Shown here piece after piece: positions 1-54,280 of a DNA stretch of 54,280 nucleotides. Origin of the DNA: a virus; the IMG/VR virus record IMGVR_UViG_3300037493_002486, positions 1 through 54,280 of that record. One strand, 5' to 3'. Made by a program: the position numbers and the translations under genes. Position 1 is the first letter of the stretch. The number at the start of each line of letters is the position of its first letter. The notes under the pieces were generated by a model. It was not told where the DNA came from, did not search any database, and worked only from the letters and a program-made list of their open reading frames with translations.

Positions 1-2
1 CC

Positions 3-1043
3 CCTGACAGGCATTTAATCTGTTTTGGTACAGAAGAAACAATTGGCACTATTTCTTCGCAGGATCCTATGTTTGTACGTTTTTCTGACCAAGAGAACAT
101 CGCTGAATTTGAACCTACTGCAACTAACACGGCCGGTGGACAACGGCTCACGGACGGTAATCATATCGTATCTGCCATTCGTTCTCGTGGCCAGATACTT
201 ATCTTTACTGACACTGCGTTACATGGCATGCAGTATGTAGGGCCTCCGTATACATTTGGTTTTTCACAGTTAGGTACAAACTGTGGCTTGATCGGTCCTC
301 ACGCATCAGCTGACGTTAACGGCGTGGCTATGTGGATGGGCGTTGGCGCTTTCTATGTGTTTGACGGTACGGTTAAAAAAATACCTTGTACGGTTCAGGA
401 CTACGTATTTAAAGATTTAAACAAGGTCCAAGGAACAAAAACGCACATGGGTGTAAATTCGGAATACAACGAAGTGACATGGTTTTATTGCTCGTTTACC
501 TCCGATTATATTGACCGCTACGTAACTTACGATTACATAGAAAATGTGTGGTCTATTGGGACAATGGCTAGAACGGCATGGAATGACACAGGAACATTCG
601 ATCAACCAACAGCGTCCGAGTATTTAGCAGACAGTACCGCAACGCCAGTTGGACCGACTGTAAATGGCTTAACCCCAGGACGCTCCCTTATCTATCTACA
701 AGAAATTGGTGCAAATGCAGTGGACCAACCTATTACGGCATTTTTACGCTCTGGCTACTTTGACATAGGCGACGGCGATCAAATGTTGTTTATGAAACGA
801 TTTATTCCTGACTTTAGGAATTTTGTAGGGGATTTAACCATACACTTATTAATGCGTGCATTCCCCGCTGCTACAGCTAGTCCAAGTTCTTTAGACCCTT
901 ATGTGATTAATCCTACTACGGATAAAGTGGACACTCGCGCGCGAGGAAGGCAAATTTCCGTGAGCATGGAAAGTGATACTCTAGACAGTACCTGGCGTTT
1001 TGGTACGTTGCGCGTCGATATTCAACCGGATGGCTTGCGATGA
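3..1043 (+). CDS. P22 gp10-like tail/DNA-stabilisation structural protein (3' part)
   Basis: The reading frame is open from the window edge, so the 5' end is missing; the internal ATG at 69 is not the true start. The visible part reads as the phage family with a DRHLICFG strand followed by DPMFVRFSDQEN and a NTAGGQRL segment, typical of packaged-DNA stabilisation or tail-hub proteins rich in beta strands. A later segment (HMGVNSEYNEVTWFYCS) is also typical. Its stop overlaps the start of the next gene (ATGA). Family assignment is from memory of such proteins; the structural role is fairly safe, the exact position in the tail is not. Confidence 0.7.
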   Translation, partial: PDRHLICFGTEETIGTISSQDPMFVRFSDQENIAEFEPTATNTAGGQRLTDGNHIVSAIRSRGQILIFTDTALHGMQYVGPPYTFGFSQLGTNCGLIGPHASADVNGVAMWMGVGAFYVFDGTVKKIPCTVQDYVFKDLNKVQGTKTHMGVNSEYNEVTWFYCSFTSDYIDRYVTYDYIENVWSIGTMARTAWNDTGTFDQPTASEYLADSTATPVGPTVNGLTPGRSLIYLQEIGANAVDQPITAFLRSGYFDIGDGDQMLFMKRFIPDFRNFVGDLTIHLLMRAFPAATASPSSLDPYVINPTTDKVDTRARGRQISVSMESDTLDSTWRFGTLRVDIQPDGLR

Positions 1044-1216
1044 GTAAGATTAATAATGTCCGACTACCCAATGCGGTATCTGCACAATATAGTCCACAGC
1101 AGTTTGACCAATTGGTGCGGTCGGTGGAGCAGATTGTACTGCAGCTTAACAGTAATTACACCCCTAACGTAACCGAGGATAAGGGCGAGGCTATGACCTG
1201 GTTCTTTAGCAGCTAA
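1040..1216 (+). CDS. small hypothetical phage protein, 58 aa
   Basis: The ATG at 1040 overlaps the TGA of the preceding structural gene, and the TAA at 1214-1216 overlaps the ATG of the next gene, so this gene is translationally coupled on both sides. The protein starts MSKINNVRLPNAV and ends MTWFFSS. It has a short amphipathic stretch (QQFDQLVRSVEQIVLQLN) that could form a coiled coil. No function is recognised. The exact fit between two structural genes supports it as real. Confidence 0.7.
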   Translation: MSKINNVRLPNAVSAQYSPQQFDQLVRSVEQIVLQLNSNYTPNVTEDKGEAMTWFFSS

Positions 1217-1554
1217 TGGCAAACTTATACAAACGGTATTACAAAGCTTTTTCCGGAGCTACGACAGAGGACATATTGACCGTTCCTGCGGCTACAACGG
1301 CAATTGTAAAATCAATTATTGTATCTAATACAACCGGTTCTTCTATTAATGTGACTGCAGCATTTTCCCCACTAGGAACAGGTACCATGACGGTTGCTCC
1401 TGCCTTAGCCGTAGCTACCAATAGTTACATAGACCTATTGGCAGGAAAAGTAGCCGGGCCTTTGATACTAGAGGCCACGGATATTTTAAAAATTACTTCA
1501 TCAGCAGCTAATTTAAATGTGACTGTTTCTGCAATGCTTGTAGACAGAAGCTAG
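1216..1554 (+). CDS. beta-rich virion-associated protein, 112 aa
   Basis: Starts at the ATG that overlaps the upstream TAA. The protein is rich in Thr, Ala, Val and Ile with alternating hydrophobic residues, which suggests an all-beta fold, and it lies among virion genes. It resembles the 108-aa product of 52503-52829 in its start (MAN-YK), a TVPAATTAIV/TVPSATSAVC strand and the following SN segment, so the two may be distant paralogues. It may be a small tail or capsid accessory protein; no specific function is recognised. Confidence 0.7.
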   Translation: MANLYKRYYKAFSGATTEDILTVPAATTAIVKSIIVSNTTGSSINVTAAFSPLGTGTMTVAPALAVATNSYIDLLAGKVAGPLILEATDILKITSSAANLNVTVSAMLVDRS

Positions 1555-1641
1555 TAAAATAGCTCATAATTACAACATCTTCGCCTCCTTTACTGAGGTG
1601 CGGCCCTGTGAGGCCATTTATGTATTTGGGAAAGGTTAAAC

Positions 1642-3579
1642 ATGGCAGAAGAAATGCAGGGTATTATGGGTCTGGCGGAAGGCCAACCACAACAGGCAGG
1701 CGGTCAAATTGACCCGTCTAAGTTCAGTCCGATTATTGAAAGCTACGCGAAGAACAGCCCTCGCGAGTTCAGTAAAGACATTTTAGCTGGTATTGCGGAA
1801 GTAGACCCTGCATTGGCAGATAAATTTATCCGTGAACTGGCCGCAATGAACCTGTCCCAAGAAGTTATTGACGCATTGCAGGAAATGGTAGACGGTATCC
1901 TTGCCGCTCCTGAGGACTATGCGGAAGACCGGAAAGGGCTGCTTGCAGAGGGCGTGCCAGAAGATTTACTTCCAGAGCAATTTGACCCGGCCTTCTTTGC
2001 CGCATTTAATCTAGCCCTTGATCAATTAGAAACACAACAAGCTGCTGTTACGCCTGCTGTCCCTGCTTTTGCAGATGGCGGAATTATCAATGTTAAATCA
2101 ATTGCAAAAGAACTGGCCGCAATGGGCCGTGGTGGCGACACCATGCTTGCGCACATTACACCAGAAGAAGCGGGCCTTTTACGCAGGCGCGGCGGTAGCG
2201 GCACAATCAACCGTAATACTGGTCTTCGCGAATTCGGTTTCCTTAAAAAAGCCTTTAAAAAAATCGGTAAGGCAGTAAAAGGCGTTGCAAAAGGTATTGG
2301 TAAGGTAGTAAAAGGTATTACAAGCAGCACTATTGGTAAGATTATTCTTACCATGGCCGCCGTATACTTTATGGGACCTGCTGGTTTTAACTTAGCAACA
2401 AATATGGGAATTACAAATGCGGCTTTGGCAACGGGTGTAAATACCTTTGCAGGCAGTACGCTTGTAAACCTTGCTTCTGGTCAAAAAATAGGCCAAGCCA
2501 TTAAAGGCGGTATCATTGCAGGTGCAACGGCAGGTGCCGTATCAGGTGCGATGAACTACTTTAATCCTCCTACTCCGGCTCCCATTACAGAAGGCAGCTT
2601 TAATCCTGTTAATACGCCGGATGTGACTACATACGATATATCCCAAGGTGTACAAGGCGCTCAAGGTCTTGAAGGTATTCAAGGCATTCCTATGGATAAT
2701 CCCATAATGGCCCCAACTCCAATGCCTACTGCTAGTGTGCCGACGCCTCCAGCTCCTACTCCAGTGGCTTCTCCTGTAAACGCAGCTCCTCCTGTAAATG
2801 CAGCTCCTTCTGTAAACGCAGCCCCTCAAATAGGCGCAGCTCCAGCCCCTATTGTAGAAGGTTCCTTTACTCCTAATGCTGCATACCAACCACCGCCTCC
2901 TCCTGGCGTGATGGACTTAATCAAAGAAGGCAAGTACGGTGACGCCGCTTCTGCTGCGTATAAAACTATTTCACCTTCTGCTATTCAAGAGCAGGGCACT
3001 GCAGCTGCACAAAAAGCGGGCATGGATGCAATTAAGACACTTCCTGCTGGTACTCCAAACGCTGTAATAAGCAGTGTGTACGAAAAAGCTTACACGGCAG
3101 CAATGCCAGGCATGTTATCTACCTACGGCCCTATAGCCGCGGTTGGTCTAGGGGCAGCCTATTTAGGCGGTGCATTTAAACCTATTCCAGCAACGCCTCC
3201 TGCTAATATAGACATGTTCAAAACCACAGGGTCTGACTTACTGGCCCAAGACCCGTCCAAGTATGGGCTTAGCTTCGGCGGAACAAATACAACGTATGGC
3301 TCAAACCCATACGAACAGATGTATTCTGCCTACAAAACAGTGCCATCGCCTGTTCCTCTTGCTAAAGGTGGTATTGCTTCACTTGAGGATTTTCCTCGTA
3401 AAAACGGCCCGATTAGCGGTCCAGGTACCGGTACTTCTGATTCTGTTCCAGCGATGTTATCGGACGGTGAATTTGTATTTACGGCCAGGGCAGTACGTGC
3501 CATGGGCCAAGGATCACGTAGAAAAGGCGCTAAACGCATGTACGCCTTAATGAAACAACTTGAGGCAAAGGGGAAGTAA
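1642..3579 (+). CDS. putative internal virion/tail protein with glycine-rich membrane-active segment
   Basis: 645 aa. An acidic N-terminal helical region (residues 1-140) is followed by a Lys-rich amphipathic stretch (about 190-230, FLKKAFKKIGKAVKGVAKG) and a long hydrophobic Gly/Ala-rich region (about 230-300) with possible membrane segments. Next come a short collagen-like GXY run (GVQGAQGLEGIQGIP, about residue 335) and Pro/Ala repeats with VNAAP units. The C-terminus has the phage motif GPGTGTSDSVPAMLSDGEFVFTARAVR, here seen near residue 600. The basic plus hydrophobic segments fit a protein that is ejected and enters the host membrane, but this is inference. Confidence 0.65.
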   Translation: MAEEMQGIMGLAEGQPQQAGGQIDPSKFSPIIESYAKNSPREFSKDILAGIAEVDPALADKFIRELAAMNLSQEVIDALQEMVDGILAAPEDYAEDRKGLLAEGVPEDLLPEQFDPAFFAAFNLALDQLETQQAAVTPAVPAFADGGIINVKSIAKELAAMGRGGDTMLAHITPEEAGLLRRRGGSGTINRNTGLREFGFLKKAFKKIGKAVKGVAKGIGKVVKGITSSTIGKIILTMAAVYFMGPAGFNLATNMGITNAALATGVNTFAGSTLVNLASGQKIGQAIKGGIIAGATAGAVSGAMNYFNPPTPAPITEGSFNPVNTPDVTTYDISQGVQGAQGLEGIQGIPMDNPIMAPTPMPTASVPTPPAPTPVASPVNAAPPVNAAPSVNAAPQIGAAPAPIVEGSFTPNAAYQPPPPPGVMDLIKEGKYGDAASAAYKTISPSAIQEQGTAAAQKAGMDAIKTLPAGTPNAVISSVYEKAYTAAMPGMLSTYGPIAAVGLGAAYLGGAFKPIPATPPANIDMFKTTGSDLLAQDPSKYGLSFGGTNTTYGSNPYEQMYSAYKTVPSPVPLAKGGIASLEDFPRKNGPISGPGTGTSDSVPAMLSDGEFVFTARAVRAMGQGSRRKGAKRMYALMKQLEAKGK

Positions 3580-6210
3580 ATGGCCGAGGAAATTAGCACC
3601 CAGATTGTACGGGAAGCTCCCGAAATTGAGGCCTATAAACTAGGTCTCTTAAAAGAAGCCCAAGGACTCTACAATGAGCCATTAAACCTACCTGCGTATG
3701 AGGCAGCGGGCTTATCCCCAGGCACCAACCAAGCCATAGACCTTGCTAGACAAGGTATTGGCGCTTATCAACCTTATTTAGACGCTGCTTCTCAAGGTAT
3801 TACACAGGGCCAGAACGTAGCTCAACAAGGTGCAAATGTAGCTGCGGGTGTAAACACAGCGCCTGCTTTTGCCAATGCGCAAGGCATCATGAACCAAGGT
3901 GTTACTGCTGCCGGAGGTATCGGCCAAGCGGCTAACCTAGCAGGTAATTACTTGCAAGCTGATTTAAATCAGTCGCAAGGTGTATTGGGCCGTGCCTCAG
4001 GCATAGCTGAAAATGCACTTGTTGCGGGTATACCGTCACAAGGGGCCGCCCTAGATACACTAGGACAAGGCATAGGTGCATACGGGCAAATGGCAGGAGG
4101 CGCCGCTGCACAAGGGACTGCTTTAAATACCGCAGGACAAGGCTTAAATGCCTATAACCAAATGGCATCGGGTGTTGCCGGTCAAGCATTAGGCCAAGGC
4201 CTTGTTGGCAGGGGAACAGAACGTTTCGATCAAATGGTAACCGCTGCAACGCCTGCCTTAACGCAAGGGCAGTCATATATTGGCCAAGGCATGTCAACGG
4301 CAAATCAGGTAGCTGCCGCAGGACTGCCCTCACAATACATTGGTCAAGGAATGGTTGGGCAAGGTGCAAATGCTTACGGTCAAATGGCAGGAGGTGCTGC
4401 AGCACAGGGCACTGGACAAGGCTTAGTGGGCCAAGGTGCGGGCTTAGCCGGACAAATGGTATCTTCTGCAATGCCTGCCATAGAGCAAGGCCAAGGCACT
4501 GTAGGAAGAGGTATTCAAACTGCAGGTCAAATATCCGCTGCAGGATTACCTGCACAACAAACAGGACAAAACCTCGTGGCCCAAGGCGCTGGATTGGCTG
4601 GCCAGATGGTTGGAACGGGGATCACGGCCCAGGAAAGGGGATTAGGTGCTGTTGAACAAGGCATTGCCGGACTAGGGCAGGCCTCTAGAGCATACGACCC
4701 TGCGTCGGCGCAGGCCTTTATGAATCCGTATCAGCAACAGGTCACGGATAAAGCACTTCAAGAAATGCGTCGTCAGGCAGACATCGCGGCCCAAGGAACA
4801 GCAGCTCAAGCAGTTCGTTCAGGCGCGTTTGGCGGTACACGTGAAGGCGTGCAACGTGCTGAACAAGAGCGTAATCTACAGGACTTGATGTCACAACGTG
4901 TCTTCCAGGACATGGCCGCTAATTACGGTCAGGCACAGGCCGCTGGCATGACCACCTTTGAGCAAGCACGTCAACGTGAATTGGCCGCCGCTCAAGGCAC
5001 TATTGGCGCAGGTACTGCGCTTGGTGGCCTAGGCACTAACGCGGCTAATATATACGGCCAAGCTGGCCAGCAATTAACTCAAGCAGGCACTGCAACCGGC
5101 GCTTTAGGTGCACAAGCGGCTAATATCCTGGCTAACCAAGCAGGTCTTGAGGGCACTCTTGGGACTCAACAAGGCGCGCTAGGAGCACAGGCTGCCAACG
5201 TCTACGGACAGGCCAGTCAGAACCTAACAAATGCCGGTCAAGCCACGGGGGCCTTGGGTGTCAATGAAGCCAATATATATGGTCAAATGGGTCAGGGACT
5301 TACACAGGCTGGTACGGCTACGGGTGCTTTAGGTGCGCAGGCATCTAATATCCTTGCTAATCAGGCAGGCCTACAAGGTACTCTAGGTTCTCAACAAGGT
5401 GCTTTAGGTTCTCAAGTGGCCAACATATACGGTCAATCTGGTCAAAACTTCACGAATGCTGGCCAAGTCGCCGGTGCTTTGGGGGTTAATGAAGCTAATA
5501 TATACGGCAACATGGGTCAAGGTATTACCAATGTAGGCCAGTTACAAGGGTCATTAGGCCTGAATCAGGCCAATATATACGGCAACATGGGTCAGGGCTT
5601 GACGCAAGCAGGGGCTACACAAAGTAACGTGGGCACTGCCGCTGCTAATATATACGGTAATGTGGCTAATACGACTGCTAATATAGGCAATACACTAGGT
5701 AATCAAGCTATTCAAAATGCTCAACTAGGCCAGTCTGGTGTATCTAATATGGGCAACTTATCTGCCTCACAAGCTGCTACACTAGGTAATCTAGGTCAAG
5801 GTATCGGTGCATTGGGCTCTCAATCTGCTACCGTAGACTTGAACAAAGCTGGCACCTTGTCTAATATAGGTACTAATATTGCCAGCATGGGTACACAACA
5901 GGGACAAATAGGCGAAGCTACTCAACGTGCCGGAATTAATGACGTTAACCTATTGTCAGGCATTGGCGCTATTGAGCAGCAAAATGCTCAAAACCAAATG
6001 GATGCGATTCGTAATACGCAACTTCAAGAAACAATGTCACCGTATCAACAACTAGGGTTTGTATCCGATATATACAAAAATGCGCCAACTAGTCAGATGT
6101 CCCTGACCTCTGCTAGTGCACCTAGCCCTTCTACCTTCCAAACGGTAGCAGGTACGGTGCTTGGTGGTGTTACAACAGCAGCTGCAGCAAGTAAAGCCGG
6201 TTTATTCTAA
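3580..6210 (+). CDS. long Gly/Gln/Ala-rich repetitive virion protein
   Basis: 876 aa, starting directly after the preceding TAA. The N-terminal half has loose repeats of GQG-AYGQMAGGAAAQGT type. A central segment (about residues 375-475) with FMNPYQQQVTDKALQEMRRQ and RSGAFGGTREGVQ is typical of internal or tail proteins of many uncultured podoviruses. From residue 482 to about 681 there are eight consecutive 25-residue repeats (GALG---ANIYGQ-GQ-LT-AG). The C-terminus is hydrophobic and Ala/Gly-rich (VAGTVLGGVTTAAAAS). Probably a structural protein of the ejection apparatus or tail; no enzymatic motif was seen. Confidence 0.65.
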   Translation: MAEEISTQIVREAPEIEAYKLGLLKEAQGLYNEPLNLPAYEAAGLSPGTNQAIDLARQGIGAYQPYLDAASQGITQGQNVAQQGANVAAGVNTAPAFANAQGIMNQGVTAAGGIGQAANLAGNYLQADLNQSQGVLGRASGIAENALVAGIPSQGAALDTLGQGIGAYGQMAGGAAAQGTALNTAGQGLNAYNQMASGVAGQALGQGLVGRGTERFDQMVTAATPALTQGQSYIGQGMSTANQVAAAGLPSQYIGQGMVGQGANAYGQMAGGAAAQGTGQGLVGQGAGLAGQMVSSAMPAIEQGQGTVGRGIQTAGQISAAGLPAQQTGQNLVAQGAGLAGQMVGTGITAQERGLGAVEQGIAGLGQASRAYDPASAQAFMNPYQQQVTDKALQEMRRQADIAAQGTAAQAVRSGAFGGTREGVQRAEQERNLQDLMSQRVFQDMAANYGQAQAAGMTTFEQARQRELAAAQGTIGAGTALGGLGTNAANIYGQAGQQLTQAGTATGALGAQAANILANQAGLEGTLGTQQGALGAQAANVYGQASQNLTNAGQATGALGVNEANIYGQMGQGLTQAGTATGALGAQASNILANQAGLQGTLGSQQGALGSQVANIYGQSGQNFTNAGQVAGALGVNEANIYGNMGQGITNVGQLQGSLGLNQANIYGNMGQGLTQAGATQSNVGTAAANIYGNVANTTANIGNTLGNQAIQNAQLGQSGVSNMGNLSASQAATLGNLGQGIGALGSQSATVDLNKAGTLSNIGTNIASMGTQQGQIGEATQRAGINDVNLLSGIGAIEQQNAQNQMDAIRNTQLQETMSPYQQLGFVSDIYKNAPTSQMSLTSASAPSPSTFQTVAGTVLGGVTTAAAASKAGLF

Positions 6211-6219
6211 GGAAATACC

Positions 6220-8157
6220 ATGAAATCTAAAATAACAGATCGACCTATGTTTAAAAAACCAGTAGATGAGACTGACGTAGAAAACGTCGGCATCATGCAA
6301 GGCTTTATGGATGCCATGGAGGAGGACGACAGCGAAGACGAATACGAAATGGACGATAACGAGGCGTCGAAAGTAGCCGATCGTCGTCCTAATTCACCAG
6401 AGATTCTGATGAATAACCTTCGTGGTGACATGCGCTCTATCGATGCGCGGGTCGAGGAGCTTGCTGACTTAGTGGGTTACAACGCTGCGGCAGACACCCC
6501 AGAAGACGTGCTTGCCTTATTGCAACCAGTACTAGCACAGCAACAAGGTGCTCCAATGCCTCCACAAGGCGGTATTCCTGCTGCAATGCCACAAAGCATG
6601 CCAGGTATGGAACAAGCAATGCCAATGCCTGCAGATGCAGGTATGGGTGGCATCGGTGCGTTGCCCACGGACCAAGGAGCAATGCCTCAAGAACCAGTGG
6701 CCATGGCCCGCGGTGGATACGTACAGCATTTTAGAGATGGGACCGCAGAGGATGGCGTAACCCCTATGGAAGATACATCCTCATATAACTACCCTGCTGA
6801 CTGGAAAGCAGCTGCTCAGTATATGGTAGAACAAGACATGCTTAGGAAGCCTCTTGCAGTGCCTGATTTAAAAAAGGGCATGGAATCTCGTATTCCTTTG
6901 TATCAAAGCTTACTTGGTGTAGATAAAAACCAGTCTCAAGCGCAGATGTTGGCAGAACTAGGCAATCGTGCATTTAACTACGCTGCAAACGTAGACGATC
7001 AAGGTCGTCCTTTACGTGGTTCTGGCATGGCTCGTTTTGCTGGTGCTGTTCGTACCTTGCCTACCGCTATGACCGCTATTGCTGCAGAAGCTGAAAAACA
7101 AAATCGCGCTGTTAAAGTGGCCGCTCTTCAGGCCACTGAAAAAGACATTCAAGATACTCGTGAAGAAAACACTAAACTCATCAATGGTCAGCGTACTATG
7201 TGGAGAGAAGTATTTAAACAAAGCATGAAGGATTCTGGTGATAAAGGGTTTGGTAGCGGAGTAGAAGGCGCAGCTCATACTACCCTATACAAATATGCTC
7301 CAGCCTATGCAAATGGTACTTTGAGCGAAGAGCTTTCACGTAAGTTTGAATCTGCTTTACAGATTATTCAGACTCCTACTCAATTTAATAACCCATACAC
7401 CGGTAACATAGAGACTAGAACACCTAAACTTCCTGAGTACGTGACCTCGGCTATTTCAGCACGTCAAAAACTATCCGGGCTTACTCCTAAAGTAACTCCT
7501 CCTAGTGTTGAAGTCCCAGGTACAGTTCCAGGTACAGTTCCTAGTGGTGCGTCGGGTGAGATCCCTGCGGCTGACTTACCCGCATTGCAACAAGCAGCTC
7601 AAAATGGCGATGCAAATGCTCAAAAAACGCTTCTTGCAGCTCAGCGAAAACCTACGTCTTTATGGTCCTTATCCGGATCAATAACGGGTCCGGTATCTGC
7701 ATTGCAGGCAGGTGCTGCAAGGGTTCCTGGACAAGGCGGTTCTTTTTCAGATGTGACCCAGGCTCGCGCATATTCTCAAACAGCTATTAATGGCATAGTA
7801 TCTGCACTTAGAACTACCGATAGGTTTGGTAATTCAGAACGCGAAGAAATTAAAAAAGACTTAGGCCTTGTGCCACAGTTATTTGATGACCCTGCTGCAT
7901 TACGAAATAGGCTAATTGGGATTGGGGACTTTATTGAACAAGAAAGAGTTCTTGCGGAACGTCAATTACAAAACCAGGATCTTCCTGTAGAATTACGTAA
8001 AACAGTGGCTACTCGCCTAGAAGAAATGAAAAGTGCAATTAAAATCCTGGGTCTACCACCTAAGATATATTCAGTAGAAGAAGCCGCCAAACTAGGCCCT
8101 GATGTTGAATTTTTGTGGAATGGTAATACTCCAATGAGGACAAAAAATGTCAGATAA
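6220..8157 (+). CDS. putative internal virion protein, 645 aa
   Basis: The N-terminus is strongly acidic (MEEDDSEDEYEMDDNEAS, residues about 32-50), followed by a Met/Pro/Gln-rich linker (about 110-160) and an ARGGYVQHF segment that is often seen in phage virion proteins. The C-terminal half is helical and charged. An AGGAGG-like ribosome site is weak, but the start lies 9 nt after the previous stop. It overlaps the next gene by 11 nt. It sits between two other large putative ejection proteins, and this three-gene set resembles internal-core modules of podoviruses. Function is inferred from context only. Confidence 0.6.
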   Translation: MKSKITDRPMFKKPVDETDVENVGIMQGFMDAMEEDDSEDEYEMDDNEASKVADRRPNSPEILMNNLRGDMRSIDARVEELADLVGYNAAADTPEDVLALLQPVLAQQQGAPMPPQGGIPAAMPQSMPGMEQAMPMPADAGMGGIGALPTDQGAMPQEPVAMARGGYVQHFRDGTAEDGVTPMEDTSSYNYPADWKAAAQYMVEQDMLRKPLAVPDLKKGMESRIPLYQSLLGVDKNQSQAQMLAELGNRAFNYAANVDDQGRPLRGSGMARFAGAVRTLPTAMTAIAAEAEKQNRAVKVAALQATEKDIQDTREENTKLINGQRTMWREVFKQSMKDSGDKGFGSGVEGAAHTTLYKYAPAYANGTLSEELSRKFESALQIIQTPTQFNNPYTGNIETRTPKLPEYVTSAISARQKLSGLTPKVTPPSVEVPGTVPGTVPSGASGEIPAADLPALQQAAQNGDANAQKTLLAAQRKPTSLWSLSGSITGPVSALQAGAARVPGQGGSFSDVTQARAYSQTAINGIVSALRTTDRFGNSEREEIKKDLGLVPQLFDDPAALRNRLIGIGDFIEQERVLAERQLQNQDLPVELRKTVATRLEEMKSAIKILGLPPKIYSVEEAAKLGPDVEFLWNGNTPMRTKNVR

Positions 8158-11100
8158 TACTCGCCCTGCTCGTTCTATTGAGGATATTGCGTCTCCAATT
8201 AGTGATCCTGGAATGATAGACCAGTTAGTTAATGGCGCTGGCGATTCTACACAAGGTCCTTCTATCTCAGATATAGCTGTTGCCGTAGAGCCTACTGGCG
8301 CCGAAAAAATACGTGAGATTGGATACGGCACTGCAGAAGGTGCTATTCAAGGCGGAACAGCTATGAGTGGGGCACTTATGGGCGCACGTACTGCAGCGGC
8401 TATAACCCCTCCTATTCTACCTGTAGTAGGCCCATTGGCTAAACCCATTGCGGCTACTATTGGATTTGGCGCAGGCTTAACTGCAGGCATGTTGGCTACA
8501 CAAGATGTCAACCAGTTATTTCCAGATGTACCTAGAGAAGACTTAATTCCTTATCGTGAAGGCGGCAAGACATTCGGTGAGTCAATAGCTGCAGCTCCTG
8601 TTGCATTTGGCATTCCTGTCATGAATGCCAACCGAGTAGCACGTTTCATGTCTGGTATTGGTGAAGCAGCACGTAAGTATCCTAAGTCTTATTTCATTTC
8701 TGAGATAATGGGTGGAGCGGGTGCAGGTATTGCAGGGGGTAGTTCTGAGGCATATTTCCCAGGAGAGGCTGGTCCTCGCTTTGGTGCAGAAGTTGTAGGT
8801 GGATTTTTTAGCCCAGGACGTTTCTTAGTCAGCACTGTCGGCGCGGTAAAAGATTTTACAAAAACAATGATGAGTAGTATGTCTGCGGATGCCCGTGAAA
8901 CACGTGCTGCAAATGCCTTATATACCTTATTAAATAATGTAGGCACCGATGTACCTGCCCTTATTACAAAACTAGAAACATCTGTTCCTGCAGGTGTAAC
9001 CACTTCTTCTGCTCAAAAAACAGGTGAAGCTGGACTAGTAATGTTGGAAACAACTCTAGCCAGAGGCAACGCTAAATACGGTGCAGAAGTAGCAGAAAAA
9101 GGTCTACAGTCAATACAGGCCTATGAAAAACTAATTGGCAAACTACGTGATATTGGAACTCCAGAAGCCTTACGTAAAGCTGCCGAAATAGAGTCTGCAA
9201 ACTTTGAGGCCTTATTAGATGGCCGCATGGCTCTTGCTGATGCAGATGCAGCGGCTAAGATTGCCAAAATAACTAAAGATACCCCTCAAGCCCGTGTTGA
9301 AATAGGTCAAATTGTCCGTTCTGAAACAGAACGTGCTCTTGCGGATGCGCGTATGCAAGAAAGAGCTTTGTGGCTAGATGCTTTTAAAGGTTCTTTCCGT
9401 AAAAAAACTGTAAAAGGCGAGAAAGTAATAGCCTTACAGACCGTAGATCCAACTAACACAGGCACTTCATTCTTGGACATTGCGTCTTCTATGACGCCTG
9501 AGCGCTTTAAATATAGAATGCCTCCAGAAGTTAAGTCAATCATGGACCGTCTTGGCGTAGATGAAGAAGCCATTGCTAAATATACTGCTGGCAAACAGAC
9601 TCAAGAATACCTGGATACAGGCATTGTTCCCGCCCAGTATCTAACAAAACAAGACGGTCGTAAGAACATATCCGTATTTAAAAAGACAGATGTACAAGAC
9701 CTTATCAATGTCCGTAGTGACCTATTAGCATTTGCTCGTGATGCTTCTTCTAAAGGCGATGTGTCCAATGCGGGCTTCTATGGCCGTTTGGCAGAGTCTG
9801 TATTAGACGACCTGTCTGCAATGAAGAACCCTGCCTACGATAAGGCACGTCAATTCTCTCGTACATTGAACGATTACTTTACCCGTTCGTATGCTGGTGA
9901 TTTAGTTGCCGTAAACAAAAAAGGTGCGGATAAACTTCCTCCTGAAATCCTTGTAGCAAGAGCCTTTGGCAGCGGAGCAGACGTGACGGCTCACCGCATG
10001 GCTGATATTGAAGATGCTGTGGGAATGATGGGCGCTCAATATGATGACGCAGTAGCCAAGTTTGGTAAAAACAGCGCACAAGCTAAAGCGCTAGAAAGCA
10101 CTGCAAATCTATCTAAACAAGGTGTTGTATCCATCCGCGATGCACAAGGCCGTGCCCTTCGCTTAGCAGCAGCAAAATCAATTGACCCTATTACTGGTCG
10201 CGTTAACCCAAAACAATTGGCTACTTTCGTTGCTGAAAACAAAGGCATGCTTGATCGCTTGCAAATCACTACTGATTTGTCTGATGCAGTAAAAGCAGAG
10301 AATGCCTTCCGTGCAATGGAGAATACAAATAGCGTTGCCCGTAAAACCATGGAACAACAGGCTGCATTTGCTCAAGTGCTTAAGTTTGAGAATCCTACTG
10401 CTGCCGTTACCGACGCGTTAAATAGTCGTTATCCAGTCAAGAGCTTTAACAACATTGTTACGCTGGCTAAGACAGGTGGACCTGAGGCAATACAGGGATT
10501 AAAAGCCAGTATATATGACTATGCGTTCCTTAAAGCAGGTGGTGAATCAGGCTTTAGTCCTTCGGCATTTAACAAGGCCATATTCTCTCCAATGGCGCCA
10601 GGCCAACCATCCTTATTCAATATCCTACGCAGCCAAGGCGTAATCGATCTTACAGAGGCCACAAACCTTCGTAAGTTGATTAATCCTATGCAGAACATTG
10701 AAAAGGCAATGAAAAACAACAAGCTTACTGATGAGGTAGTTCAAGGTGCAGATGCCTTAACTGAATTGGCATTGCGTGTTACTGGTGCTAAATTAGGTAC
10801 GGCCTTGACTCCAGGCGGCAATAGTCTTGTGGCGTCTTCTGCCGGTTCTAAATACGTCCGTAAACAGTTCGATAAATTACCTACATTCATGGTAAAAGGC
10901 ATTATCGAAAAGGCTACACAAGACCCTCAGTTAATGGCTTTGTTGCTTAAACGTGGCGCTACACAGCGGGAGAAATTCCAGATATCGCGTCAGTTGCATT
11001 CTTACTTGACGGCAGCTGGTTTAAACTTTGCACAGCAAGATGACGAGCCAATGCCGGCAGAAGAAAGAGCACGTCCAGGGCTGCAGTTCACTGACCAGCA

Positions 11101-11311
11101 ACCTTCTGTTTCACGCAGGTCGTTAAATGCATTGCCTACTGCTCAGACCCGTGGAACAGCACCTAGAGCACCAGCAGCACCTGCCCCGGCAGCACCAGCA
11201 CCGGGCCCTGTATCAATGGCCTCGCCTCAAGGACCAGAAGGCGAGCAGTCTGCAAGCCGTAAAATGCTTCAGTCTTTATTCCCAATGGACACAATCTCGT
11301 CCATGGCGTAA
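8147..11311 (+). CDS. large putative ejection (internal core) protein, 1054 aa
   Basis: The start ATG at 8147 has a GAGGA site about 6 nt upstream, inside the end of the previous gene. Near the N-terminus (about residues 60-120) is a hydrophobic Gly/Ala-rich region with glycine-zipper character, suited to membrane insertion. The rest is mostly long charged helices. The C-terminal 100 residues are Pro/Ala-rich and low complexity. Size, context and membrane segment fit the large ejection proteins of podoviruses. No lytic transglycosylase motif was recognised. The 3' end overlaps the convergent nuclease gene on the minus strand by 43 nt. Confidence 0.6.
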   Translation: MSDNTRPARSIEDIASPISDPGMIDQLVNGAGDSTQGPSISDIAVAVEPTGAEKIREIGYGTAEGAIQGGTAMSGALMGARTAAAITPPILPVVGPLAKPIAATIGFGAGLTAGMLATQDVNQLFPDVPREDLIPYREGGKTFGESIAAAPVAFGIPVMNANRVARFMSGIGEAARKYPKSYFISEIMGGAGAGIAGGSSEAYFPGEAGPRFGAEVVGGFFSPGRFLVSTVGAVKDFTKTMMSSMSADARETRAANALYTLLNNVGTDVPALITKLETSVPAGVTTSSAQKTGEAGLVMLETTLARGNAKYGAEVAEKGLQSIQAYEKLIGKLRDIGTPEALRKAAEIESANFEALLDGRMALADADAAAKIAKITKDTPQARVEIGQIVRSETERALADARMQERALWLDAFKGSFRKKTVKGEKVIALQTVDPTNTGTSFLDIASSMTPERFKYRMPPEVKSIMDRLGVDEEAIAKYTAGKQTQEYLDTGIVPAQYLTKQDGRKNISVFKKTDVQDLINVRSDLLAFARDASSKGDVSNAGFYGRLAESVLDDLSAMKNPAYDKARQFSRTLNDYFTRSYAGDLVAVNKKGADKLPPEILVARAFGSGADVTAHRMADIEDAVGMMGAQYDDAVAKFGKNSAQAKALESTANLSKQGVVSIRDAQGRALRLAAAKSIDPITGRVNPKQLATFVAENKGMLDRLQITTDLSDAVKAENAFRAMENTNSVARKTMEQQAAFAQVLKFENPTAAVTDALNSRYPVKSFNNIVTLAKTGGPEAIQGLKASIYDYAFLKAGGESGFSPSAFNKAIFSPMAPGQPSLFNILRSQGVIDLTEATNLRKLINPMQNIEKAMKNNKLTDEVVQGADALTELALRVTGAKLGTALTPGGNSLVASSAGSKYVRKQFDKLPTFMVKGIIEKATQDPQLMALLLKRGATQREKFQISRQLHSYLTAAGLNFAQQDDEPMPAEERARPGLQFTDQQPSVSRRSLNALPTAQTRGTAPRAPAAPAPAAPAPGPVSMASPQGPEGEQSASRKMLQSLFPMDTISSMA

Positions 11312-11976
11312 TACTTCTCGACGCGTCTTAACCACTCTTCTTTATATCGTACAAACTCCTGGCCGGCCGTGGAATACTCCATGGTCGTGCCGTCTTGTAC
11401 TGCCATCAACACCACACCGTATTCAATGTTAGTGCCGTGAATGATGTCATGCGCTAGTGCATACGCAGCCAGCTGGTGAAAGTAATCGTCAATCCACTCC
11501 CGCTTCTTAGGCTTAACGCTCTGCTTAAAGTCAATAATGGCGGGCTTCCCGCGATACACGCCCACTAAGTCCGTGGTCCCTGCATATTTATCCGGGTAAT
11601 ACAATGCGACTTCAGAGCCCCATATCTCGTCTATGTTCTTAAAGTATGTGTTGATCAGTCTGTAGCCCATCTCGTAGCCCTTGCACATCAGCCAGTTCGT
11701 TGGCCGTGGTAAGTTGCGATAGGCTATCATGCGCTCCATCACCCCATGCATGTGTGTGCCTACTGTAGCGGCTTCATTCTTTATACGGTCCGCTTCCTCT
11801 TGCCCAACCCTCGCGGCCCACGCGTCAAGATGAGACAGGTCTTTAGTCTTGGATAGAATAGTCGTTACGCTTGGCAGCTTCTGTTCACCGTAGACATAGC
11901 GACGTCCTTCGGGGGCGTCTACCCGCTGCAATGTTTCATATTTATATAACTTTTTGATAGGGATTAAATCAACCAT
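11269..11976 (-). CDS. PD-(D/E)XK exonuclease (RecB/Cas4-like)
   Basis: 235 aa. Motifs of the RecB-like PD-(D/E)XK nuclease fold appear in order: GTHMH (about 73-77), SEVALYYPDKYAGTTD with acidic residues E122 and D136, IIDFKQS with D149 and K151, and QLAAYAL with Q168 and Y172. Such enzymes act in phage recombination or host DNA degradation. The gene start overlaps the end of the upstream helicase gene by 13 nt on the same strand, so the two are co-transcribed. Its 3' end runs 43 nt into the convergent virion gene. Confidence 0.85.
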   Translation of the reverse strand: MVDLIPIKKLYKYETLQRVDAPEGRRYVYGEQKLPSVTTILSKTKDLSHLDAWAARVGQEEADRIKNEAATVGTHMHGVMERMIAYRNLPRPTNWLMCKGYEMGYRLINTYFKNIDEIWGSEVALYYPDKYAGTTDLVGVYRGKPAIIDFKQSVKPKKREWIDDYFHQLAAYALAHDIIHGTNIEYGVVLMAVQDGTTMEYSTAGQEFVRYKEEWLRRVEKYYAMDEIVSIGNKD

Positions 11977-13418
11977 TCTTTTAGCTCCTCGCCCATTACT
12001 TGGTTAGCGATGTCAATCTTAGCTCGCAGGGCCTGCACAATCTTCTCGTCTACTGTCTTAGGCGATATCAGGTCGATGTATGTCACGTTCTTAGTCTGGC
12101 CAATACGATGCGCACGGTCTTCTGATTGCAGGCGTACTTCCAAGTCAAAGCTATTGCTGAAGTAGACGACCACACTGGCTGCCGTCAATGTCAAGCCATA
12201 GCCGCCGGTACGGGGGTTGCCAACGAAGAAACGCAGCTCTGATTCAGGGTCTTGGAAGTCAATCACAATCTTCTGCCTTTCCTCTGATTCCGTGTCACCG
12301 TAGTACGTGGCGACGGAGTTCATGCCGTATTCCTTCTGTAGCGCTATCTTGATTGCTTCGATGTCATGGCGGTAATTAGCCCAAATGATGATCTTGCCAC
12401 TGGTCTCTTCCACAATGTTAAGCAGCTCTTTGACGCGGTTGTTAGGCAGTTCCTTGACCGTGCCGTCATCCAGTTTTAAGTGGCCACACACTATCTGATG
12501 CAAGCGCATAATCTGCGTCAAGGCATTGACGGTAGACGCCATGCCCTCCTTGAACATAGCCAGCGCCATAGTCTTCATTTCGTTGTACGCTTTAATCTGC
12601 TCTTCGGTTAAGTCCACTTCGCGCTTGGTATACATCTTATCCGGCAAGTCCAAGCATTCTTCTTTAGTCACGCGGAAAGCAAAGCGATTTATCTTCTCTT
12701 GCAGCTCGTCAAGGTGACGATACCCAACAACCTGTTTAAAGGAGTGCGTGGCCAGGCTACGTTCTACAGTGACCGCGTACCGCGCCTGGAAAGCATAGAA
12801 GCTACGGGCGTCTAAGCAGTCCTCAGATAAGAATGCGCATTGTTGGTACAAGTCCATAGGACTCTTAGTGACAGGCGAGCCAGTCATAATGCGACGGTAT
12901 TTAGCAAGCTTGCCTACCTTAACAGCGTTCTTGGCCCGCGCAGCAGTGGGCGTCTTAATGGTAGTGCTCTCGTCAATCGCCATATACGCTTCATGCGACA
13001 TAAGGAAACGACTCGCGAACTTAACCCCTTTCTCCGTGGACAACGCTTCAATGTTCATGATTAGAACCTTCAAGTCTTCTGTCACTTCAAACAATCTATC
13101 CATCGCATCTTTCTCTGCCTTCTTAGGCGACGGGTTCCATATGGCCATTCTAAATACTACGTGTGCGGGTAAATGCTTGGGTATTTCCGTGTCTAACCAA
13201 TTTCGATATACACCTTTTGGCGCGACAATTAATACAGCATTTATGTTGCCCTGGTCATATAGCATGGCTATATTATTAATGACCATAAAGCTTTTTCCGG
13301 TACCCATGTCGGCAAATAGTGCTGCCACACGATGGTTCCAAAAGCGCTCTAGGTAAGCCTCTTGATGTAAAAATGGTTTATTCTTAAACGGGTAGTTATG
13401 TAAAAATTCAGTTGTCAT
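11964..13418 (-). CDS. SNF2/DEAD-type DNA helicase
   Basis: 484 aa, the usual length for phage SF2 helicases. Walker A is ADMGTGKS (K42). The Walker B-like motif is AIDEST (about residue 150), followed by MTGSP (motif III). In the C-terminal RecA-like domain the GYGLTLTAA and SEDRAHRIGQ motifs (motifs V and VI) identify an SNF2-type translocase. It is expected to remodel DNA during replication or recombination together with the nuclease encoded downstream. Transcription starts in the 82-nt spacer shared with the divergent gene at 13501. Confidence 0.88.
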   Translation of the reverse strand: MTTEFLHNYPFKNKPFLHQEAYLERFWNHRVAALFADMGTGKSFMVINNIAMLYDQGNINAVLIVAPKGVYRNWLDTEIPKHLPAHVVFRMAIWNPSPKKAEKDAMDRLFEVTEDLKVLIMNIEALSTEKGVKFASRFLMSHEAYMAIDESTTIKTPTAARAKNAVKVGKLAKYRRIMTGSPVTKSPMDLYQQCAFLSEDCLDARSFYAFQARYAVTVERSLATHSFKQVVGYRHLDELQEKINRFAFRVTKEECLDLPDKMYTKREVDLTEEQIKAYNEMKTMALAMFKEGMASTVNALTQIMRLHQIVCGHLKLDDGTVKELPNNRVKELLNIVEETSGKIIIWANYRHDIEAIKIALQKEYGMNSVATYYGDTESEERQKIVIDFQDPESELRFFVGNPRTGGYGLTLTAASVVVYFSNSFDLEVRLQSEDRAHRIGQTKNVTYIDLISPKTVDEKIVQALRAKIDIANQVMGEELKEWLI

Positions 13419-13440
13419 AATCTTTCTTTCTAGTTAAGGG

Positions 13441-13469
13441 TTGCAATCCCATAAATGTGAGTGTACACT
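13441..13469 (+). promoter_or_regulatory. candidate sigma70-type promoter of the replication operon
   Basis: TTGCAA at 13441-13446 and TACACT at 13464-13469 are separated by 17 nt. The -10 box lies in a perfect 10-bp palindrome AGTGTACACT (13460-13469), so a TACACT box is also present on the minus strand towards the divergent helicase. The following TGTCTTTTC and TTAGAAAGG are shared with the promoter at 20424. Confidence 0.55.
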
Positions 13470-13500
13470 GTCTTTTCGAATTTAGAAAGGGAGAAATATA

Positions 13501-13848
13501 GTGCCAACAGTTTTTGTCGTCTCTGAGACGGGTTCACATAACATTACGTCTGCTTTAAACTATGGAGACATAGAAACAATTTTGCCACCTAATGCGCAAA
13601 TTGCATTTTCCGTGTATCCTACTGTTCGTAGAATACAGCGTAAGTTAGAGAAGTTTACAGATGAGGATTATCTCCTCTTTATAGGTGATCCTACTGCCAT
13701 TGGAATCATCAGTGCTATTGCAGCAAGTAAAAATAATGGTAGATTTAAGTGCTTGAAATGGGATAAACTAGAAAAACGGTACATTCCAATCCAAGTTGAT
13801 TTGTTTCCCAAGAAAGGAGAAATAGATGAGTTTGACGAATACATTTGA
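13501..13848 (+). CDS. hypothetical phage protein, 115 aa
   Basis: Uses a GTG start at 13501 preceded by GAAAGGGAG. The protein begins with a hydrophobic strand (PTVFVVSE) and has a central segment with LLFIGDPTAIGIISAIAA, which suggests a small alpha/beta domain. Similar small genes occur at the beginning of early operons in phages of this type, but the function is unknown. It overlaps the next gene by 23 nt and is first in the operon behind the 13441 promoter. Confidence 0.65.
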   Translation: MPTVFVVSETGSHNITSALNYGDIETILPPNAQIAFSVYPTVRRIQRKLEKFTDEDYLLFIGDPTAIGIISAIAASKNNGRFKCLKWDKLEKRYIPIQVDLFPKKGEIDEFDEYI

Positions 13849-14380
13849 GGAAGACGCAGGCGCGCTTCAGGTTAAAGACGATGACATTCAAGGCATCGCT
13901 AATCTAGCTAAACGTGCTAAGCATCTTGAAAAAGAAATACTAGACCTTGAGACAGTCTTCAAGGAACGTAAAGAGCAATACCGTAAGCTGACCGAGGAAT
14001 CTATTCCAGAGGCGTTATCCGGTATGGGCATGAAAGCGTTCCGTATGGAGGATGGCTCATCGATTGAAATTAAAGCCTTCTATAGTGCATCGATTTCAGA
14101 AGCACGTAGAGCTGAAGCATACCAATGGCTCAGGGACCACGGCTTTGACGACATCATTAAGAACACTGTCAGTGTCCGCTTTGGACGTGGCGAAGACGAG
14201 CTTTGTGCACGTCTATTGAATCTACTTGGCGAGACTGGCTACCCTGCTGATCAAGCCGAGAAGATAGAACCTATGACCTTAAAAGCATGGGTTAAAGAGC
14301 AGGTTGAACGCGGTAACGAGTTCCCCAGCGAATTGTTTGGCGCATACATTGGCCAAAAAGCAGTAATTAAATCAGCATAA
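13826..14380 (+). CDS. coiled-coil phage protein, 184 aa
   Basis: Residues 20-60 are a heptad-like charged helix (AKRAKHLEKEILDLETVFKE), followed by a small domain with FRMEDGSSIEIKAFYSASIS and a C-terminal helical part. This arrangement recalls phage Gam-type or nuclease-inhibitor proteins, but I do not claim homology. It lies just before the SSB-like gene in the replication operon and overlaps the preceding gene, so it probably acts on DNA early in infection. Confidence 0.65.
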   Translation: MSLTNTFEEDAGALQVKDDDIQGIANLAKRAKHLEKEILDLETVFKERKEQYRKLTEESIPEALSGMGMKAFRMEDGSSIEIKAFYSASISEARRAEAYQWLRDHGFDDIIKNTVSVRFGRGEDELCARLLNLLGETGYPADQAEKIEPMTLKAWVKEQVERGNEFPSELFGAYIGQKAVIKSA

Positions 14381-14400
14381 CGAAAAAAGGATAAAGCATC

Positions 14401-15171
14401 ATGGCTAATAAATCAGAAGTAGCAGAAGTAAAAGGCAGTTCAGCATTAGTATTAGGTTCATCATTTGAGGACGACGCACAAAGCGGCTTTGACAATATGA
14501 ATCAGGAAGACTTTGCGCTTCCATTCCTACGTCTATTAACAAACACTTCTCCTGAAGTGGGTGAAGTAGATGGCGCATTACCCGGCATGATTTACAACAG
14601 CGTTACAGGTGAATTGTATGACGGTAAGAAAGGTATCCTTGTTGTTCCTACAGCCTATGTTCGTCAGTACATAGAGTGGGCACCACGTGGTAGCGGTTCA
14701 GGCGCACCAATCAACATCTATCCTAGCACCAGCGACATCTTGTCTAAGACACATCGTGAGACAGGTGAGAACCGTGACTATTTAGATAGCGGCAACTACA
14801 TTGAAAACACTGCCAACCATTATGTAATGGTATTGGACAGCGCTGGCACACCTAGTCCAGCATTGATCGTGATGAAATCAACACAATTGAAAAAATCACG
14901 TAAGTGGAATTCTATGATGATGTCTGTTAAACTAAACGGTAAGAACGGTTTATACACACCTCCTATGTATAGCCAAGTCTATCGCCTGTCAACTGTCGGA
15001 GAGTCAAACGACAAGGGCAAATGGTTTGGTTGGGAAGTAGAGCGTGTTGGTTCAGTGGAAGACGCTAATGTTTATCAAACAGCAAAACTATTCGCACAGT
15101 CTATCAGTGCTGGTGATGTAAAAGTTAAACATCAAGACGAAGCAGCAAGAGAAGAAAACTTACCCTTCTAA
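14401..15171 (+). CDS. putative single-stranded DNA-binding protein
   Basis: 256 aa. The body is beta-rich and contains aromatic residues. The C-terminus is acidic and ends in EENLPF, close to the acidic tip ending in PF that SSB proteins use to recruit partners. The position between early genes and the primase, and the strong conservation expected for this family in aquatic podoviruses, support a role in replication. The RBS is AAAAGGATAAAG upstream of the ATG. The OB fold cannot be proved by eye. Confidence 0.55.
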   Translation: MANKSEVAEVKGSSALVLGSSFEDDAQSGFDNMNQEDFALPFLRLLTNTSPEVGEVDGALPGMIYNSVTGELYDGKKGILVVPTAYVRQYIEWAPRGSGSGAPINIYPSTSDILSKTHRETGENRDYLDSGNYIENTANHYVMVLDSAGTPSPALIVMKSTQLKKSRKWNSMMMSVKLNGKNGLYTPPMYSQVYRLSTVGESNDKGKWFGWEVERVGSVEDANVYQTAKLFAQSISAGDVKVKHQDEAAREENLPF

Positions 15172-15270
15172 GTGTTTGGGGGAAAGCGGATGATGTGACT
15201 TACACTGTCAAGTCGACACCGCAGTGCACATACGCAGCGAGTACCCCATCTTTAATCTGAGAAAGATAGA

Positions 15271-16800
15271 ATGACTGACATTACACGATTTAAAGCAATA
15301 TTCAAAGGATTAGATATTGCATATGGCACATATAAAATTGAAAAAGCCAAAGACAATGGTAAACAGGCAGGTAAGGCTATGGTCATCCGTAAGCCGCCTA
15401 CTGACAACCTATGGATTGATCACCTTAATGGCGTAGAACCCAGCTTAGGTATTATTCCTATTCGAGCAGACAACACCTGTATATGGGGTTGTATTGATAT
15501 TGACCAATATCCACTAGACCATGCCGGTCTTGTCACAAAAGTGCGCAAGCTAAACTTACCTCTTGTGGTATGCCGAAGTAAATCCGGTGGCGCACACGTA
15601 TTCCTATTTACTAAAGACCCCATCCCTGCCGGTGAAATGCAGCGTTATCTTAAGACATGCGCTGGATTACTCGGAGAATCGGGTAGGGAGATCTTTCCGA
15701 AGCAATCTGAGATACTTGTAGAGCGTGGAGACACTGGTAATTTCCTCAACCTGCCCTATTTCGCAAGTAATGAGGGCTTCCGCTACGCAATCAAGGACGA
15801 TGGTACTGCGGCCTCACTTGAGGAGTTTTACGAGCTCTATGACCGCTTTGTGCAAGCCGATAATTTAACTTTTCCGGAAGAACCGAAGGAATCAGAGAAT
15901 CCGATCAAAGATGGCCCTCCTTGCATGCAAGCTTTATGTGCGCAAGGCTTTCCTGAGGGAACTCGCAACAATGGACTGTTCAATATTGGCATTTATTTGA
16001 AAAGAGTGTTTTCCGTGGGCTGGGAAGACAAGCTTATGGAATACAACCAAAAGTATTTTGGTCCTCCACTAGGCATGAGCGAATTGCAAATCATCGTCAA
16101 GCAGCTGCAGAAGAAAGAATATAAGTATAAGTGCAAGGATGCGCCTATCAATTCATTCTGCAACTCAGGCATATGCCGTACCCGTAAATTTGGGATCGGG
16201 GCCGATGGACCAGATGCACCAGAAATGGGCTCGCTATCCAAATACAACTCCGAGCCACCCTTGTGGTTCTTGGATGTTAACAGCAAACGCATCGAGCTTG
16301 AGACAGATAGCCTCTTTAATCAGATGGCATTTCAAAAGGCCTGCGTTGAGAAAATCAACATACTCCCTCCTACCTTGCGTAAGCCGGACTGGGAAGGCGT
16401 GCTTAACGGACTATTGAAAGAGATGGTCGAGCTTGAGCAAATTACTGAGGCGTCTGACGACACCAGCATAACCGGTCGATTCATTGACCTAGTAGAAGAG
16501 TTCACCACTCACTTACAACAGGCCATGGACCGCGATGAGATTCTCATGGGACGGCCGTGGACGCATGATGAAGAAGGTAAAGTGTATTTCCGAATCAAGG
16601 ACCTTGAGGCTCACCTGAAGCGTAACAACTTCACTGGACTTTCTGCTCCGAAGATGGCGCAACGTATGCGCGAACTAGGCGGGGACCCTGTAAGCCTATT
16701 CCTAAAAGGCCGCGCTACTCGCGTGTGGAGCCTTCCTAGGTTTGACAAACAAGATTCTCCTTTTGTAACCCCTGAAATGAAGAAAGTGAGCCCATTCTAA
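15271..16800 (+). CDS. archaeo-eukaryotic-type primase (AEP)
   Basis: 509 aa. The catalytic DxD of AEP primases is CIDIDQY (D76, D78), followed by the motif SGGAH (105-109) and NFLNLPYF (158-164). These match the AEP class known from TOTE-type conflict systems and many phages. The C-terminal half contains a Cys cluster around CKDAPINSFCNSGIC, a likely zinc site, and a helical DNA-binding region. It would synthesise primers for the DNA polymerase encoded downstream. The stop codon overlaps the next start (TAATG). Confidence 0.8.
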   Translation: MTDITRFKAIFKGLDIAYGTYKIEKAKDNGKQAGKAMVIRKPPTDNLWIDHLNGVEPSLGIIPIRADNTCIWGCIDIDQYPLDHAGLVTKVRKLNLPLVVCRSKSGGAHVFLFTKDPIPAGEMQRYLKTCAGLLGESGREIFPKQSEILVERGDTGNFLNLPYFASNEGFRYAIKDDGTAASLEEFYELYDRFVQADNLTFPEEPKESENPIKDGPPCMQALCAQGFPEGTRNNGLFNIGIYLKRVFSVGWEDKLMEYNQKYFGPPLGMSELQIIVKQLQKKEYKYKCKDAPINSFCNSGICRTRKFGIGADGPDAPEMGSLSKYNSEPPLWFLDVNSKRIELETDSLFNQMAFQKACVEKINILPPTLRKPDWEGVLNGLLKEMVELEQITEASDDTSITGRFIDLVEEFTTHLQQAMDRDEILMGRPWTHDEEGKVYFRIKDLEAHLKRNNFTGLSAPKMAQRMRELGGDPVSLFLKGRATRVWSLPRFDKQDSPFVTPEMKKVSPF

Positions 16801-17051
16801 TGAACGACGATACCTTAACAATTGATAACTATGACTTTGCCTTAATCGGCATGTGCATGACATGGCATGGCAACATGCTAGTAGAACGCTGTATCTATGA
16901 CGGTCCTATGATTATAGAGGCCATGGTAGAACAAGACGGAATGACTGAAGAAGAAGCAATCGAATACATTGACTTTAATATCGTAGGCGCATACGTAGGT
17001 GAAACAACACCTATCATCATGTGGCCTATTCTTGAAGACCTTGACTCTTAA
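16800..17051 (+). CDS. small acidic hypothetical protein, 83 aa
   Basis: Starts at the ATG overlapping the primase stop and ends 2 nt before the helicase start, so it is translationally coupled on both sides. The protein is acidic, with the segment VEQDGMTEEEAIEYIDFNIVGAYVG, a type often seen in phage proteins between replication genes. No function recognised. Confidence 0.7.
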   Translation: MNDDTLTIDNYDFALIGMCMTWHGNMLVERCIYDGPMIIEAMVEQDGMTEEEAIEYIDFNIVGAYVGETTPIIMWPILEDLDS

Positions 17052-17053
17052 TC

Positions 17054-18553
17054 ATGACCATTCAGAAGGTATTCGGTCCTCCGGGTTCCGGAAAAACTAC
17101 CTTCCTGTTGAACGTCATTCAGCAGGAATTAGATAGTGGAGTGCACCCATCACAGATGGGCTACTTTGCGTTTACGCGCAAAGCGGCTACTGAGGCAAAA
17201 GAACGCGCAGTAGAAAAATTCCCTCAGCTAAATCCTGAAATAGATTTCCCTTGGTTCAGAACGCTTCATAGTCTTGCTTACCGGTGCCTTGGCATCAGCA
17301 ATAAGGACATGATGAAGCCGGAGAACTTTAGGGAGTTTGCTCGTGAGTCCGGTATTGAGATTGGCATAGATAACGGTGAAGAAGACTTCATGGTCAAGAC
17401 GGATAATCCTATTCTAAATGAAATCAACATCGCCCGTATCCGCGGTGTCGACCTACGCACTCACTATAACCGTAGCCAAATGGAAATCGAATGGTTTCAC
17501 TTTGACTTCGTTGAGCGCGCCTATCGTCATTATAAAGAGGCCAACTCCTTACTAGACTTTACCGACCTACTGGAGCGCTTAGTAGAAGAAGCACATCGTC
17601 TCCCTGCTCTTGAAGTATTAATCATCGACGAAGCACAAGACTTGTCTCGCCTGCAATGGCGTCTGGTTGCGGAATTAGCGTCAAAAGCGAAGAGGTCCTT
17701 CCTGGCTGGTGACGATGACCAGGCGGTGTATAACTGGGCCGGGGCAGATGTAAATAGCTTCCTTGGCTTTGAGGGCGACATCACCGTACTAGAGCAATCT
17801 TACCGTGTCCCGGCTAAGGTGCATGCGCTTGCTAACACCGTGGTCAACCGTATTCGTGTAAGGCAGCCTAAGAAATGGAACCCGCGTGAGTTTGATGGTG
17901 ATGTGAAGTTCTACAATGACTTTGAGCACGTGGACATATCACAAGGAGAGTGGCTTATTCTTGCTTCTGCCAACTACATGCTAAACGACATGCACAACTG
18001 GATTAAGTCACAAGGATTATTGTTCGAGCGCCAAGGCTATCGGAGCATTAATGAAGCCGTGATGACTGCGGTAATGGGATGGGAAACATTGCGCAGGGGT
18101 AAAGAAGTCCCTTTCCCTGTTGTCAAACAGATCTATAAACATCTTGATTCCAATTATATCAAACGGGGTCACAAAATGCTAAGGGATCTCGACCCTGAAG
18201 GCTCATTTACCATGGACTACCTCAAAGAACACCATGGTCTGAACACCGATGTAATCTGGCACGAGGCCCTGACCAAGATAGGCGAAGAGAAGCGTGACTA
18301 CATTATTTCCCTATTACGTCGCGGCACGAAACTATCCGGCAAGGTCAACATAAAACTCTCCACGATCCACGGAGCAAAAGGCGGTGAGGCGGACAATGTC
18401 TTACTGCTCACGGACCTTTCTACCAAATTCGCAAGTGAATACGATAAAAACCCTGATGATGTTAATCGCTTACTGTACGTGGGAATTACACGTGCCCGTC
18501 AGTCATTGCATATTGTCTTACCTAAAAACGAAAGAAAAGGCTTTAGACTATGA
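17054..18553 (+). CDS. UvrD/Rep-like superfamily 1 DNA helicase
   Basis: 499 aa. Walker A is GPPGSGKTT (8-16), motif Ia YFAFTRKAA, Walker B LIIDEAQDL with D192/E193, motif III GDDDQAVYNWAGAD, motif IV VLEQSYRVP, motif V LSTIHGAKGGEADNV and motif VI LLYVGITRARQSLH. All SF1A helicase motifs are present, at shorter than host UvrD length (about 720 aa), as is usual for phages. It probably unwinds DNA for the polymerase, whose start overlaps its stop (ATGA). Confidence 0.9.
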   Translation: MTIQKVFGPPGSGKTTFLLNVIQQELDSGVHPSQMGYFAFTRKAATEAKERAVEKFPQLNPEIDFPWFRTLHSLAYRCLGISNKDMMKPENFREFARESGIEIGIDNGEEDFMVKTDNPILNEINIARIRGVDLRTHYNRSQMEIEWFHFDFVERAYRHYKEANSLLDFTDLLERLVEEAHRLPALEVLIIDEAQDLSRLQWRLVAELASKAKRSFLAGDDDQAVYNWAGADVNSFLGFEGDITVLEQSYRVPAKVHALANTVVNRIRVRQPKKWNPREFDGDVKFYNDFEHVDISQGEWLILASANYMLNDMHNWIKSQGLLFERQGYRSINEAVMTAVMGWETLRRGKEVPFPVVKQIYKHLDSNYIKRGHKMLRDLDPEGSFTMDYLKEHHGLNTDVIWHEALTKIGEEKRDYIISLLRRGTKLSGKVNIKLSTIHGAKGGEADNVLLLTDLSTKFASEYDKNPDDVNRLLYVGITRARQSLHIVLPKNERKGFRL

Positions 18554-20415
18554 AACCACGTTCACTATTCCCCACGTCCTCTGAGTGGCTACCTCCTCAG
18601 AGCTTTCCTGACCTGTCTCAGGCAACGGAAATCGCAATCGACTTGGAGACATGCGACCCAAACATGGAGAAGTTCGGTCCAGGCTGGCCCCGTAAAGACG
18701 GCTACATCGTCGGCTACGCGTTTGCAGTAGACGGATGGAAGGGCTACTTCCCCGTGGCCCATCAAGGCGGTGGCAACCTAGACAAAGGCATTGTAGAGCG
18801 CTGGGTCAAGAAGACCTTGGCCTTACCTTGCGACAAGATTATGCACAACGCGGCATACGACACGGGCTGGCTGAAGGCAACAGGCTTCGAGGTCAACGGA
18901 CGCATCATTGATACCATGCTCGCCGCGGCAATTGTGGACGAGAACCGTTTCTCATTCGCCTTAAACAGCCTAGGCTTTGACATGCTTAAAGAGACCAAGT
19001 CCGAGCAAGGCCTTAAAGACGCGGCCGCAGACTTCGGCGTGCACCCTAAGAAAGAACTATGGAAGCTTCCTGCCATGTACGTGGGCGACTACGCGGAGCA
19101 AGACGCCGCGCTTACCCTAAAGCTTTGGCACCATCTTCAGACGCTATTGCGTAAAGAAGAAGTCGAGTCCATCTTCGGCATGGAAACAGAGATGCTCCCT
19201 ATCCTTATCGACCTGACATTTAAAGGTGTTCGCTTTGATCGTGAGAACGCAGAGAAGCTTATTAAGGACATGAAGCGCAAAGAACAGCAATACTTGATGG
19301 ACATCAAGAAAGAAGTAGGCAATCACGTCGATATATGGGCCGCGGCCAGTATCGCTGCTGCCTTCGACAAGCTTAAGATTAAATTCCCAAGGACCGAGGC
19401 CGGCGCACCAAGCTTCACGAAGTCTTTTCTAGACGGCAACGCACACCCTGTCGCTAAGATGATTGTAGAAGCACGCGAGCTGAACAAGACCCACGGGACA
19501 TTCCTACAGCCTTACCTGGACTTCTCCGCCGCTGATGGACGCATACATCCACACGTCAACCAACTTCGCTCTGACGATGGCGGCACGGTTACTGGCAGGC
19601 TATCTATGTCACAGCCTAACCTACAACAAGTGCCGGCTAGACACGAGGTTATCGGTCCGCTAGTGCGTTCCTTGTTCCTTCCAGAGGAAGGCGAGCTATG
19701 GGCCGCGAACGACTTCTCATCACAAGAGCCCCGTTTGCTAGTGCATTACGCTACGCTTATCGGTTTAGACGGTGCAGAGAAGATGGCACAAGCCTATCGG
19801 GACAATCCTGACACGGATTTCCATCAAATGGTGGCAGACATGGCAGGCATTGAGCGTAAACAAGCCAAGACAATTGGCTTAGGTCTGATGTATGGCATGG
19901 GCAAGAACAAATTAGCCGGCCAGTTGGACCTTCCTGTGGACGAAGCCAGTGAATTGATGGGCACATTCCACAACAAAGTGCCCTTCCTACGCGGCACAGT
20001 CGATGCAGTCATGCGCCGTATTGAAAAGCCGGCGTCCAATGGCGCTATTCGCACCCTTCTAGGGCGTAAATGTCGCTTCCCATTATGGGAGCCGATAGCA
20101 TGGGGCGTGAACAAGGCGCTTCCTTATGAACAAGCCGTCTCGGAATACGGACCACGGATCAAGCGTGCCGGTACGTATAAGGGTTTGAACCGTTTAATCC
20201 AAGGTTCTGCGGCTGACCAGACCAAGGCGGCCATGATTGCACTGCATAAAGCAGGCTTCCGTATCCTTTTACAGGTGCACGATGAGGTTGCTGTGTCCGT
20301 CAAGAACCGTGAAGAGGCGGAAGCAGCTGCGGAAATCATGCGCACCGCCGTGGATTTAGAAGTGCCGAGCAAAGTAGACGTAGAAATCGGTACTTCTTGG
20401 GGCGGAGCACGATAA
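18550..20415 (+). CDS. DNA polymerase family A with 3'-5' exonuclease
   Basis: 621 aa. The N-terminal exonuclease begins with AIDLET (D31, E33), and the YAEQDAALTLKLW segment is the ExoIII part. Polymerase motif A is NDFSSQEPR (D388), motif B RKQAKTIGLGLMYG (from R436), and motif C VHDEV (H577, D578, E579). Lacks a 5'-3' exonuclease domain, as usual in phage PolA enzymes. This is the replicative polymerase of the phage. The start overlaps the helicase stop. Confidence 0.95.
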   Translation: MKPRSLFPTSSEWLPPQSFPDLSQATEIAIDLETCDPNMEKFGPGWPRKDGYIVGYAFAVDGWKGYFPVAHQGGGNLDKGIVERWVKKTLALPCDKIMHNAAYDTGWLKATGFEVNGRIIDTMLAAAIVDENRFSFALNSLGFDMLKETKSEQGLKDAAADFGVHPKKELWKLPAMYVGDYAEQDAALTLKLWHHLQTLLRKEEVESIFGMETEMLPILIDLTFKGVRFDRENAEKLIKDMKRKEQQYLMDIKKEVGNHVDIWAAASIAAAFDKLKIKFPRTEAGAPSFTKSFLDGNAHPVAKMIVEARELNKTHGTFLQPYLDFSAADGRIHPHVNQLRSDDGGTVTGRLSMSQPNLQQVPARHEVIGPLVRSLFLPEEGELWAANDFSSQEPRLLVHYATLIGLDGAEKMAQAYRDNPDTDFHQMVADMAGIERKQAKTIGLGLMYGMGKNKLAGQLDLPVDEASELMGTFHNKVPFLRGTVDAVMRRIEKPASNGAIRTLLGRKCRFPLWEPIAWGVNKALPYEQAVSEYGPRIKRAGTYKGLNRLIQGSAADQTKAAMIALHKAGFRILLQVHDEVAVSVKNREEAEAAAEIMRTAVDLEVPSKVDVEIGTSWGGAR

Positions 20416-20423
20416 AAAAGTGC

Positions 20424-20453
20424 TTGCATAATCTTAAAAGCTTATGATACAGT
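20424..20453 (+). promoter_or_regulatory. candidate promoter of the small-gene operon
   Basis: TTGCAT at 20424-20429 and TACAGT at 20448-20453 with an 18-nt spacer, followed by GTCTTTTC and ATTAGAAAGGAG. The stretch after the -10 box is nearly the same as after the 13441 promoter, which supports a shared promoter class and shared 5' leader. Confidence 0.55.
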
Positions 20454-20480
20454 GTCTTTTCATTAGAAAGGAGAGCGCCA

Positions 20481-20666
20481 ATGGCAAAATCGCCATCACA
20501 AAGAGACACTGCATGGGCTACTTTGATCATTCGATCGAAGTCTTACGCAATGCTCAAAGAATTAGCAGACTATTACGATGTTTCTATCGGACAAGCGGCT
20601 ATGGACCTTATTGAACGAGAGTTTAATAAGCTTTTAGAGGAGCAGACCAATGGCAAACACAATTAA
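20481..20666 (+). CDS. small possible ribbon-helix-helix-like protein, 61 aa
   Basis: Start has a strong AGAAAGGAGAG site 9 nt upstream. The sequence ATLIIRSKSYAMLKELADYYDVSIGQAAMDLI has a short strand followed by two helices, the pattern of ribbon-helix-helix DNA-binding proteins. First gene of the operon after the 20424 promoter, consistent with a regulator. The fold call is tentative. Overlaps the next gene by 17 nt. Confidence 0.65.
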   Translation: MAKSPSQRDTAWATLIIRSKSYAMLKELADYYDVSIGQAAMDLIEREFNKLLEEQTNGKHN

Positions 20667-20952
20667 ATCAACCCTATCGCAAGATGTTGTGCTGAATTAC
20701 ACCGTCTTACCAGAGATATATGGGTCACTTGAGGATGAGTTTGAATACATCCCTGAGCAAATTGAGATAGACGAGGCTTGGCTTGAGCTAAAGAGTCGTA
20801 AATCAGGTAAGATTAGACGCATTAACATTACCGATACGCTTTCTGACGATCAAATCTTGAAGTTTGAAGACGATGTCATGACGTATCGCGCTACAATTAA
20901 ACGTAATTTTTTGAATAAAAAGAGAAAGGATACATATGACCTGGAATCATAG
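20650..20952 (+). CDS. hypothetical phage protein, 100 aa
   Basis: Acidic in its middle (YIPEQIEIDEAWLELKSRKSG) with a basic C-terminus (KRNFLNKKRKD). Overlaps both neighbours by 17 nt, which places it in the coupled chain of small genes 20481-24334. No function recognised. Confidence 0.65.
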   Translation: MANTIKSTLSQDVVLNYTVLPEIYGSLEDEFEYIPEQIEIDEAWLELKSRKSGKIRRINITDTLSDDQILKFEDDVMTYRATIKRNFLNKKRKDTYDLES

Positions 20953-21166
20953 AGTAGTACGCTTTGAAGACGATGAAATGGGCGAGTATTTTGAGATTAA
21001 AGAGGTATTTTACGATAAAGACGGTGGCTTATCTGGTTATTCTGACGCCACTATCCTATCGGAATCCTTCGATGGCCTACACGAGCAGTTGGACATGTTC
21101 AAACGTGCGACATCCAAGCCCATAATCAACGAATTTGAGTTCTTTTTGCCTAAGGCCGCGTCATGA
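20936..21166 (+). CDS. hypothetical phage protein, 76 aa
   Basis: MTWNHRVVRFEDDEMGEYFEIKEVFYD followed by a helical region resembles a small protein family frequently seen in early regions of tailed phages that infect proteobacteria. RBS AGAAAGGA lies upstream. It ends with ATGA overlapping the next gene. Role unknown. Confidence 0.7.
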   Translation: MTWNHRVVRFEDDEMGEYFEIKEVFYDKDGGLSGYSDATILSESFDGLHEQLDMFKRATSKPIINEFEFFLPKAAS

Positions 21167-21288
21167 GCTACGCACTTTCAGCACTAATAGGCATTATTAT
21201 CGGGATTTCAGGCGTAGCAACGAAGCCTGACCCTCAACAAACAGATAAGAAAGAAGAGATACATGACAGCAAAGACACCAAAAGATGA
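21163..21288 (+). CDS. micro membrane protein, 41 aa
   Basis: The ATG overlaps the preceding TGA (ATGA). The peptide starts with one hydrophobic segment (ALSALIGIIIGISGVA), followed by a charged hydrophilic tail rich in Lys, Asp and Glu. This is the layout of a single-pass inner membrane protein with a cytoplasmic or periplasmic tail. No Cys for a lipobox. It overlaps the next gene by 26 nt. Role unknown. Confidence 0.55.
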   Translation: MSYALSALIGIIIGISGVATKPDPQQTDKKEEIHDSKDTKR

Positions 21289-21451
21289 TGTAGATGACCT
21301 AGACTACCGAGATATGTTTGCTATCGGCGCAATGATAGGTATGATATCGAATGGAGGACATGCTCCTAGGAGTTGCGCTGAAATGGCGTACATATATGCA
21401 GATGCAATGTTAAAAGAAAGGAAGAAAGATGGTTTCCAAAACTCGTACTGA
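21263..21451 (+). CDS. hypothetical phage protein, 62 aa
   Basis: The sequence YRDMFAIGAMIGMISN and CAEMAYIYADAMLKERKK matches the pattern of a widespread small phage protein (aromatic-acidic start, Ala-rich helix, ADAMLKER end). RBS AAGAAGAGA upstream of ATG. It overlaps both neighbours. Function unknown. Confidence 0.7.
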   Translation: MTAKTPKDDVDDLDYRDMFAIGAMIGMISNGGHAPRSCAEMAYIYADAMLKERKKDGFQNSY

Positions 21452-21962
21452 TGCCTTTATTGAATCAGAGCAAAACAAATTAAGGATAATGGAGCTTCTT
21501 AATAAGCACCCCTTGTCTCGTAGTCAGATTTGCTTGAGGCTTCACATCTCTAAGATGCAGATGCACAACCTACTTAAGGCGCTATGTGGCAAAGGCTACG
21601 TTAAGATAGACGATGATTCGTACTTCTGTACTGTTAGTAATCGTACCATGTGCAGTTATGCGCCTACTGGGCTTCCTTATGTAGGTAGGGACATCAAAGA
21701 GATCGAGATTAAGGCTGAGAAAAACAAGGTGCACAGAGAACGTCGCGCGGCTCAAGGACCACGGACCTACAAAAAGAATCCAGTAAAAGAAGGCCGGCCT
21801 GCAAAGGCGGAGCCCGTTGTAGTAAAAGTGGATGAACACACGACTATGTACTTTAATAGCCGACGTCCTGCTTCTGACTTTAAGATGAAGAAGGAAGAGA
21901 AGAGCCGTCGTAACAGTAAAGTAGCCATTGGCAGTGGAATGGGAATGTTCGGGAATTGGTAA
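21429..21962 (+). CDS. putative winged-helix DNA-binding protein, 177 aa
   Basis: Residues about 15-60 (LLNKHPLSRSQICLRLHISKMQMHNLLKALCGKGYVKIDD) read as a helix-turn-helix followed by a wing. The C-terminal 100 residues are strongly basic (RERRAAQGPRTYKKNP and KKEEKSRRNSK), suitable for nucleic-acid contact. It may be a transcriptional regulator of middle or late genes. Start overlaps the preceding gene by 23 nt, and the stop TAA overlaps the next ATG. Confidence 0.65.
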   Translation: MVSKTRTDAFIESEQNKLRIMELLNKHPLSRSQICLRLHISKMQMHNLLKALCGKGYVKIDDDSYFCTVSNRTMCSYAPTGLPYVGRDIKEIEIKAEKNKVHRERRAAQGPRTYKKNPVKEGRPAKAEPVVVKVDEHTTMYFNSRRPASDFKMKKEEKSRRNSKVAIGSGMGMFGNW

Positions 21963-22141
21963 TGGATAAACTAGATGAAAAGAACGCAGAGGCATTTGGG
22001 CAGACAGTGGTGGGCATTGTTAAAGGTATGCAAGATCCTGACTATCTATCTATTGGAATGCTTATTGAAAATATATACATACGGTTTCAGAAAGAAGCCG
22101 AACGCGATGCCCGCGACGCGGCAAACGGAAAGAGAGTCTAA
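21962..22141 (+). CDS. hypothetical phage protein, 59 aa
   Basis: I chose the ATG at 21962 because it overlaps the preceding TAA (TAATG), like its neighbours; an in-frame ATG exists at 21956. The protein is mixed hydrophobic and charged, with VVGIVKGMQDPDYLSIGMLIENIY and a basic/acidic C-terminal helix. No function recognised. Confidence 0.6.
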   Translation: MDKLDEKNAEAFGQTVVGIVKGMQDPDYLSIGMLIENIYIRFQKEAERDARDAANGKRV

Positions 22142-22143
22142 TT

Positions 22144-22317
22144 ATGAAATTAAATAAAATGAATCATTTGTATCAATGGATGTGGTGGCAAAAGGGTGAA
22201 TGTGTTGTTGAAGTAATTAGTGTGGGTCACTTCCCTACTACTGCAATGGTAAAACTACCCAATGACAAGTTGACCGAAATAGACATCGTCGAACTTGAAA
22301 TAGCGAACGACCTTTAA
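22144..22317 (+). CDS. small hypothetical protein, 57 aa
   Basis: ATG at 22144 two nt after the preceding TAA. The sequence MKLNKMNHLYQWMWWQKGECVVEV is Trp-rich, followed by a beta-like stretch and an acidic end (IDIVELEIAND). It fits exactly between its neighbours, with no other gene on either strand. Function unknown. Confidence 0.6.
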   Translation: MKLNKMNHLYQWMWWQKGECVVEVISVGHFPTTAMVKLPNDKLTEIDIVELEIANDL

Positions 22318-22327
22318 GGAGCATGAC

Positions 22328-22597
22328 ATGAGTGTATTTACAGATATGGAAGAAAGCATTATGGATTGCTGGGGCGTGATAGATGATTTAAAAGCCATGG
22401 CAGAAGGCGGAGAAGAGGCTATCTCTCCTGAATTGTTGCTGGCGTTTGCAGAAGTGTACACGTTTAAATTCTCACGGCTCGCGGACCTACACGAGGACGC
22501 GCTGAAGGAATACTATACGCTTAAAGGGGATAACGAAATATCCTTATCCGTAGATCTCATGGAAGAATTAGATTTACATGGAGACCTACAATGGTAG
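22328..22597 (+). CDS. acidic hypothetical protein, 89 aa
   Basis: RBS AAGGAGCATGAC just before ATG 22328. Helical and acidic, with VFTDMEESIMDCWGVIDDLKAMAEGGEEA. The acidic character could suit a DNA mimic or an adaptor protein, but this is speculation. Stop TAG overlaps the next ATG (ATGGTAG). Confidence 0.65.
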   Translation: MSVFTDMEESIMDCWGVIDDLKAMAEGGEEAISPELLLAFAEVYTFKFSRLADLHEDALKEYYTLKGDNEISLSVDLMEELDLHGDLQW

Positions 22598-22758
22598 CGC
22601 GCAACGAAATCACTGGAGACAAAATCCAGTCTAAGGTAAACGAGAACGACAAGTTTGACAAAAACTACGGTGAGATAGACTGGTCCGTTAAACTTGAGGA
22701 CACGCCCGTCAAGCCTGTAGAGGGGGTAAAAAATGAAGATGAATGTAATCCCAATTAA
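22591..22758 (+). CDS. small phage protein with NEITGDKI motif, 55 aa
   Basis: The ATG at 22591 overlaps the preceding stop, and the gene overlaps the radical SAM gene by 26 nt. The start MVARNEITGDKIQSKVNEN fits a small phage protein family in which a NAITGD motif is followed by SK and a Tyr-rich segment, known to me from proteobacterial phages. Function unknown. The overlap makes translation coupling with the radical SAM gene likely. Confidence 0.6.
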   Translation: MVARNEITGDKIQSKVNENDKFDKNYGEIDWSVKLEDTPVKPVEGVKNEDECNPN

Positions 22759-23959
22759 GGATGCATTAAAACAGAATAGTCCTTCGATACTAAAGCCTTC
22801 TGAGAAGAACACCTCTCTGCCATTAAAGCAGTTTTCTGATTACTGGCTAGAGAATATGGCCCTTCCTAATCCATCTGGACTAGGGCAATTGCAGATTACA
22901 TCCATCTGCGATTCAAGGTGTGAGTACTGCTCGAATGATTCAAATGAGTTTCTTACTGGTCGGAATAAGTTTAGAGACCTTGGTGAGATTGAAAAAGTAT
23001 TGTGGGCTATTCCCTTCAGCTTTTCAGGGACCTTTTATTTGAATGAAAGCTTGCCAGGCCGCATCAGTGAAGGGGAGGCATTACTGCACCCTGATATAGA
23101 TAAGGTTATGGCGCTAATACGTGCAAGGTTTCCGTACAACGTAATCAGTATAACCACCAGTGGCTCTCAGTTGTCACATGAAATGGTCGAAAGGATCGCC
23201 CCGTTTACGCCTATAGATATAGTCTATTCCATCCCTTCCTTCCAAGAGAAGCATTGGAACGTTATCTATAAACTAAAAGAAAAACATTTTAATAATTTTA
23301 TTAACTCGTTTGCTTTGATAAGGAATTATCTTTTTACATACCATGCAAACATTACACCGTTGCCGAGTATGGTGGGTTACGATGACTTAGACAACACGAT
23401 TAGATGCTGTAGAGAGGTTGGCATTAGCCATATCAACATCTACGCGCCAGGCTATACAAAATATACTCCAGAAAAAATAATTAGTTCGATGATTTACGAT
23501 AAATACGAATTAAGTAATTTCTTATCGGACATGTCGCGTAAGCATGATGTACTAATTACCTGGCCTTTGGATCCTAACATACCCTTATCCTTTCCGATAA
23601 ATAACCTGTCAGAGCATATGAAAAGTATATATCATCAAGGGCACAGGGAATGTTATTGGATGGTCTCTACCGCCGTTGCATCTAGGTTTAAAGAAGTAAT
23701 GGACAAGATAACAAGGACCATCCCTGTTGAAGCGCATGTAATACCTGTTGAGAACTCGAATTACGGTGGTAATATAGAAGTAGCGGGGCTGTTAGTCGTT
23801 GCGGATATTAAAAAGAAAGTAGATGAATTAAAACTAGAAGGTAAATACATCATTGTTCCAAGTACATTTTTAGATTTGTATGGGTTTGACTTAAATAGTG
23901 AAAACTTTTTAGATTATATTAAAACATCAAGTAATTACTTTTATGTATTTTCGTGGTAA
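22733..23959 (+). CDS. radical SAM enzyme with DUF512-like C-terminal region
   Basis: 408 aa. The [4Fe-4S] cluster motif CxxxCxxC is CDSRCEYC (C59, C63, C66), followed by SEGEALLHPD (112-121), the usual GGE-type SAM-binding motif. The C-terminal part (from V336, VIPVENSNYGGNIEVAGLL) matches the DUF512 pattern that follows radical SAM domains in a family of uncharacterised Fe-S oxidoreductases. No SPASM cysteine cluster is visible, so it is not PqqE. RBS AGAGGGGG. Substrate is unknown; it could act on RNA, a peptide or a host metabolite. The next genes are two small proteins, then pqqA 741 nt downstream. Confidence 0.8.
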   Translation: MKMNVIPIKDALKQNSPSILKPSEKNTSLPLKQFSDYWLENMALPNPSGLGQLQITSICDSRCEYCSNDSNEFLTGRNKFRDLGEIEKVLWAIPFSFSGTFYLNESLPGRISEGEALLHPDIDKVMALIRARFPYNVISITTSGSQLSHEMVERIAPFTPIDIVYSIPSFQEKHWNVIYKLKEKHFNNFINSFALIRNYLFTYHANITPLPSMVGYDDLDNTIRCCREVGISHINIYAPGYTKYTPEKIISSMIYDKYELSNFLSDMSRKHDVLITWPLDPNIPLSFPINNLSEHMKSIYHQGHRECYWMVSTAVASRFKEVMDKITRTIPVEAHVIPVENSNYGGNIEVAGLLVVADIKKKVDELKLEGKYIIVPSTFLDLYGFDLNSENFLDYIKTSSNYFYVFSW

Positions 23960-23996
23960 AGATGGTTCATTTTTAAACTATATAAGGAGATAGATA

Positions 23997-24218
23997 ATGC
24001 CATGTACTCAGGATTGCAACCAAGGACGCACGTGCACGTGTCAGCCGGATAGGAGCGTGGACCGCGCGACAGTCGTGATCGCGACCCTGCTTACCATCTG
24101 CTTTCTTTCCATTGGTCTGGGCTTGTATAAGCTTTTCAGTGGAAACAAAGGCCAAGAGTGCGCTGTCGAAGTGCAATTCAAGGACAGTAGGGCAACTTAT
24201 ATAGGGACAAGTGTATGA
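23997..24218 (+). CDS. small Cys-rich single-pass membrane protein, 73 aa
   Basis: N-terminal Cys cluster (MPCTQDCNQGRTCTCQPD), then a basic/acidic segment and one hydrophobic segment (VVIATLLTICFLSIGLGLYKL, about 27-47). C-terminal soluble tail has another Cys. It could be a membrane protein with a small metal-binding head. RBS AAGGAGATAGATA. The stop TGA overlaps the next ATG. Not recognised as a holin or spanin. Confidence 0.65.
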   Translation: MPCTQDCNQGRTCTCQPDRSVDRATVVIATLLTICFLSIGLGLYKLFSGNKGQECAVEVQFKDSRATYIGTSV

Positions 24219-24334
24219 CCGAAGCAGAAATGGAAGAGCTACGCTTCTTATTGATACTCAGTAAGATGAAAGAGAACGCTGACAAATTGAAAATGGAACT
24301 AACAGATTGTAAAGAAGTCGCGACTATAATGTAA
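24215..24334 (+). CDS. small coiled-coil protein, 39 aa
   Basis: ATG overlaps the TGA of the membrane-protein gene (ATGA). The product is a single Lys/Glu-rich helix (MTEAEMEELRFLLILSKMKE). It could partner the upstream membrane protein. It is the last gene before the palindrome-rich noncoding region in front of pqqA. Confidence 0.5.
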   Translation: MTEAEMEELRFLLILSKMKENADKLKMELTDCKEVATIM

Positions 24335-24700
24335 AGCTGTTCAATAAAGTCGCTTTGGCGGGTAAGTAACTATGCTGGAAACCGTTGGTACAACTAGGTT
24401 TGAGGTACATTGAGTGAGCATTGTTTGCGCATATATCACTTTTTTGCGTTTAATTCGTGCGGATCAAAAAAGTTTGTGTGTAATATAATGTGTAAAATTC
24501 TACACAAAACTAAACTATTAGTTTACATCCAAGCAGAAATGTAAACCATGGGACACAGTTTGAGTGTAAATAATGATTATCCGTATGGTGATATGTATAA
24601 AAAAGAGCAAAATCTATACATATACACACGATGTGTATAAAAAACAGTGAAATATGTACACATGTGCATTTTTTGCACATTACTAACTAGGAGATTTACC
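24335..24700. promoter_or_regulatory. palindrome-rich noncoding leader before pqqA
   Basis: 366 nt without a gene. It holds a TATAAT box at 24484-24489 directly followed by the dyad GTGTA-N6-TACAC (24490-24505). Next are GTTTACAT-N10-ATGTAAAC (24521-24546), ATATGTATA-N15-TATACATAT (24591-24623), TATACACA-N3-TGTGTATA (24621-24639) and ATGTGCA-N5-TGCACAT (24662-24680). Such a density of dyads suggests binding sites for one or more dimeric regulators, or DNA/RNA structures. The pqqA start follows with AGGAG at 24689-24693. No clear -35 could be assigned. Confidence 0.5.
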
Positions 24701-24772
24701 ATGTGGACCACACCAGCGGCAACAGAAATGCGCTTCGGCTTTGAAGTGACAATGTACGTAATGAACAAGTAG
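24701..24772 (+). CDS. pqqA: PQQ precursor peptide PqqA
   Basis: 23 codons. The peptide starts MWTTPAATEMRFGF and continues EVTMYVMNK. It matches classical PqqA peptides in length and pattern (MW-K/T-P, the FGFEVT-MY core and a basic end). Glu15 and Tyr19, the pair that PqqE crosslinks to begin PQQ synthesis, are at the same positions as in the 23-residue Klebsiella PqqA. The RBS AGGAG is 7 nt before the ATG, and a strong terminator begins 18 nt after the stop. No pqqBCDE in the window, so host enzymes are needed. An unusual cargo for a phage, likely a metabolic helper; it was too short for routine ORF calling. Confidence 0.93.
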   Translation: MWTTPAATEMRFGFEVTMYVMNK

Positions 24773-24823
24773 TAACATATTTGTTACTAAGCCACCTTCG
24801 GGTGGCTTTTTGTTACATGTAAC
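24772..24823 (+). terminator. rho-independent terminator of pqqA
   Basis: Stem AGCCACC-TTCG-GGTGGCT (24790-24807) followed by TTTTTG. It is nested in two further dyads: GTAACA-N4-TGTTAC (24772-24787) and the perfect palindrome GTTACATGTAAC (24812-24823). The same hairpin core is at 46950-46967. Confidence 0.85.
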
Positions 24824-24848
24824 ACGTATATACTAAATGTATATACCT

Positions 24849-25220
24849 TTAGCGCTCTAAAAAACTCCCTTCCTTCATCTGACGCTCTTCATGGTGCCAT
24901 ATCCGGTGACAGCTGGCACACAACACCACGCATTTTGACTCAATCTCCGCACGGGCCATCTTGTATGCCCCGTTTTGGGCCAGCTCACTTATCTTTCTAT
25001 TGGCTGGGTCTTTTATAACATGGTGGAAGTCCAACGTGGCCGGATGATTCTGTCCGCACTGCACGCACTCCAAGGTGGACTTATACTCTTCCCACTCGGC
25101 CCGCATACGAATCTTCTGCATCCGTATGCGCTCGATGTGCGCTTCCCTGTTGTTGTGGTAGTGTTTACTTGAATACTGCCGTTGTTTTAATCTTCGTTCT
25201 TCCGGATCTTTAATTGGCAT
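24849..25220 (-). CDS. HNH endonuclease
   Basis: The frame is open from 25277, but I favour the ATG at 25220 because it has an AAGGG site about 13 nt upstream and starts MPIKDPEERRLKQRQYS, a typical basic N-terminus; this gives 123 aa. The C-terminal domain has CVQCG, the LDFHHV core and CASCHRIWHH, i.e. the zinc-binding HNH fold. Probably a free-standing homing endonuclease. It stands on the opposite strand next to pqqA. Confidence 0.8.
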   Translation of the reverse strand: MPIKDPEERRLKQRQYSSKHYHNNREAHIERIRMQKIRMRAEWEEYKSTLECVQCGQNHPATLDFHHVIKDPANRKISELAQNGAYKMARAEIESKCVVLCASCHRIWHHEERQMKEGSFLER

Positions 25221-25307
25221 AGTAGAATATACCCTTACAGAAAGACTCTTTATAACATTTATCGTATTAATATGCAAAATATGATAAATATCCTACCAAG
25301 GTGAAAA

Positions 25308-25424
25308 ATGACTGAAATCCTCGATTATTACCTATGCTACAAAGAAGCATTCTTACTTGGTGCGTCGTTTGGTATACTTGTTTCATATACTTTTGCTAAA
25401 AAAGCTTTACAAAATCATAGATGA
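25308..25424 (+). CDS. micro membrane protein, 38 aa
   Basis: ATG at 25308 with AGGTG upstream. The peptide is MTEILDYYLCYKEAFLLGA followed by a hydrophobic stretch and a short basic tail ending in KKALQNHR. A single membrane segment is likely. It is divergent from the HNH gene. Real but weakly supported; function unknown. Confidence 0.45.
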   Translation: MTEILDYYLCYKEAFLLGASFGILVSYTFAKKALQNHR

Positions 25425-25433
25425 TGGTATTCT
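25406..25433 (+). promoter_or_regulatory. possible sigma70-like promoter
   Basis: TTTACA (25406-25411) and TATTCT (25428-25433) are separated by 16 nt, upstream of the next small-gene chain. The match is moderate, and the elements lie in the end of the 38-aa ORF. Confidence 0.3.
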
Positions 25434-25496
25434 AGTTGCTCAAACCTATTTTTGGGGCGAATTATGTTTAACAGAAAGTTAGAAAAGGAAAATATC

Positions 25497-25688
25497 ATGT
25501 ATTTAATAGACTTAGCACGGGTGCAATTGCCACCTAATGAACTGCATGCCGCTATCGCACGTCGCGATGACAAAGTTGCACGGCTCAAGGAGCAAATGGG
25601 AAGTAAATACCGTCTTCATCCAGACAACATGGTCCGCTTACCACGGAACATACCTAATTTCTTGTTGAAGGAGAATGATAATGATTGA
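25497..25688 (+). CDS. hypothetical phage protein, 63 aa
   Basis: I chose the ATG at 25497, which has AAAAGGA 7 nt upstream; an earlier in-frame ATG at 25464 with GGGG is possible. The product MYLIDLARVQLPPNELHAA then becomes basic (RRDDKVARLKEQMGSKYR). No function recognised. Confidence 0.6.
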   Translation: MYLIDLARVQLPPNELHAAIARRDDKVARLKEQMGSKYRLHPDNMVRLPRNIPNFLLKENDND

Positions 25689-25872
25689 GTTTTTATTAGT
25701 AGGTGTAGTAGTTAATTTCATATTACTTGCAGGACTTTTTTATGTGTGCTCAAAAGAGTTTGAAAGATTAGAAGCTAGGCATAAGAAGGAAGAGGAAAAC
25801 TTTATTAAATTGATAGTGAGATACTATGAATTATTTCTTGAAATTAAGGAATTAAAAAGGGGTAAAAAATGA
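25681..25872 (+). CDS. small single-pass membrane protein, 63 aa
   Basis: The ATG at 25681 is preceded by AAGGAG at the right distance; an ATG at 25675 lies too close to it. One N-terminal hydrophobic segment (FLLVGVVVNFILLAGLFYV) is followed by a charged coiled coil (ERLEARHKKEEENFIKLI). The arrangement suggests a membrane-anchored coiled coil; spanin-like function cannot be claimed. Confidence 0.6.
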   Translation: MIEFLLVGVVVNFILLAGLFYVCSKEFERLEARHKKEEENFIKLIVRYYELFLEIKELKRGKK

Positions 25873-26090
25873 AAACAATCGTCCATGTTAACCAACATGT
25901 GATTAAGGAAAATTCAAAGACAGGGGAAAGAAATCCCGTGTTGACTGTTAAAACTTATAAGACCAATACCTACGCACACGAAGTAGAGATAAAAGGCGAC
26001 AGCAAGGTTGTATACAGCCCTGACAAGCCTTTAAGTTGCGGCGCCAAGGTATGGATCGAGACTCAAGGAGAGGTGGTGATAATAAAATGA
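25869..26090 (+). CDS. hypothetical phage protein, 73 aa
   Basis: Beta-rich small protein (KTIVHVNQHVIKENSKTGE and VEIKGDSKVVYSP), similar to a phage family known to me only as conserved hypothetical. RBS AAAAGGGG. It overlaps the preceding gene by 4 nt and the next by ATGA. Confidence 0.7.
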   Translation: MKTIVHVNQHVIKENSKTGERNPVLTVKTYKTNTYAHEVEIKGDSKVVYSPDKPLSCGAKVWIETQGEVVIIK

Positions 26091-26278
26091 AATACACATA
26101 CGACACAGAGCTATTGTCCGACCTTTATAAAGACGCTTACGGCTTTCGTCCTGACGCAGAATACTTTAAGGCCTGGAAGGAATACCCCGACGACTTTAAA
26201 CAAGTTATATGGAACAGAATACTGGTCGACCTTGCGGCGGCCATAGAAGCAGATAAGGAAGAAGAGCAATATGAGTGA
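26087..26278 (+). CDS. hypothetical phage protein, 63 aa
   Basis: I place the start at the ATG at 26087 that overlaps the previous TGA, with GGAGAGG about 20 nt upstream; the open frame extends further 5' without a good start. The product MKYTYDTELLSDLYKDAYG is helical and Trp-containing (YFKAWKEYPDDFKQVIW) with a very acidic C-terminus. Unknown function. Confidence 0.65.
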   Translation: MKYTYDTELLSDLYKDAYGFRPDAEYFKAWKEYPDDFKQVIWNRILVDLAAAIEADKEEEQYE

Positions 26279-26606
26279 TTTACACGCTTTTAAAGACACA
26301 AAAGATATGACGGACTGGCTACGTGACAATGCATGGTCAGGATTAAGAGGAGAGGGCACGATTTCTTCTTCCCCAATGTCCGACCCTGTCAATTCTCCAT
26401 CGCACTACACCAGCGGAGGGATCGAAACGATCGACTACATGGAGGCCAAGTCCACCCCTGAGGAATTCAGAGGGCACCTACGCCTATCTGCACTCAAGTA
26501 TCTGTCCCGCGCCGGCCTTAAAGACGACACACTCAAGGATTTAAAGAAAGCGCAGTGGTATATCAATGCCTTGGTGGACTTTATTGAAGACAATCAAGAT
26601 AATTAA
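26271..26606 (+). CDS. DUF3310 phage protein
   Basis: The 111-aa product has the DUF3310 signature: SPSHYTSGGIETIDYME, then EFRGHLRLSALKYLSRAG and DDTLKDLKKAQWYINAL in its C-terminal 75 residues. This small domain is common in tailed phages as an alone-standing protein or fused to nucleotide kinases; its activity is not settled. The N-terminal 35 residues are a charged extension. Confidence 0.85.
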   Translation: MSDLHAFKDTKDMTDWLRDNAWSGLRGEGTISSSPMSDPVNSPSHYTSGGIETIDYMEAKSTPEEFRGHLRLSALKYLSRAGLKDDTLKDLKKAQWYINALVDFIEDNQDN

Positions 26607-26621
26607 TAGTAAACTAGGCCA

Positions 26622-26813
26622 ATGGACGACGAAAAACTAATGCAGATAGTCAGGATTACTGTGGACGGGATAACGTATCCCATGTTCGCACCTGTTATAT
26701 GCAAAGAAGACGAAGAAGTAGGCGAAATTCAAGACCTAGAATTCGGTGAAATCGTCGTAATGAAACACATCGTATCTTGCTTACTTCATGGACTGAATAA
26801 TACGGTGCAATGA
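26622..26813 (+). CDS. small acidic hypothetical protein, 63 aa
   Basis: MDDEKLMQIVRITVDGITYPM followed by an acidic middle (CKEDEEVGEIQDLEFGEI) and a helical end. It is the last gene before the terminator at 26871. Function unknown. Confidence 0.6.
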   Translation: MDDEKLMQIVRITVDGITYPMFAPVICKEDEEVGEIQDLEFGEIVVMKHIVSCLLHGLNNTVQ

Positions 26814-26870
26814 CAAGAAAATAATGGCATTTAGGTAACTTATTACGGCCAAAACAGAGAATAATTTTAT

Positions 26871-26898
26871 AGAGACCCGAAGGTCTCTTTTTTTTATA
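26871..26898 (+). terminator. rho-independent terminator
   Basis: Stem AGAGACC-CGAA-GGTCTCT followed by eight T residues. It ends the small-gene operon 57 nt after the last stop. Confidence 0.88.
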
Positions 26899-27371
26899 AG
26901 TAGCGTTTTGAAAAATAGACGTAATGTAACGTAATGGGGTTTTTTAATGGATTTTGGGTGTTTTTGCTTAAAAAATAGGCAATTTTGCTTAAAAAATAGG
27001 CAGGTTTTTAGGTGCGTTTTGAGAGGGAAATAGGCTGAATGGCTTGGTGCGTGGGTCTTGGGGGGTTTTTCATGTTGGTTTGTTAATGGATCATGGCTCA
27101 CGGACCACGGAGCAATTAATGCATTCTATATAAGGTAGCGTTTTGAAAAAAAAAAAATTAAATTGTTTTTTTTAAAATTTGACGTAATAGACGTAATGCC
27201 GTAAGGAACCAGTCGTAGCAACGTTCTTCAGCATTACGTTACATTACGTTGAAATAATAGACGTAATGGAATATCAAAACGTTCTAAAAGTGCGCGCGAG
27301 ACCAAAATTTGGAAAAAATAAATTCTTTTTTTTGGCTAAAAAAGTGTAATGAGAGTGCTTTTTTTGAATAG
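26899..27371. repeat. AT-rich iteron region (candidate origin or regulator array)
   Basis: No gene. It holds seven ACGTAAT sites, six with a final G: plus strand at 26919, 26929, 27182, 27191 and 27261; minus strand at 27232-27239 and 27242-27249. They occur mostly in pairs 9-10 nt apart. A 20-bp direct repeat (TTTTGCTTAAAAAATAGGCA) is at 26962-26981 and 26983-27002. TAGCGTTTTGAAAAA occurs at 26901 and again at about 27136, the latter before a run of A and T. A short CCAAAATTTGG dyad is at 27302. The design recalls iteron-type origins or a cooperative repressor site. Confidence 0.6.
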
Positions 27372-27401
27372 GTTTGGAAGTAAATACATCTGTTTGGAAG
27401 T
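27372..27401 (+). repeat. direct repeat GTTTGGAAGT, 20-nt period
   Basis: Two exact copies at 27372-27381 and 27392-27401, start to start 20 nt, i.e. about two DNA turns. The second copy carries the TTGGAA -35 box of the next promoter, so it could be an activator or repressor site. Confidence 0.5.
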
Positions 27402-27422
27402 CCTTGTTATTTGTGTTACATT
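27394..27422 (+). promoter_or_regulatory. candidate promoter of the terS operon
   Basis: TTGGAA (27394-27399) and TACATT (27417-27422) with a 17-nt spacer, the same pattern as the promoters at 13441, 20424 and 40560. Confidence 0.5.
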
Positions 27423-27458
27423 ATCGGGTAAGATTTGGTATATGAGGAGAAAGTGATA

Positions 27459-27719
27459 ATGCCGTCGAAGGATGAAGAAGTAAAACTAACTGGAATAACA
27501 CCAAGAAAGCATGCTGTTCGCCATAGTGGCAATGGAAGAGCTAAGTATCCGTTTAAGGCAATGATCATAGGTGACTACTTTACTGTGGGCACTGAAGCAG
27601 AAGCCATCAACATACGAGGCGCTTTGAAATCGTTTTACAGAAGGATAGAGAATAGGCGCTTTACTGTTCGCCAGCCTATCGATAATGATTACATATGGAT
27701 TTGCAGGAGGGTAAGCTAA
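27459..27719 (+). CDS. basic hypothetical phage protein, 86 aa
   Basis: The ATG at 27459 has GAGGAG about 9 nt upstream; the frame is open further upstream with only a TTG. The product is basic with SGNGRAKYPFKAMIIGDYFTV and a helix with RRIENRRFTVRQ, consistent with a small nucleic-acid-binding protein. Directly coupled to the terminase small subunit gene (TAATG). Function not known. Confidence 0.65.
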   Translation: MPSKDEEVKLTGITPRKHAVRHSGNGRAKYPFKAMIIGDYFTVGTEAEAINIRGALKSFYRRIENRRFTVRQPIDNDYIWICRRVS

Positions 27720-28462
27720 TGGCGCTTAAGGATGTTTGGAATGTTCCGCCCATCTTGGGGGATAAATTGCAGAAGAGACTATCTAGTAATGTAGGCTCTT
27801 TGCTTAGTCAGAAGAAGAAGTTAAACGGCCGCGAGTGGAAGTTTGTGCAAGAGCTGGTATCCGGTGACGGCCAAGTCACAATGAAAGAGTGCGCTATCCT
27901 TGCTGGCTTTAGTGAGAAATCAGCAAAGGTTACGGCATGGAAGCTTACCAATCCTGAAATCTGTCCGCATGTAGTTGCCGCGATCCAAGAGTATCGTGCA
28001 GAGTTAAATGCAAAGTATGGCACCAATTACGATAGGCACATGAAGGATTTGCAGTTGATACGGGATAAAGCGCTTGAAGCTGGCGCTTTCGGTGCGGCTG
28101 TATCTGCTGAATATCGTCGAGGTCAGGCACTTGGAACCATCTACATCGAGAGGAAAGAAGTTCGCATAGGCACCATCGATAGTATGAGTAAAGACGAAGT
28201 AATGCGTAAGCTTGAGGAAATCAAAAGAATTTACGGCGCTCCACCTCAAACCATCATTGATATGGAACCTATTGATGTAGAGAGCACCATCGAGGTTGAA
28301 CCGGCATTTGACGCAAACGAGGTAATAGAGAATGGCAATAAAACCAGAGGCGGGGCTATACAAAAGGCTGAAAGAGAATCTACCGGAGGCGCACATCACG
28401 AGAATAGAATCGAGAGTGAACCTAGGGATACCGGACTGTCTGATAGCGCTGAACAAGACTAG
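27719..28462 (+). CDS. terS: terminase small subunit (putative)
   Basis: The ATG at 27719 overlaps the preceding TAA and has AGGAGGG upstream. 247 aa. An N-terminal helix-turn-helix-like region (NGREWKFVQELVSGDGQVTM and KECAILAGFSEKSAKVTAW) matches the DNA-recognition domain of TerS proteins, followed by a helical segment for oligomerisation (ELNAKYGTNYDRHMKDLQLI). The last 44 residues are low-complexity and lie entirely in the overlap with the nuclease gene. It recognises packaging sites for the large subunit, which is encoded 7.6 kb away at 36087. Confidence 0.75.
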   Translation: MALKDVWNVPPILGDKLQKRLSSNVGSLLSQKKKLNGREWKFVQELVSGDGQVTMKECAILAGFSEKSAKVTAWKLTNPEICPHVVAAIQEYRAELNAKYGTNYDRHMKDLQLIRDKALEAGAFGAAVSAEYRRGQALGTIYIERKEVRIGTIDSMSKDEVMRKLEEIKRIYGAPPQTIIDMEPIDVESTIEVEPAFDANEVIENGNKTRGGAIQKAERESTGGAHHENRIESEPRDTGLSDSAEQD

Positions 28463-28748
28463 GTTTGTAATGGTGGAGCTGAAAGTGGTAAAGCGCGGTA
28501 AGAAGGTCGCGCTTAGTCCACACCAAGTAGCCTTCCATCTCAAGCATGCCAGCTTAGGCTGTCCCACATATATCTTGGTGCAGTATCATCCGGCCGGCAC
28601 AACATCTGCATTAAAGGCCGAGCTATTGCTATATGACGGATCGCAAGCAGAGGATTTGCTGTTGCGTGGCGTGGAATGTATCCCAGCTGAAAAATGGCCG
28701 CTATCACATGTGCATTGGCATATGTTTAGGCATGCTTTAACCGAGTAA
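28332..28748 (+). CDS. VRR-NUC-type nuclease
   Basis: 138 aa. The motif order of VRR-NUC (PD-(D/E)XK) nucleases is present: ESRVNLGIPDCL (D35), VELK with E49 and K51, and SPHQVAFH with Q65. Such enzymes cut branched DNA or serve as Holliday-junction nucleases in phages. The first 131 nt overlap the 3' end of terS in the +1 frame; the start cannot move downstream without losing the ESR-GIPD motif. Ends at a strong terminator. Confidence 0.8.
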   Translation: MAIKPEAGLYKRLKENLPEAHITRIESRVNLGIPDCLIALNKTRFVMVELKVVKRGKKVALSPHQVAFHLKHASLGCPTYILVQYHPAGTTSALKAELLLYDGSQAEDLLLRGVECIPAEKWPLSHVHWHMFRHALTE

Positions 28749-28751
28749 AAG

Positions 28752-28779
28752 AAAAGGGGCTTAGCGCCCCTTTTTTATT
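28752..28779. terminator. bidirectional terminator
   Basis: AAAAGGGGC-TTA-GCGCCCCTTTTTT: stem GGGGC/GCCCC with A and T runs on both sides. It serves the plus-strand terS operon and the minus-strand accessory operon, which meet here. Confidence 0.85.
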
Positions 28780-28933
28780 GCCCTCCAAATATATTTGCAA
28801 ATAGCAACATCGATAATAGTCTAAATATAGTGCTGAGTTTGAACGGTGCCTCCGGCGCCGCTGGTTTAGTCTCTATCGTTGCTCGCTCGCGTCGCAATCG
28901 TCTGCGTCGATCGTGTGGGTTTTCTCGTGGCAT
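28775..28933 (-). CDS. small basic/hydrophobic protein, 52 aa
   Basis: ATG at 28933, nine nt after the stop of the preceding gene. An Arg-rich N-terminus (NPHDRRRRLRRER) is followed by a Pro/Ala linker and a hydrophobic C-terminal helix (LSTIFRLLSMLLFANIF), a tail-anchored-membrane layout. It is the last gene of the minus-strand operon; its stop overlaps the terminator. Real but modestly supported. Confidence 0.45.
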   Translation of the reverse strand: MPRENPHDRRRRLRRERATIETKPAAPEAPFKLSTIFRLLSMLLFANIFGGQ

Positions 28934-28942
28934 AGCAAGTCA

Positions 28943-29155
28943 TCACCCCTTGTATACTCTAATTGCTTCATCTTCTATGTCATCAATGAATGAATCGCCT
29001 AAATCGCTTTCACGGACTGAATCGCCATCTTCATCTAGAATGCGCTTGATTGGCACTTCATACAATGTAGGGCTGTCGCCCGTGCCGTATCCGTCACGGT
29101 CTTCAGTCACATGCGCCGTTATCAAAAACCCTTGGTGCTCGAATTCAAAGCTCAT
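28943..29155 (-). CDS. small acidic protein, 70 aa
   Basis: MSFEFEHQGFLITAHVTEDRD followed by YEVPIKRILDEDGDSVRESD. Strongly acidic C-terminal half. Similar small acidic proteins occur in accessory regions of plasmids and phages. RBS AAAGGTAG. Function unknown. Confidence 0.65.
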   Translation of the reverse strand: MSFEFEHQGFLITAHVTEDRDGYGTGDSPTLYEVPIKRILDEDGDSVRESDLGDSFIDDIEDEAIRVYKG

Positions 29156-29161
29156 GGATAT

Positions 29162-29437
29162 CTACCTTTCAAATGCATTTAAATAATCGTTAACGGCCTC
29201 GCTGGCGGTCTCGCCCTCATAGCTGGTCGCTATAATCTCGGCGCAGTCTTCTTCTGATAATTCATACCTTAGCCGCTTGGCATAGTCTTTTAAATCCGTA
29301 TGGTCAAAACTAATCTCTTCTACATAAGAGGCATTCGCTGTCTGATAGCGATACTCTTTAGCACAAGCCAAGGCGTCTTTTTCGTTATCAAAGGTGCCTA
29401 AGCATGTGCCGTTATGGTTGTATGCATTAAATGTCAT
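29162..29437 (-). CDS. hypothetical protein, 91 aa
   Basis: MTFNAYNHNGTCLGTFDNEKDALACAKEY is followed by an acidic helical region (ELSEEDCAEIIATSYEGE). The N-terminus resembles a small beta-hairpin/helix unit often repeated in such accessory proteins. Start overlaps the stop of the preceding gene. Unknown function. Confidence 0.65.
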   Translation of the reverse strand: MTFNAYNHNGTCLGTFDNEKDALACAKEYRYQTANASYVEEISFDHTDLKDYAKRLRYELSEEDCAEIIATSYEGETASEAVNDYLNAFER

Positions 29438-29588
29438 CTTGCACCTCCATTAGTTTTTTTACATCAGTATCAATCAAGCATGCCACATCGTCCCTAAGGT
29501 CGCCTTCTGAAAATTCATTGATTAATACGCCTGTTTCCTCGTCGTATACACCTATCGTCACTTTGTAATACCATTTTCTAGTTTTCAT
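29427..29588 (-). CDS. small hypothetical protein, 53 aa
   Basis: ATG at 29588, ten nt after the preceding stop. MKTRKWYYKVTIGVYDEE, then EFSEGDLRDDVACLIDTDVK. The C-terminus overlaps the next gene start by 11 nt. Shape fits the chain of small accessory genes; it was too short for routine ORF calling. Confidence 0.6.
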   Translation of the reverse strand: MKTRKWYYKVTIGVYDEETGVLINEFSEGDLRDDVACLIDTDVKKLMEVQDDI

Positions 29589-29597
29589 ATTAAGCCC

Positions 29598-30059
29598 CTA
29601 TACATCGTATTGTTGATAAATAATTAATATACCGGTATTGGTTGAATGATTAAACGGTAGCCAGTTATAGTGCCGGCAAAAATACCCTCCGGCCTCTTGA
29701 TGAGTCTCTGCATAGTAATTAGTAGCAAAAAAATCCTCTACTCTGTCGGCCGTTATGTCCGCCTCAAAATCTTCAAGCTTTAAGTATAGGTCTTGCCCAT
29801 CTACGCCTAAGGGAATAGTCCCTATCCGCGTCACTTTTATTGTGTCCAAGCTTGGCACCTCCACGATCCTAAAATCTTCTCTGTCTGTGTAGTCTTTTAA
29901 ATTGCCGGCGTCTACTTCATGCTCCGTCTCTTTTAAAAACTCGTCCAGCGCGGCCTGTGCACTTTCTATGCTGTCGAACCTAGTAGGTTCGCCATCATCG
30001 CTCCATGTATTTTTCCATCCGCCACATAGGCAATACTCTTGCACTTCATACTTGGCCAT
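29598..30059 (-). CDS. accessory hypothetical protein, 153 aa
   Basis: Begins MAKYEVQEYCLCGGWKNTW, then a helix-rich part with FDSIESAQAALDEFLKE. It resembles a conserved hypothetical found on plasmids and in phages. Start lies one nt after the preceding stop. Function unknown; the context is antirestriction or plasmid-like accessory genes. Confidence 0.7.
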   Translation of the reverse strand: MAKYEVQEYCLCGGWKNTWSDDGEPTRFDSIESAQAALDEFLKETEHEVDAGNLKDYTDREDFRIVEVPSLDTIKVTRIGTIPLGVDGQDLYLKLEDFEADITADRVEDFFATNYYAETHQEAGGYFCRHYNWLPFNHSTNTGILIIYQQYDV

Positions 30060-30060
30060 A

Positions 30061-30219
30061 TCACACCCTCCCTTTCACTAGCGCATAAATCAATGCCAGT
30101 CTATCTGTCGTCATATTAAATAAAGCCGCCCCGAAATACTCTTCTATATCGCTAACAGTCCGAGCGGGTAATGCCTCCCTTATTGTTAGCTCCATCGCGT
30201 CTAGCATGGTCTCGGTCAT
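30061..30219 (-). CDS. small hypothetical protein, 52 aa
   Basis: I prefer the start ATG at 30219, which overlaps the TGA of the 26-aa ORF upstream (ATGA); a longer frame from 30273 is possible but would overlap that ORF. MTETMLDAMELTIREALP is helical and acidic, and the end is hydrophobic (RLALIYALVKGRV). Confidence 0.55.
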   Translation of the reverse strand: MTETMLDAMELTIREALPARTVSDIEEYFGAALFNMTTDRLALIYALVKGRV

Positions 30220-30296
30220 ATCACACCCCCAATTAAAAGTAGTGCTGTCGTTAAAGTAATTGCCCATAGGCATATCGTGAATGTCTTATCGGTCAT
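30216..30296 (-). CDS. micro membrane peptide, 26 aa
   Basis: ATG at 30296 after the repeated junction TAG-ACC-ATG, ends ATGA into the next gene. Peptide MTDKTFTICLWAITLTTALL is one hydrophobic segment. Its coupling on both sides supports it, but its length makes it uncertain. Confidence 0.45.
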   Translation of the reverse strand: MTDKTFTICLWAITLTTALLLIGGVI

Positions 30297-30299
30297 GGT

Positions 30300-30452
30300 C
30301 TATTCTTCCTCAATTAGTTTAATCATCTGCGCCAATGCGTCTGTATTAGAATGCCAGTCGGTCATCTCTATTAGCATAGGCTCTTTCTCGGCTATGTGAT
30401 TAATCAAGTCACATAGGTATTGCATTCTTGCTATCCTATATTGCTTGGTCAT
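30300..30452 (-). CDS. small hypothetical protein, 50 aa
   Basis: ATG at 30452 overlaps the preceding TGA (ATGA); the stop TAG precedes the next start by three nt (TAGACCATG). MTKQYRIARMQYLCDLINHI is a basic helix, and the end is acidic. Unknown function. Confidence 0.55.
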   Translation of the reverse strand: MTKQYRIARMQYLCDLINHIAEKEPMLIEMTDWHSNTDALAQMIKLIEEE

Positions 30453-30685
30453 AGCTCGTCCTCCCCTTCTTTGTCATCTTCCGGCTCCGGAAATAGATAG
30501 TCTGCCGTGAATTGGATAACATCCCAGTTTATGCCGTTGTTAGCGTCAAAATCATCGGCCAAAACTTCCAGCACTCTTAGCGCCTCGGATTCAGTTAAAT
30601 CCGGCCTTATGTTTAATACATCATCAATGTGCCAGTCGTCGGCTAAATACCAAATACCTGTCTCTGTCTGCTTCATATGTGCCAT
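30449..30685 (-). CDS. acidic hypothetical protein, 78 aa
   Basis: MAHMKQTETGIWYLADDWHIDDVLNIR has two helices with the segment LTESEALRVLEVLADDFDAN, and the end is DDKEGEDEL. This pattern is known to me from small genes on plasmids near antirestriction genes. Could be a DNA mimic by its acidity; not proved. Confidence 0.65.
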   Translation of the reverse strand: MAHMKQTETGIWYLADDWHIDDVLNIRPDLTESEALRVLEVLADDFDANNGINWDVIQFTADYLFPEPEDDKEGEDEL

Positions 30686-30688
30686 GGT

Positions 30689-30880
30689 CTAATCCTCTTC
30701 TATAATGCCGCTATCTAAGCATGCGGCTAATACGGTCTGCGCTAAGCGCCTATCTGCCATTATGGCCATCGCTATTGTTTCCTGTAGCTCTTGCCATTCG
30801 TCACGGTCTATGTTGCCTTGCCATTCATAATTATCAACAAGGCGGCTTATTGCCCATTCAATACTTGAGTGTAGATTCAT
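30689..30880 (-). CDS. hypothetical protein, 63 aa
   Basis: Helical (MNLHSSIEWAISRLVDNYEW and LQETIAMAIMADRRLAQTVL) with a short acidic end. Start overlaps the preceding TGA (ATGA), and the stop is followed by the TAGACCATG junction. Function unknown. Confidence 0.6.
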   Translation of the reverse strand: MNLHSSIEWAISRLVDNYEWQGNIDRDEWQELQETIAMAIMADRRLAQTVLAACLDSGIIEED

Positions 30881-31047
30881 AGTGTCGGCTCCCTATCTAG
30901 TGCGTCAATCGTATCAATAATGCAACTATCGGCCACGCTCATCAATCGCTCTATAGTGCCGTCGTTGATATCTTGCGCATAGTGATATACATTCGACAAT
31001 AATCGTTGCGCTTGGTCTAAGTCGCTAAGTATTTGGTCTCTTGTCAT
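30877..31047 (-). CDS. hypothetical protein, 56 aa
   Basis: ATG at 31047 follows a TAG-ACC-ATG junction; ends ATGA into the next gene. A predicted all-helical acidic protein (MTRDQILSDLDQAQRLLSNV). It was too short for routine ORF calling, but its junctions fit the operon. Unknown function. Confidence 0.6.
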   Translation of the reverse strand: MTRDQILSDLDQAQRLLSNVYHYAQDINDGTIERLMSVADSCIIDTIDALDREPTL

Positions 31048-31050
31048 GGT

Positions 31051-31239
31051 CTAGTCCCTTTCGTCAAAGTCACAATGTTTTAGCTCGGCCAATAGCTCGG
31101 CCTCGTCCATGTTTTTGAATCCCTTGAAGCCATACATTAACAAGTCCCATATTAGGCCATCATTAAAGCTAGTATCGGTTTGGCATAGCTCTAGGTTATA
31201 TTCCACAAGCTTGCTAATTAGTTCGTCTCTATCAGTCAT
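31051..31239 (-). CDS. hypothetical protein, 62 aa
   Basis: MTDRDELISKLVEYNLELCQ followed by LIWDLLMYGFKGFKNM and an acidic end (CDFDERD). Start is 16 nt after the stop of the gp88-like gene, with AAAGCGAGAAAG upstream. No function recognised. Confidence 0.65.
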   Translation of the reverse strand: MTDRDELISKLVEYNLELCQTDTSFNDGLIWDLLMYGFKGFKNMDEAELLAELKHCDFDERD

Positions 31240-31255
31240 TTTGCTTTCTCGCTTT

Positions 31256-31876
31256 CTAGTGTTTAAGGTAGGTTACATTGCTTACGGTTTTATCCCAGCA
31301 CGCGCGGCATGTTCCGCACTTGCCATTATTAGCTGGCGCTTTACATTCGACGCCATCTATCTTTCCGGCCTTGGTTATAACGGTGCTCGTTGTCGGCCAC
31401 GCTCCAGCTGGTGCCATGTCCAGCATTGGCATGCTTAGGCGCACGGTTAAATTATCCGGCATGGCTCGCTGTCTATTAACCTTGGCCAGTATGCCTTTCT
31501 CTTTCGTAGGTAGCCAAAAAGTCACCTCCGGCATGGCCTCGGCAATGTCCATGATTGCCATTAAATGCGCCTCGCTTTGAATATCGCCGCTGTCGTGCCA
31601 GCGAAAATAGCCGGTAGTATCATTGCTTTTAATGGCCGCTATCATACCGGCCTTCCACGAAGGCAAGTCACTAAGGGATTGCAAATTATGCTCCCTGTGG
31701 CTTATTACATTTTTAAATCGATAATTGCCTTTCATAGCATAGCAGTCATAGCATACGCTCCCTTTAATCTCGGCCAGCTGGCGGCCGGTCTTGCACGCCG
31801 TCGCCGGCGTGCTAAAGGTATGGCATGGCATTTTCTTAGGCTCGCTAAGCTTAGGCATGAATTGAATGGTCTGCAT
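31256..31876 (-). CDS. gp88-like phage/plasmid protein, 206 aa
   Basis: The N-terminus has a Cys pattern CHTFSTPATACKTG-17-CYDCYA, and there is a second CRACWD/CGTC cluster near the C-terminus, which resembles the 'gene product 88' family first named in mycobacteriophages and seen on many plasmids. It probably binds a metal. Function unknown; often near antirestriction genes. It overlaps the upstream gene by 26 nt. Confidence 0.7.
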   Translation of the reverse strand: MQTIQFMPKLSEPKKMPCHTFSTPATACKTGRQLAEIKGSVCYDCYAMKGNYRFKNVISHREHNLQSLSDLPSWKAGMIAAIKSNDTTGYFRWHDSGDIQSEAHLMAIMDIAEAMPEVTFWLPTKEKGILAKVNRQRAMPDNLTVRLSMPMLDMAPAGAWPTTSTVITKAGKIDGVECKAPANNGKCGTCRACWDKTVSNVTYLKH

Positions 31877-32411
31877 GGCGCGCGCCCTTTCTATTATATT
31901 CGTAATACCTTGCTATTGTTGCCTCGGCCTCTGCCTCGGCCTCGGCATGGTCAAAAAAGCCGCCGGCTCCGTCAATCCATTCGCCTGTTTCGTCCATGAT
32001 ATCAAAACGATATATGTTGCCAGTTAAATACCGGTCAAAATAATCAATCTCACGCGCTAGCCTTGCCTCTATGCCCGCTCGGCGCTTTGCTGTAATGCGC
32101 GTATAACCTAGCCAGTCGCGCACGCGCTCCGGCGTGGTGTATATAATTCCAAGCTGGCCGCTGTCCCAGCGGCAATTAAATGGCGTTGTGCTAATAGTAA
32201 TGCCGCCATGGTCATACATATAAACCGGTAAAATTATGGCGCGTGGTGCTGTCTTTTTTAAATCGGCAAGCCATTCCTCCGGCGCTTGTTTTGGTTGCTG
32301 GTCGCCAAGTGCATAGCGCCTATGCCATGTCACTATCACGCCTAAATTGTCACAATCGCGCGGATGATTTAATTCGCACTCGTCACGCTCTACAATAAAT
32401 GAATATGCCAT
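31851..32411 (-). CDS. plasmid-type accessory protein, 186 aa
   Basis: I use the ATG at 32411, two nt after the preceding stop (an ATG at 32417 overlapping that stop is equally possible; the open frame runs to 32492). The segment VERDECELNHPRDCDNLGVIVTWHRRYALG (split by two conserved turns) is typical of a family common on plasmids and phages. The C-terminus has an Ala/Glu repeat (HAEAEAEAEATIARYYE). Function unknown. Confidence 0.7.
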   Translation of the reverse strand: MAYSFIVERDECELNHPRDCDNLGVIVTWHRRYALGDQQPKQAPEEWLADLKKTAPRAIILPVYMYDHGGITISTTPFNCRWDSGQLGIIYTTPERVRDWLGYTRITAKRRAGIEARLAREIDYFDRYLTGNIYRFDIMDETGEWIDGAGGFFDHAEAEAEAEATIARYYEYNRKGARHADHSIHA

Positions 32412-32413
32412 GA

Positions 32414-32800
32414 TCATGCCGCCTTTTTTTGATTGATTGATGATGATATATATACCGGCTCCAAGTCCACGCCATTGAATAAGTCGCGGCACGATACCTT
32501 AAGCCGCTGGCCGGCCGCCTCGACGGTATACCAAAACTCCACGCCAAGCGTATCGCCATTGGTTGCGTCCGCTGGTAGCAGTCTTAAATCGCCGCCGCCG
32601 GCTTTCTTGTTAGCCGCTATAAATGAAGCCGCGAATTCGTCGGCCTCGAATCTTGGTAATTCCCATGCATAGGCTAAGGCGTTGGCAATAAACCGGTGCG
32701 CGCCGTATTCCGTCCAATGGGTAGGATAATTATCCCAATGCTTAAAAACTGTATAGGCGCCGTCGGCGTCTTTAAAAGTGTAAAGTCCACGAGTGCTCAT
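32414..32800 (-). CDS. accessory hypothetical protein, 128 aa
   Basis: Start at the ATG at 32800, preceded by GAAAGGGAT; the longer frame from 32872 would run through the hairpin spacer. The product begins MSTRGLYTFKDADGAYTVF, followed by KHWDNYPTHWTEYGAHRF. It has the look of a plasmid/phage-encoded protein of unknown role, next to antirestriction genes. Confidence 0.65.
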   Translation of the reverse strand: MSTRGLYTFKDADGAYTVFKHWDNYPTHWTEYGAHRFIANALAYAWELPRFEADEFAASFIAANKKAGGGDLRLLPADATNGDTLGVEFWYTVEAAGQRLKVSCRDLFNGVDLEPVYISSSINQKKAA

Positions 32801-32880
32801 AATTAAATCCCTTTCTATCTGTATGATTGAGCGGCCAGCCATCGCCGGCCGCTGGTTGCATTGTAATGCCATGTTTTAAA

Positions 32881-33234
32881 TCATTGCAAGCTTTTTATTA
32901 TGGCCTCGGTCGCGGCTATGGCATTGCTTAGTGCCTCCGCTATATGAACGGCGTGGCCTTTCGTATTGTGGCCATTAGCCAGCGCGGCCGCTATGCTCTC
33001 GGCGGATTCTTGGCTATATCTAGGCGCCTCGGCCAGCTTGCACGGCGACGCCTCCACTAGTCGCCAGCCGCCGGCCTCTCGCACCATCTTAGGTTTGATA
33101 GCTAAGTCGCCCACCATAATCACATGGCCAGTCCCTAAGAGCACGCCATCGAGCGCCGCCAGCGCGCGCTTGTTGGCCTCGTGGGTTTCAAAGAATTGCG
33201 GCGCCGCCTCGCGTAATAAGTCTAAATTGCTCAT
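32881..33234 (-). CDS. accessory hypothetical protein, 117 aa
   Basis: MSNLDLLREAAPQFFETHEANKR then a beta-rich part (GVLLGTGHVIMVGDLAIKPK) and helical end. Ala-rich, GC-rich codon use typical of this block. RBS CCGAGGCAAC weak. Function unknown. Confidence 0.65.
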   Translation of the reverse strand: MSNLDLLREAAPQFFETHEANKRALAALDGVLLGTGHVIMVGDLAIKPKMVREAGGWRLVEASPCKLAEAPRYSQESAESIAAALANGHNTKGHAVHIAEALSNAIAATEAIIKSLQ

Positions 33235-33250
33235 GGTTTGTTGCCTCCGT

Positions 33251-33466
33251 TTAATATAAGTCTAAAGTGTCGTTGTCCGCGCGGTCTTGCCACGCTTGCC
33301 GGTAGGCCTCCCGTCTATTAGGCTCCACCCAAGCGCCATACCATTCAGGATGTGCGGCTTGTAAATCGGCGGCCTCGTTTAATGCCTCCCGCTCTGTTTT
33401 GAATCCCGTTGAATAGGTGCATTCGTCGCCGCATTCATCGGCAATAATAATGTCGTAAGTTTGCAT
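33251..33466 (-). CDS. small hypothetical protein, 71 aa
   Basis: MQTYDIIIADECGDECTYSTG followed by helices (KTEREALNEAADLQAAHPEW). Two Cys at 12 and 16 in a CGDEC motif could bind a metal. Start has the AGAAAGGGAT leader. Function unknown. Confidence 0.65.
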   Translation of the reverse strand: MQTYDIIIADECGDECTYSTGFKTEREALNEAADLQAAHPEWYGAWVEPNRREAYRQAWQDRADNDTLDLY

Positions 33467-33519
33467 GGTTTAATCCCTTTCTATGGTTGCGGCGGCCATC
33501 GCTGGCCGCCATGGTTTAA

Positions 33520-33861
33520 TTAGTCAAAGCGTGAATAATCGCTGGCGTGCGGTATAAACTGAAGCGGCTCGCGCGGGCTGTCGTCCGGCTCCCAGTCGCC
33601 GCCATCGTCCGCCATCGCTGGCGCCTCGGCGGCCTCGGCCTTAGGCCAAATGAACATGGATTTAACTTCAAAATCCAATTGCGCCGCCGCGTCAATGCCG
33701 CGCTTAGCGTTGGCCTCGCGCACTAGCTCGGCGGCCTCGTCGCCGGTGCCCCAATCTAAATTGGTAGGCGTATAGCCGCGCTCGCCGCGTTTGATTATGG
33801 CGATATTAGCGCCAGCTGGCTTGTTTAATAAAACGGTATAACATAGATTGAATGCTTGCAT
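33520..33861 (-). CDS. accessory hypothetical protein, 113 aa
   Basis: Start at the ATG at 33861, preceded by AGAAAGGGAT; the longer frame from 33900 includes the conserved leader and is not used. MQAFNLCYTVLLNKPAGANI, then KRGERGYTPTNLDWGTGDEA, and an acidic C-terminus. Unknown function. Confidence 0.65.
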   Translation of the reverse strand: MQAFNLCYTVLLNKPAGANIAIIKRGERGYTPTNLDWGTGDEAAELVREANAKRGIDAAAQLDFEVKSMFIWPKAEAAEAPAMADDGGDWEPDDSPREPLQFIPHASDYSRFD

Positions 33862-33952
33862 GGTTTTTAATCCCTTTCTGTCTGTATGGTTTACTTGCAT
33901 AAGACCGGCGACGCCGCCGCCGGTTTCGCGCCCTTAGCGCTCATCAGTTATG

Positions 33953-34819
33953 CTATGCCGCCTCGGCCTCGGCGTCCGCCGCCGTGCCCTTGATATAATC
34001 CGCCGCTTTCTGAGCCAGCGCCGCCGCCTTGAATATGGCCGTGTTATCGTCGCGGCATGCCTTGAGCCAGCTCTGAATATATCCGGCATGGCGTAGCTCG
34101 CCGGCGATACCATTATCGGCGCAAAGGTAAGCGGCGCCAATTTCGGCGACTAGCTCTTCAAATGCATAAGCCGGATTCCCAAAACGGCCGCTATGGTCGC
34201 GCGCCAGTCTATGCTTAGCGCCTGTCCAATGCGTGAGCTCATGAAAGGCCGTGGCGTAGTAATGCGCGGCGCTGTCGAATGTGGCTTTATGCGGCAATTG
34301 CACGGCGTCGGTGCTCGGCATGTAGAAGGCCGCGTCGCCGCCATGGCGAATGATTGCGCCGGTTTTAACTATGGCCGCCTCGCATTGCTCGCTGGCGTCG
34401 AATGGCACGGCCACGGGCTCGGCCACCGGTGCGCGCTCGGCGTCGGTCTGCTCGATGTTAAACACGCTGTAAGCTTTTAGCACGGCATAGCCGCTGGATT
34501 TTTCACCGGTCGCCGCGTCCACGGTGCCGGCCACCGGTTTATAAAAGCAAATGGCCGTCCCTTTCTGTCCCTTGAGCACTTGCGCGCCGCGGTCTTGCCA
34601 TTGCTTATATGTTGCCCATTGGCCGGCCGCGTAGCCGTTGCCCATGCTGGCCATGCCTAGAATTAAACGATTCACGCCGCGATAGGCCGCGCCGGTCACG
34701 ATATTATGGTCGGCGCCGCTTGCCGCGTCGGCGTGCCATGGTTTAACCCAAGGCGCCGCGCCCTTTTCGAGCTCGGCGATAATTTGGTCGGTTACTGTCT
34801 GATAAATTGGATTTGTCAT
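33953..34819 (-). CDS. ardC: ArdC-type antirestriction protein with metallopeptidase domain
   Basis: 288 aa. N-terminal ArdC domain (residues about 5-125: YQTVTDQIIAELEKGAAPWV, PWHA, YRGVNRLIL, KQWQDRGAQVLKGQKG), which binds ssDNA in known homologues. C-terminal zincin has HELTHWTG (193-200), the HExxH zinc motif. ArdC proteins occur on conjugative plasmids and phages and protect incoming DNA from type I restriction. The block around it, with gp88-like and small genes, looks like a plasmid accessory region. Second gene of the minus-strand operon. Confidence 0.9.
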   Translation of the reverse strand: MTNPIYQTVTDQIIAELEKGAAPWVKPWHADAASGADHNIVTGAAYRGVNRLILGMASMGNGYAAGQWATYKQWQDRGAQVLKGQKGTAICFYKPVAGTVDAATGEKSSGYAVLKAYSVFNIEQTDAERAPVAEPVAVPFDASEQCEAAIVKTGAIIRHGGDAAFYMPSTDAVQLPHKATFDSAAHYYATAFHELTHWTGAKHRLARDHSGRFGNPAYAFEELVAEIGAAYLCADNGIAGELRHAGYIQSWLKACRDDNTAIFKAAALAQKAADYIKGTAADAEAEAA

Positions 34820-34873
34820 TCTGCTAGTCCCTTTCTTTCTGTATGGTTGCGGCGGCCAGCTGGCCGCCGTGGT

Positions 34874-35152
34874 CTATTGGTTGTAGCTGTTCCACCAGCC
34901 GCCCATGAATTCGTTGTCTGAAAAGTCCGCGACTAGTTCGTCGTCGGCTAAGCCAAGCACTACCAGCGCCCAGCCCAGCTTTTCACCGGCGGCGTCGCGG
35001 ATGATTAATTGCGCTTCTTCGACGCTCTCAATGTCCGCAATAATTTGGTTATGGCTGGCGCTCTTTTTACATGCCCATTCTTCGCCGTCATAAACTGAAA
35101 CGGTATGGCCGGCGGCTAATGCATGCTTTACTAAGTGTCTATATGCTTTCAT
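34874..35152 (-). CDS. first gene of the accessory operon, 92 aa
   Basis: Start at ATG 35152 preceded by GAAAGAAAGGGCACACC; the longer frame from 35188 is not used. The product starts MKAYRHLVKHALAAGHTVSV, followed by a small alpha/beta part with IIRDAAGEKLGWALVVLGLA, and an acidic end. Resembles small plasmid proteins; function unknown. Confidence 0.65.
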   Translation of the reverse strand: MKAYRHLVKHALAAGHTVSVYDGEEWACKKSASHNQIIADIESVEEAQLIIRDAAGEKLGWALVVLGLADDELVADFSDNEFMGGWWNSYNQ

Positions 35153-35214
35153 GGTGTGCCCTTTCTTTCTGTCTGCTGTATGTTGCACGCCGCGCCCGCG
35201 CCGTGCTAGTTCCT

Positions 35215-35242
35215 ATATTAATGATATACGGCACGCCGTCAA
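35215..35242 (-). promoter_or_regulatory. candidate promoter of the minus-strand accessory operon
   Basis: Read on the minus strand: TTGACG (35242-35237) and TAATAT (35220-35215) with a 16-nt spacer. Inverted arms CGGCACGC (35229-35236) and GCGTGCCG (35253-35260) flank the -35 box, so a dimeric regulator could control it. Confidence 0.5.
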
Positions 35243-35430
35243 GCGCTTTTTCGCGTGCCGGTTACCTAGTCCGGCCAATGCCGGCCAGCATGCCCGCAAA
35301 GGCGCGCCGGTGCACGCTCACGCCGTCCAATTGCCGGCGGCCGGCTTGGTGCCTTGCCTATATAATAACCAAGCCCACGGCGCGTGAGCCGTGGAGCGTG
35401 TCCCGTGTGCCATGGTGCGATACGCGTGGC

Positions 35431-35504
35431 CGGTGCCCGTGTCCGGAAAAAAGCCTGGTCACATTGCCGGTGTCCGTGTCCGGAAAAAAGCCTGGTCACA
35501 TTGC
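35431..35504. repeat. tandem 37-bp direct repeat
   Basis: Copy 1 at 35431-35467 and copy 2 at 35468-35504 differ at one base (position 6). Each copy contains CCGTGTCCGGAAAAAAGCC followed by TGGTCACATTGC. Looks like iterons of the adjoining origin-like region. Confidence 0.75.
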
Positions 35505-35506
35505 AT

Positions 35507-35545
35507 GTTAGTAGGCGCTAACCTAAAATGTTAGTGGTCACTAAC
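35507..35545. repeat. two GTTAG dyads
   Basis: GTTAG-N6-CTAAC at 35507-35522 and GTTAGTG-GT-CACTAAC at 35530-35545, start to start 23 nt. Candidate binding sites for a dimeric protein between the tandem repeat and the DnaA boxes. Confidence 0.55.
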
Positions 35546-35634
35546 CAATGCGCAAAGTCGCATGCCCAGCAAGGCCAGTTTTAAGCGCGCTATAAGGCGC
35601 GTGATTCGTTTTGAACCTACCATACAGGGCTGGT

Positions 35635-35802
35635 TGTGGATATCCTGTGCGTTTCCTGTGGATTCGCTGTGGATAGAATGTGGATAACTTTCCGTGGCAA
35701 ATGATCATAATTGTGGATAACTTGCCTGTGGATAAGCTGTGGATAACCCTGTGCATGAATTGTGGATAACTTTTGGCCTAACAGATCATAGAATGTGGAT
35801 AA
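35635..35802. other. origin-like DnaA-box cluster
   Basis: Nine TGTGGAT sites, all in one orientation, starting at 35635, 35657, 35668, 35679, 35712, 35727, 35738, 35761 and 35794. Six are exact TGTGGATAA, the complement of the high-affinity DnaA box TTATCCACA. Distances are mainly 11, 22-23 and 33 nt, so the sites lie on one face of the helix. An AT-rich stretch follows at about 36010-36085. This is the layout of a DnaA-dependent origin. The whole 35153-36086 interval holds no gene. Confidence 0.8.
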
Positions 35803-35976
35803 CTTTTTCACGGTCCGCGGTCCATGGTCGCCGGTCCACGGCCCGCGGCCGGCGCTTAGGGGGGCAGAGTCCCTGAAACCGTTATGGTTATGTAAGTGAG
35901 CACTCACTAACCCACCCCAAAAAATTCCCCACCCTCGGCGGCCGTCCGCACACTTTAGCCCGATTTCGCACAGTTT

Positions 35977-36006
35977 TTGGCACTCCAAACGAAATTGAGG
36001 TATTAT
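35977..36006 (+). promoter_or_regulatory. candidate promoter of the terL operon
   Basis: TTGGCA (35977-35982) and TATTAT (36001-36006) with an 18-nt spacer, 80 nt before the terL start. Confidence 0.45.
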
Positions 36007-36086
36007 GACCCTACAAATAGGCCCCCTTGTTTTAATAAAGCCATTGCTAGAAAAATTTTTACAAAAATTAAAGAGAATGAAAACAT

Positions 36087-37556
36087 ATGCTTAGCGTCTC
36101 TGCAGCTGAACAAGCCTCTATTGAGCAGGCTAGATTAGAGCTTCGTCTTCTCCAGATTGAAGCGCAAGAAAAAGCCCGAAAGGACTTCTTGTCCTTTGCA
36201 AAATACGTATGGCCAGAGGCTATCTTTGGCGCGCACCACACAAAAATGGCAGATGCCTTTAACCGTCTAGCAGATGGGACCTTGAAAAGACTGATCGTTA
36301 ACATGCCTCCGCGGCACACCAAGTCTGAGTTCTCGTCCTATCTGCTACCCGCGTTCATCATGGGCCGTAAGCCAAAAACCAAGATCATTCAAGCGACCCA
36401 CACCGGGGAGCTTGCCGTGCGCTTTGGCCGTAAGGTCCGTAACTTGATGGACACAGAAGAGTACAAACAGGTCTTTGATGACGTAGCCCTTCGAGCAGAC
36501 TCCAAGGCCGCCGGTCGGTGGGACACGGACCATGGTGGGGAATACTTTGCTGTCGGTGTGGGCGGCGCGATGACGGGCCGCGGTGCGGACTTGTTGATCA
36601 TTGATGACCCGCACTCGGAGCAGGACGCTTTGTCAGAGCTCGCCATGGAGAACGCATGGGACTGGTACACCTCCGGCCCTCGTCAACGGCTCCAGCCTGG
36701 TGGTGCTATTGTCATTGTGATGACACGTTGGAACACCAAGGACTTAACGGCACGTCTTGTCAAGGCACAGGCCAGCCATAAAGCCGACCGCTGGGAGATT
36801 ATTGAATTCCCTGCAGTCTTGCCTAGCGGCAATCCAATGTGGCCGGGGTTCTGGAAGCTTGAAGAGTTGCTCGCGGTCAAGGCCTCTTTGTCACCGCAAA
36901 AGTGGCAGGCCCAGTGGCAACAACAGCCAACCAACGACGAAGGCGCTATTCTGAAAAGGGACTGGTGGCAAGTGTGGCCTAGCGACGAGGCACCGCCTGT
37001 TGAATACATCATCCAGTCGTATGATACGGCTTATTCCAAGAAAGAGACGGCCGACTACTCTGTAATCACGACCTGGGGCGTGTTCTACCCGGACCAAGAC
37101 TCAGGGCCTAATATCATCTTGTTAGACGTCACGCGAGGTAGGTGGGATTTCCCGGAGCTTAAACGTATTGCCAAGGAAAGCTACGACCAGTGGAAGCCTG
37201 ACAATGTGTTGATCGAGGCCAAAGCGACAGGGATCACGCTTCAGCAGGAGCTAAGGAGAATGGGTATTCCTGTGACAATGTACTCACCGGGTGGCCGACG
37301 TAGCGGACAGGACAAGGTATCGCGTGCGCATTCTGTTGCACCCATCTTGGAGGCTGGTATGGTGTGGGCCCCGGACACGGACTGGGCAGAGGAATTAGTG
37401 GAAGAGTGTGCTGCATTCCCGAATGGCGACAACGATGACATGGTCGACAGCACGACGCAGGCATTGAATAGATTTAGGGCAGGTAATTTTATATCTCTTG
37501 GCAGCGATTTATTAGAGGATGAAAAGCAACAAGATGTTGCATTCGAATACTATTAA
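36087..37556 (+). CDS. terL: terminase large subunit
   Basis: 489 aa. ATPase: adenine region GAHHTKM, Walker A-like PPRHTKS (74-80), Walker B LLIIDDP (169-175), coupling motif MTRWN (about 212). Nuclease domain: SYDTAYS, a central IEAKATG and NDDMVD near residue 459 supply the acidic residues of the RNase H-like fold. The enzyme packages DNA into proheads through the portal. Preceded by AAAGAGAATG and the candidate promoter at 35977. Confidence 0.95.
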   Translation: MLSVSAAEQASIEQARLELRLLQIEAQEKARKDFLSFAKYVWPEAIFGAHHTKMADAFNRLADGTLKRLIVNMPPRHTKSEFSSYLLPAFIMGRKPKTKIIQATHTGELAVRFGRKVRNLMDTEEYKQVFDDVALRADSKAAGRWDTDHGGEYFAVGVGGAMTGRGADLLIIDDPHSEQDALSELAMENAWDWYTSGPRQRLQPGGAIVIVMTRWNTKDLTARLVKAQASHKADRWEIIEFPAVLPSGNPMWPGFWKLEELLAVKASLSPQKWQAQWQQQPTNDEGAILKRDWWQVWPSDEAPPVEYIIQSYDTAYSKKETADYSVITTWGVFYPDQDSGPNIILLDVTRGRWDFPELKRIAKESYDQWKPDNVLIEAKATGITLQQELRRMGIPVTMYSPGGRRSGQDKVSRAHSVAPILEAGMVWAPDTDWAEELVEECAAFPNGDNDDMVDSTTQALNRFRAGNFISLGSDLLEDEKQQDVAFEYY

Positions 37557-37595
37557 GGGATAGAATAGTGGGAAATTACCCCCGGAGATTTTGCA

Positions 37596-40556
37596 ATGTT
37601 TAACGACCCACGCGCCAAGGACCTTCTGGCCATGTACCCACGCCGATTAGCCGAAGGCGGTAAAGTAGAATCGCCGTCTACCTTTAATGCAAGAGGGTAT
37701 TTAGACGCATATCCGGATTTACAAAAAGCGTTTGGTAATGACTTAGCCGCTGCAGAACAACACTATACCAATTACGGTATAAAGGAAGGGCGTACAGTTC
37801 CGCCTGTAGAACGGCCTGCAACGACGACCCCATCTTGGCAAGCCCCTGCGGTACAACAACGCAAGACTTCTTTGACTCCGATATATGCCCCTAGTCAAGT
37901 ACCTGCTGGCTATACGGGCAATTACATTGACCCAACAACACTATCCGCGTCACAGCAAAATGCCCGCATTAGGGCGGAACAAGACAAGGCTCTTAGGGAG
38001 GTGATAGACCGAAAAGAACCCGGATCGGTTAGCGGACGTGACTATCGCCAATTGCAACAGGCGGTTCGCAGGTTTGAGGGCCCTCTTAAAGACTTTGGGG
38101 CTCCATTTAATGCAAGAGGCTATTTAGAAGCGAATCCGGATTTAAAAAATGCATTTGGTAATGACGCAGCTGCAGCATGGCAGCATTATTTCCAATTTGG
38201 TAAAAAGGAAGGACGGACAGTCCCCCCTCCATTTAATGCACAAGGGTATCTAGACGCGTATCCGGATTTAAAAAATGCATTTGGTAATAACTTAGCTGCA
38301 GCAGAAGACCACTATTACAATTATGGTAAGAGTGAAGGGCGGACAGTCCCCGTTCCGTTTAATGCACAAAGGTACTTAGATGCATACCCGGATTTAAAAA
38401 AGGCATTTGGCAATGACTTAGCTGCAGCAGAGCAGCACTATATCAATTACGGTAAAAATGAAGGACGGACAACCCCTCCTGCTCCTGATATAACAGATAT
38501 AAATAATCCAATTTTTCGACCTGCCTCTACGGTATCGCCAGTAAATAACCCCACTGCTCCTTCCATAGGAGGCGCATCATACACCGGCCTGTACAATCCG
38601 CTTGTAAATGCTATTACTAATAACGTTAATGCCGTAGTAAAACCGGTGGATCTATCCACCACTCCTACCACGGGAGGGTTATTAAATACTAGCCAATCAC
38701 CTAACACTGTTACAGCGCCTGCAATCACTACTCCTTCCATGGCGTCTGTATATAGCCCTCAGGTTGGTTTTCCGATAGGCAATCAAAGTAATGGATATAG
38801 CATTGCCGACATGATAAAAGGAGGAACATATAACCGCCCTACCTCTGGTTTTGGCATGGCCTCCGTTTTTAACCAAGGCGGTCCAGTAGAAAAAAAGTCC
38901 GGTGAGTCAGAGGCTGCCTCTGACAGTTCCGCCGCGGACCTTGAGCAGTGGCTCTTGAACAACTCACGTGCCCAAGTCGGCCCTGTCGACGTGCAAGAAG
39001 TGCGCTCTGCAAGAGGCCCTGGCAAGTACGACACCCGCCTTAGCAAGAACATAGACGGCCTAGAGGCCTTTGCTGACGTGGACGTTAACGACAAGAAGTT
39101 AAGTCAAGTTGGCGCGAGTTTCGTGGGCCGTGGTCGTATAGGCAATTACGAAGTGCAGTACGTGTACGACCCTGAGACTAAGCAACCTGTGATTACTGGT
39201 GCTATTCGTAGGGAGTTGAGTCCTACTAGTGACGTGTCCGCTGAGGGCGTGTATGTGCCCTCGAGGGACGGCAAGGACTACTACAATGCTGGCGTTCGTT
39301 ACACCAAGCGGTTTGAGAATGGCGGGGAAGTAACAAACGAGAACGACCGAACACTTCGCTCCATTGTCGTTACTCCTACGAATAAAAAAGAAGTAGGCCA
39401 CCCAAATGAATACGTTGACGCCGTAGCGCGTTGGGGACGTAAAGGCCAAGAAGGCTTTGCAAACATGATAGGACTTGGCGAAGAGGTTAAGTTTGCCAAT
39501 GCCATCCCTGAGTTCTACTTTCCTAAGGACGAGCAGCTAGACGGACGTGGCGATGCAATGCGCCATATGTTATTGCAGGCACAGATAGCAAAGAAGCTAG
39601 GCAGGACACCTGCGGAGATTGCAAGCTGGATTCATGAAACCATGTTGACTGGCGGACAGTCAGATGCTGAAAAGGCGATGGACGTGGCCAATGACGCGCG
39701 AGGCATGGACATTGGATTACGGTCCAAGGACAAAGCAGACATGGCCTACCAAGCGCTACAGGCAATCAAGTCTGGACAAGCTAAGACTATTGCAAAGGCG
39801 AAAAAGCCAAAAAAGTTTGAAGATGGCGGGGAAGTAACACCTGCAAAAAGTAGGGTTAAAGAAAACCTTGATGCCATAATTCAAGGGGTAAAAAATGAAA
39901 ACGTCAGTGCTAAGGACGCAGCGTTGTTCATCAATTCGTTTATTCCTGTAACAGGAGATATTCAATCCGCAGCTGAGTTATATCAAGCTTTAAAGGATAA
40001 AGACTACCTAGGAGCAGGGCTTAGCGGGCTTGGATTAATTCCTGGACTTCCTGCTATGGGCGGTGTTATTAAGGGAAGAAAATGGTCAGACAACCCAGGG
40101 GGAAGTTGGTTAGAACATAAAAGAAAACTGGCAGCAGACGAGGGCATGAATGAGTTCGGTACACCTGAAAGAATGGGTACTCTGACAGGAGGCTTTGACG
40201 AAGAGCAAACTATCCCGGTCAGTGTTCTCCGTAATATACGTGGCATGCGAGGAGAACAGGATAATGTAAGGTCTGACTCCATTGAATGGCTTACTAAACA
40301 CATGAGCAAGACTGGAAAATTACCTCCTACTCAAAGTGGTAAAGAATACGCTCCTTTCATTACGGTAGATCAAAGAGGCATACCCTATGTTAACGAAGGC
40401 AATCATAGGATTATGGTTGCGGATAAATTAGGATGGGAAAGCTTACCTGTTGAAATTAGGTACTTTAACGGAGGGGAAGACATGCCTGGTATAATGTCTC
40501 CTAGCAGCATAGAGGCAATGCCCGATTTACCTCGCATGAAGAAAACAAAGAAGTAA
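37596..40556 (+). CDS. large multi-domain, polyvalent-like protein, 986 aa
   Basis: Four repeats of the type FNA-GYLDAYPDL-AFGND-AAA-HY-NYGK-EGRT start at residues 30, 171, 213 and 255 (last three 42 residues apart). A Pro/Thr-rich linker follows to about 430. A middle domain has SARGPGKYDTRLSKN and GVYVPSRDGKDYYNAGVRY; another has MRHMLLQAQIAKKLGR and MDVANDARGMDIGLR; the C-terminus ends in VNEGNHRIMVADKLGWESLP, resembling ParB/sulfiredoxin-like toxin-type domains. A modular protein placed between terL and portal could be packed and injected with DNA. Function is inference. Confidence 0.6.
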   Translation: MFNDPRAKDLLAMYPRRLAEGGKVESPSTFNARGYLDAYPDLQKAFGNDLAAAEQHYTNYGIKEGRTVPPVERPATTTPSWQAPAVQQRKTSLTPIYAPSQVPAGYTGNYIDPTTLSASQQNARIRAEQDKALREVIDRKEPGSVSGRDYRQLQQAVRRFEGPLKDFGAPFNARGYLEANPDLKNAFGNDAAAAWQHYFQFGKKEGRTVPPPFNAQGYLDAYPDLKNAFGNNLAAAEDHYYNYGKSEGRTVPVPFNAQRYLDAYPDLKKAFGNDLAAAEQHYINYGKNEGRTTPPAPDITDINNPIFRPASTVSPVNNPTAPSIGGASYTGLYNPLVNAITNNVNAVVKPVDLSTTPTTGGLLNTSQSPNTVTAPAITTPSMASVYSPQVGFPIGNQSNGYSIADMIKGGTYNRPTSGFGMASVFNQGGPVEKKSGESEAASDSSAADLEQWLLNNSRAQVGPVDVQEVRSARGPGKYDTRLSKNIDGLEAFADVDVNDKKLSQVGASFVGRGRIGNYEVQYVYDPETKQPVITGAIRRELSPTSDVSAEGVYVPSRDGKDYYNAGVRYTKRFENGGEVTNENDRTLRSIVVTPTNKKEVGHPNEYVDAVARWGRKGQEGFANMIGLGEEVKFANAIPEFYFPKDEQLDGRGDAMRHMLLQAQIAKKLGRTPAEIASWIHETMLTGGQSDAEKAMDVANDARGMDIGLRSKDKADMAYQALQAIKSGQAKTIAKAKKPKKFEDGGEVTPAKSRVKENLDAIIQGVKNENVSAKDAALFINSFIPVTGDIQSAAELYQALKDKDYLGAGLSGLGLIPGLPAMGGVIKGRKWSDNPGGSWLEHKRKLAADEGMNEFGTPERMGTLTGGFDEEQTIPVSVLRNIRGMRGEQDNVRSDSIEWLTKHMSKTGKLPPTQSGKEYAPFITVDQRGIPYVNEGNHRIMVADKLGWESLPVEIRYFNGGEDMPGIMSPSSIEAMPDLPRMKKTKK

Positions 40557-40559
40557 CAC

Positions 40560-40589
40560 TTGCGTAAACCCTGCAATACCGAGTACACT
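40560..40589 (+). promoter_or_regulatory. candidate promoter of the portal/head operon
   Basis: TTGCGT (40560-40565) and TACACT (40584-40589), 18-nt spacer, in the 59-nt gap before the portal gene. Same class as at 13441, 20424 and 27394. Confidence 0.5.
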
Positions 40590-40615
40590 ACGGAAAATAC
40601 TCGGACGAGAATCCT

Positions 40616-43015
40616 ATGCCCATTGACAAAGTAGTTAACCAAGCCCCTGAAACATCTATTGAGATTGATCAGGAAGGCCTGCCCGAAATCGAAATAGTCT
40701 TGGAAGACGATGGCGGAGCTACGGTTGAGATAGGCGAAGACGAGGATAACGAGGTAGAATTTTACGCCAACTTGGCGGAAGTGATTGACCAAGACGATTT
40801 AAGCCGTATGTCTATTGACTTACTGGCTTTATTTGACGCCGACAAGGCCTCCCGTAGTGACTGGGAGCAAGTTTATGCCAAGGGCCTTGAGCTGTTAGGC
40901 TTGAAAGTCGAAGAACGCACCAAGCCATTCCGTGGCGCAGCCGGTGCAGTCCACCCAATGTTGACCGAAGCGGTAGTACAGTTCCAATCGCAAGCGATGA
41001 AGGAGCTAATGCCAGCAGACGGACCTGTTAGAACGCAGGTTTTGGGCAAGGAAACAGTAGAAAAACTACAACAAGCGTCACGTGTTCAAGATTTTATGAA
41101 CTACGAACTGACAACCGTGATGGAAGAGTACACTCCAGAGATGGATCAGGCCTTATTCTACCTAGGTTACGGCGGTTCTGTGTTCAAAAAAGTGTATTTT
41201 AATGCACAATTAGACAGAATGGTGAGCAAGTTAGTACTTGCTGACGACTTATACATCCCTTACACCGGCTCAAGCGTCATGAGCCAATGCCCACGGATCA
41301 CGCACCGTGTTCCGATGGACGCAAACGAGTTCAGAAAGCGCGTTGTCGCTGGCGAATACTTGGATTTAGACATCCAAGCAGAGAGTTCTGACCCAAATCA
41401 AGACCAAATTCAAGAAGGCGTGGACCGTCAAACAGGTTTAAGCCCTTCTGACCAAGCCGAAGAAGTATTTTTGCTTGAATTCCAAGTGGATTATGACATT
41501 CCAGGCTTCGAAGACACGGATGAAGACGGTGAACCGACAGGAATTAAGCTTCCTTACGTTGTAACCATTGACGAAGTGAGCGGAAACGTGCTCGGCGTGC
41601 GTCGTAACTGGAAAGAAGGCGACGAATTAAAACGTCGCTGCAATTATTTTGTGCATTATGTGTTGATCGAGGGCCTTGGTGCGTATGGCTTGGGCTTTGT
41701 TCACTTAATCGGCAGCCTATCTAAGACAGCAACGGCTGCATTACGTCAATTAATTGACGCGGGTACGTTCTCTAACCTACCTGCAGGCTTCAAGGCTAAA
41801 GGCGCACGGATCGCGGACACGGATACACCTATCCAACCAGGCGAATGGCGTGACATTGACGCTGGTGGCGCTGAATTGCAGTCATCACTATTACCATTAC
41901 CGTATAAAGAGCCTAGCCAAACACTATTCCAGTTATTAGGCTTCACTGTAGACGCGGGTAAACGCCTTGCAAGTATCGCGGACATGCAAGTTGGTGATGG
42001 CAATCAGAACGCAGCGGTCGGAACGACCATTGCATTGCTTGAGCGTGGCTCAATGGTCATGTCGGCCATCCATAAACGCTTGCACTACGCACAAAAATTG
42101 GAATTCCAACTGCTTGCCAAGGGCTTTGGTGAGTATTTACCTAAAGAGTACCCTTATGACGTGCCGGGTGCCAGTCGTAAGATTAAAAAATCAGACTTTG
42201 ACAACATGGTGGCAGTGCTTCCGGTTGCCGACCCTAACATATTCTCTACAGCACAGCGTATAACCCTTGCACAAACACAGCTACAGCTTGCGCAGGCGGC
42301 CCCACAGATGCATAACATGTACGAGGCATACTACCGGGTCTACACGGCACTAAACGTGCGTGATATCGACGGCATATTGCGTCCACAGAGCTCTCAAATG
42401 CCAAAAGACCCGGCGACAGAGAATGCTGACGTGTTGGATACGATGGAATTGAAAGCATTTGCTGGTCAACAGCATGACGCACACATTGAATCGCACTTAC
42501 GCATGGGCATGTCGCCAATGTTGCAGGCGAACCCTATGTCTGCGTCTATATTGCAAAAACACATCTTGCAACACATCCGTATTAGGGCAGAAGAGGACGT
42601 GGAAGCCGAATTATTCCAAGCATACGGCACGGACCCAGACGGTATGGTGTCAATAATCCAAAAAGAGGGTATGATTGCATTGAAAGTAGCGCAAGCCATG
42701 GCTGACGTTAAAGCAATGCAAGACCAAATCGCTGGTACAGGCCAAGAAGCCACTGACCCGGTTGTGGAACTCAAGAAACAAGAATTGGATCAACGTGCTA
42801 AGGCTGACGCGGCGGATGCAGCGGCTAAGGAGAAGAGTTTGGCACTCCAACAAGAAAAATTAAGACAAGAAGCGCAAGATGATAAGGCCAGCATTGCATC
42901 GCAGGATGCAATCGCAGAGGAACGTGCTGCTATTGCCCGTGAGCGGTTGGCCATTATGGAACAACAGATGTTAGGTCAACAACAGCAGGGTCAAGGAGAT
43001 AACAATGCCGCTTAA
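40616..43015 (+). CDS. portal protein (P22 gp1-like)
   Basis: 799 aa, typical length for podovirus portals of this type. Characteristic segments are KPFRGAAGAVHPMLTEAVVQFQ, DYELTT-like FMNYELTTVMEEY, LFYLGYGGSVFKKVYF, and a DVSGNV-like VTIDEVSGNVLGVRRNW. The C-terminal 150 residues are Gln/Ala-rich coiled coil (KEKSLALQQEKLRQEAQ). Forms the dodecameric DNA entry ring. Overlaps the next gene by 11 nt. Confidence 0.93.
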   Translation: MPIDKVVNQAPETSIEIDQEGLPEIEIVLEDDGGATVEIGEDEDNEVEFYANLAEVIDQDDLSRMSIDLLALFDADKASRSDWEQVYAKGLELLGLKVEERTKPFRGAAGAVHPMLTEAVVQFQSQAMKELMPADGPVRTQVLGKETVEKLQQASRVQDFMNYELTTVMEEYTPEMDQALFYLGYGGSVFKKVYFNAQLDRMVSKLVLADDLYIPYTGSSVMSQCPRITHRVPMDANEFRKRVVAGEYLDLDIQAESSDPNQDQIQEGVDRQTGLSPSDQAEEVFLLEFQVDYDIPGFEDTDEDGEPTGIKLPYVVTIDEVSGNVLGVRRNWKEGDELKRRCNYFVHYVLIEGLGAYGLGFVHLIGSLSKTATAALRQLIDAGTFSNLPAGFKAKGARIADTDTPIQPGEWRDIDAGGAELQSSLLPLPYKEPSQTLFQLLGFTVDAGKRLASIADMQVGDGNQNAAVGTTIALLERGSMVMSAIHKRLHYAQKLEFQLLAKGFGEYLPKEYPYDVPGASRKIKKSDFDNMVAVLPVADPNIFSTAQRITLAQTQLQLAQAAPQMHNMYEAYYRVYTALNVRDIDGILRPQSSQMPKDPATENADVLDTMELKAFAGQQHDAHIESHLRMGMSPMLQANPMSASILQKHILQHIRIRAEEDVEAELFQAYGTDPDGMVSIIQKEGMIALKVAQAMADVKAMQDQIAGTGQEATDPVVELKKQELDQRAKADAADAAAKEKSLALQQEKLRQEAQDDKASIASQDAIAEERAAIARERLAIMEQQMLGQQQQGQGDNNAA

Positions 43016-43265
43016 AAAAGGTAGTAGCAAGAAAACCATATCCAGCAACATCGGTACACTTGTCGGTGACTTTAAAGAGTCAGGCAAGATTGGCACAAGC
43101 AAGCCAGCGTCAAAGGCTAAGGCCGTAAAACAGGCTGTGGCCATTGCGTTTAGCAAAGCAGGTAAAACTAGGCCCGCCAAGATGAAGAAGGGTGGCGATG
43201 TAATGGAAGCTAAAGTAACATACGTAAAGAAAAAAGACGGTAATAAACCAGTAAAGATTTGTTAA
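43005..43265 (+). CDS. small basic phage protein (DUF6496-like), 86 aa
   Basis: Very Lys-rich; KGSSKKTISSNIGTLV followed by KAVKQAVAIAFSKAGK. This pattern (N-terminal SKKTISENI and KQAVAIALS) is that of a small protein encoded next to portal genes in many phages. The role is unknown; it may bind DNA. Confidence 0.75.
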   Translation: MPLKKGSSKKTISSNIGTLVGDFKESGKIGTSKPASKAKAVKQAVAIAFSKAGKTRPAKMKKGGDVMEAKVTYVKKKDGNKPVKIC

Positions 43266-43280
43266 ATAGTTTTAAGCCTA

Positions 43281-43308
43281 CAGACGAGGGCTCTTGATCG
43301 TCTGCCTT
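43281..43308 (+). terminator. weak terminator-like hairpin
   Basis: CAGACGA-N10-TCGTCTG (43281-43304) followed by CCTTTT. Short T run, so it may only attenuate transcription. Confidence 0.4.
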
Positions 43309-43327
43309 TTACATGGAAGATTGAACC

Positions 43328-43522
43328 ATGCTTGAATATGCAGAAAGACTTCTTAAGGAAGTTAGAAAGTTACAGTCGGACTCCGAAGCAATAGTGCTGA
43401 ACGGCACCATTGCCAATATGGAACGGTATCGTTTCATGATGGGGCGTCTAGAAGGCTTAAAACTCGTTGAGGAAATGATCAAGGAATCCTTGAACTCAAA
43501 TATTGATCCTTTAGATTTTTAA
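43328..43522 (+). CDS. small helical protein, 64 aa
   Basis: MLEYAERLLKEVRKLQSDSE with VEEMIKESLNSNIDPLDF at the end; an all-helical charged protein, possibly an accessory head protein. RBS weak. Fits between portal accessory and co-chaperonin genes. Confidence 0.65.
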   Translation: MLEYAERLLKEVRKLQSDSEAIVLNGTIANMERYRFMMGRLEGLKLVEEMIKESLNSNIDPLDF

Positions 43523-43535
43523 CCGTGGAGGCCCT

Positions 43536-44006
43536 ATGGCAGAAGAAGAAACAAAGAACCTAACAGCGCTAGAAAAGAAGTGGCTTGAGAACGAGCAGAA
43601 TAAGCAGCCGTCTATTGACGATGCCTATGACGCAGACGGCCAGTTTGACCCATCACTGATACCAGAGGAGGCCATAAGCCGTATTCCTCGCCCTACAGGA
43701 TGGCGTGTAGCAATATTGCCGTATCGTGGCGCAGAACGCACGAAGAGCGGTATTGTGATAGCAGAAGAAACTCAGAAACGTACACAGCTGGCTACGAATT
43801 GCGGCTACGTATTAAGCTTGGGTGATTTAGCCTACAAAGACGAATCCAAATTCCCATTCGGCGCATGGTGCAAAGAAGGCGACTGGATTATCTTTGGTAG
43901 GTACGCAGGTTCACGTATTTCTATCGATGGTGGTGAAATCCGATTTTTAAACGATGATGAAATCTTGGGCATTGTAAATGACCCAGAAGACATCTTGCAT
44001 ATGTAA
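43536..44006 (+). CDS. GroES-like co-chaperonin
   Basis: 156 aa. From residue 50 (RPTGWRVAILPYRGAERTKSGIVIAEET) the strand pattern and the mobile-loop position match cpn10 proteins, followed by GYVLSLGDLAYKDESKFPFG, CKEGDWIIFGRYAG and a GGEIRFLNDDEILGIV end. Phage co-chaperonins such as T4 gp31 replace host GroES for capsid folding. Its place beside scaffold and capsid genes fits that job. The N-terminal 45 residues are an extra acidic helix. Confidence 0.85.
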   Translation: MAEEETKNLTALEKKWLENEQNKQPSIDDAYDADGQFDPSLIPEEAISRIPRPTGWRVAILPYRGAERTKSGIVIAEETQKRTQLATNCGYVLSLGDLAYKDESKFPFGAWCKEGDWIIFGRYAGSRISIDGGEIRFLNDDEILGIVNDPEDILHM

Positions 44007-44019
44007 GGAGTAGAAAGTT

Positions 44020-44919
44020 ATGGCTGAAGATTTAGACTTTAAGGTAGGCGAAGAAGACGAAAGTCCGGCTACTGTCGAGCTTGATGGCGACGGTGGTTCC
44101 GAACTAATCAATAATGACTCCAACCAGGCCCCTTATGTTGAAACACAATCAACACAGGCGCAAGGCGAGGAACTAGATGTATACAGCGACAAGGTAAAGA
44201 AACGCATTGACAAGCTTACTGCTCGTCTACGCGAGACAGAACGTCGCGAACAGGCTGCGCTAGAGTACGCTAAAAACGTACAACAAAAAGCACAGGCCTA
44301 TGAGCAATATGCTTATAATTCGGATAATGCCCGCTTAGGCGAGACCAAAAGCCGTATTGATACACAAGCTGTTGCCTTAAAACAGATTATCCGTAAGGCA
44401 CGTGAAGAAGGCGACTACGACACGGAGATAGAAGCGCAAGAACGTTTGACTGAAATTCAAATGGAACAACGCAGTATTTCTGAAGTAGCGTCACAACGTC
44501 AATACAACCAACAACAGGTACAGCAGGCCCCTCAACAGGTGCAACAGCCTGTCCAACAGCGCTCTAGCTATGACCCTAAAGCCGAAGCGTGGGCCGAGGA
44601 AAACGAATGGTATGGCAAAAACGTGGCAATGACACATGCAGCTCAGGGCATTCATAAGCAATTAGTTTTAGCAGAAAGATTTGACCCAAACTCAGATGAG
44701 TATTATGATGAGCTAAATAATAGATTGCGCGAGGCATTCCCTACGCAATTCAACGCAAAAAACAGGACCAATCGACCCGTGCAAACGGTTGCGCCTGCTT
44801 CCAGGTCTTCTGGAGTAAATAATGCACGCCGCACTGTCAAGCTCTCACCGAGCCAAGTTGCGATAGCTAAAAAATTGGGTGTTCCGTTAGAAGAATACGC
44901 CAAATACGTTAAGGAGTAA
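44020..44919 (+). CDS. putative scaffolding protein
   Basis: 299 aa. Acidic N-terminus, then a long coiled coil (DKVKKRIDKLTARLRETERRE) and a Gln-rich segment (about 165-185, QQVQQAPQQVQQPVQQ). The C-terminus is basic (RRTVKLSPSQVAIAKKLG), the usual end of scaffolds that bind the capsid protein. Located just before decoration and capsid genes. Function by context and composition. Confidence 0.75.
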   Translation: MAEDLDFKVGEEDESPATVELDGDGGSELINNDSNQAPYVETQSTQAQGEELDVYSDKVKKRIDKLTARLRETERREQAALEYAKNVQQKAQAYEQYAYNSDNARLGETKSRIDTQAVALKQIIRKAREEGDYDTEIEAQERLTEIQMEQRSISEVASQRQYNQQQVQQAPQQVQQPVQQRSSYDPKAEAWAEENEWYGKNVAMTHAAQGIHKQLVLAERFDPNSDEYYDELNNRLREAFPTQFNAKNRTNRPVQTVAPASRSSGVNNARRTVKLSPSQVAIAKKLGVPLEEYAKYVKE

Positions 44920-44923
44920 TAAA

Positions 44924-45409
44924 ATGGATCAAGAACAAGCTGTACCAAAACTAAATCGCAGTGCACGTGAGACAGATTCACGAGAAACTACTGCGCGCCG
45001 TAAATCTTGGGCCCCTCCTTCACGATTGGATGCGCCTCCTGCGCCTCCAGGATACAAGCACCGTTGGATTAGAGCAGAATCTGGTGGACAAGAAGACCGT
45101 ATTAACGTCACGGGTAAACTCCGTGAAGGTTATGAGTTAGTACGTGCCGACGAGTACCCAGAATTTAGCAGTCCTTCAGTAGACGATGGCCGACATGCTG
45201 GTGTTATCAGCGTGGGAGGTTTATTGCTTGCACGAATCCCAGAGGAAACAGCACAAGAGCGACGCCAGTATTACGAATCACGCACCCATGATCAATTATT
45301 GGCTGTCGATAACGATTTAAGCAAATCAAATGGACATTCGTCTATGCGAATTCAGAATCCGACTCGTCAGACCCGTGTATCGTTCGGCGGACCTAAATCC
45401 TCCGAATAA
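44924..45409 (+). CDS. conserved phage head-region protein, 161 aa
   Basis: Contains RKSWAPPSRLDAPPAPPGYK and HRWIRAESGGQEDRINVTGK, then EGYELVRADEYPEFS. This protein type is commonly encoded between scaffold and capsid genes in uncultured podoviruses. Its role is unknown; the Pro-rich, charged sequence may be unfolded until assembly. Confidence 0.75.
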   Translation: MDQEQAVPKLNRSARETDSRETTARRKSWAPPSRLDAPPAPPGYKHRWIRAESGGQEDRINVTGKLREGYELVRADEYPEFSSPSVDDGRHAGVISVGGLLLARIPEETAQERRQYYESRTHDQLLAVDNDLSKSNGHSSMRIQNPTRQTRVSFGGPKSSE

Positions 45410-45431
45410 CTTAATTTAAGGAAATGACAAA

Positions 45432-46013
45432 ATGGCAAATATAGATAAAGCCTTTGGTCTTCGTGCATTAGGAAACCTTTCAGCTACTGGCGCTCAAGCT
45501 CAGTACGGTTTCACAATCGCAGATAACCAAGCAGGCGCAATTTTCCAAGGTGACTTGGTAACAGTTTATGATGGTTATTTAGTGGCATTTGCACCAGCGA
45601 CACACACTGCAGCAGTAGGCGTGTTCAACGGTTGTAACTACATTGATCCAACCACTGGTAAACCTACATGGAAGAACTACTACCCAGGTAGCGTTAACAT
45701 CACTCAAGGCACTATCCAAGCTGATGTTATCGATGATCCAGCACAATTATTCATCATTCAATGCGATGAAGGCTTAACACAAGCTCAAATCGGTTTCAAT
45801 GCTGACGTAGTTGCAGGTTCAGGCAGCACAACAACAGGTCAATCTGCAATGGAGTTAGATTCTTCTACTATCGCCAAAACAGCAGCTTTGAACTTGAAAA
45901 TCGTTGGTTTATACAACGTTCCAGGCAACGAATTCGGCACTAACGCCGTTGCTGTTGTAAAAATCAATGAACATCTATTCGGCAGCGTTGGCGTTGCTGG
46001 TCAAGGAGCTTAA
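45432..46013 (+). CDS. head decoration/stabilisation-like protein
   Basis: 193 aa, beta-rich, starting MANIDKAFGLRALGNLSATG, with a central TVYDGYLVAFAP and GVFNGCNYIDPTTGKPTW. It lies directly before the capsid gene, where phages of this type encode a decoration protein. Classification is by position and composition. Confidence 0.75.
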   Translation: MANIDKAFGLRALGNLSATGAQAQYGFTIADNQAGAIFQGDLVTVYDGYLVAFAPATHTAAVGVFNGCNYIDPTTGKPTWKNYYPGSVNITQGTIQADVIDDPAQLFIIQCDEGLTQAQIGFNADVVAGSGSTTTGQSAMELDSSTIAKTAALNLKIVGLYNVPGNEFGTNAVAVVKINEHLFGSVGVAGQGA

Positions 46014-46015
46014 TC

Positions 46016-46924
46016 ATGGCAATTTCACGTTCCCAACTAGTAAAAGAACTTGAGCCGGGTCTGAACGCATTGTTCGGCATGGAATACAAGGGTTACGAAA
46101 AAGAGCACGAGCAAATATACGATACCGAAACTTCTGACCGTGCGTTTGAAGAAGAGGTAATGTTGTCTGGCTTCGGTGAAGCTCCTGTTAAAACTGAGGG
46201 TGCTGGCGTTTCATACGACAATGCTCAAGAAGTTTACACAGCGCGTTACACACACGAAACCATTGCTTTGGCTTATTCATTAACTGAAGAAGCTGTTGAA
46301 GATAACTTGTATGCATCACTTGCTGCTCGTTACACCAAAGCATTAGCTCGTTCAATGGCAACAACAAAACAAATCAAAGCAGCAGCCGTATTAAACAATG
46401 CGTTTACTACAGCAATCGGCGGCGACGGCAAACCTTTGTGTGCAACTGACCATCCAACATTGTCTGGTCCAGATCTACGCAACGAATTGTCAACTCCAGC
46501 TGACTTAAGCGAAACTTCACTTGAGCAAGCTTTGATTGACATCGCAGCATTCACTGATGAGCGTGGTTTGAAAATCGCGGTTCGTGGTTTGAAATTGATT
46601 GTTCCAAAAGAACTACAATTCACCTCTGATCGTATTTTGAAATCTACTCTACGTGTTGGTACTGCTGATAACGATATCAACGCTATCAAAAACATGGGTA
46701 TGGTTCCACAAGGCTACACAGTCAACCATTACCTAACAGACCCAGACGCTTGGTTCATCAAAACTGATGCTCCTAACGGCATGAAAATGTTTGAACGTGT
46801 TGCGTTCAAAACTGGTTTTGAAGGTGATTTTGATACAGGTAACGTACGTTACAAAGCACGTGAGCGTTATAGCTTCGGTTACAGCGATCCACGCGGTATC
46901 TTCGGTTCACCAGGTACACCTTAA
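46016..46924 (+). CDS. major capsid protein
   Basis: 302 aa, HK97-fold candidate. Starts MAISRSQLVKELEPGLNALFG, with EGAGVSYDNAQEVYTARYTH and AYSLTEEAVEDNLYASLAARY typical of this capsid group (Mu-like/short-tail phages). No protease domain is seen, so no maturation cleavage can be inferred. Begins 2 nt after the decoration gene stop. Confidence 0.9.
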   Translation: MAISRSQLVKELEPGLNALFGMEYKGYEKEHEQIYDTETSDRAFEEEVMLSGFGEAPVKTEGAGVSYDNAQEVYTARYTHETIALAYSLTEEAVEDNLYASLAARYTKALARSMATTKQIKAAAVLNNAFTTAIGGDGKPLCATDHPTLSGPDLRNELSTPADLSETSLEQALIDIAAFTDERGLKIAVRGLKLIVPKELQFTSDRILKSTLRVGTADNDINAIKNMGMVPQGYTVNHYLTDPDAWFIKTDAPNGMKMFERVAFKTGFEGDFDTGNVRYKARERYSFGYSDPRGIFGSPGTP

Positions 46925-46947
46925 TTCAACGGTAATACGTAGAATGG

Positions 46948-46972
46948 AAAGCCACCTTCGGGTGGCTTTTTT
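46948..46972 (+). terminator. rho-independent terminator after the capsid gene
   Basis: AAAGCCACC-TTCG-GGTGGCTTTTTT. Same stem-loop core as the terminator of pqqA. It ends capsid-operon transcripts 24 nt after the stop. Confidence 0.9.
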
Positions 46973-46985
46973 ATTGCAAAAAGTA

Positions 46986-47013
46986 TTGACAGCACTAATA
47001 CATACTGTATAGT
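46986..47013 (+). promoter_or_regulatory. strong sigma70-like promoter before the GIY-YIG gene
   Basis: TTGACA (46986-46991, exact consensus) and TATAGT (47008-47013) with a 16-nt spacer. Better than the other candidates; it can also feed the downstream tail genes. Confidence 0.7.
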
Positions 47014-47032
47014 GGGACCAAAGGAGTAGATT

Positions 47033-47623
47033 ATGCCATACGCTAAGGACTATATTGGAATATATAAAATTGTTAATAGCGTCACAGGAAAGTGTTATGT
47101 AGGACAATCGCAACGCGTTAAAAAAAGAATAAAAGAGCATTTTAGACTACTTAATTTAAATAAACACTCTAATGGACATCTTCAACACTCATTCAATAAA
47201 TATGGAAAAGAAGCTTTTAAGGGTCACCTTGAAGTAATATGCGAAGACGTAAATGATTTAGACACGCTTGAAGAAGCTTTTTTAGTTAAAAAAGCATGGT
47301 TTGACGAAGAAGTTGTATATAACATTGCTAATTTTGCTAAAGCGCCTATGCGCGGCAAGACCCACACTGAAGAAACACGAAAAAAGATAAAAGAAACAAA
47401 ATTACGGTCTAATTTTGACTACACTGATACGGAATGGAGAGAAAAACTACGGTTAGGACAGGCAAGTAGATTTTTTTCAGACAAAGTATTTGTTGCAAAT
47501 CTTAAGTATATCCTTGATAATCCTACAATGAGTTATGCAGAACGCGGGCGTCATTTGGGAAAGGATACATCATCTACCCGCAAATTATTTATTAAATATA
47601 AACATTTACAAGGAATTATATAA
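47033..47623 (+). CDS. GIY-YIG endonuclease (homing type)
   Basis: 196 aa. The nuclease motif is YIGIYKIVN, then KCYVGQSQRVKKRIKEHF and a NKYGKEAFKGHLEV block with LEEAFLVKKAWF. The middle contains a KTHTEETRKKIKETKLR repeat (NUMOD-type helix) and a basic C-terminus. Such free-standing homing endonucleases spread between related phages. It is isolated by an upstream terminator and promoter. The stop overlaps the next start (TAATG). RBS AAAGGAG. Confidence 0.88.
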   Translation: MPYAKDYIGIYKIVNSVTGKCYVGQSQRVKKRIKEHFRLLNLNKHSNGHLQHSFNKYGKEAFKGHLEVICEDVNDLDTLEEAFLVKKAWFDEEVVYNIANFAKAPMRGKTHTEETRKKIKETKLRSNFDYTDTEWREKLRLGQASRFFSDKVFVANLKYILDNPTMSYAERGRHLGKDTSSTRKLFIKYKHLQGII

Positions 47624-47904
47624 TGGCAACCACACACTTTAACGGCCCAGTAGCGTCTGCTAACGGATTTGAAGGCAACACTACAGGTAACGTAGTAGGC
47701 GACGTAACAGGCGTTGTAACAGGCAGCTTAGTAGGCTTTGCAACACTACCTACTTACACTGTGACATCCGCTAATGCTTTGACCCCTAAAACAGCAGGTA
47801 AAATCATTTATGTATCAAACGGCTTAGCTGGCAATCCATGTATTGCTGTAGGTAATGGTACAAACTGGATTTCACCAGCCGGTACAGCTATCGCAGCATC
47901 TTAA
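47623..47904 (+). CDS. small beta-rich virion protein, 93 aa
   Basis: MATTHFNGPVASANGFEGNT followed by GDVTGVVTGSLVGFATLPTY. The GNVTGDVTG type is seen in phage structural proteins with beta-spiral segments. Hypothetical structural protein. Confidence 0.65.
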   Translation: MATTHFNGPVASANGFEGNTTGNVVGDVTGVVTGSLVGFATLPTYTVTSANALTPKTAGKIIYVSNGLAGNPCIAVGNGTNWISPAGTAIAAS

Positions 47905-47935
47905 TTTTAACTTCTAACTTTAAAGGAGTTAAATT

Positions 47936-48721
47936 ATGTCTACTCTATCCTCAATTACTCGTGTAGGTACATACGAGCCGTTTGAGTTACAGGTATCGCG
48001 TGGTCAAATCATGGGCCACTCTACTGTTATAGTGTTTGGCTACAATCCAGATGTAGATACTTCTGAAGAATCTATCTGGCCTGATGGCGGTACTGTTCCC
48101 CATCCTACTGTGGCCTCTGTTTTAAAGATAAGCTCTACTAGCGCTAACGATACATCAGCTGGTACTGGCGCAAGAACAATTGCTATTTTTGGTCTTGATG
48201 CAAATTACAACGAAATTAGCGAGTCTGTCCTTTTAGATGGACAAAATTCTGTAAATACAGGGAATAGCTACCTTTATATAAACGGGTTTTACGTAACTAC
48301 AGCAGGTTCAGGCGGCGTAAATGCGGGTAATATTAATGCAGGTACAGGCGTAGTAACAGCAGGTGTTCCAGCAGTGTTATACGACATCATTGCAACTGGC
48401 TACAATAACCGCACCACGGCACATTACTGTGTTCCAGCCGGTTACACCGGCTATTTAACTACAGGACTTGTGACCACAGGCCAGGTAACAGGCTCTACTT
48501 CTGTTACTGCGTTCCTTAAACAGCGTGGCACAGATGGTATTGTTCGTGTAGGTGCGGTATCTACGTTAAACAACGGTTCTGTACAGTATGATTTTACATA
48601 CCCTTACATTATTCCAGAAAAGAATTGCGTAGGCGCAACTGCAATAGGCTCTTCTGCAAACAATTCTGCCAGTGCATACTTAAACATCGTACTGGTTAAG
48701 AATGACGGAAGTGTTGCATAA
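47936..48721 (+). CDS. virion protein, 261 aa
   Basis: Beta-rich, starts MSTLSSITRVGTYEPFELQV; contains WPDGGTVPHPTVASVLKISS and a long Thr/Ser/Gly region. It lies between capsid and connector genes, typical for minor capsid or head-fibre proteins. Stop overlaps the next start (ATAATGG). Confidence 0.7.
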   Translation: MSTLSSITRVGTYEPFELQVSRGQIMGHSTVIVFGYNPDVDTSEESIWPDGGTVPHPTVASVLKISSTSANDTSAGTGARTIAIFGLDANYNEISESVLLDGQNSVNTGNSYLYINGFYVTTAGSGGVNAGNINAGTGVVTAGVPAVLYDIIATGYNNRTTAHYCVPAGYTGYLTTGLVTTGQVTGSTSVTAFLKQRGTDGIVRVGAVSTLNNGSVQYDFTYPYIIPEKNCVGATAIGSSANNSASAYLNIVLVKNDGSVA

Positions 48722-48966
48722 TGGAGATGATGGTATGGAATATCGTGCTATCTTTTATGGTAGCTATCATGGGCTTTTTACTTAAAGCTAAGTTTGAAGA
48801 CCTAGATAGACTTAGTATTTTACTTAATAGAACCAGAGAGGAGATTGCTCGTGATCACATCACTCGTGCAGAAGTTAGAGCAGATATTGAAAAAATTATG
48901 GAACGGTTTGACGATGGCATTAATCGCCTGGAAGCAAAAATTGATAAACTTTCTGAAAAGAATTAA
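48721..48966 (+). CDS. membrane-anchored coiled-coil protein, 81 aa
   Basis: N-terminal hydrophobic segment (VWNIVLSFMVAIMGFLL) and a charged coiled coil with HITRAEVRADIEKIMERF and INRLEAKIDKLSEK. This layout is common in small phage proteins near lysis or connector genes. It could be holin-associated or a chaperone; undetermined. Confidence 0.65.
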   Translation: MEMMVWNIVLSFMVAIMGFLLKAKFEDLDRLSILLNRTREEIARDHITRAEVRADIEKIMERFDDGINRLEAKIDKLSEKN

Positions 48967-48981
48967 CTAAGGAGACATATT

Positions 48982-49191
48982 ATGGCTGGAAGAGGAATGG
49001 GTGCAGCAACTGCCGGTGGTGGTTGTGTTGAAAAAGGTCCTAAAAACAAAATGGTAAAAGAAACAAGCAAAACTACCGGTCCAGTGTTTTTAGCAGACGG
49101 TGGCGAAGCCATCAGCCCTCGCAAACGCATGGCAATGGGCATGGCTTGTGGCGGTAAAGTTAAAAAAATGAAAAAAGGTGGCAGCTGCTAA
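48982..49191 (+). CDS. small Gly/Lys-rich protein, 69 aa
   Basis: MAGRGMGAATAGGGCVEKGP with FLADGGEAISPRKRMAMGMA and a KKMKKGGSC end. Repeated Gly-Gly and Lys pattern of the kind often encoded beside connector genes; Cys residues could bind a metal. RBS AAGGAG. Function unknown. Confidence 0.65.
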   Translation: MAGRGMGAATAGGGCVEKGPKNKMVKETSKTTGPVFLADGGEAISPRKRMAMGMACGGKVKKMKKGGSC

Positions 49192-49866
49192 ATGGCTACT
49201 TCAGGTACCACGATATTTGATTTACAGATCGACGAGCTTATAGAAGAGGCTTTTGAACGTTGCGGCATGCAAATGACCAGCGGAAATCAGCTTAAATCTG
49301 CTCGTCGCTCGCTCAATCTAATGTTTTTAGAGTGGGCAAATCGTGGCCTGAACCTTTGGACGATTGAACTTGCAACCGCTAACCTGACTGTAGGGCAAAT
49401 AGAAGTTACATTGGATACAGATACTGTTAACGTGCTGTCTGCTGTTATACGAGATAGTTCCCAAAGCCCTCCAGTAGACATTGTAATAGATAGGATTAGT
49501 CGTGCTGAGTATCTGCACATTCCAGATAAGACAACACAGGCAAGGCCTGCCCAGTTATACGTAGAACGCACCAATGTTCCTAAGGTATATCTGTATCCAG
49601 CGCCTAATGCCACTAATCTATATCAACTTCGTTACTACCGAATTAAGCGTATGGATGATGCAGGCGATTACTCCAACACAGCGGACGTTAACTTCCGTTT
49701 CTTGCCTTGTTTGTCAGCAGGCTTAGCGTATTACCTGTCTTTAAAGTACACGCCAGAGCGCACACAGGCTTTAAAGGGCATTTACGAAGAAGAATTCGCG
49801 CGCGCGGCTGCAGAGGATAGGGACACCGCAAGCTTTTATATTGTACCTGCCGTAATGGGATACTAA
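49192..49866 (+). CDS. P22 gp4-like head-closure/tail accessory protein
   Basis: 224 aa. The N-terminal region (FDLQIDELIEEAFERCGMQM, SARRSLNLMFLEWANRGLNLW) is characteristic of the gp4 head-closure family in P22-like phages. It would bind the portal and plug the DNA exit. Starts directly after the previous stop (TAAATG). Confidence 0.85.
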   Translation: MATSGTTIFDLQIDELIEEAFERCGMQMTSGNQLKSARRSLNLMFLEWANRGLNLWTIELATANLTVGQIEVTLDTDTVNVLSAVIRDSSQSPPVDIVIDRISRAEYLHIPDKTTQARPAQLYVERTNVPKVYLYPAPNATNLYQLRYYRIKRMDDAGDYSNTADVNFRFLPCLSAGLAYYLSLKYTPERTQALKGIYEEEFARAAAEDRDTASFYIVPAVMGY

Positions 49867-49867
49867 T

Positions 49868-50218
49868 GTGGCATATGCTTCAGGTAAGTTTTCGTATGGA
49901 TTGTGTGATTACTGCGGTCAGCGGTATCCGTACAACGTATTAAGAAAAAATTGGCGTGGATTTAAGGTCTGCCCAGACGACTACGAGCCAAAAGAGCCAC
50001 AATTAGAGCCATTGCAGTTTGTGGCTGACGCTCAGGCGCTTGAGCAGCCTCGTCCAGATCGAGTAGAACCTATGCAAGTGTATGTAAATGCGCCAGGCGA
50101 CACCGCGTTCCAGAGTATCGGTAGCGCAAATAACACGGTGGATATGCGTCCATATCCAGTGGATAAAGATCTTGTAGGACAATGCTCTGTAGGCACTGTT
50201 AGGGTAGAGATAACATGA
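49868..50218 (+). CDS. zinc-ribbon-containing structural protein, 116 aa
   Basis: GTG start at 49868. N-terminal CDYCGQRYPYNVLRKNW and a later CPDDY form a CxxC...C zinc-ribbon-like motif. Followed by a Pro-rich acidic segment. Phage proteins with this beginning lie beside the gp4-like gene. Overlaps the next gene by 4 nt. Confidence 0.65.
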   Translation: MAYASGKFSYGLCDYCGQRYPYNVLRKNWRGFKVCPDDYEPKEPQLEPLQFVADAQALEQPRPDRVEPMQVYVNAPGDTAFQSIGSANNTVDMRPYPVDKDLVGQCSVGTVRVEIT

Positions 50219-50871
50219 CATATGATGAATTATTGACCAATATTCGTAATTACACCGAAGTAGGCGCAAATGTGTTTACTGATTCAGTGTGTAATACGTT
50301 TATTTTAATGGCTGAGAATCGTATCCTGCGGGATATTGATTTGGATGTATTTAAACTAGAGGTTACAGGTACACTTACCCAGGGAAATAAGTTCTTAACC
50401 GCTCCTACAGATATTTTGACACACCGCTACATTATGGTGACTAAGGACAATGAGCAGATATTTCTAGAATTTAGAGATACTTCCTACATGAAAGAGTACT
50501 GGCCCAATGGTGCTACCACAGGAACTCCCCGTTTTTATTCTGTATGGGATCAAAATACGTTTTATCTAGCCCCTACCCCTGACGATTACTACACGGTTGA
50601 ATTGGGTTACATACGCAAGCCGGACTCATTATCCGAAACTAACCCGGAAACATGGGTCAGTATTAACGCACCAGAAGCACTGTTATATGCCTGTTTAATC
50701 CAAGCCTATAGCTACACTAAGGGCCCTGGAGAACTTATGGGCTACTTTGAAAACAGCTACAAACAAGCTATTCAAGGTCTTGGCGTTGAACAGCAAGGTC
50801 GTCGTCGTAGAGACGAGTGGCGTGATGGCATGTCTAGGCTGGTGGTTAAATCACTGTCTCCTGGGCCCTAG
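50215..50871 (+). CDS. phage adaptor (head-tail connector) protein
   Basis: 218 aa. Begins MTYDELLTNIRNYTEVGANV and contains ILRDIDLDVFKLEVTGTLTQ, HRYIMVTKDNEQIFLEFR and the closing PEALLYACLIQAYSYTKGPG. These fit the gp16-like adaptor family that joins portal to tail. Start overlaps the preceding stop (ATGA). Confidence 0.85.
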   Translation: MTYDELLTNIRNYTEVGANVFTDSVCNTFILMAENRILRDIDLDVFKLEVTGTLTQGNKFLTAPTDILTHRYIMVTKDNEQIFLEFRDTSYMKEYWPNGATTGTPRFYSVWDQNTFYLAPTPDDYYTVELGYIRKPDSLSETNPETWVSINAPEALLYACLIQAYSYTKGPGELMGYFENSYKQAIQGLGVEQQGRRRRDEWRDGMSRLVVKSLSPGP

Positions 50872-50924
50872 TTATTTATATGAATTATCTGGTATTATTA
50901 CACGGAATAAATTAGGGATAACCC

Positions 50925-51356
50925 ATGGCTATTTCACAGGCAGTGTGCACAAGTTTTAAAGTTCAATTATTGAGCGGCGCACAGAATTTTAATACGGGCA
51001 CTACAAAAGTATATAAGATTGCTTTGTACACATCTTCAGCGACGTTGGACGCTTCAACTACGGCGTATTCAACAGCGAATGAAGTAGTGGGAACAGGATA
51101 TACGGCAGGGGGTAATGTACTTACGGTGTCTCAAATCCCAACAAACGGTGGATCTACTATTGCCTATATTGATTTTGAAGACGTTACATGGCCTTCGTCC
51201 AGTATTACCGCAAGAGGAGCATTGATATATAATAGTACGGATAACACTGCAGTTACTGTGTTAGATTTTGGTTCGGATAAAACATCCTCCGCTGCCAATT
51301 TTACAGTCATTTTTCCAACCGCAACATCAACAACAGCAATTATTAGAATTTCTTAA
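50925..51356 (+). CDS. tail protein family member, 143 aa
   Basis: Beta-rich protein starting MAISQAVCTSFKVQLLSGAQNF and containing KIALYTSSATLDASTTAY and GNVLTVSQIPTNGGS. This family is frequent in tail regions of environmental phages. Probably a small tail or fibre-base protein. Confidence 0.75.
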   Translation: MAISQAVCTSFKVQLLSGAQNFNTGTTKVYKIALYTSSATLDASTTAYSTANEVVGTGYTAGGNVLTVSQIPTNGGSTIAYIDFEDVTWPSSSITARGALIYNSTDNTAVTVLDFGSDKTSSAANFTVIFPTATSTTAIIRIS

Positions 51357-51367
51357 GGAGTAATATT

Positions 51368-51931
51368 ATGTTAGATAAAGTAAATGTAGGCGATGCATCA
51401 ACTGCATCATTGATTCGCAGTGCTGGCAGTTCTGAAAGCGTTGAGCTTGATGGGCACTATTCAGTTGAATGCATAGGCGCTGATGGTCAAGTTAAATGGG
51501 CAGAAGAGATTTTCAACCTTGTAACTACTGTGGGTAAAAACTTCACAATGGATACAGTGTTGGGTAACAGCGCCGGTGGCGCAGTAGTTATGGGTTTGAA
51601 AGGCACAGGTACCGCAGTGGTTGCAGATACACAAGCATCCCACGCTTCTTGGGATGAAGTCGGTTTAGCTAATGCACCTACATACACAGGTAACCGCCCA
51701 ACACCTACATTCAGCGCAGCATCAGCAGGTGCTAAGGCAACAAGCTCAGCAGTATCATTTGCAATCACAAGTACAGGTACCGTAGCAGGTTGTTTTATTA
51801 ATATCGGCGGTTCAGCCACTAAAGATAATACTACAGGCACGTTGTTTAGTGCGGGTGATTTTACTGGTGGTTCACGTTCAGTTATCAACGGCGACACATT
51901 GAATGTAAGTTATACCGCAACCGCAGCTTAA
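51368..51931 (+). CDS. tail protein, 187 aa
   Basis: Beta-rich with the segment GQVKWAEEIFNLVTTVGKNF and VNGDTLNVSYTATAA-like end. RBS AAGGAG. Follows the preceding family member and resembles tail proteins found next to it in related phages. Function unknown. Confidence 0.75.
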   Translation: MLDKVNVGDASTASLIRSAGSSESVELDGHYSVECIGADGQVKWAEEIFNLVTTVGKNFTMDTVLGNSAGGAVVMGLKGTGTAVVADTQASHASWDEVGLANAPTYTGNRPTPTFSAASAGAKATSSAVSFAITSTGTVAGCFINIGGSATKDNTTGTLFSAGDFTGGSRSVINGDTLNVSYTATAA

Positions 51932-51944
51932 TTAGGAGTCTGCT

Positions 51945-52502
51945 ATGGCTCTTGTAATAAAAGACAGGGTTTATGAAACCTCGACCACGACTGGCACTGG
52001 CACGTTAACCCTTGCTGGTGCTGTATCTGGGTTTCAAACATTTTCCTCCGCAATTGGCAATACCAATACAACATACTATACTATCCAAGACCAAACCGGT
52101 CCTGATTGGGAAGTAGGGATTGGTACGGTTGGTGCAGGTACATTGGCTCGTACAACAGTTCTAGCCTCATCAAATAGCGGAAGCCTTGTCAATTTTACAT
52201 CAGGGTCATTGTTTGTCTTTGGTGACTATCCGGCTGATAAAGCTGTTTATGGTAGTGGCACTACCCTTGTTGCACCTAGTGGAACAATCCTTCCTATCGC
52301 TAATGGCGGAACAAATGCCACCGCTACTCCGACACTTGGTGGTGTAATTGTAGGAACAGGTACAGCATACTCATCAACGGCAGCGGGTACTTCAGGGCAA
52401 GTTTTAACTTCTAATGGGGCATCAGCCCCTACTTGGACTACCCCTAGTGGTGGCGGCGGATCATCCGGATTTGAACAAACTTTTTTATTGATGGGGGCTT
52501 AA
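51945..52502 (+). CDS. putative tail fibre/collar protein, 185 aa
   Basis: Begins MALVIKDRVYETSTTTGTGTL and continues TLAGAVSGFQTFSSAIG, DWEVGIGTVG, TLARTTVLASSNSGSLVNFT, a pattern well known from phage tail fibre N-terminal domains. The middle has a GTSGQVLTSNGASAPTW bead-like module seen in fibre trunks. Probably attaches to or forms part of the host-recognition apparatus. Confidence 0.8.
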   Translation: MALVIKDRVYETSTTTGTGTLTLAGAVSGFQTFSSAIGNTNTTYYTIQDQTGPDWEVGIGTVGAGTLARTTVLASSNSGSLVNFTSGSLFVFGDYPADKAVYGSGTTLVAPSGTILPIANGGTNATATPTLGGVIVGTGTAYSSTAAGTSGQVLTSNGASAPTWTTPSGGGGSSGFEQTFLLMGA

Positions 52503-52829
52503 ATGGCTAATACCTACAAAGTGCTAGGACAGTCGAATCCTGCCGCTACAACAGCAACAACTTTATACACAGTACCCTCCGCAACATCAGCAGTGTGTTC
52601 TACATTGTCAATTGCTAATTTAAGCACATCAACAACATTTAGGGTTGCAATAAGACCGGCAGGTGCATCTTTGGCAAATCAACATTATATTGTTTATGAT
52701 AATTTTGTTAATCAATATGACAGCATACTTTTAACACTTGGTTTTTCTTTGGCTACAACAGATGTTGTTACTGTTTATGCGGGTACTGCTAACCTTGCAT
52801 TTTCTTTATTTGGCACAGAGATAACATAA
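52503..52829 (+). CDS. small beta-rich tail protein, 108 aa
   Basis: MANTYKVLGQSNPAATTATT followed by LYTVPSATSAVCSTLSIANL. A frequent small protein type among tail fibre genes. It shares its layout with the 112-aa gene at 1216, so the two probably belong to one family. Stop overlaps the next start. Confidence 0.7.
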   Translation: MANTYKVLGQSNPAATTATTLYTVPSATSAVCSTLSIANLSTSTTFRVAIRPAGASLANQHYIVYDNFVNQYDSILLTLGFSLATTDVVTVYAGTANLAFSLFGTEIT

Positions 52830-54280
52830 TGAGTGTAAAAAATGTACAGTCTAATGGTTTAATACCTAGAGGTACTGATACTATTGCCACTAACCCACAA
52901 AAAAATACTTGGGTTAGGAATCCATCTTGGGTGGCATTTCCGTCTATTACAAGTAGTGACAACAAATTCATTGGTATATTTGCTGTTTACAATACAACAG
53001 ACAACTTTGTGGCATTAAATGCGGCTGGCAACAACTTTGATGTTGATTGGGGTGATGGCACAACTAGCCTTAATAAGTTTTCTGTCGTAAATAAAAACTT
53101 TTCTTATTCAAGTGCATCATTAGCTGGCACAGACGCACCAGTTACGCTTACTGATACAGGTGATTTAGTAACTAGAACATCGCATGGTTACACAGATGGG
53201 ATGACTGTATCTTTTTATAATATCGTTAGCACTACTGGTCTTACAGAAGGGCAAATATATTATGTAATTAGTGCAACAACAAATACATTCCAAGTATCAG
53301 CAACATTAGGTGGTTCTGCTGTTGCATTGACAACGGATGGTACTGCAACATTACTACCATATAAACAAGCAATTGTTACAGTTACTCCAGTTTCAGGACA
53401 AACACTTACTACAATTGATTTGGCTAGGTTGCCCAATCAATCGGGATTGATTACTTCAGCGGGGGTTAATTGGCTTGATGTTGCAATGGCCGGTTCAACA
53501 CTATCTAGCATCACAATGACAAATATTACTTTAACTTTCCCAGTTTGTGAAAGATTTAGAATACTAAAATGCACTAAGACATCTTTTGTTAGTTTCTTTA
53601 GTTCAACTTGGACTGCGCTATGTTCATTTGAATTAAGTGGCACAACAGGTATCACAGCTTTAAATGGATTGTTTCAATCGTGTACTAAATTAACTGATGT
53701 ATATTTTGACAATCTTAATAGTGTCACAAATATGAATTCTATGTTTAGCAATTGTTATAGCTTAACATCTGTTTCGCTTCCTAATACACCCGCCCTAACA
53801 CAAACATCTGCCACTTTTAGTAGTTGTTATAATTTAAAAGTTGCCCCTAATCTTAATACTGCATTAGTTACAACCATGAACGCTATGTTTCAAAATTGTT
53901 ACAGATTAACTTCTGTGCCTCTTTACAATATGGCTAGTAATACAGATATGAGTAATATGTTTTCTGGTTGTTATTCATTGCCAGCAGTGCCGTTTTTTAA
54001 TACCGCAAGTGTTACAGCTATTACAGCTACATTTAATGATTGCCGAGCATTAATAACAATACCACTTTTTAATACAGCTAGTGTTACAAATATGCAAACT
54101 ACATTTTATGGATGTAGTTCATTAACTACTATACCGTTATTAAATACAGCCAATGTTTTAAATATGGCTAGTATGTTTTCTAATTGTTCTTCTTTAATAT
54201 CAGTACCAGCACTAAATACAGTAAAAGTTACCAATATGACTTCTATGTTTAGTTCTTGTACATCATTAAGAACAGTATCT
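52829..54280 (+). CDS. leucine-rich-repeat (BspA/DUF285-like) tail fibre, 5' part
   Basis: Open to the window edge (484 codons visible). The N-terminal part includes a FDVDWGDGTT motif and a TDGMTVSFYNIVSTTG-type insert. From about residue 270 a run of about 23-residue repeats begins, of the form N-VTNM-SMFSNC-SLTSVP. These are BspA-like leucine-rich repeats, known from surface proteins and phage fibres that bind receptors. Probably the receptor-binding protein. The start overlaps the preceding stop (TAATG). Confidence 0.8.
   Translation, partial: MSVKNVQSNGLIPRGTDTIATNPQKNTWVRNPSWVAFPSITSSDNKFIGIFAVYNTTDNFVALNAAGNNFDVDWGDGTTSLNKFSVVNKNFSYSSASLAGTDAPVTLTDTGDLVTRTSHGYTDGMTVSFYNIVSTTGLTEGQIYYVISATTNTFQVSATLGGSAVALTTDGTATLLPYKQAIVTVTPVSGQTLTTIDLARLPNQSGLITSAGVNWLDVAMAGSTLSSITMTNITLTFPVCERFRILKCTKTSFVSFFSSTWTALCSFELSGTTGITALNGLFQSCTKLTDVYFDNLNSVTNMNSMFSNCYSLTSVSLPNTPALTQTSATFSSCYNLKVAPNLNTALVTTMNAMFQNCYRLTSVPLYNMASNTDMSNMFSGCYSLPAVPFFNTASVTAITATFNDCRALITIPLFNTASVTNMQTTFYGCSSLTTIPLLNTANVLNMASMFSNCSSLISVPALNTVKVTNMTSMFSSCTSLRTVS

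What the first reader, a model, noticed from the sequence alone, without database searches (positions are those of the whole stretch)
24701..24772. A pqqA gene carried by a phage
The 23-codon gene matches classical PqqA and keeps Glu15 and Tyr19, the residues fused to make the cofactor PQQ. PQQ supply can be set by PqqA dose, so the phage may raise flux through PQQ-dependent dehydrogenases (for example methanol dehydrogenase) during infection, much as other phages carry photosynthesis genes. An alternative is that the peptide competes for PqqD/PqqE. The gene is too short for usual annotation, so such genes may be overlooked elsewhere. I cannot tell whether phage pqqA has been described.
Basis: partly seen in the sequence, partly recalled or inferred. 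Interest (0 to 1): 0.92.

Follow-up and report, generated by a model that had tools for sequence, protein, structure and literature searches.

The report
Phages carrying the PQQ precursor gene
This virus of methanol-eating bacteria carries a tiny gene for PqqA, the peptide that the host cuts up to build the cofactor PQQ; the same gene, usually missed by annotators, is present in every cultured virus of these bacteria that we could check and in well over a hundred uncultured ones, often behind a conserved control sequence that we found nowhere else.

Summary
Window 24701-24772 encodes a genuine 23-aa PqqA (above the Pfam and NCBIfam cut-offs) with Glu15 and Tyr19, a Shine-Dalgarno site and a terminator, inside a tailed-phage genome. 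The peptide is identical to the commonest PqqA of Methylophilaceae, the likely hosts. Phage pqqA is not new: one uncultured Lake Baikal phage was reported in 2020. The real finding is larger. All nine cultured Methylophilales phages found (at least four genome types) carry pqqA, not annotated as such, including P19250A, which was published as lacking it. At least 120 IMG/VR contigs carry it (roughly 1,400 by extrapolation). In 120 hits found without fixing Glu15 or Tyr19, both are always kept. No pqqE was found in 48 viral records. In the window and relatives, pqqA follows a conserved ~85-nt leader containing a covarying stem. A search with the leader alone found PqqA in 82 of 84 assessable instances, and the leader is absent from 187 host genomes. 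Leader and gene sit at several unrelated genome positions, often beside an HNH endonuclease. Best explanation: the phage supplies the one PQQ-pathway component consumed per cofactor molecule, keeping methanol dehydrogenase charged during infection. The function is inferred, not tested.

The parts
24701..24772 (+). pqqA, 23-aa PqqA peptide with Glu15 and Tyr19
   Evidence: PF08042 E=3e-10, TIGR02107 over cut-off; identical to the commonest Methylophilaceae PqqA and to that of cultured phage P19250A
24689..24693 (+). Shine-Dalgarno AGGAG, 7 nt before the ATG
   Evidence: sequence; 134 of 143 viral pqqA have a 5-7 nt SD match against about 7% of random ATGs
24567..24648 (+). conserved phage pqqA leader (promoter/operator or RNA element)
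   Evidence: 75-85% identical to the region upstream of pqqA in other phages; in the loci first held every match is upstream of pqqA, with no host hit; pattern scan of IMG/VR and of 187 host genomes
24621..24639 (+). inverted repeat TATACACA-CGA-TGTGTATA inside the leader; stem conserved by paired changes
   Evidence: fold_alignment; two pairs covary in 34 distinct sequences, 0 of 2000 shuffles
24662..24680 (+). second inverted repeat ATGTGCA-TTTTT-TGCACAT before the SD, apparently specific to this phage
   Evidence: sequence and centroid fold; absent from the aligned relatives
24789..24812 (+). intrinsic terminator directly after pqqA
   Evidence: terminator scan; terminators follow 63 of 144 viral pqqA against 74 of 1330 other ORFs
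24849..25277 (-). HNH endonuclease gene, convergent with pqqA; related HNH genes lie downstream of pqqA in other leader-bearing phages
   Evidence: PHROG 3106 E=5.8e-21; flank clustering with 18 other downstream genes
22733..23959 (+). radical SAM + DUF512 protein upstream of the cassette; not PqqE and probably unrelated to PQQ
   Evidence: PF04055 and PF04459 over cut-off; no PqqE match; one relative in IMG/VR, none in cultured phages
36087..37556 (+). terminase large subunit (phage hallmark)
   Evidence: PHROG 38 E=9.5e-114
40616..43015 (+). portal protein (phage hallmark)
   Evidence: PHROG 1216 E=4.2e-33
46016..46924 (+). major head protein; in relatives the pqqA cassette sits directly behind this gene
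   Evidence: PHROG 371; 63-67% identical homologues next to pqqA in L048, L052, L104, L119, L133

Best explanation
The gene is a stand-alone metabolic gene of a lytic-type phage of methanol-oxidising Methylophilaceae. It encodes the substrate peptide of PQQ synthesis and nothing else of the pathway. Each PQQ molecule uses up one PqqA, whereas the host's PqqB-E enzymes are catalytic and can outlast host shut-off. So the phage needs to bring only the consumable: host PqqD/PqqE would crosslink Glu15 and Tyr19 of the phage peptide, and the PQQ made would keep the PQQ-dependent methanol dehydrogenase working while virions are built. The gene is carried as a compact cassette (dedicated leader, SD, pqqA, terminator, often an HNH endonuclease beside it) that sits at different genome positions in different phages. 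Shown: gene identity, phage location, conservation, leader linkage, different positions, multi-copy pqqA in hosts. Inferred: host of this phage, lytic lifestyle, expression during infection, use by host enzymes, benefit through methanol dehydrogenase.
For: Family membership over curated cut-offs. Peptide identical to 56 of 131 host PqqA. All nine cultured Methylophilales phages found carry it, and essentially no other of 50,697 phage records do, also when searched with a Pseudomonas-type PqqA. In 120 IMG/VR hits found without fixing Glu15 or Tyr19, all keep both. pN/pS is 0.19 over 130 distinct viral sequences, of which only two are shared with hosts. No PqqE over cut-off in 48 viral records, and one pqqA in each. 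Dedicated leader, absent from 187 host genomes. Terminators 44% against 5.6%. Hosts: 120 of 120 Methylophilaceae genomes have pqqA, median 4 copies, range 1-12, with single pqqBCDE in studied strains (PMC4109929). xoxF methanol dehydrogenase is typically the most abundant transcript in an OM43 isolate (PMC5120137).
Against: No expression, PQQ or fitness data. The host of this particular phage is inferred, not observed. In Acetobacter, raising pqqAB alone raised PQQ only 29% (PMC7936290), so precursor may not be limiting. Hosts already hold several pqqA copies. pN/pS is biased towards constraint because the search patterns fixed some residues. No sigma-70-like promoter is enriched before viral pqqA.
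Confidence: 0.74

Rival explanations
1. The peptide is a real PqqA but its benefit is not through methanol dehydrogenase: extra PQQ (or a PqqA-derived product) serves another purpose, such as redox protection, another PQQ enzyme, or signalling.
For: PQQ is a general redox cofactor. A separate group of enterobacterial-type temperate phages also carries pqqA at a prophage that interrupts the PQQ importer gene pqqU, a setting without methanol oxidation.
Against: In cultured phages the gene is confined to phages of methylotrophs, whose main PQQ enzyme is methanol dehydrogenase.
Confidence: 0.12
2. The cassette is selfish: an HNH endonuclease and a compact leader-gene-terminator unit spread together, and pqqA gives the phage little benefit.
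For: HNH genes of one family sit beside pqqA in 19 cases including the window; the cassette is found at unrelated positions; two contigs keep the leader but have lost pqqA (L327, L337).
Against: Most pqqA-bearing phages have other flanks (126 families among 271 flank proteins); the peptide is strongly conserved and restricted to methylophages among cultured phages.
Confidence: 0.07
3. The phage peptide is a decoy that ties up PqqD/PqqE and lowers host PQQ.
For: An over-supplied substrate could titrate PqqD; PQQ blocks infection by one PqqU-binding coliphage (PMC12124388), so lowering PQQ can in principle suit a phage.
Against: The peptide is identical to the host's own substrate and always keeps both crosslinked residues, even where they were not fixed in the search; a decoy would be expected to lose one of them.
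Confidence: 0.05
4. The gene is host DNA: a bacterial contig, a prophage flank or a misassembly.
For: Such cases exist: the record 'Acinetobacter phage MD-2021a' looks like bacterial DNA with a whole pqq operon.
Against: Phage hallmark genes on both sides in the window, nine cultured phages with the same gene, a leader absent from hosts, only 2 of 130 nucleotide sequences shared with hosts.
Confidence: 0.01

Closest known systems
PqqA in Lake Baikal phage population VP_266 (Coutinho et al. 2020, PMC7678222)
   Same: Same peptide family in an uncultured phage assigned to Methylophilaceae; same proposed role of feeding PQQ to methanol dehydrogenase.
   Different: One T4-like metagenomic population; VP_266 and its companion VP_139 also encode methanol dehydrogenase. 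The paper states that P19250A has none of these genes, whereas P19250A carries a PqqA identical to the window's. No leader, cassette, survey or conservation test was reported in the passages read.
Chromosomal pqqA of Methylophilaceae (PF08042 / TIGR02107)
   Same: Identical 23-aa peptide; hosts carry several scattered copies.
   Different: Host genomes lack the phage leader (0 of 187), and nucleotide sequences differ.
psbA in cyanophages (from general knowledge)
   Different: psbA encodes a protein that is damaged and replaced; PqqA is a substrate peptide converted into a cofactor. The analogy is inference.
Lambdoid-type prophages in pqqU/yncD carrying pqqA (found here)
   Same: Phage-borne stand-alone pqqA with SD and terminator.
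   Different: Temperate, enterobacterial-type PqqA (MWKKPAFIDMRLGLEVTLYISNR), next to the attachment site inside the host PQQ-importer gene; no shared leader seen.

Membership tests
PqqA, PQQ precursor peptide (PF08042, TIGR02107) | Match over the curated family cut-off | tested here: met
   40.3 bits against 21.1; 38.8 against 20
PqqA, PQQ precursor peptide (PF08042, TIGR02107) | Glu and Tyr four positions apart (E-V-T-x-Y), the residues joined to make PQQ | tested here: met
   Glu15 and Tyr19 in the window; 120 of 120 related viral peptides when these positions were not fixed
PqqA, PQQ precursor peptide (PF08042, TIGR02107) | Free-standing ORF of about 22-30 codons with its own start and ribosome-binding site | tested here: met
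   23 codons, AGGAG 7 nt upstream
PqqA, PQQ precursor peptide (PF08042, TIGR02107) | Converted to PQQ by the PqqB-PqqF/G enzymes | not testable with these tools
   Needs complementation of a pqqA-null strain and a PQQ assay
Phage auxiliary metabolic gene | Lies in a phage genome and is not a structural or replication gene | tested here: met
   Phage hallmarks around it; present in cultured phages
Phage auxiliary metabolic gene | Homologue in the host's metabolism | tested here: met
   pqqA in 120 of 120 Methylophilaceae genomes
Phage auxiliary metabolic gene | Expressed in infection and alters host metabolism to the phage's benefit | not testable with these tools
   No transcript or fitness data
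PqqE (for the adjacent radical SAM gene 22733-23959) | Match to TIGR02109 / SPASM-type PqqE | tested here: not met
   No TIGR02109 match; radical SAM + DUF512 instead
Known structured RNA (for the leader) | Match to an Rfam family | tested here: not met
   No Rfam match at gathering score in the window

The most novel reading that the evidence does not exclude
Phages of methylotrophs share a mobile, phage-only regulatory cassette whose one dedicated cargo is pqqA: a leader with a covarying stem, acting as an RNA element or a phage operator, drives timed over-supply of the consumable precursor of a host cofactor, and this precursor is required for efficient infection of methanol-oxidising hosts.
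Probability: 0.4. Interest if true: 0.85.

Novelty: new variant of a known kind. Interest (0 to 1): 0.74.

Why it matters
Coastal-ocean and lake methanol oxidation depends on PQQ enzymes of exactly these bacteria. If every methylophage brings pqqA, PQQ supply is likely a bottleneck of infection, which can be tested in existing cultured phage-host pairs. It also suggests a rule for viral metabolic genes: take the part that is consumed, not the enzymes. Genes this short fall below usual annotation limits; here the gene is unannotated or overlapped by a doubtful reverse-strand ORF even in published genomes, so surveys of viral metabolism miss it. The pqqA-linked leader is a ready marker for methylophages.

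Tried and rejected
Adjacent radical SAM gene as a phage PqqE: rejected, DUF512-type with no PqqE match, and it was not found to accompany pqqA elsewhere. Phage-borne PqqE: none over cut-off in 48 viral records (one weak 84-residue radical SAM match in the L070 record). Sigma-70 promoter before viral pqqA: no enrichment over shuffles, 9% against 7%. Rfam match for the leader: none. 'Acinetobacter phage MD-2021a' hit: looks like bacterial DNA with the whole pqq operon, excluded. A first leader pattern had a spacing error and found 2 hits; the corrected one found 86. Searching 369 genomes for the host of the pqqU prophage found nothing useful, nor did E. coli genomes. No tree of pqqA was built: 69 nt with near-saturated synonymous sites cannot resolve host-to-phage transfers.

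Full report
1. THE OBSERVATION. The sequence at 24701-24772 is as described: MWTTPAATEMRFGFEVTMYVMNK*, 40.3 bits to PF08042 PqqA (cut-off 21.1) and 38.8 bits to the equivalog TIGR02107 (cut-off 20). Glu15 and Tyr19, the two residues that are joined to make PQQ, are present. An AGGAG site precedes the ATG by 7 nt, and a hairpin followed by a T-run comes 16 nt after the stop. The record is an IMG/VR virus entry with terminase, portal, head, tape measure, polymerase, primase and helicase genes. It is a phage genome or a large part of one; no end repeat was found.

2. WHO ELSE HAS IT. A tblastn of the 23 residues against 50,697 phage records gave 12 records. Nine are cultured phages of Methylophilales: P19250A (identical peptide), MEP301, Venkman, MEP401, MEP402 and four Melnitz isolates. 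One is an uncultured podovirus from Manatee Spring. Two are an 'Acinetobacter phage' entry that looks like bacterial DNA with the whole pqq operon. According to the 2023 OM43-phage paper, Venkman, MEP301 and Melnitz fall into three distinct groups and MEP401/402 into the Zobellviridae (PMC10580990): at least four genome types, and the OM43 isolates listed there all carry the gene. In none of the records opened is it annotated as pqqA: it lies in unannotated gaps, or under a 'hypothetical protein' drawn on the opposite strand in Melnitz and the Manatee Spring phage. The passages searched in the cultured-phage papers do not mention PqqA. The Lake Baikal paper says P19250A encodes none of the metabolic genes it reports, PqqA among them; the genome contradicts this.

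3. UNCULTURED PHAGES. A sub-pattern with one fixed codon, matching 10 of those 120, also reached 120 rows. If the scan order is the same, this implies roughly 1,400 contigs or more; it is an extrapolation. All 100 further loci held from that scan were proper small ORFs, 97 with an SD-like site. A third pattern left Glu15 and Tyr19 free: 120 of 120 hits keep Glu and Tyr. Over 130 distinct viral sequences pN/pS is 0.19, with synonymous sites near saturation; only two sequences are shared with the host set. The patterns fix some residues, so this ratio is biased towards constraint. PqqE is over cut-off in 0 of 48 viral records, and each has exactly one pqqA. The window's terminase has relatives above 50% identity in only 2 of 34 pqqA-bearing records, although many of these are fragments. 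The 271 proteins flanking viral pqqA fall into 126 families.

4. HOSTS. The peptide of the window equals the commonest PqqA in the genome scan (56 of 131), whose hits are nearly all Methylophilaceae or less precisely named relatives. All 120 Methylophilaceae genomes sampled have pqqA, with median 4 copies and range 1-12. Multi-copy pqqA with single pqqBCDE was already known in this family (PMC4109929). Streamlined genomes of about 1.3 Mb or less also keep 1-3 copies, which suggests, but does not prove, that precursor dose matters.

5. THE LEADER. The 82 nt at 24567-24648 are 75-85% identical to the region before pqqA in other phages with different neighbours, and cultured P19250A has a related element; every match in the viral loci then held lies upstream of pqqA, and none lies upstream of host pqqA. 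Adding P19250A gives 87 instances. Three are cut by a contig end. Of the 84 others, 81 have a PqqA ORF starting 18-42 nt downstream, one (L328) has a variant PqqA (GMEITAY, Glu and Tyr kept), and two (L327, L337) have lost pqqA, with the sequence behind the gap matching that behind pqqA in L071. The same pattern is absent from 187 Methylophilaceae genomes. The window itself has a loop one base shorter, so the pattern does not count it. Within 34 distinct leader sequences a stem is kept by paired changes at two positions (C-G 29, T-A 4, one T-G; G-C 18, A-T 14, two mismatches; 0 of 2000 shuffles as good). A protein-binding palindrome would show the same pattern, so this does not decide between an RNA hairpin and a DNA operator. 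Rfam has no match.

6. CASSETTE AND POSITIONS. Leader-bearing pqqA genes sit in several neighbourhoods: beside a DUF3310-like gene (33 loci), directly behind the major head protein (22), before an HNH endonuclease (19, including the window's own HNH gene at 24849-25277), and others. In the window the cassette lies between a radical SAM/DUF512 gene and the HNH gene. In related phages with 63-67% identical head proteins it lies behind that head gene, after a terminator-like hairpin. Terminators follow 44% of viral pqqA against 5.6% of other viral ORFs by the same rule. Transfer as a unit is the natural reading; that the HNH enzyme moves it is a guess.

7. MECHANISM. PqqA is the substrate, not an enzyme, of PQQ synthesis (established pathway; PMC12124388): one peptide is consumed per PQQ. 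The simplest account is that host PqqB-E persist after infection while host pqqA messages disappear, so the phage restores the consumable. In an OM43 isolate the methanol dehydrogenase gene xoxF was reported as the most abundant transcript (PMC5120137), so demand for PQQ is plausible. A moderating fact: in Acetobacter, extra pqqAB gave only 29% more PQQ while the full cluster gave eightfold (PMC7936290). Whether precursor or enzyme limits PQQ in Methylophilaceae is unknown.

8. A SECOND PHAGE GROUP WITH pqqA. Records L276, L278, L280-L282, L284, L285, L287 and L290-L292 carry an enterobacterial-type PqqA, in most of them a few hundred bases from one record end. In the eight of these aligned, an interrupted TonB-receptor gene lies at that end. 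The joined flanks read ...GLQIQNRQNYAQDLQLS, matching E. coli YncD, renamed PqqU, the PQQ importer (PDB 6v81 at E=9e-27, 9c4o at 1.6e-21). The left flank is from L290 and the right flank from L306 (the L291 record), with AGACAGAACTA shared by both sides of the L291 record. A tyrosine integrase lies at the other end of that record, and a lambda gpJ-type tail tip protein lies inside L290. So a temperate phage breaks the PQQ-import gene and brings pqqA. PqqU is also a receptor for several coliphages (PMC12124388), so exclusion of other phages is a possible gain. This was followed only partly; the host species was not identified.

9. NOVELTY. Phage pqqA as such is published for one uncultured population (PMC7678222) and listed in a 2026 survey (PMC13188868). 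New here, as far as the searched library shows: its presence in all cultured Methylophilales phages found, its breadth in IMG/VR, the unbiased Glu/Tyr test, the leader that was found only in phages and only with pqqA as cargo, the cassette at several positions, and the pqqU prophages. Only open-licence papers could be searched, so prior mention elsewhere cannot be excluded.

Noticed in passing
L290:1-560, L291, L292, L281, L282, L284, L280, L276; L306:1-1424: Lambdoid-type temperate phages integrated inside pqqU/yncD (the PQQ importer gene) with an enterobacterial-type pqqA just inside the attachment site; the joined flanks read on as YncD.
   Followed up: partly
window 22733-23959: Radical SAM + DUF512 protein in a phage; one relative in IMG/VR (L293, 47% identity), none in 50,697 phage records; function unknown.
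   Followed up: partly
L279 (265,895-base record), L289, L283, L286: Alphaproteobacterial-type PqqA (GMEVTSY) in large phage-like records, one with a terminase (L283 record), suggesting phages of other PQQ-making bacteria also carry it.
   Followed up: no
L327, L337: The pqqA leader is kept but pqqA is deleted, with the flank behind the gap as in L071: natural pqqA-less relatives useful for comparison.
   Followed up: no
CAKLQF020000010.1 (L273): A record named Acinetobacter phage MD-2021a holds polyphosphate kinase and a whole pqqABCDE operon; it looks like bacterial DNA in a phage collection.
   Followed up: no
L271:3461-3556 (Melnitz) and L272:2067-2195: Deposited 'hypothetical protein' genes overlap pqqA on the opposite strand and are probably spurious.
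   Followed up: yes
window 24335-24700: About 366 nt without an evident gene, with several inverted repeats; the fold of 24420-24830 is more stable than shuffles (z = -3.0). Besides the leader, parts match upstream regions of L062, L064, L087 and L091, some in reverse orientation.
   Followed up: partly
window 38101-38478 and 35429-35502: 126-nt tandem repeats inside the 986-aa gene with a DUF6973 domain, and a 37-nt tandem duplication; possible sites of variation.
   Followed up: no
L275 (L070 record, 47246-47494): A different radical SAM ORF (385 aa) with a weak, partial PqqE-like match in a pqqA-bearing phage; below the family cut-off.
   Followed up: no

Follow-up and report, generated by a model that had tools for sequence, protein, structure and literature searches.

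An accessory operon and a candidate host-DnaA assembly platform between the terminase genes of a phage genome

Background

The Escherichia coli origin oriC carries DnaA boxes and clusters of low-affinity boxes beside an unwinding element (PMC6127211), and a further DnaA-box cluster, datA, is able to affect DnaA activity (PMC4585315). Among phages, the mycobacterial prophages RedRock and Miko have parABS together with RepA or an RNA-based origin (PMC7157519), and one paper presents a software-predicted origin with DnaA boxes in a Pseudomonas phage. ArdC-N is rare in the polyvalent proteins of phages (PMC5512222). Phages frequently have one large noncoding region that separates early from late genes and whose role is guessed. 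Here such a region is described from the window, a stretch of 54,280 nucleotides (positions 1 to 54,280 of IMG/VR record IMGVR_UViG_3300037493_002486), together with the genes that accompany it between the terminase small (terS) and large (terL) subunit genes.

Gene content and composition of the terS-terL gap

Going from terS to terL, the gap is occupied by 19 consecutive minus-strand ORFs (28775-35155) and then by 931 noncoding bp (35156-36086) (Table 1). The block of about 18 minus-strand genes proposed in an earlier note on this DNA is real, its count being 19 ORFs. On its left the terS-like gene has been re-placed at 27695-28462, and a nuclease-like gene (28332-28748) lies between it and the block; the product of the latter may be VRR-NUC-like in our own reading. 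The ORF at 33953-34819 matches ArdcN (PF08401) and MPTase-PolyVal (PF18818) above cut-off, with E values of 5e-36 and 2e-48, and contains HELTH, an instance of the HEXXH motif. Its product is of the ArdC type and is predicted from these matches to be an antirestriction protein. These domains, along with GP88, bear out the ArdC and gp88-like content noticed earlier, and so do the 13 of 19 block proteins with a pI below 5 for the small acidic proteins. The remaining block ORFs gave no Pfam match above cut-off, and neither defence nor NCBIfam names were obtained for the larger block proteins.

The operon had also been credited with its own promoter and terminator. Candidates for both were located, namely a minus-strand TTGACG-N16-TAATAT (35242-35215) preceding the operon and, at its end, a hairpin of 9 pairs followed by a T-rich tail (28774-28752). 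Promoter-type and terminator-type matches in the region are, however, only about two-fold more numerous than in shuffles (20 versus 11.6 and 18 versus 9.1), and the two signals are therefore plausible, not proven. The accessory operon as a whole is ordinary phage cargo.

The claim that the block is richer in GC and in CGCC was upheld, with a GC content of 0.503 versus 0.454 +/- 0.035 in outside 2-kb windows and a CGCC density of 13.4/kb versus 2.1/kb elsewhere, the same bias being present in three near relatives. Nevertheless, GC climbs gradually, from 0.42-0.45 at 29.0-31.0 kb to 0.55-0.60 at 33.0-35.5 kb, and is still 0.59 within terL (36.5-37.0 kb), for which reason a sharp-edged composition island was rejected.

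Table 1. Features of the terS-terL locus, in window coordinates
Feature	Position	Strand	Evidence or remark
Terminase small subunit-like gene	27695..28462	+	Left border; phrog_51 E 1e-9
Nuclease-like gene, between terS and block	28332..28748	+	phrog_2165 E 2e-14; phrog_93 endonuclease E 3e-5
Candidate intrinsic terminator of minus operon	28752..28774	-	9-pair stem, T-rich tail
Distal operon half, 11 small ORFs, 10 acidic	28775..31239	-	Most with homologues in relatives L002-L009
GP88 family protein	31256..31876	-	PF17338 E 2e-30
Five ORFs annotated without function (187, 128, 117, 71, 126 aa)	31851..33900	-	phrog_6186 matches 31851-32414, E 7e-18
ArdC-like antirestriction protein (predicted), ArdcN + zincin peptidase	33953..34819	-	PF08401, PF18818; phrog_7245 E 4e-82
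First operon gene, 93 aa	34874..35155	-	phrog_5680 E 7e-12
Candidate sigma-70 promoter of minus operon	35215..35242	-	TTGACG-16-TAATAT
Tandem 37-bp repeats, two copies	35429..35502		Poorly conserved among relatives
Two GTTAGT...ACTAAC-type palindromes	35505..35546		Second one largely kept in relatives
Five consecutive 11-bp units, graded DnaA boxes TGTGGATAT, TGTGCGTTT, TGTGGATTC, TGTGGATAG, TGTGGATAA	35635..35689		Pairwise identity 0.89 among relatives
81-bp insertion adding four exact DnaA boxes	35712..35792		This genome only, alignment with L002-L009
Last exact DnaA box	35794..35802	-	Box search and alignment with relatives
Conserved terL leader	35952..36086	+	Pairwise identity 0.96; holds the region's least stable 50-bp stretch
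Candidate sigma-70 promoter of terL	35977..36006	+	TTGGCA-18-TATTAT
Terminase large subunit, right border	36087..37556	+	phrog_38 E 1e-113

The noncoding region

Six exact TTATCCACA boxes lie on the minus strand of the noncoding region, all in 124 bp (35679-35802), and with two further boxes of one mismatch (35635 and 35668) they span 168 bp. For the whole 54-kb window the dinucleotide content leads one to expect 0.47 exact boxes, and none occurs outside the array in the remaining 54 kb, so that the six form a cluster beyond chance such as is looked for in DnaA-dependent origins. An origin-like noncoding region had been suspected here, and the true DnaA-box array found in it goes beyond what was then named. 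The graded units phased at 11 bp, degenerate ones included, are conserved at 0.89 pairwise identity against 0.31-0.77 in most neighbouring stretches, and the degenerate unit TGTGCGTTT shows no variation across nine genomes.

In stability, the 50-bp stretch at 36043 falls within the lowest 0.6% of the genome. It lies some 240 bp away from the last box, the array having no AT-rich stretch immediately next to it, and this candidate also resembles the leader of array-less relatives. Both candidate promoters are at least 175 bp from the boxes. An Rfam search of the window returned no RNA family, and the third-codon-position strand skew had no switch at the array, which was the sign of an origin sought.

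DnaA-box arrays in other phages and relatives of the window phage

A scan of viral contigs for tight DnaA-box arrays returned at least 120 stretches versus 9 for a reversed-box control, and a chance origin of the arrays was rejected on these counts. Among the matches listed, the commonest box spacings of 119 phage arrays are 11, 12, 22, 21 and 33 bp, each array has 3 to 11 boxes, and all 37 loci with a recognised terS have the array 226-602 bp upstream of it, in the same orientation in 24 and in the opposite one in 13. Moreover, again among the matches listed, nine of 13 lineages have the array 0-2.5 kb upstream of TerL, against an expectation of 3.7 (P 0.002), and of the 75 arrays whose gap could be ranked, 62 occupy one of the two largest noncoding gaps of the locus, a further 37 being unrankable. 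The GC content around arrays generally dips mildly, by 3-5% on both sides, which is expected for noncoding DNA, and an AT-rich trough beside arrays was rejected as a general rule. The type of array seen here is confined to the clade of the window phage and a few separate lineages. A search with partial coverage of the literature found no published description of DnaA boxes near the terminase small subunit gene, which weakly suggests that the recurrence of DnaA pads upstream of packaging genes in about nine phage lineages is undescribed. The named phages MEP301, CRP-4, ct2os315, DSL-LC04, HTVC027P and 023Pt_psg01 have no DnaA array in the genomes or stretches read, and no cultured test phage was therefore identified.

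The block is present in five near relatives; three further contigs do not extend far enough to show it but carry the array. Most of the more distant relatives have the gap filled with about 3.4-7 kb of other genes, and GP88 homologues are found on the minus strand of the same gap in the cultured pelagiphage HTVC027P and in phage 023Pt_psg01. In sister lineages the place of the array is taken by a near-perfect parS palindrome, located 16-97 bp upstream of terL. The replication genes of the window phage encode a family A polymerase, an AEP-type primase and UvrD and SNF2 helicases, and DnaB was not found in the phage family records tested. The nearest full relative, G001, has an extra 10.6 kb which, by eye, looks to be made up of tail-fibre and lysis genes, with no rep and no integrase gene among its ORFs.

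Origin of the block

The earlier note suggested that the block could have come from a plasmid, or that the phage may replicate as a phage-plasmid; capture of the block and its noncoding region from a plasmid, or persistence as a phage-plasmid, is now very improbable. It is true that ArdC is frequent on plasmids (3,055 plasmid records, best identity 45-47%) and that, as mentioned, ArdC-N is rare in the polyvalent proteins of phages, and that the block is GC-rich. DnaA boxes also occur in theta plasmid origins. However, among named phage records the closest ArdC match is higher (51%), and the search against plasmids found good matches for ArdC only: block DNA matches were confined to ArdC fragments (69-72% identical), no plasmid was found carrying the block or several of its genes together, and GP88 gave weak matches in 18 actinobacterial plasmid records while being full-length in cultured phages. 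Plasmid capture was rejected since, of the block DNA and key proteins, just ArdC matches plasmids well. In addition, the sharing of the block by near relatives itself speaks against import, as do the GP88 genes in the pelagiphage gap, the commonness of a terS-terL gap in the phage family and the GC gradient running on into terL.

As to a phage-plasmid, ParA (PF13614) was absent from eight family records and ParB (PF02195) from 14, both lists including G001 and not the window, and no RepA-type initiator family was found among the window proteins scanned, a set that covers the small ORFs in part. This possibility was rejected on the absence of partition and DnaB families and on the tail-fibre and lysis character of the extra G001 genes, free of rep and integrase. 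A TerL search of 84,980 species genomes by exact peptide patterns only gave a single contig, in a metagenome-assembled genome.

Role of the array

The accessory block is very probably native to the phage and accompanied by a DnaA platform. It is from the phasing, the control counts and the place upstream of terS or TerL that the array is recognised as a candidate assembly platform for host DnaA. The likeliest role of this platform is that of a DnaA-dependent origin, which as its main role is held tentatively; the whole explanation, a phage-native operon with a DnaA platform acting as an origin or part of one, is not quite an even prospect. The operon, in a variable terS-terL locus, is transcribed leftward, away from terL, with the ArdC-type gene near its start, and the platform stands between two divergent units with strong and weak boxes in one orientation, several of them one helical turn apart. 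Host DnaA may oligomerise on the phased boxes and open nearby DNA, the candidate site being the AT-rich terL leader (36043-36092). Host DnaB would then be recruited, the phage encoding none, and the forks extended by the phage family A polymerase and primase. The block genes are presumably expressed early, and ArdC and the small acidic proteins would counter restriction and other functions of the host at an early stage.

In favour of an origin, the phage has a polymerase, a primase and helicases of its own but no DnaB; against it, three of ten array-bearing phage records have phage genes for a DnaB-type helicase and polymerase A. Upstream of terL, an exact array is missing from relatives with a 77-78% identical polymerase, and for this reason the shared replisome does not need the array, and DnaA titration and promoter control stay as alternatives. 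In the former, multiplying phage genomes would titrate host DnaA, or inactivate it in the manner of datA (PMC4585315), so that the host stops new chromosome rounds. This is fairly unlikely, although it fits the occurrence of arrays in phages that have a DnaB-type helicase and a polymerase of their own, the absence of arrays from same-polymerase relatives, a box number that varies among the matches listed and was raised here by the 81-bp insertion, and the free orientation relative to terS. A pure sponge should nevertheless drift towards the consensus, whereas degenerate units, TGTGCGTTT for one, do not vary, and titration alone leaves the position upstream of terminase unexplained.

In the latter, DnaA bound between divergent promoters would control the accessory operon and terL, its dilution by copy number freeing the terminase promoter. 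The array does sit between candidate divergent promoters, it precedes terS or TerL in most of the lineages among the matches listed, and the parS of the sister lineages puts a target of a different host DNA-binding protein at this very position. The distance of the boxes from either promoter in the window, and the differences in distance and orientation between lineages, make this control unlikely all the same. It is very improbable that the noncoding region is a packaging start site (cos or pac) with incidental boxes: the terL leader CTTTAGCCC...TTTCRCACA...GGCCCCC is common to the window phage, DSL-LC04 and L116, but the box array is distinct from this leader, lies about 150 bp upstream of it and is limited to the clade and a few separate lineages.

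A recurrent and countable host-DnaA array makes these regions testable in many phages, as to whether the host initiator is used, disarmed or read as a copy-number gauge, and it offers an easy way of recognising such regions in uncultured viruses from their sequence. It is quite doubtful, though conceivable, that many terminase lineages place sites for host proteins (DnaA arrays or a single parS for ParB) just upstream of terminase, where dilution by phage copy number would time the passage from replication to packaging.

Comparison with known systems

In the mycobacterial extrachromosomal prophages RedRock and Miko, too, a noncoding region of the phage genome has been proposed to serve replication; these prophages have parABS plus either RepA or an RNA-based origin, none of which was found in the window phage. 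Pelagiphages of the HTVC023P/HTVC027P type and DSL-LC04 share with the window phage a related TerL (55-78%) and several genes between terS and terL, and HTVC027P also GP88 in the gap, whereas the gap genes of these phages are different and the parts read of HTVC027P and DSL-LC04 contain no exact DnaA boxes. The circular phage genome ct2os315 (MW202796, Manatee Spring) has ArdC and GP88 adjacent on a minus arm divergent from terL, but one exact DnaA box only and a different remaining gene content. The left half of E. coli oriC resembles the array in its strong and weak DnaA boxes near a low-stability stretch; the array differs in having no abutting unwinding element and in being carried by a phage, with divergent transcription units on either side. 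Finally, datA and DnaA titration sites are, like the array, noncoding DnaA-box clusters outside the host origin, whereas the array is more tightly phased and is carried on a multiplying phage genome.

DnaA-box array and its possible role

Nineteen ORFs, all on the minus strand, and a noncoding stretch of 931 bases separate a terS-like gene and its nuclease-like neighbour from terL. All six exact DnaA boxes of this noncoding region are contained in 124 bp and are preceded by graded boxes in five consecutive 11-bp units. In the alignment of the window with eight relatives the graded units were almost invariant and the flanking repeats variable, while an 81-bp insertion containing four of the six exact boxes was present only in the window genome. 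The host DnaA may bind to this array of boxes.

Features of the window and of two related loci
Feature	Record	Positions	Remarks
Radical SAM protein gene	window	22733-23959	DUF512; weak viperin (pVip) match
PqqA peptide gene	window	24701-24772	23 residues (MWTTPAATEMRFGFEVTMYVMNK); PF08042, E 3e-10
terS-like gene	window	27695-28462	
Nuclease-like gene	window	28332-28748	
Minus-strand block	window	28775-35155	
Exact DnaA boxes	window	35679-35802	
terL leader	window	35952-36086	noncoding
terL	window	36087-37556	
terL leader	L157	11783-11925	noncoding
terL leader	L116	4330-4445	noncoding
parS-like sites	L116	4480-4860	four sites (at most 2 mismatches); iteron-like repeats

Viral contigs were scanned for three exact DnaA boxes in a tight direct array, and at least 120 stretches matched versus 9 for the reversed box. 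Among the matches listed, the boxes are phased within the arrays, only 10 of 119 arrays are enclosed by an ORF of at least 120 residues, and the array lies 226-602 bp upstream of terS in all 37 loci where this gene was recognised by a local profile. It is also found at most 2.5 kb upstream of TerL in 50 of the 56 listed loci with a recognised TerL. As a single lineage contributes 35 of these 56, counting lineages is fairer: at 50% identity, 9 of 13 TerL lineages have the array within that distance, against 3.7 expected (P 0.002), the expectation being drawn from fetched stretches that themselves surround arrays. In nine listed loci with both genes, eight of them from the dominant lineage, GP88 and terS diverge with the array in between.

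The array may serve as a replication origin, a reading favoured because the boxes are graded and phased, because they occupy the main noncoding region and because no DnaB gene was found in this phage. However, the array is missing in relatives whose polymerase is 77-78% identical, and three of ten records with the array have genes for a DnaB-type helicase and a polymerase of their own; both points lower our confidence. Both observations would be explained better if the array titrated DnaA as a sponge, or if it acted as a DnaA-responsive promoter switch.

Other conserved elements upstream of terL

A palindrome with at most one mismatch from parS (TGTTTCACGTGAAACA) is present closely upstream of terL in 19 TerL rows from several separate clades, and among the loci L010-L081 such palindromes keep a steady place in about 20 relatives, at a distance of 16-97 bp ahead of TerL. 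The records examined for a ParB gene yielded none. The palindrome is a second candidate host-protein site upstream of terL. In three loci where terS directly precedes terL (L013, L022 and L024) a parS-like palindrome sits close to the end of the terS ORF itself.

The noncoding terL leader is conserved across distant relatives. Its elements are CTTTAGCCC, TTTCRCACA, GGCCCCC and an AT-rich end, and it may be a packaging site or a late promoter.

Completeness and host

End repeats are absent from the 54,280-base record, and the window is probably a fragment without the tail-fibre and lysis part, since the nearest fuller relative, G001, has 61,095 bases. PqqA is the precursor peptide of the cofactor PQQ; its gene also occurs in G001 (L280) and, without annotation, in Methylophilales phage MEP301, and a similar peptide is found in L188. 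Its presence in a phage points to a methylotroph as host and to an auxiliary metabolic gene. That this host belongs to the Methylophilales is a reasonable guess, not a result.

The terS-terL gap as a cargo site

The ArdC and GP88 proteins attributed to the block in an earlier note are both clear, and the remaining ORFs are, as described there, small and mostly acidic, without an assignable name. The block is indeed GC-richer than the rest of the window and enriched in CGCC, a bias also present in near relatives. The GC shift is gradual, from about the genome mean in the distal block to a maximum beside the noncoding region, and terL is also rich, which speaks against a recent sharp-edged insert.

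Among 80 TerL loci, the array is present in eight near relatives (TerL 95-98%), and most of the block in the five of these whose contigs reach far enough. In most other loci whose contig includes both genes, the gap is filled with different genes, mostly on the plus strand and spanning about 3.4-7 kb, and the array is absent from these more distant loci; in four loci terS directly precedes terL. From these differing contents we infer that the gap is a variable cargo site of the phage family. L090 is sister to the near clade; there the array lies beside ArdC while the ArdC-terL distance is 3.2 kb, so the array keeps company with the end of the operon.

The gap of L116 (TerL about 64%) holds an ArdC gene divergent from terL, and a minus-strand GP88 homologue (39-41%) is found in the gap of the cultured phage HTVC027P and of the complete genome 023Pt_psg01. 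ArdC and GP88 are adjacent in the circular phage ct2os315 (MW202796, L297; 15863-17411), in an arm divergent from terL; the pair lies near the early/late divergence of this phage, which is otherwise different from the window.
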